Shown here: piece after piece, positions 1 through 25,577 of the stretch | Layout of the letters: each line of letters opens with the position of its first letter | Numbering within the stretch: the first letter of the stretch is position 1 | Origin: a virus | Strand: one strand, 5' to 3' | DNA: 25,577 nt | Virus record (IMG/VR): IMGVR_UViG_3300028364_000131 | Location: 1 to 25,577 of that record | Notes under the pieces: model-generated | The model's input: only the letters and a program-made list of their open reading frames with translations | Databases searched by the model: none | What the model was told of the DNA's origin: nothing | Made by a program: the position numbers and the translations under genes

Positions 1-159
1 AATAGAGCTGGTTTCACCTCTAGTAGTTCAATAGGGGTAATAATCGAAGCGGTAACAGGCACAGGTACAAATGTAAGAAGGGGAAAAAGTTGGGACAATT
101 CAACAACGGATGCACCTCAAATTTCTGTAACTTATACTACTACAACAACTAATGAATAA
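1..159 (+). CDS. 3' end of a virion appendage/fibre-type protein (partial)
   Basis: The reading frame is open from the first base to a TAA at 157-159 and gives 52 residues, so the start lies outside the window. The tail is rich in Ser, Thr and Gly and ends with a DAPQISVTYTT segment. That pattern (a Trp, then 'APQ', a beta strand of the VTY type and a short polar tail) is typical of the last strand of DNRLRE-like or other beta-sandwich domains in phage fibres and extracellular proteins. Its position just ahead of the tail-sheath gene supports a structural role. The family is not certain from so short a piece. Confidence 0.5.
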   Translation, partial: NRAGFTSSSSIGVIIEAVTGTGTNVRRGKSWDNSTTDAPQISVTYTTTTTNE

Positions 160-272
160 ATGACACCAACGATTTTTTTTGGATTGGTTGGTTGTAAAAT
201 TTAGTAAAGCAGAGAAATATCAAATAAACTAATAAATGAAATTTATAATTTTTACGGTTTACTAGAAAATAC

Positions 273-284
273 TATATTTATATA
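273..284 (+). promoter_or_regulatory. Candidate late promoter TATATTTATATA
   Basis: TATATTTATATA lies 30 nt before the start at 315. The same core recurs ahead of eight other virion-type or late-looking genes in the window, nearly always 16-45 nt before the start codon. Confidence 0.6.
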
Positions 285-314
285 TACACGAATATTAAAT
301 AAAAACATATCAAA

Positions 315-608
315 ATGGCAGAACAAATCAAGTTTACACAAGAAGAAGTAAAACAAGTAGATGATATCAGAAATCAAACAGGATTAATTTTCCAACGAAT
401 AGGACAACTTTCAGTTGAGTCAGAAAGACGGCTACAGGAAATAGAAACTGCAAAATCACAGCTGAACGAAGAACTCAAATTACTTCGTGATACCGAATCA
501 ACACTATTTACTTCTCTTAATACCAAATACGGTGATGGTAATTATGATCCGGACAATAATGTTTTCACACCAATCGAAGAAAAAAAACCACAAGAACCTG
601 TATCATGA
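315..608 (+). CDS. Small coiled-coil protein upstream of tail sheath
   Basis: This 97-residue protein starts MAEQIKF. Its central part (about residues 10-65) is strongly helical and charged with heptad-like spacing, so a coiled coil is likely. It then has a YGDGNYDPDNNVFTP segment and a Pro/Glu-rich end. Small proteins with a helical body and a 'YG.G..d...g.f' tail occur next to virion genes of marine T4-like phages, but I cannot name a function. It has its own late-type promoter and stands directly ahead of the sheath gene, so a tail or virion assembly role is likely. No signal peptide or membrane segment is seen. Confidence 0.7.
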   Translation: MAEQIKFTQEEVKQVDDIRNQTGLIFQRIGQLSVESERRLQEIETAKSQLNEELKLLRDTESTLFTSLNTKYGDGNYDPDNNVFTPIEEKKPQEPVS

Positions 609-639
609 TATCAAAATATATAGTTTAGGAAAAATATTT

Positions 640-651
640 TATATTTATATA
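640..651 (+). promoter_or_regulatory. Candidate late promoter TATATTTATATA (sheath gene)
   Basis: TATATTTATATA lies 40 nt before the sheath start codon and is identical to the copy at 273-284. It sits in the gap between the coiled-coil gene and the sheath gene. Confidence 0.65.
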
Positions 652-678
652 TGTAATTTTACATTAAAAAAATTAATT

Positions 679-683
679 AGGAG
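679..683 (+). promoter_or_regulatory. Strong Shine-Dalgarno site (AGGAG) of tail sheath
   Basis: AGGAG ends 8 nt before the ATG at 692. Most genes in the window have no clear Shine-Dalgarno site, so this one stands out and fits the high expression needed for sheath subunits. Confidence 0.6.
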
Positions 684-691
684 AAAATAAA

Positions 692-3070
692 ATGGCAGAA
701 AAAATTGTATCACCTGGAGTATTTACCCGTGAGAATGACTTATCATTCTTGGCCCAAGGTGTTGGAAACATAGGAGCGGCGATAATAGGGCCTTTTAAAA
801 AGGGACCAGTATTCCTGCCAACGATTGTAAATACACAATCCGAGTTCGAACAAATCTTCGGTACACCTGATGGATCATACTATACAGGATATACCGTTCA
901 AAATTACCTAAGAGAATCGGGAACTGTAACTATTGTAAGAGTAGGGCATATCGGTGGGTATACACACACCGATGCTATTGCAATCGGAGTTAGTGGTTCT
1001 ACTGGAACAAAATTGATAGGTAGTCTGTTTTCCACCGTAAATGGCACGGAAATTACAGGGTTTCCAGCTGCATCAAATCAAATAACCTCACAAGCATCGG
1101 CATCTGCATTTACTATCGATGGTACTGAACTGGGAATTACTACTCCGTTGTCCGCATCTATAGATCCTACACAAGCAAATGATATTTCTAATGTATTTGG
1201 AACATCTGCACTTGGTACTAAGAATGCATATGTATATAACTACTTCGAAACTGAAGCCGCGAAACAAGTACAAATTCTTACTTCCAGTGGATCAAGTGTA
1301 GAATATATAAATCTTCCTGTACAGGATTTCAGTAATGATGCACAAGTTGCAAATACTCCATATATACAATCACAATTAATTTCAGGTCAAAGATATGATC
1401 TTTTCCGTTTCCATACATTGGGTGCAGGAAATAGTTCAAACCAAGAATATAAAGTTGCAATTTCCAATATAAAGAGAACAAGATTATCGGACGGTTCGGA
1501 AGGTTGGCCAACATTTACCGTAACGGTACGTGAATTCGGTGATTCCGATAGGAGACCAACTTTCCTAGAAAACTATTCCGGTGTTAATTTGGATCCATCT
1601 TCAGCTAACAATATTGCTAGAAGAATCGGTAACTTGAATGTAACAATAGACCCGAGTGGTAAACAGATAATTACTGGTGATTTCCAAAACAACTCGAACT
1701 ACATTAGGGTAGAGGTTAAAGATGACGGATCCTTCCCATCCGATGCGTTACCGTTCGGTCATGGTGCTTATATCAACCCACTTTTTGTCGGTACGGTAGG
1801 TGATTATACCGATAGTAGTGTTCCTGCGGTAATATACTCAACGGGATCGATTAATAATAGTGGAAATTCATCAACTAATTTCGCGGGTATCCAACTTGAT
1901 ACAGCTGGAATCAAGGTAGATAATAAATCCTACCTATCACCTATACCGAAAAGTGCAACCATTGGATCGAATACATCATTCTCATTTGATGCACCGATAA
2001 CCGCGGTGGTAAACGGATTGGTATCAACATACAATTTCGGATTTACAATGGGCAATATAAACTCATTTAATAATCAGACACTTAACTCACAAAGACAGTT
2101 TATCATCGGATTCCAAAATGGATTCGATGGAATATCACCGACAGTAAAATCTATGTTGGGTGAATCTATAACTGGGACTAACTCACAGGGGTTTGATTTA
2201 TCAAGTTCAACCGCAAGTGGATCAGTCGCATATCAAAAAGCAATAAACTCGGTATCCAATCCGGATGACTTCGATATTAATTTGGTATCCGTACCTGGTG
2301 TAATACGATCTGAACATCCATCCACATTCGATTCCATCGTAAATATGGTAGAATCAAGGGAAGATGCATTCTTTATAGGTGATGTGGTTGGTACAAACTC
2401 AACTATAGGTGATGCAATTGCACAAGGTGGATTCGTAGATTCCAGTTATGTTGGAACTTACTATCCTTGGGTCAAGACAATCGATGTTAACACAAACAGA
2501 TTGGTATCAGTTCCGCCATCGGTATTAATGCCGGGAATATACGCATCCAATGATGCCGTATCCGCTGAATGGTGGGCACCCGCGGGACTAAATAGAGGTG
2601 GAATAGTAGGTGCGGTAAGTGTTCTAAATAGATTAACCCATGCAGAACGTGATGAACTATACGAGGGTAAAATTAACCCAATCGCATCATTTCCGGGAGA
2701 AGGGATTGTTGCATTCGGACAAAAAACCTTACAGGAACGTTCATCTGCGCTCGATAGAATAAACGTAAGAAGATTACTTATTAAAGTTAAGAAGTATATT
2801 GCATCTACATCAAGATACTTTGTGTTCGAACAGAATACTGCAACAACTAGAAATAAGTTCATAAACTCGGTGAATCCATACTTGGAAGGAATCCAACAAC
2901 GACAGGGTCTATATACCTTTAGGGTAGTAATGGATGATAGTAATAATACACCCGATGTAATCGATAGAAATATATTAGTCGGACAAATATTTTTACAACC
3001 TACTAAAACAGCTGAATTTATTGTGATTGATTTCTCTATAGTTCCGACTGGAGCCGCATTTAGTGCATAA
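692..3070 (+). CDS. gp18: Contractile tail sheath protein (T4 gp18-like)
   Basis: This 792-residue protein polymerises around the tail tube and contracts to drive it through the host envelope. The N-terminus (IVSPGVFTREND, then a 'GAAIIGPFKKGPVFLPTIV' strand-loop and an 'F...FG' segment) is the classic T4-type sheath opening. The C-terminal part has the conserved 'NRGGIVGA', 'IASFPGEGIVAFGQKTL', 'RINVRRLLIKVKKYI' and 'RYFVFEQN' segments. It ends with the 'ILVGQIFLQPTKTAEFIVIDFSI' strand that makes the inter-subunit mesh. It is longer than T4 gp18 (659 residues); the extra length lies in the variable middle domains, roughly residues 90-500. The start is fixed by an AGGAG site 8 nt upstream. 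A terminator follows. Confidence 0.97.
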   Translation: MAEKIVSPGVFTRENDLSFLAQGVGNIGAAIIGPFKKGPVFLPTIVNTQSEFEQIFGTPDGSYYTGYTVQNYLRESGTVTIVRVGHIGGYTHTDAIAIGVSGSTGTKLIGSLFSTVNGTEITGFPAASNQITSQASASAFTIDGTELGITTPLSASIDPTQANDISNVFGTSALGTKNAYVYNYFETEAAKQVQILTSSGSSVEYINLPVQDFSNDAQVANTPYIQSQLISGQRYDLFRFHTLGAGNSSNQEYKVAISNIKRTRLSDGSEGWPTFTVTVREFGDSDRRPTFLENYSGVNLDPSSANNIARRIGNLNVTIDPSGKQIITGDFQNNSNYIRVEVKDDGSFPSDALPFGHGAYINPLFVGTVGDYTDSSVPAVIYSTGSINNSGNSSTNFAGIQLDTAGIKVDNKSYLSPIPKSATIGSNTSFSFDAPITAVVNGLVSTYNFGFTMGNINSFNNQTLNSQRQFIIGFQNGFDGISPTVKSMLGESITGTNSQGFDLSSSTASGSVAYQKAINSVSNPDDFDINLVSVPGVIRSEHPSTFDSIVNMVESREDAFFIGDVVGTNSTIGDAIAQGGFVDSSYVGTYYPWVKTIDVNTNRLVSVPPSVLMPGIYASNDAVSAEWWAPAGLNRGGIVGAVSVLNRLTHAERDELYEGKINPIASFPGEGIVAFGQKTLQERSSALDRINVRRLLIKVKKYIASTSRYFVFEQNTATTRNKFINSVNPYLEGIQQRQGLYTFRVVMDDSNNTPDVIDRNILVGQIFLQPTKTAEFIVIDFSIVPTGAAFSA

Positions 3071-3090
3071 ATTATTAACTATTTAATTAT

Positions 3091-3119
3091 AAAAACCACT
3101 CTTTTAGGGTGGTTTTTTT
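3091..3119 (+). terminator. Rho-independent terminator after tail sheath
   Basis: The arms AAAAACCACTC (3091-3101) and GGGTGGTTTTT (3107-3117) pair around a 5-nt loop with one G-U pair, and the T run continues to 3119. It lies 20 nt after the sheath stop codon. Confidence 0.9.
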
Positions 3120-3151
3120 ATATGTATAGGTGTAAAACATATCATTAAATT

Positions 3152-3244
3152 ATGAAAAGATATTACGTATATAGAATAGATGACCCAACTACAAATCAAT
3201 TTTATTTTGGTAGTAGAGGCTGTGAATGTAGACCCCGAGGATGA
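3152..3244 (+). pseudogene. 5' fragment of a GIY-YIG homing endonuclease, ended by in-frame TGA
   Basis: ATG at 3152 opens a 30-codon frame: MKRYYVYRID, then QFYFGSRG. This is the N-terminal GIY-YIG core, with VYR in the GIY position and YFG in the YIG position, followed by GS. The TGA at 3242-3244 stops it. The downstream open frame from 3254 is in the same frame and continues the family sequence (MGSMKTWIP...). Between 3236 and 3253 a different frame reads P-E-D-D-I-Y, which is the expected family sequence before MGS. Compared with an intact gene, the copy therefore seems to carry one extra C in the CCCC run and two extra bases in the TA run. It is decayed, or the bases are miscalled. Confidence 0.75.
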
Positions 3245-3253
3245 TATATATAT

Positions 3254-3913
3254 ATGGGTTCTATGAAAACATGGATACCCGAAGATAATAATCGGTTGGT
3301 AAAAACTATATTACAAACTGGATTCCGTAAATATGAAACTGCTATAAAATATGAATCTAAAATTATAAAAGAAAATATTGATAATCCCTTAAATGAAAAT
3401 TATCATATACCAGCCGAAGGATTTCATACGAGTGGGATGCAATGGGATGATTTATCCAAACAAAGGTTAAGTAAAAAACGGATAGAAAATAAATTAGCAT
3501 TAGGTATGAATAACCCTATGTTCGTCCGAAACCACAGACAAGAAACTAAGGTTAAAATGAAATCCAAAGCTAAAGGTAGATATACATTGGAGTGGTACAT
3601 AGACCGGAATGGATTAGAAAATGGGACTAATCTTTATACTGAAAGATGTATATATCATAAAAAAAGAAATTCCGGCCGCGGTAATCCAATGTATAATAAA
3701 ACTCATACACAATCATCACGTGAAAAAATGAGTAAGAATTCATCAAAAATAGTTGGTAAGTATGATATGGAAAATAATTTATTAGATATTTATAGTAGTA
3801 TGATGGAAGCATCATCTAAGAACAACATCAGTATTAGTATGATTAGTGCGGTATGTAATCCAAAACGAATTAACAAAACTGCTGGCGGATTTATCTGGAA
3901 ATTGGAAAATTAA
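3254..3913 (+). CDS. GIY-YIG homing endonuclease, C-terminal part (NUMOD3/NUMOD1 DNA-binding repeats)
   Basis: This 219-residue frame continues the endonuclease whose first residues are encoded from 3152. It opens with MGSMKTWIP and a 'ETAIKYESKIIKENIDNP' segment that completes the nuclease fold (Glu and Asn of the GIY-YIG core). Two NUMOD3-type repeats follow: 'GMNNPMFVRNHRQETKVKM' at about residues 92-110 and 'GRGNPMYNKTHTQSSREKM' at about 141-160. A C-terminal NUMOD1-like helix-turn-helix has 'YDMENNLLDIYSSMMEASSKNN'. Such enzymes cut cognate alleles lacking the insertion and spread by repair. It sits between sheath and tube genes, a usual place for free-standing homing genes. Without the N-terminus it probably cannot cut DNA; ATG 3254 may be only an internal codon. 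Confidence 0.8.
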   Translation: MGSMKTWIPEDNNRLVKTILQTGFRKYETAIKYESKIIKENIDNPLNENYHIPAEGFHTSGMQWDDLSKQRLSKKRIENKLALGMNNPMFVRNHRQETKVKMKSKAKGRYTLEWYIDRNGLENGTNLYTERCIYHKKRNSGRGNPMYNKTHTQSSREKMSKNSSKIVGKYDMENNLLDIYSSMMEASSKNNISISMISAVCNPKRINKTAGGFIWKLEN

Positions 3914-3931
3914 CGGAAAAGATAAAAAAGT

Positions 3932-3943
3932 TATATTTATATA
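3932..3943 (+). promoter_or_regulatory. Candidate late promoter TATATTTATATA (tube gene)
   Basis: TATATTTATATA lies 42 nt ahead of the tail-tube start and downstream of the endonuclease gene. The tube gene therefore keeps its own late promoter despite the inserted homing gene and the terminator after the sheath. Confidence 0.65.
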
Positions 3944-3985
3944 CAGAATTAGATAATTACAAACACAGAATAACATACATATATC

Positions 3986-4477
3986 ATGGCAGAAGTACTT
4001 GAATACAACGACATTTTTTTTACAAATTTTGAACCAAAAACAAAAAATCGTTTTATCATGGAGATAGATGGTATTCCATCATACATGATTAAAACAGCAT
4101 CAAAACCAAGTATTCAGTTCGAGGAAATTGTACTGGATCATATTAACGTAAAACGTAAATTAAAAGGTAAGGGTGATTGGCAAGCGATCGATATTACTTT
4201 ATATGACCCGATTGTTCCAAGTGGTGCACAAGCAGTAATGGAATGGGTACGATTATCACATGAATCCCTAACAGGTCGTAATGGATATGCGGGAATGTAC
4301 AAAAAGGATATCGATATTTACACTTTAGGGCCTATCGGTGATAAAGTAGAACAATGGAAACTGAAAGGAGCGTTTATCACAAGTGCTGCGTTTGGTGATG
4401 TTGATTGGGCCGATGGATCTGGAATTGTTGAGATTTCATTAAGTTTAAGTATGGATTATTGTATATTGGAATTTTAA
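3986..4477 (+). CDS. gp19: Tail tube protein (T4 gp19-like)
   Basis: This 163-residue protein matches T4 gp19 in length (163). Gp19 stacks in hexameric rings to form the inner tail tube. Typical features are 'NRFIMEIDGIPSYMIKTASKPSI' near the N-terminus (residues about 23-45), a central 'DITLYDPIVPSGAQAVMEWVRL' segment, 'GRNGYAGMYKKDIDIYTLGPIGDKVEQW', and the end 'SLSLSMDYCILEF'. It follows the sheath gene as in T4, separated only by the homing endonuclease. No clear Shine-Dalgarno site is seen before the ATG. A pair of strong terminators follows. Confidence 0.96.
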   Translation: MAEVLEYNDIFFTNFEPKTKNRFIMEIDGIPSYMIKTASKPSIQFEEIVLDHINVKRKLKGKGDWQAIDITLYDPIVPSGAQAVMEWVRLSHESLTGRNGYAGMYKKDIDIYTLGPIGDKVEQWKLKGAFITSAAFGDVDWADGSGIVEISLSLSMDYCILEF

Positions 4478-4493
4478 TTAGAATCGAGTATAT

Positions 4494-4555
4494 ATTAAAA
4501 ACCCCTATGAAAATAGGGGTTTTTATTAAAAACCCCTATGAAAATAGGGGTTTTT
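4494..4555 (+). repeat. Exact 31-bp tandem duplication containing a terminator
   Basis: Positions 4494-4524 and 4525-4555 are identical 31-mers (ATTAAAAACCCC, then TATGAAAATAGGGGTTTTT). Each copy holds a complete hairpin-plus-T-run terminator. Confidence 0.95.
4497..4524 (+). terminator. Rho-independent terminator, copy 1 (tube gene)
   Basis: The 12-bp stem AAAAACCCCTAT / ATAGGGGTTTTT encloses a GAAA tetraloop at 4509-4512. It lies 19 nt after the tube stop codon. Confidence 0.92.
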
Positions 4556-4557
4556 TT
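4528..4557 (+). terminator. Rho-independent terminator, copy 2 (probably bidirectional)
   Basis: The same 12-bp stem and GAAA loop occur at 4528-4555, with T's to 4557. The stem has A's on its left and T's on its right, so it can also stop the converging leftward transcript of the gene ending at 4569. Confidence 0.92.
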
Positions 4558-4568
4558 GTGTCTTATTG

Positions 4569-5000
4569 TTAAACCCTAACCAATCTTCTGAATTTTCCCA
4601 AATCCTTTAATTGTTTTTCATATTTCAATTGTGATATTCGATTTAGTTCGGTTTTTCTATCATTAACTTTTTGGTTGTGTCTTGAATTTCGACCAACTTT
4701 TATATCACATTTTTCAATTATGGATTTCACAACATCTTTTATTTGATTCATATTTTTATCGGAATACTCATCAACAATTTCCTTCATCATATTTGATGAG
4801 TCTGATAGTTTGTAACCATCAAGGTTTAGTAGAAATCTGAAATTTGCCATTTGCATATTTAAACTATTAACAGTAGTTTCAGGGATTACACTATCAACTA
4901 TATCCTCTTTAGTGATACCCAACCCATTCAAATCCCAGTTTGTCATGTAGTATGCGATTACCAAATCATTTTTTGACCACTCATGTTGTAAATTTTTCAT
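4569..5000 (-). CDS. Hypothetical accessory protein, helical
   Basis: This 143-residue protein is not assigned. It begins MKNLQHEWSKNDLVIAYYMT and has a 'LGITKEDI...TTVNSLNMQMANFRFLL' segment, then a helical and basic C-terminus rich in Lys and Arg (residues about 95-143). The N-terminal part looks like the helical, DNA-binding-like segment (W..E....Y......G......A..L......S..M...NFR) seen in small uncharacterised proteins of phages and bacteria, but I cannot claim a function. It is read leftward, opposite to the structural genes. It has its own promoter cassette at 5048-5090 and shares the double terminator with the tube gene. Confidence 0.75.
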   Translation of the reverse strand: MKNLQHEWSKNDLVIAYYMTNWDLNGLGITKEDIVDSVIPETTVNSLNMQMANFRFLLNLDGYKLSDSSNMMKEIVDEYSDKNMNQIKDVVKSIIEKCDIKVGRNSRHNQKVNDRKTELNRISQLKYEKQLKDLGKFRRLVRV

Positions 5001-5016
5001 AACTCTTAAATTTAAT

Positions 5017-5029
5017 GGGGAACTTCCCC
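5017..5029 (-). promoter_or_regulatory. Palindrome in the leader of the 4569-5000 gene
   Basis: GGGGAA-C-TTCCCC is a perfect 13-nt palindrome located 17 nt before the start codon, inside the predicted mRNA leader. It could be an operator or a small RNA hairpin; its loop would have to open several pairs. Confidence 0.4.
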
Positions 5030-5047
5030 TTGATTAATATTACCTTA

Positions 5048-5092
5048 CTAAAGTACAAATTTAATTTTACAAATCCTAATTTAATATGTTAA
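5048..5092 (-). promoter_or_regulatory. Accessory-gene promoter cassette (copy for 4569-5000)
   Basis: Read leftward: TTTTAACATATT, then AAATTAGG (5075-5082), a 19-nt spacer (5056-5074), and TACTTTAG (5048-5055). The spacer length and both boxes match the other cassettes. The predicted leader is about 42 nt. Confidence 0.75.
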
Positions 5093-5095
5093 AAG

Positions 5096-5353
5096 TTACC
5101 CAATTCCAAAGAACTCTTTTCCATTCAATTGTTCCGATGTTGTGCCACCTTTTAACCAACTCCTAACTTCATTGTAATATGTTGTATCGATGTATTGGGC
5201 TATGTGGTTGGGGATAACATAATTTAATCCATCGAGGTTGTTAGACATCCATAAATGAGTTGAGTCTAACTTTTTCATAAACCAAGGATATTTCTTCTCA
5301 CCACATCCTATCATTATCATTGTTACCGACTCCGTTGTTTTAAACTTTTCCAT
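5096..5353 (-). CDS. Hypothetical small protein
   Basis: This 85-residue protein of unknown function begins MEKFKTTESVTMIMIGCGEKK and is rich in aromatic residues (YPWFMKKL, THLWMSNNLDGLNYVIP). It looks globular, with no membrane segment and no known motif. It is one of three leftward genes between the tube terminator and 5692, each with an identical promoter cassette. This fits independently expressed accessory genes active at a different stage from the structural genes. A weak Shine-Dalgarno site (AAGGGA) precedes the ATG. Confidence 0.65.
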   Translation of the reverse strand: MEKFKTTESVTMIMIGCGEKKYPWFMKKLDSTHLWMSNNLDGLNYVIPNHIAQYIDTTYYNEVRSWLKGGTTSEQLNGKEFFGIG

Positions 5354-5380
5354 GATTTCCCTTTATTAATTATTACATTA

Positions 5381-5427
5381 CTAATATACGGAATGATTTT
5401 TATAATTCCTAATTTAATATGTTAAAA
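5381..5427 (-). promoter_or_regulatory. Accessory-gene promoter cassette (copy for 5096-5353)
   Basis: Read leftward: TTTTAACATATT, AAATTAGG (5408-5415), a 19-nt spacer (5389-5407), and TATATTAG (5381-5388). The predicted leader is about 22 nt. Confidence 0.78.
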
Positions 5428-5437
5428 TTTAACATTT

Positions 5438-5692
5438 TTATACTAACCCTTCAACGTATTTATAAATCTTATCCCAAAGAATATCACTCACGTTTATACG
5501 AATTACATCTGGGAACATTGACACTTCCTCGCCATACTGATTCCATTTGTTCACAAGACTGTTAGAAACCGGTTCATTTTCCAAGATATAATTATCAATT
5601 ACAGATTTCCAATCCAAATCATTAAATGTGATTTCTTTATCTAACCACTCAAATCCTTTATCGGTTACGTATTGTAAAATTATCATATTCAT
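5438..5692 (-). CDS. Hypothetical small protein
   Basis: This 84-residue acidic protein has no recognised family. It begins MNMIILQYVTDKGFEWLDKE and includes 'DVIRINVSDILWDKIYKYVEGLV' at its end. No membrane segment, signal peptide or metal-binding motif is visible. It is the first of the three leftward genes and has a cassette promoter 22-68 nt upstream. A GAGGT stretch 9-13 nt before the ATG may act as its ribosome binding site. Confidence 0.65.
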   Translation of the reverse strand: MNMIILQYVTDKGFEWLDKEITFNDLDWKSVIDNYILENEPVSNSLVNKWNQYGEEVSMFPDVIRINVSDILWDKIYKYVEGLV

Positions 5693-5713
5693 ATTTACCT
5701 CTTTATTACCCTA

Positions 5714-5759
5714 CTAAAGTACGAATTGTAGTTCACAATTCCTAATTTAATATGTTAAA
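5714..5759 (-). promoter_or_regulatory. Accessory-gene promoter cassette (copy for 5438-5692)
   Basis: Read leftward: TTTAACATATT, AAATTAGG (5741-5748), a 19-nt spacer (5722-5740), and TACTTTAG (5714-5721). The predicted leader is about 17 nt. Confidence 0.78.
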
Positions 5760-5784
5760 GTTTCATAATTAACATAAAATAAAC

Positions 5785-5802
5785 CCTTTGGGGGTTTTAC
5801 CT
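5785..5802. terminator. Weak terminator-like hairpin
   Basis: AAACCC and GGGTTT pair around a 5-nt loop, followed by a short T run. It lies between the divergent genes 5692 and 5881, where no obvious transcript needs stopping, so its role is unclear. Confidence 0.35.
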
Positions 5803-5854
5803 AATTTTTACTAAAATTTAACACTTTATTGGATGTTATTAATTAATAAATTAC

Positions 5855-5864
5855 TATATTTATA
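5855..5864 (+). promoter_or_regulatory. Candidate late promoter TATATTTATA
   Basis: TATATTTATA lies only 16 nt ahead of the ATG at 5881, so the mRNA leader would be very short. Confidence 0.55.
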
Positions 5865-5880
5865 AATAAATAACATTTAT

Positions 5881-6375
5881 ATGATAAGTACACATCAAAA
5901 ATTAATAATTAATTCAGTAATAGATTTTATGAAATCTGAATTTAATATAAATGCAAAATTAACCGTAAAACGTAAATCAAAATCTGGACTTTTGGGTGAT
6001 GTTACTATGAGTCATAATTCTGTTAATTTAAATAAATTCACATTACATTATAATCCGAGCCAAGGGTATACAATGATAATACAGTCTTTGATACATGAAT
6101 TAACCCACGTTAAACAAATATCAAATAAGGAACTACAGCCATCATCGGATTATAAATCTATTATTTGGAAAGGAAGCCCCTACATTACTGTTAAGGAATT
6201 AAATAAATCCATGAAATCAATCAACGATTATATGAATTTACCATGGGAAAAGGAGGCATATGGTAATATGAAAAAACTATATCCTAAATTTATAAAATCA
6301 AAATACTTTAAGAATTTACGTGGAAAGAATGCGACATTGGATTATATACTCGATAATGAGGTTACGTTTCAATGA
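5881..6375 (+). CDS. HExxH zinc metallopeptidase-like protein
   Basis: This 164-residue protein has HELTH at residues 72-76, in a helix (SLIHELTHVKQ). A second acidic motif PWEKEAY follows at residues 121-127, where E123 or E125 could be the third zinc ligand. The arrangement is that of short zincins: a beta-rich N-terminal half, an active-site helix, and a 'P(W/Y)E..A' ligand 45-50 residues later. A peptidase role is inferred from these motifs; the substrate is unknown. Virion maturation, cell-wall or host-protein cleavage are all possible. There is no signal peptide, so it acts in the cytoplasm or as part of a particle. A late-type promoter is directly upstream. A second, shorter HExxH gene lies at 22102. 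Confidence 0.7.
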   Translation: MISTHQKLIINSVIDFMKSEFNINAKLTVKRKSKSGLLGDVTMSHNSVNLNKFTLHYNPSQGYTMIIQSLIHELTHVKQISNKELQPSSDYKSIIWKGSPYITVKELNKSMKSINDYMNLPWEKEAYGNMKKLYPKFIKSKYFKNLRGKNATLDYILDNEVTFQ

Positions 6376-6400
6376 AATAAATTAAATGAACCACGTTAAA

Positions 6401-6447
6401 TTTTAACATATTAAATTAGGAATTGTAAAATTCATTCCGTATATTTA
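6401..6447 (+). promoter_or_regulatory. Accessory-gene promoter cassette (copy for 6496-6699)
   Basis: TTTTAACATATT, AAATTAGG (6413-6420), a 19-nt spacer (6421-6439), and TATATTTA (6440-6447). It is the same cassette as the three leftward ones, here facing right. The predicted leader is about 43 nt. Confidence 0.78.
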
Positions 6448-6495
6448 CTATAGTAATGATTGAGAGAGAGTAATAAACCTTAAATAAATAAAATT

Positions 6496-6699
6496 ATGAG
6501 CAAATTATCAGTAACATCAAGGGATATATTGGATTTAATGAAAGGATGTGAAGTTCAATCATTAAATTATGAAGGATGTGTTTCCATCAACGGTGCGGGT
6601 AAGGTATATATGGATGGTGAAGTAATCGATATATTGGATTCCACTCGTAAAGTAAACAAAATTTGGAAAGAATATCTCGAAAGTGATGGAATATATTAA
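6496..6699 (+). CDS. Hypothetical small protein
   Basis: This 67-residue protein of unknown function begins MSKLSVTSRDILDLMKGCEVQ. It contains 'NYEGCVSINGAGKVYMDGEVID', which looks like a small beta-meander, and it ends in a charged helix. It is transcribed from a copy of the accessory promoter cassette and so belongs to the same regulon as the three leftward genes. The next gene starts 32 nt downstream from its own late-type promoter. Confidence 0.65.
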   Translation: MSKLSVTSRDILDLMKGCEVQSLNYEGCVSINGAGKVYMDGEVIDILDSTRKVNKIWKEYLESDGIY

Positions 6700-6703
6700 A
6701 TTT

Positions 6704-6713
6704 TATATTTATA
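6704..6713 (+). promoter_or_regulatory. Candidate late promoter TATATTTATA
   Basis: TATATTTATA lies 18 nt before the ATG at 6732 and serves the pair of genes with capsid-targeting-like N-termini. Confidence 0.58.
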
Positions 6714-6731
6714 CATATATAACTAGAAATT

Positions 6732-6923
6732 ATGATAAAATTAAAAGGATTAATTAAAGAATCTTCTTTACCGAATCCAAAAGATGATACAGATGCCGAA
6801 GAGTATGTATTTGATTTCCAACAATTTGTAGCCGATAAACTTCCTAAACTTAATGGTTGGGTACTAGATTATAATAATATGTCTGGAGCGTTCGAATGGG
6901 AAACCCCGGGACAAATGAATTAG
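6732..6923 (+). CDS. Putative internal virion protein, 5' part (frameshifted); T4-type capsid-targeting N-terminus
   Basis: This 63-residue frame starts MIKLKGLIKESSL and stops at TAG 6921-6923. The first residues resemble the T4 capsid-targeting peptide (MKTYQEFIAE type) with a prohead-protease site of the form (L/I)-x-E after residue 10. The rest (VFDFQQFVADKLPKLNGWVLDYNNMSGAFEWE) continues naturally into the overlapping frame at 6896 if one base is restored at AAACCCCGGG (6901-6910). The intact protein would be about 125 residues. It could be an internal protein packaged in the head; its function is unknown. Confidence 0.65.
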   Translation: MIKLKGLIKESSLPNPKDDTDAEEYVFDFQQFVADKLPKLNGWVLDYNNMSGAFEWETPGQMN

Positions 6924-7108
6924 TAGTATATGCGACCCCAATGTGGGAAAGTGAACCATTCCTACCAGTCAATATCATCAATGATGACGGTGATGACGTG
7001 TATGATAAAAAGTATAAGTTCATACCTACATACGATAAAAACAAAGATTTTCAGACATATAAGAAAATGATGATTCCAATTCTTAAAATGGCAGATAAAC
7101 TAAAATAA
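6896..7108 (+). CDS. 3' part of the frameshifted gene starting at 6732
   Basis: This frame gives 70 residues if begun at the ATG at 6896, but that codon lies inside the upstream frame and has no ribosome site of its own. The sequence 'PGTNELVVYATPMWESEPFLPVNI' followed by an acidic turn and 'YKKMMIPILKMADKLK' reads as the second half of the protein begun at 6732. The frame differs by one base, as expected if the CCCC run at 6903-6906 were CCCCC or the AAA were AAAA. It could instead be made by a -1 ribosomal shift, though no canonical slippery heptamer is in frame there. Confidence 0.6.
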   Translation: MGNPGTNELVVYATPMWESEPFLPVNIINDDGDDVYDKKYKFIPTYDKNKDFQTYKKMMIPILKMADKLK

Positions 7109-7110
7109 AT

Positions 7111-7593
7111 ATGATAAAGTTAAAAAGTTTAATTATCGAGGAAACCGGTAGACCCGCAGAGGATTTTGCAAAGGATATAAAGAAAATACTGTTAAAATAT
7201 TTTCCGAATTCATACTATAATGTAGAATATAGTAGTAACTTATCGGAAAGTATTTGGATTAGATTTGCGATTGGCCGGAAATCCGACTGGAGTAACGGTA
7301 TCATCCAAAATGCTCCCGTAGAATATTCCGCTATAATATTCGGAATAAAGAATAAAATGACTACCGATAAAATGAGTCTAGAATCAAGTAGTGGCGCTGA
7401 TATAACAATAAAAGCACCAAAGGATTCATATTTAGCGTTTGGAAGAGTTAGAATACCAACTAGAAAAACGGTAGGTGGTGAAGATAGGATATTAAAAGCA
7501 ATTGAAAAAGTAGTATCTACATTACAAAAGGAGGCAAAATCCAACATAGATAATATGGATGATAGACATAAATGGGTTAAAAAATACTTATAA
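7111..7593 (+). CDS. Putative internal virion protein with capsid-targeting-like N-terminus
   Basis: This 160-residue protein starts MIKLKSLIIEETGRPAEDF, nearly the same first ten residues as the protein at 6732. The (L/I)-x-E pattern at residues 8-10 fits T4-type prohead protease sites. The body is mixed alpha/beta: 'DIKKILLKYFPNSYYNVEYSS', a 'YSAIIFGIKNK' strand, 'SYLAFGRVRIPTRKTVGGEDRILKAIEKVV', then a basic helical end. No catalytic motif is recognised. It starts 2 nt after the previous gene's stop and shares its late-type promoter, so the two are probably co-expressed. A head-internal or ejected role is inferred only from the N-terminus. Confidence 0.65.
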   Translation: MIKLKSLIIEETGRPAEDFAKDIKKILLKYFPNSYYNVEYSSNLSESIWIRFAIGRKSDWSNGIIQNAPVEYSAIIFGIKNKMTTDKMSLESSSGADITIKAPKDSYLAFGRVRIPTRKTVGGEDRILKAIEKVVSTLQKEAKSNIDNMDDRHKWVKKYL

Positions 7594-7604
7594 TATTTTA
7601 AAGC

Positions 7605-7654
7605 ACTAAGATGCTACCTTAGTACCAAGGCCAAAATCAAAAATTAGCTCTTGG
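7605..7654 (+). other. Possible structured 3' RNA (two small hairpins before a terminator)
   Basis: ACTAAG (7605-7610) can pair with CTTAGT (7618-7623) around a 7-nt loop. CCAAG (7625-7629) can pair with CTTGG (7650-7654) around an A-rich 20-nt loop. Both lie right before the terminator at 7657. This may be a stable 3' end or a small RNA; no known riboswitch class is recognised. Confidence 0.35.
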
Positions 7655-7656
7655 AT

Positions 7657-7685
7657 AAAAGATACCCGAAACGGTATCTTTTTTT
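7657..7685 (+). terminator. Rho-independent terminator
   Basis: AAAAGATACC (7657-7666) and GGTATCTTTT (7673-7682) pair around CGAAAC, and the T run continues to 7685. It closes the 6732-7593 transcription unit. Confidence 0.9.
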
Positions 7686-7693
7686 GTTTCCCA

Positions 7694-7705
7694 TATACTT
7701 ATATA
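7694..7705 (+). promoter_or_regulatory. Variant late promoter TATACTTATATA
   Basis: This differs by one base from TATATTTATATA and lies just after the terminator at 7685. It gives a leader of about 100 nt before the ATG at 7808, much longer than for the other late-type promoters. Confidence 0.4.
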
Positions 7706-7807
7706 TACAAACCTTGTGATTATGATTTTAGTGTACTAGATACATTAGAGTTGGATTAATATCCCAACGAATAAAATCTTAAATAACAAACAAAAAAATA
7801 AGGAAAA

Positions 7808-8614
7808 ATGCAAACACGTATTAAATCGTGGAATACTACATCCACACAAAGCAGACCATCTGTTTATATTACAAAACAGAAACAACGAATCAAACAACAT
7901 GATGGAATCGTTTATCTAAAGGATAACGATGAATTTGAGCTTGAAATCTTCAACCCAACCACATTGAACCAGCTTGCTAAAATCAAGATTAACGGCAACT
8001 ACATAAAAGGTAGTGGTATCATCATTAAACCCGGCCAAAGGATTTTCTTGGAACGGTATTTGGATTCTAACGATAAATTTATTTTCAACACATATGATGT
8101 GGGAACTTCTAAAGAAGTAGATTCCGCGATTAAATTCAACGGTGATGTAGAAATAGAGTTTTATAAGGAAAAGATACAACAACAATTATTATTGGATAAC
8201 ACGAATTGGACACAAATCCCACCATTTTATCCAGCCAATACGTACCCATCTACGGGTAATCGAATTTTCGGTACAACTACTAACGGTATCACGTATTATA
8301 ACAATACAACTGATAATTCTCAAACTATAGGTAATTCAAATGAAGTATGCACGGATTCATTAAGTTTTCAACCAACTTCAATGAAACAGGAGACTGGTAC
8401 GGTAGGTAAAGGTTCAAAATCAGAACAGAAATTCACAACAGCCGATATGGATTTTCATATTTTTTCAACCACTAACATCCATTGGAAGATACTACCTGAA
8501 TCAAAACAAGTATATACATCGGATACTATGAAAAAAGTATATTGTACGGAGTGTGGTACTCGGATTAAAAAATCAAGTTACAAGTTCTGTCCAAATTGTG
8601 GGAACAAATTGTAA
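7808..8614 (+). CDS. Beta-rich protein with C-terminal zinc ribbon, probable virion component
   Basis: This 268-residue protein has an N-terminal beta-rich domain (residues about 18-125) with 'VYLKDNDEFELEIFNPTTLNQLAKIKING' and 'GIIIKPGQRIFLERYLDSNDKFIFNTYDV'. A Thr/Asn-rich linker follows. The C-terminus has a treble-clef or zinc-ribbon pair of CxxC knuckles: C246/C249 and C261/C264 (YCTECGTR, then FCPNCGNK). Proteins with this 'feLei.Np....lAki.inG....g.G...kPGqrvfLER' domain are known to me from marine phages and large viruses as likely structural proteins, without a proven role. A weak AAGGA Shine-Dalgarno site precedes the ATG. The placement between late units supports a virion or assembly function. 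Confidence 0.7.
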   Translation: MQTRIKSWNTTSTQSRPSVYITKQKQRIKQHDGIVYLKDNDEFELEIFNPTTLNQLAKIKINGNYIKGSGIIIKPGQRIFLERYLDSNDKFIFNTYDVGTSKEVDSAIKFNGDVEIEFYKEKIQQQLLLDNTNWTQIPPFYPANTYPSTGNRIFGTTTNGITYYNNTTDNSQTIGNSNEVCTDSLSFQPTSMKQETGTVGKGSKSEQKFTTADMDFHIFSTTNIHWKILPESKQVYTSDTMKKVYCTECGTRIKKSSYKFCPNCGNKL

Positions 8615-8619
8615 AATTA

Positions 8620-8630
8620 TATATTTATAT
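8620..8630 (+). promoter_or_regulatory. Candidate late promoter TATATTTATAT (hub genes)
   Basis: TATATTTATAT lies 23 nt before the ATG at 8654. Confidence 0.62.
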
Positions 8631-8653
8631 TTAAACCACTAAAGTTATAACAA

Positions 8654-9421
8654 ATGAGTAAACATGAATACCCAGTAGAAATTGTATCACTACCATCAAA
8701 GGGTAAACAATATCCAGATGAAAACCCGTTATCAAAGGGTACGATAGAGTTAAAATATATGACCGCGAGGGAAGAGGATATTTTGGCTTCACAAAATTTG
8801 ATAAAACGGGGAGTAGTTCTCGATAAACTATTTGAAGCAGTTGTTGTCCAAGATGGTGTTGATGTCGATCATATTTTCGTTGGTGATAAAAACGCAATTT
8901 TACTCGCAACACGTGTATTGGGATATGGCCCCAATTATGATGTAGAAGTTACGGATCCGTTCACGGGTGAACTTCAAAAAGTTACCATTGATTTATCAAA
9001 AATCCAAATCAAGGAAGCAGATGATTCAAGATTGAACCCGGAGAACGTATATGAGTTCACGTTACCAAATTCTAAAACTCCCATCAAATTTAAATTATTG
9101 ACCCACAAAGATGAAGTCGATATAAACGGTGAGATACAGGCATTACAGCGATTACAAAAAGATAAGAACGGTAGTTCTTATGCAATTAGTACAAGATTAA
9201 GACATATGATCATTGAAGTCGATGGTAATACTGACAGGGCGTTTATCAATAAGTGGGTAACGAATCAACTTATTTCAATTGATGGTAGGGAACTACGTAA
9301 GTACGTGCGGGAATTGAGTCCAGATGTAGATTTGAAATTTGATTTTACATCCGATATAACAGGTGAGACGGAGGCACTTGATATCCCATTTGGGGCAGGG
9401 TTTTTTTACCCTTCCAGTTAA
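8654..9421 (+). CDS. gp26: Baseplate hub protein (T4 gp26-like, T4_baseplate family)
   Basis: This 255-residue protein opens 'VEIVSLPSKGKQYPDENPLSKGTIELKYMTAREEDIL', the signature of the T4 baseplate hub subunit family (gp26; Pfam T4_baseplate). The conserved 'NLIKRGVVLDKLFEAVV', 'GDKNAILLATRVLGYG' and 'PFTGE' segments follow. It is somewhat longer than T4 gp26 (208). It ends 'IPFGAGFFYPSS' right after a TTTTTTT run (9402-9408). In the +1 frame the sequence continues without a break into a gp51-like protein, so a fused product by frameshift, or by loss of one T, is possible. It acts in the cytoplasm in hub assembly. Confidence 0.85.
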   Translation: MSKHEYPVEIVSLPSKGKQYPDENPLSKGTIELKYMTAREEDILASQNLIKRGVVLDKLFEAVVVQDGVDVDHIFVGDKNAILLATRVLGYGPNYDVEVTDPFTGELQKVTIDLSKIQIKEADDSRLNPENVYEFTLPNSKTPIKFKLLTHKDEVDINGEIQALQRLQKDKNGSSYAISTRLRHMIIEVDGNTDRAFINKWVTNQLISIDGRELRKYVRELSPDVDLKFDFTSDITGETEALDIPFGAGFFYPSS

Positions 9422-9626
9422 TTATAGTATTCAGTTACATACTCAACTTTGGGAAATGGCTGAATACGGAAATGCATTTACTTGGAAAGAAGTATATACA
9501 ATGCCCATTCACTGGAGAAAGTTTTATTTCAAGAAACTTTTGGATGCAAAAGAAGAAGAAAAAAAACGAATGGATAAGGTAAATGGTAATGGTGGTCGAC
9601 CACCTAATGTAAGAGTACGGAAATAA
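9363..9626 (+). CDS. gp51: Baseplate hub assembly protein (T4 gp51-like), overlapping gp26 in the +1 frame
   Basis: The frame has 'LHTQLWEMAEYGNAFTWKEVYTMPIHWRKFYFKKLLDAKEEEKKRM', the pattern of T4 gp51, which catalyses hub assembly (YGxxxFTWxEVYxMPxxxRxFYxxxL). The frame as listed opens at a GTG (9363) buried in gp26, and its first 14 residues (MRRRHLISHLG...) do not look like the family. The family-like part starts at about 9409. Likely alternatives are a +1 shift at TTTTTTT joining gp26 'GAGFF' to 'TLPVNYSIQ', or initiation at ATG 9457 giving 56 residues. The stop codon lies in the loop of the following terminator. Confidence 0.72.
   Translation: MRRRHLISHLGQGFFTLPVNYSIQLHTQLWEMAEYGNAFTWKEVYTMPIHWRKFYFKKLLDAKEEEKKRMDKVNGNGGRPPNVRVRK
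9402..9408 (+). other. TTTTTTT run: candidate +1 frameshift site between gp26 and gp51
   Basis: Seven T's follow GGG in the gp26 frame (GGG TTT TTT TAC). Phe-tRNA can move forward one base on the run with unchanged pairing, giving ACC CTT CCA and the gp51 frame. A six-T run would fuse the two genes directly. Confidence 0.5.
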
Positions 9627-9640
9627 TTCCGTACTTTTTT
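9611..9640 (+). terminator. Rho-independent terminator overlapping the gp51 stop codon
   Basis: AGTACGGAA (9614-9622) and TTCCGTACT (9627-9635) form a 9-bp stem with a 4-nt loop, followed by T's to 9640. The TAA stop at 9624-9626 lies in the loop. Confidence 0.88.
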
Positions 9641-9648
9641 CGTTATGT

Positions 9649-9659
9649 TATATTTATAT
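9649..9659 (+). promoter_or_regulatory. Candidate late promoter TATATTTATAT (tape-measure operon)
   Basis: TATATTTATAT lies 31 nt before the ATG at 9691, directly after a terminator. It is the only late-type promoter seen for the 7.7-kb run of genes to 17416. Confidence 0.65.
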
Positions 9660-9690
9660 GTATAGTTGAACATAATACACATAATATACA

Positions 9691-9897
9691 ATGAAAAATA
9701 AAAAACAAGTTAACGAAATAACCGGAGCTAGTAAATTCGTTGAAAAATTTTTCGATGGTATAGTCCAAAACACGTCCCGCCGATTTATTGAAAGAGCTGC
9801 ATCTAAGGGTGTCGATACGGAAATAATAAATAAGATGAGGGATATCGAAAAAAGCAATCAAGAACTTAAAAATATTATTAGTAAGTATTCTAAATAA
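9691..9897 (+). CDS. Small helical protein ahead of tape measure
   Basis: This 68-residue, mostly helical protein begins MKNKKQVNEITGASKFVEKFFDGIVQN. It has basic and acidic helices and 'KMRDIEKSNQELKNIISKYSK' at the end. No family is recognised with certainty. Its TAA stop overlaps the ATG of the tape-measure gene (ATAATGG), so the two are translationally coupled. Small proteins at this position often chaperone the tape measure, but that is inference from position only. Confidence 0.7.
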   Translation: MKNKKQVNEITGASKFVEKFFDGIVQNTSRRFIERAASKGVDTEIINKMRDIEKSNQELKNIISKYSK

Positions 9898-12326
9898 TGG
9901 CATTAGAACATGATAGAATAAGATTATTAAAGATAATCGAAGATTATCAAACGAGGATCCTTGATTTGGAGGTTGCTCAAACAAATAGTGTCAAGGAACG
10001 TAACGATAATCAAGCTGAAAGAAAAAAACTACAGAAGTCGATTACTTCCGAGGCCCGAAAACTTTTATCGGTAAACAAACAGATTACCGATATGACTAAA
10101 TCTTACCTCGGCCATCAAATAGAGTTAGAAGATAGAATAAAGAATATATCGGATTCCCAACAATTTATACGGAATATAGAAAAACAGAGAATAGACAATT
10201 ATAATACAATAGATACCAAATTAACTGGAAATCTAGAGAAGTTCAACCATCTCGCGGATTTGAATATCCAAATGGCAGGATTATCCAGTGATGATATAAG
10301 TAAGATGCAACTATTGAATATCGAGTATATTGAGATAGAAGCATCACTTGATAGGAGGGGTAAGGGGTTGTCCGCACAACTTGAAATATTACAAGAACAA
10401 AATACGGTTGCAAGACAGTATGCTAGTTTAAGTCAGACACAAAAGGATGTAATGGAAGGCCAACGTCAAGTCCTTGACGGCATCAAGAAAACCATCATCG
10501 GTACAATCGAAACCGCCGCTACTTTATATGGTAACGTACAGGGTGCGTTCGGTGGAATAGTGACACTTGCAGGAATGTTGGAACACAATATTTCGGATGT
10601 AAATAAAACTTTCGGGTATACATTACTGGATATGAACTCGGCCGCCAAATCCGCAGGATTCCTAAATTTATTCTTCGAAGATGCCGCGGGTACGGCACGT
10701 GAACTTGCAAACCAGTTCGGATCAGTAGAGGGTGCATCTTTCAAGACTCAAATGAACGTTGGGTTAATATCATCTACAATGGGTATATCGAATATGGAAG
10801 CTGCATCCCTAGTCAGTAGTTTTGCAAGGATGAACGGCGGATCCGCTGATATTGCGACCGATATGATACAGACTACGAAAGAGTTTGCAAAACAGAACAA
10901 TGTTATTCCGGCCGATGTACTTTCAGATCTGGCAGGATCGGCCGCGGAATTCGCTAAATATGCTAATGATGGTGGTAAGAACCTGATAAAGGCTGCAGTG
11001 GGTGCAAGACAGCTGGGTGTATCCTTGGGTACAGTAACAGGAATTGCTGATAACCTATTGGATTTTGAATCATCTATAACAAGTGAGCTCGAACTAGGTG
11101 CAATGTTGGGTAGGAGTATAAACTTTAACAAGGCGAGACAATTAGCATATGATGGGGAAATCGAAAAGGCCGCACAGGAAACATTAAGACAACTCGGTGG
11201 TATAAATTCATTCAATCAGATGGATGTATTCGCGAAACAGGAATCTGCTAAAGCAATCGGAGTTTCGGTTGATGAACTACAAAAAATGTTGAATAACCAA
11301 GATAAGGTTGTAACACAGGGAGAACTGATACAGGAAAGGTTTTCTGCAATAGGTTCTACGATCGATGCTGGATTGAACAAATATCTTGGTGCATCATTAA
11401 AAGGACTAGGTGGTATGATAACCGCTAGTGCCCAAGTTGGTGGAAATTTTGCTCAAATGGGATTTTCGTTAAAGGGAATCGGTAAAAAAATAGCATCCCT
11501 ATTACCTAGTATGGGTGGGTTAAGTAAAAAAGTAGGTGGATTTCTAGGTGGAGGTGCAAGTACGGTATCGGAACAGGCAAAACCGACAACATCTAGTCTA
11601 CCGGGAAAGGGTATAATGGATGGAATGTCCAAAATTAATATGGGTGAAGTACTTAAAGGTGCAGCCGCAATGGTAATAGTATCGGCCGCAGTTTTCGTTT
11701 TCGGCAAGGCCGTGCAGGAATTTATGAAAGTAAGTTGGGAATCGGTAGGAATGGCGGTGGTGTCAATGTTAGCATTGGTAGGTGCAGTTGCATTACTAGG
11801 GGTAATAATGAGTAGTGGTGTCGGTACGGTTGCTATACTTCAAGGTGCAGCCGCGATGATTATTGTGGCGGGGGCTATGTATATTTTGGGCACGGCAATC
11901 CAAGAAATGGCGATAGGTTTCTCCGCGATGGGTAAAATATCCGATGTAATCGGCGGATTGATAGGAATGATAGGTGGTATAGGATTAATATCCGCCGCGT
12001 TCATGGGTCTGGCAGGATCTCTAATGTTCTTGGGTACAGCTGGATTGGTTGCATTACCTGGATTACTGGCTATGAGTACCATAGGAAGTGGATTGGGTGT
12101 TGTCGGTGATGTTATTGGCATTGGTAAATCGAGTGAGAATAAGGGAGGTGTATCGGATGGTTCACTTTCAGATTATCAAACACAGATGTTACAAAAAATG
12201 GATCAATTGATACGCGCTACCAGTAGTAACAGGGATGTTTATATCGATAGGGAAAAGGTTACGAACATAGTGATGAAAACAAGTGAACGTAAAACCGAAA
12301 ATGTATTCGGATTGGGGGTAGCATAA
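9897..12326 (+). CDS. Tail length tape-measure protein
   Basis: This 809-residue protein sets tail length and is held inside the tube until ejection. Residues 1-200 are long charged helices (coiled coil). Residues about 230-480 form the tape-measure core, with 'FGSVEGASFKTQMNVGLISSTMGISNMEAASLVSSFARM' and 'ELELGAMLGRSINFNKARQLAYDGEIEKAAQETLRQLGG'. Residues about 582-745 hold several long hydrophobic, Gly/Ala-rich segments that could insert into the host membrane. The C-terminus ends in 'DVYIDREKVTNIVMKTSERK', a short segment common at tape-measure ends. Taking the usual 0.15 nm per residue of helix, the tail would be near 120 nm. The start overlaps the previous stop, and the next gene follows after 5 nt. 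Confidence 0.88.
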   Translation: MALEHDRIRLLKIIEDYQTRILDLEVAQTNSVKERNDNQAERKKLQKSITSEARKLLSVNKQITDMTKSYLGHQIELEDRIKNISDSQQFIRNIEKQRIDNYNTIDTKLTGNLEKFNHLADLNIQMAGLSSDDISKMQLLNIEYIEIEASLDRRGKGLSAQLEILQEQNTVARQYASLSQTQKDVMEGQRQVLDGIKKTIIGTIETAATLYGNVQGAFGGIVTLAGMLEHNISDVNKTFGYTLLDMNSAAKSAGFLNLFFEDAAGTARELANQFGSVEGASFKTQMNVGLISSTMGISNMEAASLVSSFARMNGGSADIATDMIQTTKEFAKQNNVIPADVLSDLAGSAAEFAKYANDGGKNLIKAAVGARQLGVSLGTVTGIADNLLDFESSITSELELGAMLGRSINFNKARQLAYDGEIEKAAQETLRQLGGINSFNQMDVFAKQESAKAIGVSVDELQKMLNNQDKVVTQGELIQERFSAIGSTIDAGLNKYLGASLKGLGGMITASAQVGGNFAQMGFSLKGIGKKIASLLPSMGGLSKKVGGFLGGGASTVSEQAKPTTSSLPGKGIMDGMSKINMGEVLKGAAAMVIVSAAVFVFGKAVQEFMKVSWESVGMAVVSMLALVGAVALLGVIMSSGVGTVAILQGAAAMIIVAGAMYILGTAIQEMAIGFSAMGKISDVIGGLIGMIGGIGLISAAFMGLAGSLMFLGTAGLVALPGLLAMSTIGSGLGVVGDVIGIGKSSENKGGVSDGSLSDYQTQMLQKMDQLIRATSSNRDVYIDREKVTNIVMKTSERKTENVFGLGVA

Positions 12327-12331
12327 AGAGT

Positions 12332-14101
12332 ATGGCAAGTTTAATAGATTTATTTAAGGGTTCACCATTTGATGTGGTAAAGACAGATACGGAGACGTTC
12401 CTTGAACAGGAAACTACTGGATTACGTGTAGATTCACTCGTGGAGATAAACAATCCTATCTTCTACGGTAGTGATGCTATTCGTATCGCGACCAAGTCAA
12501 CACCCACGTTGAATACTATGAAGGCAGCCACAACGGGTGAACTTGCAAGTGGTGGGTTACTTGGAAGGGGGTTGGGTATACTATCAGGTGGAAAAATTAA
12601 TTCCCTGGATCAGGCTAGGGAGACAGTGAACGGACTACTAGGGATACCACGACCACTGATACCGACTCGTGTCGCCGAACAAGTCCGAACAGGTATTCCC
12701 GTGAATCAGGTAATTGATAAAAATGGAACGGAATTCGGTAAGTTCCTTCAACAGACAGGTGGTGGTTCGTTCGAGAATATTACTAGAAACGCAATAGGAC
12801 AGGGTATTAGTCTATTAAAAAATAAGGCCACCCGATTATTATTGGGAACTCCAGGGGAAATAGGAATTGTGGTTGCAAATGAAAATGCACCTGAATTCGT
12901 AGGTACTAAAACGGGGGTAACATACACCGAGGCCCAAAATGAATTCGATTACCGCGGGGAGACTAATCCAGATGATTTAGCAAACGATACAATGGCTAAA
13001 TTCAAGAGTAATCCGGATCTACGTAAGTTTTCACCTATATACGGAACACGATCAGGTGAATCAAAATATAGTTCGTTCGGTAACGGAACGTATAGTAGAA
13101 CTGCATCGAGTGAAGATGGATTCCCAATACTAGCAAATTCATTGGAGGCAAAACGTGGACTTACAAATACGCGTGATACAATCAATTCAACGGGTATAAA
13201 CGATAACTATACCACAAAACAGCAAGAAGATTTAGATTTGATCCCATTCTGGATAAGTAAGATAGGTGAATCAAAGCGAACCCACTTTAGAACACTTATA
13301 ACGGGCCTATCCGAAACAGTATCACCATCTTGGAATTCAAGTAAATTCTTTGGTAATCCATTTTCATTCCACACATACGGTGGAGTGGAGAGGAGCGTAA
13401 CTTTTAATTTATTCATATACTGTATGAATATAGATGAACTTGGAAAGAACTGGGAAAAAATAAATAAATTAACACAATATACATATCCAAGTGTAAGTCA
13501 AATTAAGGGATACGTGAACCCACCGATAATACAATTCAGAATAGGTGATATATATAATAACAAGATAGGTATTATAGAATCAATATCCTATACATTTCCA
13601 GATAACGGAACGTGGGAAATAGATGAAGATGGGTATAAATTACCAAAATTTATAGATGCGAGTATCAGTATTAAGTTTATTGAACAGATCGGTGATGAGG
13701 TTGCGTTATACAACTACGGCCGTTCAGCGGAAGCCCAACAGGCAATGAACGATTATAATAATGAATCACCCACAATTGATTTGGAAGGGGTGACCGTAGT
13801 TGGAAATTCATCAAATAGAAAAATTGATTCAAAGGGAATAAAAGTTCCCGATCCAGTAGAAATAAAGGCACCCGTTCTTAACATAAGAACAGGTGCGAAG
13901 GAAATATTACCGGTTGAATCGGCTAATGATATACCCATACAGACAGGTCAACCAAAGAAGTTACAAACAATAGAAGAACTGAACGAAGTATTCAATAGAC
14001 CCACTAATCCAGTTGGTCGATTGTATAGACGTAAGGATAGTGATATAAAACGAGAACTGAAATTCTTAGCAAGGGGGCAACGAAATACAGGATTATCATA
14101 A
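12332..14101 (+). CDS. Baseplate/tail-tube initiator-like structural protein
   Basis: This 589-residue protein has a C-terminal domain at about residues 305-452: 'LIPFWISKIGESKRTHFRTLITGLSETVSPSW', then 'VERSVTFNLFIYCMNIDELGKNWEKINKLTQYTYPS', 'PPIIQFRIGDIYNNKIGIIESISYTFPDNGTWEI'. This pattern (FRA/T..t..sE.y.PsW...; ERs.sF.f.iy......ely.Ki..L...tyP; G.y...P.i..rIGdi..n..g.i.svs....d...WEi) is that of tube-initiator and tail-cap proteins related to T4 gp54/gp48. The first 300 residues are low-complexity and variable, and residues 455-589 form a disordered-looking tail. It stands between tape measure and hub genes with 1-5 nt spacing. The exact T4 equivalent is unsure. Confidence 0.65.
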   Translation: MASLIDLFKGSPFDVVKTDTETFLEQETTGLRVDSLVEINNPIFYGSDAIRIATKSTPTLNTMKAATTGELASGGLLGRGLGILSGGKINSLDQARETVNGLLGIPRPLIPTRVAEQVRTGIPVNQVIDKNGTEFGKFLQQTGGGSFENITRNAIGQGISLLKNKATRLLLGTPGEIGIVVANENAPEFVGTKTGVTYTEAQNEFDYRGETNPDDLANDTMAKFKSNPDLRKFSPIYGTRSGESKYSSFGNGTYSRTASSEDGFPILANSLEAKRGLTNTRDTINSTGINDNYTTKQQEDLDLIPFWISKIGESKRTHFRTLITGLSETVSPSWNSSKFFGNPFSFHTYGGVERSVTFNLFIYCMNIDELGKNWEKINKLTQYTYPSVSQIKGYVNPPIIQFRIGDIYNNKIGIIESISYTFPDNGTWEIDEDGYKLPKFIDASISIKFIEQIGDEVALYNYGRSAEAQQAMNDYNNESPTIDLEGVTVVGNSSNRKIDSKGIKVPDPVEIKAPVLNIRTGAKEILPVESANDIPIQTGQPKKLQTIEELNEVFNRPTNPVGRLYRRKDSDIKRELKFLARGQRNTGLS

Positions 14102-14102
14102 T

Positions 14103-14393
14103 ATGGCATCAAGATATCAAAATAGTAAAACCAAAAAATTAGATGGTGGCCGAGTAGTCTACCGTACCCAGGTATATCCGAATATCCCATTAAAGGATTC
14201 GGATATCTATGCAGTTTCACAGACAGGGGATCGGTTGGATACCCTTGCAAATCAATTCTATAATGATTCAACGTTGTGGTGGATAATCGCCACCGCTAAC
14301 AATATACATGATGCTCCGTTTTCAATTCCCGATGGTACTATACTCCGCATACCTAAAGATTATTTGGAAATTCTTCGTCAATTTAATAAATAA
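14103..14393 (+). CDS. gp53: LysM-domain baseplate wedge protein (T4 gp53-like)
   Basis: This 96-residue protein has 'TQVYPNIPLKDSDIYAVSQTGDRLDTLANQFYNDSTLWWIIATANNIHD', then 'FSIPDGTILRIPKDYLEIL'. This is a LysM-like fold (GDRLDtLA.qfY.d..lWWiIA.aN, then iP.Gt.lriP), as in T4 gp53 and LysM tail proteins, which bind in the baseplate wedge or clamp the tape measure. T4 gp53 is 196 residues, so this is a compact form with little besides the LysM unit. It begins 1 nt after the previous stop and is 5 nt from the next gene, so it is part of the late operon. Confidence 0.8.
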   Translation: MASRYQNSKTKKLDGGRVVYRTQVYPNIPLKDSDIYAVSQTGDRLDTLANQFYNDSTLWWIIATANNIHDAPFSIPDGTILRIPKDYLEILRQFNK

Positions 14394-14398
14394 CAGTT

Positions 14399-16813
14399 AT
14401 GTCGGTATTTCCAAAATTAGGGATATTAAATGAGAAGATTAAAAAAACCATGGAAGAGCGAGCAGGTAATAACTTACTTGCGAGTAAATTATCTGCATGG
14501 GTACGGATATCATCTGCAGTAGATGGTGGACTGATACTGGAATCCGTACCCAAAAAATTAAATAGTGAAGGTAATACGATTAATTCATCATTCGAGGATT
14601 TCTACGGTAACTCCACTAAATCCGGCCGTGTTGGGTTGGATATGGGTGGTAAATCCGTATATGCCGAAGGTGAGGACAGGGGATACAGACCAAGTCCTTT
14701 GGTTGATTCCATTAGTATTGAAAATGGAACAAGCGGACTTTCCAGAAAAGCAAAATTCAATATAATATGTTACACCTTACCACAGACTGAAATAATAACA
14801 AAACATTTTCTGGAACCAGGATACACGGTATTGGTAGAATTCGGTTGGAATCTACCATCATCATTACAACAGAAGGATCCAGTCACACCGTGTTATATCG
14901 CCAGTTTCAATAACTATAATTTCATCACGGATAAACGCGTAAACTCAAACGGCACATACGATGGATTTATGGGATTCATTACGGGTGGGAGTTACTCCAG
15001 TGGTGATGATGAAACATATATAGTTACCGTGGAACTGACAACATTGGGGGAAATACCATCATACTTACAGGTTCAAAAAACAGCAGTAAGTAATAATTCC
15101 AACTCGGATGAATTTCAGGAACCAGATACATCACAAGAGTATAGACCAGAAGAAATAGAGTCAAATGGTGATAATTCCGATAAAATTGGAGATGGACTGT
15201 TCAAGCAGGTATATAATAGGTTACCAAATGAAAAGAGAACATTATATGCAAAGGACTTATTACTTGAAAATGATGTATTGGGAAATCCATTTTCTAGTGA
15301 ATGGAATTTCATAAACACGGATGAATCCGTAAGGAACAGATTCATGTCGGTGGTGGATTCGATTCAAATAACAAGTAAATCGGGTGATGAATCCAACATA
15401 GATATTCCATCGGGTACATCATTTATTACCGACCAATCATTTATAAGAATGGAGCTCGCGTTCAAGATATTGAACTTATACGGTATACAATTAGAACCAT
15501 CTATAAATACACCAGAAGGTATGTCATGTGGCGGTAATACACCATCGAACCCATCCTATAATTATACCATTGCAACGAACGATACTATTCTAAGAGCACA
15601 TAAACATATGTACTCCACTGATATAAATAAATTATACATACCTAATACTAACTTACCAGAGTTTGGCTTGAACGAATCATTGTATGGATTAAGGGAGGGT
15701 TCATCATCGGATTTTATAGATGTAAATAATCCAACTGTAATTAATGGTAATATGTGGGCTTACTCCGGAAAGGAGAATTTCAAGAAATATGAATTTCCAT
15801 CGACAGAAAAATTAAAGATGGGTACGGATGTAAATCCACTAAAAGATGTCAACGATGTAGATGCACAACCATTTACATGGGGATACCTACGTAATCTATA
15901 CGTAAACTTAAATTTCTTTTTAGAGGTTATTTCTAGATCAAATTTCGTCGCGAAGGATTGTTACTATGAATTACTGAACGGTATATCTTCTGCTACAAAC
16001 TCATACTGGCAATTCGAATTACAGGAAAGACCTGCGATTACAACGATTAATGGTACTGAATATTCGGTACATCAAATGGAAGTAGTAGAACAAACATTTA
16101 CAGGAGAAATCAGGCCATCGTTCATTGAAAAAGTATCAATGTTTGATCCAGTTGGAACGAATACCCCGTTCTTAACTTCAAATTTCACTATAGATATACC
16201 TGCAGCAATGAAGAATTCAATATTGGGTAAACGATCATCACTCAAACTTGAAACAAATACAGATGGCCAAGGAATGGAGCTGGGATTATTTTCGAATAAA
16301 CCAGATCCGGTCATGCAAATTCTCGATAGTTTCAAAGAACCGGCGGAACCAATAACACAAAAACCCGTTAGTAGTGGTGCTACTGTAGGTGATATACGTA
16401 AACGAAATTTGGAAAAATTTTCTAGGGAAGCTACATTATTGATAACAATCCGCGACAAATCCAAGATAACTTCAAGTTGGGCTTCCACCGAAACTGCAGC
16501 ATTGGGTAGGGATTTCGTAGTAGGAACATTCAGTGATACCACTTTGTTAAAACGATTCGAACTTGCGTTTATGAATAATCTATCAAGTGATGCAGGTGGT
16601 AAGACCACAAGTAATCCTGCAATACTATCGATTGAGTTTACATTTGATACATTGGGTATTTCTGGAATAAAAGTCGGAGACGTATTCCGAGTAGATAAAT
16701 TACCGAAAAAATATACTTCCGGCATTTTCCAAGTAACCGAAACATCACATCAACTATCCGATAGTCAATGGGTGACTTCGGTGACAGCTAAAATGAGAAA
16801 TATAAACATATAA
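14399..16813 (+). CDS. Large baseplate hub protein (gp27/VgrG-type hub)
   Basis: This 804-residue protein has an N-terminal hub-type barrel segment at about residues 100-150: 'VDSISIENGTSGLSRKAKFNIICYT', then 'FLEPGYTVLVEFGWN'. A 'FMGFITGGSYSSGDDETYIVTVELT' stretch follows. The last 110 residues ('LKRFELAFMN', 'PAILSIEFTFDTLGISGIKVGDVFRVDKLPKKY', 'GIFQVTETSHQLSDSQWVTSVTAKMR') resemble the second barrel of gp27/gpD-like hubs. An Asp/Ser/Glu-rich insertion lies at about residues 225-265. The middle 350 residues are unassigned and may be extra domains. It would sit at the tip of the tail, carrying the spike. No lysozyme motif was recognised. Its stop overlaps the next start. Confidence 0.7.
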   Translation: MSVFPKLGILNEKIKKTMEERAGNNLLASKLSAWVRISSAVDGGLILESVPKKLNSEGNTINSSFEDFYGNSTKSGRVGLDMGGKSVYAEGEDRGYRPSPLVDSISIENGTSGLSRKAKFNIICYTLPQTEIITKHFLEPGYTVLVEFGWNLPSSLQQKDPVTPCYIASFNNYNFITDKRVNSNGTYDGFMGFITGGSYSSGDDETYIVTVELTTLGEIPSYLQVQKTAVSNNSNSDEFQEPDTSQEYRPEEIESNGDNSDKIGDGLFKQVYNRLPNEKRTLYAKDLLLENDVLGNPFSSEWNFINTDESVRNRFMSVVDSIQITSKSGDESNIDIPSGTSFITDQSFIRMELAFKILNLYGIQLEPSINTPEGMSCGGNTPSNPSYNYTIATNDTILRAHKHMYSTDINKLYIPNTNLPEFGLNESLYGLREGSSSDFIDVNNPTVINGNMWAYSGKENFKKYEFPSTEKLKMGTDVNPLKDVNDVDAQPFTWGYLRNLYVNLNFFLEVISRSNFVAKDCYYELLNGISSATNSYWQFELQERPAITTINGTEYSVHQMEVVEQTFTGEIRPSFIEKVSMFDPVGTNTPFLTSNFTIDIPAAMKNSILGKRSSLKLETNTDGQGMELGLFSNKPDPVMQILDSFKEPAEPITQKPVSSGATVGDIRKRNLEKFSREATLLITIRDKSKITSSWASTETAALGRDFVVGTFSDTTLLKRFELAFMNNLSSDAGGKTTSNPAILSIEFTFDTLGISGIKVGDVFRVDKLPKKYTSGIFQVTETSHQLSDSQWVTSVTAKMRNINI

Positions 16814-17208
16814 TGGATATCAACAAAAGATATAACATATTGAAACCTGACACAAATCGTGAATTGGGTACATCCGTAAGTTCATACATTCCAAGACCAA
16901 CCGAATCAGATTATACCAAGGGGTATATCAATAGATTCTTTGTCCAGCGGGTAAATGATAAATCCGCACCTATATACGAAGTAAACACTATTGAGTTCAA
17001 TAGATTACAATCTAATTTTCTATTCAATTCCACTTCACTTAGATGGAAAATATCAGGTACAAGAGAACCGCAGTTTAACAAGGATGGTATTATTATGGAT
17101 AAGGGTATACGTGAATCGAATCGAATATCCATACAATTGGCATCATCGATAATGCAGAATATTAAACTATATTTACCAAATCTGGCACAATTTTCAAAAA
17201 ATGGATAA
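16813..17208 (+). CDS. Small baseplate-associated protein
   Basis: This 131-residue protein has 'GYINRFFVQRVNDKSAPIYEVNTIEFNRLQSNFLFNSTSLRWKISGTRE', then an acidic/basic turn and a helical end 'NRISIQLASSIMQNIKLYLPNLAQF'. The 'RyFvqr.ND.s.pi.Ev....f' segment is a small conserved module that I associate with structural operons of T4-like phages outside the coliphages, where its role is unknown. Its ATG overlaps the stop of the hub gene (TAATGG), and its end overlaps the next start by 8 nt, so it is made together with the hub. Confidence 0.7.
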   Translation: MDINKRYNILKPDTNRELGTSVSSYIPRPTESDYTKGYINRFFVQRVNDKSAPIYEVNTIEFNRLQSNFLFNSTSLRWKISGTREPQFNKDGIIMDKGIRESNRISIQLASSIMQNIKLYLPNLAQFSKNG

Positions 17209-17416
17209 ATTGGACGAATTTTATTTAAGTATAATAACACCTCCGGAACTGGTAGAGGGTATGGGTTACGATGAATTTTGTGATTGGGTGGAAGTCGGCA
17301 AAAAATCATACATAGAGGATTCGATCGTAGAATTCAAAAAATACGGTATGGGTGGTCATATTCGGATAATGGAAATAATACTTGAAAGAAAAACATATAA
17401 TTCCTTGGAAATCTAA
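17201..17416 (+). CDS. Hypothetical small acidic protein, last of the late operon
   Basis: This 71-residue protein begins MDKLDEFYLSIITPPELVEGMGYDEFCDWVEVGKKS and is acidic, with no known motif. It overlaps the previous gene by 8 nt, which implies translational coupling. A non-late promoter (17404-17435) starts inside its last codons. No terminator is seen after it. Its place at the end of the baseplate operon suggests an assembly or regulatory role, but nothing in the sequence proves it. Confidence 0.65.
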   Translation: MDKLDEFYLSIITPPELVEGMGYDEFCDWVEVGKKSYIEDSIVEFKKYGMGGHIRIMEIILERKTYNSLEI

Positions 17417-17435
17417 TAAATTATTTGTATATTGT
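17404..17435 (+). promoter_or_regulatory. Promoter: CTTGG-N19-TATATTGT
   Basis: CTTGG (17404-17408) and TATATTGT (17428-17435) are separated by exactly 19 nt, as in the accessory cassettes. It lies partly inside the 3' end of the gene at 17201. The predicted leader is about 35 nt to the ATG at 17474. Confidence 0.5.
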
Positions 17436-17473
17436 GCATTATAATATATAATAAACAAAAACAATATGTTTCT

Positions 17474-17677
17474 ATGGAAATAACATATAGAGGTAAGGTT
17501 ACACAAAAATCAACAAACACATACGTAAACGCAAGATACCCCGTGGGTACTAGGATAGAAGTAAACCACTACTGGTTCTCATGTGGTTGGTTGCCGATAC
17601 TGAATACCGTTTTTGATTCTGCAATATTAGATTTAAAAAACGTAGAATGGGAAACAAATGTGGAAGTTTCTATCTAA
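17474..17677 (+). CDS. Hypothetical small protein
   Basis: From ATG 17474 this gives 67 residues (MEITYRGKVTQKS, then 'NARYPVGTRIEVNHYWFSCGWLPILNTVFDSAILDLKNVEW'). The frame is open from a TTG at 17432, but that codon overlaps the predicted -7 box of the promoter, so the ATG is preferred. The sequence suggests a small beta-barrel or sheet protein; no family is recognised. It is the first gene after the late operon and is expressed from a promoter of the accessory type. Confidence 0.6.
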   Translation: MEITYRGKVTQKSTNTYVNARYPVGTRIEVNHYWFSCGWLPILNTVFDSAILDLKNVEWETNVEVSI

Positions 17678-17680
17678 AAA

Positions 17681-17712
17681 TTAGGTCATTCCAAATATTC
17701 ATCGTATATTAG
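17681..17712 (+). promoter_or_regulatory. Promoter of the DNA polymerase gene: TTAGG-N19-TATATTAG
   Basis: TTAGG (17681-17685), a 19-nt spacer, and TATATTAG (17705-17712) match the accessory cassette without its upstream half. The -7 box ends only 5 nt before the ATG at 17718, so the message would be leaderless or nearly so. Confidence 0.7.
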
Positions 17713-17717
17713 AATCC

Positions 17718-19064
17718 ATGATTATAATTGAAACTCAAAAAGATATAGATATCTTTAAGTTATATTGGGATACAGAGCCATGTTTTGTATTTCCTGTTTG
17801 GTGTGATTTGGACAAACATCCAATGAACAACACTATGTCATTCCTATATATTAGATTTCGCGACCAAGAAACGGATGATGGTGATGTTGTTATGGATTTC
17901 ATAATTCCGATAAATCATAATGATTGTTTAAATATTGAATTGGATTTATCACATTCATCCCAACCAAAATTGGTATATAATAAGAAGGGATTACTACAAT
18001 CGGATACGGGAATACATAATATACATGATATTGGTTCATATTTATTCTTTAATCGGTACTCCGAGTACCCTAATGGGTTGGAAATCAAACTAATAGAGGA
18101 TTTAACGAACTTTTATACTAGATTGGGGTTTAGGGATAACTTGGGTAAGATACTCCCTATAATGAAATGGTGTGAGGTATTACGGGATATTACAGATCCT
18201 ATAATGGATGTGGTCGTAGAATTACCACTAAATCATTTAATTGGTAAAAATTGGATAGATGATACCATGATTCCGACTCTTTCGGAGATTGAAAGATTGG
18301 GTATCCGAACCGATACTAAAAAATTTACAGATAGGTGGCCGGATGTGTCAAATTCCAAAAACCATTCAAAAAACCTAAAAGATGATATTATTTACACCGA
18401 GTATAACCCATATACACTAACATCTCGACCATCGAACAGACACGGTGGTATTAATTTTGGAGCTCTAAACAAATCCGATGGTACTCGTGAGGTGTTCATC
18501 CCTAGGGAAGGAAACGTGTTCATTGGATTCGATTACGATGCATACCATATACGGTTGATAGGAAAGTTGATTAATTACGAATTACCCAGAACATCAGCTC
18601 ACCAATGGTTAGCGGACCAATATGGGTGTACATACAAGGAATCCAAGGACAGGACGTTTACAAATCTATACGGTGGTATATCCAATGAAGATAAGAATAT
18701 AGAGTTTTTCAAAAAAACCGATGAGGTTATACAATATATGTGGGAACGTGCAAAAAATCTAGGTTACTTTGTGACTCCCAATAATCGTAGGATACAACTT
18801 GATTGGATCGAATCCCCAACTCCACAAAAAATATTCAACTATTTCCTACAAGCTATGGAAACCGAGTTCAATATGGATGTGATGGGGAAACTTTTGGAAA
18901 GGGGTTACGGAAAATATTTGGTACTATATCAATATGATTCATTTACGTTCGATATCCCATCTGATCCGGAACTAAAACGAAAATTGTCCGAAATAAAGGG
19001 TATATTGGAAAAAAACGGATTTCCTGTAAACGGTTCTTATGGTGAATCGTTCGATAAAGTATAA
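17718..19064 (+). CDS. Compact family-A DNA polymerase, no proofreading domain seen
   Basis: This 448-residue protein has a complete set of Pol A palm and finger motifs. 'SRPSNRHGGINFGAL' (residues 236-250) corresponds to the 'GRLSS.PNLQNIP' stretch. Motif A is F-D-Y-D-A-Y-H-I-R (271-279), with the metal-binding Asp at 272. Motif B is K310...F314...Y318-G319 (O-helix Lys and Phe kept; the Arg eight residues before the Phe is replaced). Motif C is Y-D-S (406-408), with the second catalytic Asp. The residue normally Glu in motif A (the nucleotide-sugar sensor) is His277, and HDE is YDS. The first 170 residues lack DxE exonuclease motifs and may be a degenerate exonuclease. T4-type phages normally use a family-B polymerase, so this gene is unusual beside a tail module. 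Confidence 0.85.
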   Translation: MIIIETQKDIDIFKLYWDTEPCFVFPVWCDLDKHPMNNTMSFLYIRFRDQETDDGDVVMDFIIPINHNDCLNIELDLSHSSQPKLVYNKKGLLQSDTGIHNIHDIGSYLFFNRYSEYPNGLEIKLIEDLTNFYTRLGFRDNLGKILPIMKWCEVLRDITDPIMDVVVELPLNHLIGKNWIDDTMIPTLSEIERLGIRTDTKKFTDRWPDVSNSKNHSKNLKDDIIYTEYNPYTLTSRPSNRHGGINFGALNKSDGTREVFIPREGNVFIGFDYDAYHIRLIGKLINYELPRTSAHQWLADQYGCTYKESKDRTFTNLYGGISNEDKNIEFFKKTDEVIQYMWERAKNLGYFVTPNNRRIQLDWIESPTPQKIFNYFLQAMETEFNMDVMGKLLERGYGKYLVLYQYDSFTFDIPSDPELKRKLSEIKGILEKNGFPVNGSYGESFDKV

Positions 19065-19132
19065 ATATAATATGTATATCACGTACTATACGTAGGTGTA
19101 CATTGGCATCATAGATTTTAAATTGAAGCAAA

Positions 19133-19279
19133 ATGATTACATTATTATCAATTGGGTGCACCACTTTTTACATATTTGGTGCAATTCTATCAACCCTAAT
19201 AACAGGATGGAATTTAAGTAAAACACATGATGTATTTAAAATATTGACTTGGCCAGTTAGTTTGTTTTTCGAACGATAA
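19133..19279 (+). CDS. Small single-pass membrane protein (48 residues)
   Basis: A short frame from ATG 19133 to TAA 19277-19279 gives 48 residues (MITLLSIGCTTFYIFGAILSTLITGWN..., then 'TWPVSLFFER'). Residues about 2-24 are hydrophobic and could span the membrane. It has no known family. Small membrane proteins of phages can modify lysis or exclude other phages, but there is no proof here. No clear Shine-Dalgarno site or promoter was found, so it may be expressed with the polymerase gene. Confidence 0.5.
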   Translation: MITLLSIGCTTFYIFGAILSTLITGWNLSKTHDVFKILTWPVSLFFER

Positions 19280-19326
19280 CCTTGTCCATGTGTATGTGTA
19301 TAACAATAGTATAAAAATATAGAATA

Positions 19327-19926
19327 ATGAAGTTAAAAACATTTATTGCAGAAGTATTGAGTGAAATAGAATACCGTTCCAACGAAGGTATTGTTGATTT
19401 AAAAAAGGAATCCCACATAACCATTTTATCGGAAATATTGGATGAACTTGGTTTAAGTGAAATGAAATCGGAACTAATATCGAACCTTACAGAGGAAAAG
19501 GATTTTAAAAATTCTGTATTGAACCGGGAAATCTCATATAATGATGAATCGGGTGAAACCAAGAAAAATAAAGTCGGTAATCTGTTAAGACTCAAGGATG
19601 ATCATCCGGGAAAAATATCTGCAGAAAGAGCACTACCATCTGATCCAGATGAAGTACAGAAAGTAATGGATGAATTGGGTAACGAAAATCAACCCAAGAG
19701 AAAAGATGATGTAAAGGATACAAACCCAACATCTACGGAAGATGGTGAAGAATCTGTACCTGAACCAGAAACGGGAACTGCGTTCAAGGATTCACAATCG
19801 GATTCATACCTTGATTCTTTACCGGAGGGTGATCCTGCTAATGAATCGGGATCGGAATCGGAATCGGAATCATACCTTGATTCTTTACCAGATGGGGATC
19901 CCGCAAAACTAGATAATAAAGAATAA
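19327..19926 (+). CDS. Acidic repeat protein with capsid-targeting-like N-terminus
   Basis: This 199-residue acidic protein starts MKLKTFIAEVLSEIEYRSNEG. Its first residues match the T4 internal-protein leader (MKTYQEFIAE) unusually well, including F-I-A-E with a prohead-protease-type cleavage site after residue 9. The first 80 residues are helical. The C-terminal 90 residues are Asp/Glu/Ser/Pro-rich and likely disordered, with two copies of SYLDSLPxGDPA (residues about 161-172 and 181-192) joined by an (ES)n stretch. This combination suggests a head-internal scaffold-like or co-packaged protein. The next gene starts 9 nt downstream. Confidence 0.65.
   Translation: MKLKTFIAEVLSEIEYRSNEGIVDLKKESHITILSEILDELGLSEMKSELISNLTEEKDFKNSVLNREISYNDESGETKKNKVGNLLRLKDDHPGKISAERALPSDPDEVQKVMDELGNENQPKRKDDVKDTNPTSTEDGEESVPEPETGTAFKDSQSDSYLDSLPEGDPANESGSESESESYLDSLPDGDPAKLDNKE
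19843..19872 (+). repeat. Hexamer microsatellite (GAATCG-type, five units)
   Basis: GAATCG-GGATCG-GAATCG-GAATCG-GAATCA encodes ESGSESESES between two copies of SYLDSLP. Slippage could change the linker length by two residues at a time without changing frame. Confidence 0.8.
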
Positions 19927-19935
19927 AAAAAACAC

Positions 19936-21567
19936 ATGGATAAAAAAATATCGGATAACACGGATAGATTGAATAGCTTCATAAAAATCGGTTATAGTGA
20001 TAGTAAGGGTGCACCCGGAAACCCGGGTTCTATGCTAAACGAAATCATATCCATACAATCAGCGACGGATTACCTCAATAATTCATTTGAATATAATTAC
20101 GATACCGCACTAGCACTGAACATAGAATCACTTCGGGACAGTAAGTTGGGTGAGGAAAATGATGGAATAAAATCTGCGGGACGGGTAAAGCTTGCAGCTG
20201 CAAAACTCGTTGCAACGGAATATGGAATTTCGGTGGGACTCGCGGCTAAATCCATAATAGCGACCAAATCCGCAGAAAGTAAATATAATCGTGTAATGGA
20301 ACGTATTGTTAAAAAAAACAATATGAAAAATTTTGAAACAATACCATTGTTCGGTGATGTGGATGGGTTGAAACTTCAAATAGATATTATAAATGGTACA
20401 AGGGGTGAAGTAAAAATAGGCAATACCATAATTTCAAAAGAAGATGCAATCAAAATCGTAAACGAGTCAGGTAAAGGTGGAAACCCATCCGATACCGCAA
20501 TATTCATACACAACAATGATAATGGAAACTTACACATGACATTCTATTCCGATAAGGATTGTACGGGTGCAATTATTGCACAATCTACCTTAAACGCTGA
20601 AATCACATTGAAACGGGAAGAATTAAACAAGTTAGTACAATCCGGTATACTATCAATGGAGGAATCAACGTACTACTCATCACAGATGGAATCGGCATCC
20701 AATCTGTTCTCCGAACTTGAAAATTCGTTGAGTGATATTGTATCTGGTCCCGGAAAACATCTATCCACCCAATGTATAGATGAGTTGATTGAAATCGCTA
20801 AAACTTCTTCTAAGGGAGCAAACCCCGATAAATACTGGAAAGCGGCAGTTGTTTCAAAATTCACATCACCACAAAATCCTGCATACAAAAAAGTGCAAAA
20901 ACTCCTACTATCGGATACAAATGTACCACCTACTGATAATGAAATGATGGAAACATATATAAGATACATAAACTTGAAGGAAAACCAAGGTAGTCTTATC
21001 ACAATAGATCAAAGAATGGTTATAGATTTATCGAACTTATCCAACGGTCCCAGATATGCATCGGAAATAGGTGAAATCCGCACGAAAACAGTTGAAGTGG
21101 ATTTGAAGTTGATAAGACGATTGGATAATAAGGTAATAAAGATCGATGGAATGGAAGTAGGATTGGGTACATATTTAGAAGCTGTGAACGTTTTTAATAA
21201 ATTACACTTGAATATGTTGTTCGGCGGTGATGGTGTATATTCCGATCCAGATGCATTTTCACAGGAAAACGGTGGGGTAACGGTCGACCGGGATTCCTTA
21301 TCCAGATGTTTACCGTTCAAGACTAAATATGAATCATTTGTTAATTTTGAAGTGGGTGATGATGTACCACAGATAAAACGTCGTGGTAAAACGGTAACCG
21401 GATCTACAAAAATAGTATATGCTATTAAAGATGATGGAAGTAGATTTGCTATATGTGAAAAGAAACAACGATCAAAAAGTGGAGATTTAGGTAAATTGAA
21501 TACAGTTTATAACTACCATAGGGATTTACAAAAATGTTTAGATTCCAATAAACGTGGAATATTGTAG
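19936..21567 (+). CDS. Unknown 543-residue protein, co-expressed with the acidic protein
   Basis: I do not recognise this protein with confidence. Residues 80-125 are helical (GRVKLAAAKLVATEYGISVGLAAKS). Residues 183-220 form an alternating 'NPSDTAIFIHNNDNGNLHMTFYSDKDCTGAIIAQSTLNAE' unit whose Asp186 and SDK (205-207) faintly recall the core of PD-(D/E)xK nucleases, with Ser where Asp/Glu is usual. The C-terminal third is beta-rich ('KVIKIDGMEVGLGTYLEAVNVFNKL', 'KRRGKTVTGSTKIVYAIKDDGSRFAICEKKQ'). It begins 9 nt after the acidic protein's stop and is probably in the same transcript. A virion-associated or DNA-acting role is possible but unproven. Confidence 0.7.
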   Translation: MDKKISDNTDRLNSFIKIGYSDSKGAPGNPGSMLNEIISIQSATDYLNNSFEYNYDTALALNIESLRDSKLGEENDGIKSAGRVKLAAAKLVATEYGISVGLAAKSIIATKSAESKYNRVMERIVKKNNMKNFETIPLFGDVDGLKLQIDIINGTRGEVKIGNTIISKEDAIKIVNESGKGGNPSDTAIFIHNNDNGNLHMTFYSDKDCTGAIIAQSTLNAEITLKREELNKLVQSGILSMEESTYYSSQMESASNLFSELENSLSDIVSGPGKHLSTQCIDELIEIAKTSSKGANPDKYWKAAVVSKFTSPQNPAYKKVQKLLLSDTNVPPTDNEMMETYIRYINLKENQGSLITIDQRMVIDLSNLSNGPRYASEIGEIRTKTVEVDLKLIRRLDNKVIKIDGMEVGLGTYLEAVNVFNKLHLNMLFGGDGVYSDPDAFSQENGGVTVDRDSLSRCLPFKTKYESFVNFEVGDDVPQIKRRGKTVTGSTKIVYAIKDDGSRFAICEKKQRSKSGDLGKLNTVYNYHRDLQKCLDSNKRGIL

Positions 21568-21615
21568 GAAAATTACGATTTAATCCACAATAGTACACCT
21601 AATCATTTATGTTCT

Positions 21616-21625
21616 TATATTTATG
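21616..21625 (+). promoter_or_regulatory. Candidate late promoter TATATTTATG
   Basis: TATATTTATG matches the late core except for its last base. It overlaps the in-frame ATG at 21623, which argues that the next gene really starts at 21644. Confidence 0.5.
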
Positions 21626-21643
21626 AATGAAAAGGATACTAAT

Positions 21644-22039
21644 ATGAAATCACAACTACTTTGTACATTCACAAATAAAGAAGAATTAGAACAAATTCTT
21701 GTAGAGATACAGGATACGTACACGTTGGTCTATAATTACATATACGTTCTACAGAACAAAACCAACTTAGAAGAACTATATGTGACCTATAATATAGATT
21801 CACTTGACCAACCAAATAGACCACTTAGAGATACGATTTTGGTTCATAGAAAAAAGGAAACCAATACACTATATACTATTAATGCATTGAACCAATTGGT
21901 AAAGGAAGAAAACAATGGGGTATTGGATAAAACATTTGAGATAGATTGGGTATCCATTAAAAATTCAATAATGGTAACCAGCACGGACGGACCACGTAAA
22001 ATACCTACACGTATATTTGAAATAATACCCTTCACGTAA
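21644..22039 (+). CDS. Conserved phage protein of unknown function
   Basis: This gives 131 residues from ATG 21644 (MKSQLLCTFTNKEELEQILVEIQDTYTLVYNYIYVLQN). The frame also contains an ATG at 21623, but that lies in the promoter motif. The ATG at 21644 has an AAGGA site 10 nt upstream. The pattern 'LlCTFtnkeel...l.ei...Y..vYnkIYVL.n', 'lY.TYNid', 'i..HRKK.tNTLYTINALN.Li..ENNGVLD..f.i.W' is one I associate with small proteins of marine T4-like phages, with unknown function. It looks alpha/beta and cytoplasmic. A late-type promoter is upstream. Confidence 0.75.
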   Translation: MKSQLLCTFTNKEELEQILVEIQDTYTLVYNYIYVLQNKTNLEELYVTYNIDSLDQPNRPLRDTILVHRKKETNTLYTINALNQLVKEENNGVLDKTFEIDWVSIKNSIMVTSTDGPRKIPTRIFEIIPFT

Positions 22040-22055
22040 AAATTAAATGTTAAAA

Positions 22056-22089
22056 TTTTTGGTAGTATCAATAATTAATCGTATATTAG
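22056..22089 (+). promoter_or_regulatory. Promoter: TTTTTGG-N19-TATATTAG
   Basis: TTTTTGG (22056-22062), exactly 19 nt, then TATATTAG (22082-22089). It serves the metallopeptidase-like gene; the leader would be under 10 nt. Confidence 0.62.
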
Positions 22090-22101
22090 TGTATAAGATT
22101 G

Positions 22102-22473
22102 ATGGACATGACACGACAAGAAATAATAGAAGTAACAGAACGAATCTATAATAATGTAATGGATCATTATGGTGAATCAAAACATCATAGTTTCTTTCCA
22201 CACGTTTCAATAGAAGATACACCATTTTCAGACTCGGATGTTCCCGAAGATCTATACGGTGAATATTGTTCCATGTTGAACGAAATCACGGTATACTGGA
22301 AAAACATTCCATCGGTAGAACATCTAACACGAACATTGGTACATGAATACCAACACTATTTACAATCGAGTTCGTGGATGAAACGATATTACACAATGGG
22401 ATACAGTTATAATGACCACCCATATGAAATCGCTGCATTTGATGAGGAGAAAAACTGGAAACTATTTATTTAA
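22102..22473 (+). CDS. Small HExxH zincin-like protein
   Basis: This gives 123 residues from ATG 22102 (MDMTRQEIIEVTERIY); a TTG at 22099 and an ATG at 22108 are alternative starts. HEYQH at residues 81-85 lies in a helix (RTLVHEYQHYLQ). 'HPYEIAAF' at 106-113 offers E109 as a third zinc ligand, the same layout as the protein at 5881. The N-terminal half, with 'GEYCSMLNEITVYWKN', would form the sheet in front of the active site. Peptidase activity and zinc binding are inferred from these motifs only; the target is unknown. Its promoter type is that of the accessory genes, unlike the copy at 5881. Confidence 0.7.
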   Translation: MDMTRQEIIEVTERIYNNVMDHYGESKHHSFFPHVSIEDTPFSDSDVPEDLYGEYCSMLNEITVYWKNIPSVEHLTRTLVHEYQHYLQSSSWMKRYYTMGYSYNDHPYEIAAFDEEKNWKLFI

Positions 22474-22513
22474 CAAAACATTAACATATTAAATTTCAAC
22501 ACTTTCTATTGGG

Positions 22514-22546
22514 ATTGTGTTGAGGTTAAACCTCCGCGTATCCGAT
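22514..22546 (+). promoter_or_regulatory. Diverged promoter of the helicase/methyltransferase unit, with a palindrome in the spacer
   Basis: ATTGTG (22514-22519), a 19-nt spacer, and TATCCGAT (22539-22546), with flanks (CG before the box, TAATAATTAA after it) like those of the cassettes. The spacer holds the perfect inverted repeat GAGGTT-A-AACCTC (22522-22534). A partial upstream half, TTAACATATTAAA, lies at 22481-22493. Confidence 0.4.
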
Positions 22547-22571
22547 AATATAATAATTAAAACATAAAATA

Positions 22572-24818
22572 ATGAATGCTACATTAAATTTAACTGTACT
22601 TTTAAGAAATGTACAGGGTGGTGCAATCATCAAGACAATATTACCAGAGGGTGAATTAGATGTGTTCAATATCCGCGGCCAGGGGTTATATGCATGGGTC
22701 ACTGAATCCCAATATATGTTGATGGTTCAAACTGGTAAGAGGTATAAAATAAAGTTCGGACAATATGGAACATATGCGGTTGGAGGTTCTACTCCACAAG
22801 ATACTATTAATAGTTACTCATGGGTGAATGAACCTATTGTTATTCTTTGGGCGTATCGATTTTTGGAAACTGAAATCGAACGAGATGAATGCGGTGAGTA
22901 TATTAAATCCGCATATATCGCCGAAGGGATTATTAATAAAAATATAGGTAGTAAGGTGATTGAGGGAAAGGGAACTGAAACCTTTATGACTACATTGGAT
23001 ATTATTAAGAGTGTATTTTCCCAAACAATGTTCCACAATAATGCACTTAAATCGTTTACACCCAGAATCCCGCAACAAGAATTTATCGATAAATACATTG
23101 CACATCGTAAAAACGGAGGTAGGGAGTTTCTACTTGCGGCCATTATGAGGTATGGAAAAAACTTTTCATGGTTATGTGGGGTGCGTGAATTGATTAGCTA
23201 TAATGGTAATTTACTTGTGTTGACCTCGAAACCCGGAGTGTTTGATACCCTTAAAAAGGATATCATGGAACACGTTTATTTTGCAGATTGGGAATACGTT
23301 GATTTACGTGAAGTGAAAATCAAGGATGATTTTGAACTCGATACTACTAGGATTTCGATCGTAGTCGTTTCTACTCAACTTAGTTATAATAAAGTTAGTG
23401 GTAAATCAACTCAAAAATTTCTTGCAAGAAACAACTTCGATGATACATTTTTGGATGAATGTCATGCAGGAACGGATACCGAAAAATTTATAAATTTTTT
23501 AGCTTCAATCAATTCCAATCACTATACATTTGGTAGTGGTACACCATATAAGACTATTGTTTCAAGGGGATTCACCCAAGAAAACACATATTTCTATGGT
23601 TATGTAGAACAACAACATCAAAAGTGGACGGATATTAAAAACGATACACCAAATTCATCAGTAACCATAGATTGTATTATACCATCAATTGCCGATGATT
23701 ATAGAAATAACGTTAATTATTCAGATGATGAACAATTTAGAATGTCCAAATTACTATCGGTAAACGATACTGGGGAATTCAACTTTGGTGGAGATGTTAG
23801 AAATTTCCTACTTGATGTCCTTGGTAAGAGTAATAACAAACATCGATATTCTCCATACAGGATAACTAGTGGAAAACTTGATCATACTATATGGTTACTA
23901 CCTAATTCAACTAATGTTGTTAAATCAGTTGGAAGGTTACTCAACGATATTGCACCCGAATATAAGGTGATTGTTGCGACGGGTAATGAAACTACCGATA
24001 TAACCGATGTACATGGTGCGATTGGTGAATTTGATAAAACCATAACACTTACAATAGGTAGGTTTGTCGAGGGAACAACGGTCGAACAATGGACTGGAGC
24101 TTTGGTATTTTCAGAAACAGAATCTATCGAAAAATATTTTCAGTTTATTTTTAGAATCGCTTCACCATATATCGGTAAAGATAAGGGATATGTATTCGAT
24201 TTTTCCACGGAACGGACGTTTCAAATGATGTTTGAAATGGCAAATACACAAGCTACCAACACGAATAGAAATGATTCACAAAATGTTATCAAAGAATGGT
24301 TGGATTGTTATAACGTCTATCATATGGATGGAGGAGTATCACCAAAACGCGTTGAAGTTGGTGATATTCTTGAAAAAATAAAACATGGTGATTACCGTTC
24401 TGCTGCATTGACTAAAACTTATAAAAATTGGTTTAATACCGATAATTTGGATAAAGTTGTTAATGTGTTTTCAAATACCGACACTGCAAAAAATATTAAT
24501 ATATCTACTAAATTCATTTCGAATGAAATGAAAGGTGGTAAAACTGCAAAACATATACGAACTGGCAATTCAGATAAAGACGATAAAATTGTTGGTGATT
24601 TAACGAAAACAATGAAAAATATTGTAGGTATTATATCCACATTCCCATTATACAGTACACTTTTCGAGGATGAAATGAACGAAAGAACTCTTGAAGAAAT
24701 ACTTAGAGTTGCTAGTGATGATGAAATACGATCATATTGTAAAGTTGGTAAATCTGAAATACAGTTATTAATAGATTATAATATTATTGATACAAGGCAG
24801 GTAAATTATTATCTATAA
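22572..24818 (+). CDS. Superfamily-2 helicase/translocase with GIY-YIG-like N-terminal domain (restriction-type)
   Basis: This 748-residue protein has SF2 motifs in order: 'PRIPQQEFIDKY' (Q-type region, 164-175), IMRYGKNF (191-198, in the Walker A position, with Asn where Thr/Ser is usual), DECH (295-298), GSGTP (321-325), 'TIGRFVEGTTVEQW' (493-506) and 'YFQFIFRIASP' (521-531). Related proteins with 'AKMRFGKT' are restriction-type ATPases paired with Eco57I-like methylases. Residues 38-138 (GLY at 38-40, KFGQYG at 61-66, GTETF at 134-138) resemble a GIY-YIG nuclease, but no catalytic Arg is obvious. The methyltransferase gene follows after 71 nt. It could be a restriction enzyme, an inactivated one, or a DNA-processing helicase. 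Confidence 0.75.
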   Translation: MNATLNLTVLLRNVQGGAIIKTILPEGELDVFNIRGQGLYAWVTESQYMLMVQTGKRYKIKFGQYGTYAVGGSTPQDTINSYSWVNEPIVILWAYRFLETEIERDECGEYIKSAYIAEGIINKNIGSKVIEGKGTETFMTTLDIIKSVFSQTMFHNNALKSFTPRIPQQEFIDKYIAHRKNGGREFLLAAIMRYGKNFSWLCGVRELISYNGNLLVLTSKPGVFDTLKKDIMEHVYFADWEYVDLREVKIKDDFELDTTRISIVVVSTQLSYNKVSGKSTQKFLARNNFDDTFLDECHAGTDTEKFINFLASINSNHYTFGSGTPYKTIVSRGFTQENTYFYGYVEQQHQKWTDIKNDTPNSSVTIDCIIPSIADDYRNNVNYSDDEQFRMSKLLSVNDTGEFNFGGDVRNFLLDVLGKSNNKHRYSPYRITSGKLDHTIWLLPNSTNVVKSVGRLLNDIAPEYKVIVATGNETTDITDVHGAIGEFDKTITLTIGRFVEGTTVEQWTGALVFSETESIEKYFQFIFRIASPYIGKDKGYVFDFSTERTFQMMFEMANTQATNTNRNDSQNVIKEWLDCYNVYHMDGGVSPKRVEVGDILEKIKHGDYRSAALTKTYKNWFNTDNLDKVVNVFSNTDTAKNINISTKFISNEMKGGKTAKHIRTGNSDKDDKIVGDLTKTMKNIVGIISTFPLYSTLFEDEMNERTLEEILRVASDDEIRSYCKVGKSEIQLLIDYNIIDTRQVNYYL

Positions 24819-24852
24819 AATTAGGATATATAAAAAAAAAGTTGTATATTAT
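24817..24852 (+). promoter_or_regulatory. Promoter: AAAATTAGG-N19-TATATTAT
   Basis: AAAATTAGG (24817-24825) overlaps the stop codon of the helicase gene; a 19-nt spacer and TATATTAT (24845-24852) follow. The methyltransferase would thus have its own promoter. Confidence 0.6.
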
Positions 24853-24889
24853 TAAGATACTATAAAATTAAAAGATAAACTATAAAACA

Positions 24890-25577
24890 ATGAATACAAA
24901 AAAGGAACATAGTGAATTTATCAAACTTTATAAGTTTTCACATGGTGCAACTTCACCCGATCCGTGGGAGTTGGTAGATATTATTGTAAACAGTATTCCA
25001 ACATATATATATAAGAACAAAAAATCAAAGTTCCTTTTTCCAATAGGTAAGGCAGGAACATTTGTATTATATGCATATTGGAAACTTAGAGAATTTCACT
25101 CACATGATTATATTGTTAATAATATGATTTATGTAGTTGAATCGAATTTGGTAAATTCCAATAGAGTATTAAAAAAGAAATTGGGATTGAAAAATGTATA
25201 TAATGATAATTTCATTAATCCTAAAACCAAAGAACTTAAAAAATTATTAAAAACTATGGAATTTGATGTAGTATTGGGTAATCCACCATATCAAAAAACT
25301 GACAATAAACGATGGAAATTATGGCCCTCTTTTATAGAAAAATCAATACCATTACTTAGTGAAAATGGTTATTTGGGATTGGTGACACCAATATCATGGT
25401 TGGGCGGAATGGGTCCCGAATTAGAACGTGCAAATGAATTGTTACTAAATGAAAATTTGATTTATATAAATAAAAATGTAAATAAGTATTTTAGTTCGGT
25501 GGGTGAGAATATAGGTTGGTTTTTATTATCAAAAAATAATTATAAGGGAAGCACTACTATACAAGATGAGTTGGATC
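24890..25577 (+). CDS. Adenine-N6 DNA methyltransferase (Eco57I-like), 3' end outside window
   Basis: The frame runs from ATG 24890 to the last base (229 codons, no stop), so the C-terminus is missing. The catalytic motif IV N-P-P-Y is at residues 131-134, preceded by 'FDVVLG'. It is followed by 'WPSFIEKSIPLLSENGYLGLVTPISWL', the usual continuation in Eco57I-like N6-adenine methylases. The SAM-binding motif I is likely 'FPIGKAGTFVLYAY' at about residues 50-63, a weak version. It transfers a methyl group from SAM to adenine in a specific DNA sequence. Located behind the helicase/translocase gene and with its own promoter, it probably protects the phage DNA or forms the modification half of a restriction-type pair. 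The target sequence lies in the missing part. Confidence 0.85.
   Translation, partial: MNTKKEHSEFIKLYKFSHGATSPDPWELVDIIVNSIPTYIYKNKKSKFLFPIGKAGTFVLYAYWKLREFHSHDYIVNNMIYVVESNLVNSNRVLKKKLGLKNVYNDNFINPKTKELKKLLKTMEFDVVLGNPPYQKTDNKRWKLWPSFIEKSIPLLSENGYLGLVTPISWLGGMGPELERANELLLNENLIYINKNVNKYFSSVGENIGWFLLSKNNYKGSTTIQDELD

Follow-up and report, generated by a model that had tools for sequence, protein, structure and literature searches.

A phage-borne helicase–methylase locus related to restriction–modification systems, with a degraded GIY-YIG-like domain and an apparently exchanged recognition cassette

The Type ISP enzymes LlaGI and LlaBIII unite a nuclease, an SF2 translocase, a gamma-type adenine methyltransferase and a recognition domain for an asymmetric site (PMC3874165). 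Their nuclease is an Mrr-like PD-(D/E)XK domain and all parts lie on one chain, whereas the locus described here, at the right end of a virus fragment of 25,577 bases that was analysed at full length (the window), encodes a GIY-YIG-like domain and separate chains; membership of Type ISP was rejected on account of these separate ORFs and the lack of a PD-(D/E)XK family match. The Type III restriction–modification (R-M) system EcoP1I stems from phage P1 (PMC2962900) and, like the window, places a methylase and an SF2 restriction subunit on a phage genome. Membership of Type III was likewise rejected, as the helicase matches no PD-(D/E)XK endonuclease family and the chain organization differs. 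The methylase class and the nuclease type of EcoP1I are also different from those of the window.

Closer counterparts are found among systems whose SF2 motor is homologous to that of the window. The best defence-library match of the window helicase is PADLOC PDLC03626 ('REase_MTase_IIG'; 9e-17), a 1359-position profile filed as Type IIG restriction–methylase proteins, and a homologous motor is present in a 1445-aa helicase–methylase fusion of Enterococcus (L009), in which a GIY-YIG-like domain, SF2 motor, methyltransferase and recognition domain follow one another and a small N-6 methylase lies upstream. Compared with these, the window has separate genes with the helicase first, lacks an Arg, a Trp and the Walker-A Thr (see below), and shows 20–26% identity. 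The operon of Rhizobium phaseoli pRphaN671a (L007) encodes a helicase of the same family together with an NPPY methylase (hereafter gene 2) that has a Lys-containing motif I, as in the window, and that matches the methylase half of the PDLC03626 profile; operons of this type differ from the window in their order (a small methylase gene, hereafter gene 1, then gene 2, then helicase), in their intact GIY-YIG residues and in their longer proteins. In a T4-like phage, Synechococcus phage ACG-2014f KJ019151, gene 1, helicase and NPPY gene also occur together, which likens it to the window, but identity is 24%, gene 1 is upstream and fixed, and the slot varies among isolates.

The helicase gene of the window (22572..24818, + strand) is an intact ORF of 748 aa, and is followed on the same strand by gene 2, an Eco57I-type N6-adenine methylase gene (24890..25577, +) that runs off the contig, still open after 229 aa. 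A check of ORFs and motifs bore out both ORFs and every motif named in the original prediction at its coordinates: GLY at helicase residues 38–40, KFGQYG at 61–66, GTETF at 134–138, RYGKN at 193–197, DECH at 295–298 and SGTP at 322–325, and NPPY at methylase residues 131–134. That prediction had overlooked that the methylase is truncated by the contig end and that a third gene present in nearly all phage relatives is absent from the window. No gene 1 occurs elsewhere in the 25,577 nt, probably because the contig stops inside gene 2, and gene 1 is predicted, from the order in relatives, to lie just beyond the contig end. Genes for tail sheath, tail tube and baseplate hub point to a T4-like myovirus, as had been proposed. 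Other genes of the window include an HNH/NUMOD3 homing-endonuclease-like gene in the interval between tail sheath and tail tube (3254–3913), and a gene beside the structural genes for a 448-aa protein that is similar to no more than part of a family A DNA polymerase (17718–19064; PHROG 17). HExxH-like motifs occur in two small proteins (HELTH at 5881–6375, HEYQH at 22099–22473), the second of them encoded directly upstream of the helicase; both match PHROG 16532 and are possible metallopeptidases.

The pair belongs to a widespread family. Single-sequence searches with the helicase retrieved 7 phage and 79 plasmid records at 20–29% identity, and a further 25 viral and 80 bacterial or archaeal loci came from scans with profiles; used alone as an IMG/VR query, the window helicase or methylase gave too few relatives or none. 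The plasmid and chromosomal operons run from an N-6 methylase (~215 aa) through an Eco57I methylase (~530 aa) to a helicase (~850 aa), whose annotation is either 'GIY-YIG nuclease' or 'DEAD/DEAH helicase'. T5orf172 scores above the Pfam gathering threshold in the helicases of L006, L007 and L149. The window order, helicase then gene 2, is the reverse of this cellular order; phage loci in which the helicase adjoins the methylase mostly have helicase, gene 2 and then gene 1 (L149, L150, L160, L162 and others), with the helicase split into two frames in L144, L148 and L151 and fused to the methylase in L147, L164 and L167; fusions also occur in L009, L016 and L178. The nearest complete relative, L160 (IMGVR_UViG_3300034062_004862, also L177), has a family B DNA polymerase upstream, followed by helicase, methylase and gene 1, and then GroEL and a clamp-loader-like ATPase. 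A 1097-aa protein of Synechococcus phage MA01 (L142:1550-4843), in which the helicase family is joined to an NPPY methylase, carries the annotation of a Type II R-M restriction subunit. Phylogenetic placement of the window was rejected as uninformative, since the window, like L004 and L033, sits on a long branch. Judged from sequence, the relation of the family to R-M is firm. The combination had been considered unusual for a T4-like genome, a view that does not hold given its occurrence in plasmids, chromosomes and phages, and the proposed R-M pair stands insofar as its relatives form R-M-like operons of 'GIY-YIG nuclease' and 'Eco57I methylase', but a third subunit exists beyond the pair. 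When the NPPY half of the methylase served as the query of a scan, 34 viral loci were retrieved; the helicase adjoins the methylase in 19 of them, and 3 more found via the helicase bring these to 22. The expected linkage of the two genes is thus seen in many homologous loci, but not in L002, which carries the nearest cassette and has no helicase in its 32.6-kb record.

The motor of the helicase (residues 161–560; 23052..24251, +) matches Pfam ResIII above the gathering score (5.6e-6), and its motifs align with those of 112 relatives in a 113-sequence alignment. Motifs II (DECH), III (SGTP), V (GTT) and VI (QxxFR) are retained, whereas motif I, the Walker A sequence RYGKN (residues 193–197; 23148..23162, +), reads GKN in place of GKT/S: the Walker-A Thr, conserved in 107 of 111 relatives, is Asn. 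This substitution, noted from the start, recurs in the L160 helicase, which is 53% identical over its full length, and a sequencing error is thereby ruled out; L178 has GKS, and L149 has GKT together with intact GIY-YIG residues. Between window and L160, dN is 0.41 and dS 1.8, giving a dN/dS of ~0.2 with dS near saturation. A sequence search of the helicase against the PDB yielded no match. ATPase activity of the window helicase is uncertain.

The N-terminal domain (residues 38–155; 22683..23036, +) likely adopts a GIY-YIG/T5orf172 fold. An AlphaFold model built on an alignment that includes L160, L178 and L181, and that consists mostly of T5orf172-type relatives and so may bias the fold, reaches pLDDT 84 and contains strands at 38–44 and 58–65, a helix at 75–80, a strand at 89–96, a helix at 114–128, a strand at 137–140 and a helix at 142–155, in the order expected of GIY-YIG. 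Among the viral models of BFVD, Foldseek matches it best to T5orf172 proteins, along with a single protein annotated as a GIY-YIG nuclease (probability ~1.00, E 4e-4 to 5e-3, TM about 0.4–0.47). The GIY-YIG-like N-terminus of the original prediction therefore gains from the model and the BFVD matches, but not from the other comparisons: Foldseek of the pLDDT 84 model against the PDB and Pfam on the isolated domain gave no match, and hhalign profile comparison of the domain without the motor gave no significant match (probability 3%). The assignment of KFGQYG to the YIG strand was upheld by the enlarged alignment and the same model; it replaced a candidate strand at 68–74 obtained with MAFFT from distant relatives, after L160, L178 and L181 had been added and the model had improved. 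An earlier model from distant relatives only (pLDDT 62) was set aside, its PDB search being meaningless.

Within this domain Tyr40, KFG 61–63 and Glu136 are retained, but the catalytic Arg of helix α1 is absent, as had been suspected: it is found in 109 of the 110 relatives with a letter at that position, and no Arg occurs in residues 58–95 of the window helicase. The Trp that follows the catalytic Glu in 109 of 110 relatives is missing as well. L160 shares the Arg-less helix ('TPQxTIxSYxW'), and L178 also lacks the α1 Arg. The losses of the Arg and of the Walker-A Thr are inherited traits of the lineage, not errors, because L160 shares both. Canonical GIY-YIG cleavage by the window protein is unlikely, and, since the catalytic Arg is missing, nuclease activity as such is doubtful; a working nuclease is the weakest link in an R-M reading of the locus.

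The methylase matches Pfam Eco57I (5.5e-15) and has the catalytic NPPY motif, but the GxG of its SAM motif I is not kept. This motif, LFPIGKAGTF (25034..25063, +), has Lys for the first Gly, and the same replacement is a family-wide signature of gene 2, being seen in 68 of 68 loci where the motif is readable; L160, with the canonical GxG in LDPCAGTGTF, is an exception. In gene 1, a Gly stands at this position in 43 of 43 proteins (under a motif I pattern that permitted Gly or Lys only), and NPPY is lacking in all 43. The Lys motif of gene 2 and the canonical motif of gene 1, which has no NPPY, suggest that the two gene products form an obligate two-chain methylase, and the simplest reading would be that SAM comes with the gene 1 product, whereas catalysis and recognition fall to the NPPY protein. 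In phrog_11371 (383 positions), the L178 cassette aligns at 4–262 and the L160 gene 1 at 282–382, and the presence of both halves in one profile is consistent with their forming a single enzyme.

The two parts of the window methylase have different nearest relatives. The N-terminal half with the degenerate motif I (24890..25255, +) is about 43% identical to that of L160, and the NPPY/target-recognition half (25256..25577, +; NPPY at 25280–25291) is 39% identical to that of L160 but 90% identical at the amino-acid level to a cassette of L002 (IMGVR_UViG_3300028364_000095; L002:8007-8327). Sharing extends to DNA: 318 of 343 bases (93%) are the same from 25237 to the contig end, and no similarity is found between window and L002 on the 5′ side of 25237. 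Position 25256 is the start of an ATG that serves as the start codon of the L002 cassette, and the first four L002 cassettes each start with a 66-nt repeat around that codon. These four belong to an array of five tandem NPPY or NIPF methylase cassettes (L002:7120-11894), which have the NPPY block right at their start; after the array comes one gene 1 for the SAM-binding half (161 aa). In L148 (L148:3311-10349), five tandem complete NPPY methylases (378–396 aa) are accompanied by one gene 1, with the helicase in two frames upstream. The NPPY/recognition half thus appears to be a cassette exchanged by phages; the start of L002 similarity at about the cassette start codon is what one would expect to see if recombination through a conserved start moved the cassettes. 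A more tentative extension is that the split methylase is combinatorial, with one gene 1 serving several exchangeable NPPY/recognition cassettes, so that exchange between unrelated phages at the 'MKFDVVxGNPPY' start would reset the specificity of both methylation and helicase; the window would then show a helicase-linked system that has lost its nuclease site and has received one such cassette.

The helicase–methylase pair is accessory and inserted at the edge of a conserved block, because sister phages with the same backbone lack it at this site. Twenty-two contigs have the backbone gene at 17718–19064, and all but one of them also have the 138-aa gene (21623..22039, +) that forms the left border of the locus. 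Where the contigs continue, a gp32-like SSB, a UvsX-type recombinase and often GroEL come after the 138-aa gene, either immediately or with small ORFs in between, and no helicase or NPPY gene was found there. A parallel is provided by the ACG-2014f cyanophages, in which the slot has the same flank in all 45 records found and only two of these have a detectable helicase of the family. In a direct comparison of three isolates, gene 1 hardly differs and the slot behind it varies, being empty in KJ019052, occupied by helicase and NPPY gene in KJ019151, and occupied in KJ019059 (L182:1381-4844) by a 200-aa protein (PHROG 7683), an NPPY methylase and a different SF2 helicase. The empty slot has one copy of a repeat of ~75 bp, and the inserts are flanked by it on both sides. 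Inspected by eye, the 200-aa protein of KJ019059 has a restriction-nuclease-like D...QxK pattern.

The preferred reading, to which a probability of roughly 0.55 is assigned, is that the locus is an accessory phage-borne module of the R-M type that methylates phage DNA and whose motor acts on unmarked DNA, cleavage having been weakened or replaced by blocking. From the homologies and gene order described above, we infer a subunit complex in which the T5orf172/GIY-YIG–SF2 translocase would partner an N6-adenine methylase with an exchangeable NPPY/recognition half, the small second subunit encoded by gene 1 supplying the SAM-binding half. The complex of the gene 1 and gene 2 products would most likely mark the DNA of the phage itself at one adenine motif; the helicase, using the same recognition, would translocate at the expense of ATP on DNA that lacks the mark, whether of competing phages, plasmids or the host. 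As the cleavage residues are degraded in the lineage of window and L160, the outcome there would likely be a block or very weak nicking, or else cleavage at a non-canonical site. Points against this reading are the lost Arg, Trp and Walker-A Thr, the absence of gene 1 from the window, and the negative PDB and hhalign comparisons.

The main rival, with an appreciable though clearly smaller chance of being right, is counter-defence by methylation only, in which methylase and gene 1 shield phage DNA from the restriction enzymes of the host; the helicase would then be a passenger in decay. Because cassettes occur without a helicase, as in L002 with its five cassettes and gene 1, methylation alone may be under selection, and both the cassettes standing alone in L170, L171, L173 and L174 and the loss of the nuclease Arg and the Walker-A Thr agree with this rival. 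A decaying passenger is harder to reconcile with an undisrupted 748-aa frame that retains helicase motifs II, III, V and VI, is 53% conserved with L160 at a dN/dS of ~0.2 (dS near saturation), and belongs to a helicase family that adjoins the methylase in 22 phage loci.

Two further explanations are improbable. An attack of the helicase–methylase complex on unmethylated host DNA would call for the same anatomy as the R-M-type module, with the methylase protecting phage DNA, and host and competitor DNA are indistinguishable as targets from sequence; the lost nuclease residues speak against it, as does the fact that other nucleases directed at host DNA are common in T4-like phages. An equally slight chance is given to a helicase for recombination or DNA remodelling that binds DNA through its T5orf172 domain and has the methylase as no more than a neighbour, since, although a role of T5orf172 domains in phage recombination has been proposed (PMC7824862) and the site borders the SSB/UvsX region of sister phages, gene 2 directly precedes the helicase in all 84 loci, whether cellular, plasmid or viral, that have a nearby NPPY gene, and is fused to it in the six loci listed above.

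PADLOC and RefSeq already name pieces of the family, and no description of it was found in the open-access literature. If this picture is right, the locus would represent a widespread, so far unnamed family that divides methylation chemistry between two proteins, and in which specificity halves pass between phages as DNA cassettes, a counterpart of the shuffling of specificity domains in Type I systems. The assignment of one protein as SAM binder and the other as DNA recognizer would become directly testable, and the family would offer a way to ask whether R-M-like modules of phages exclude rivals or only protect phage DNA.
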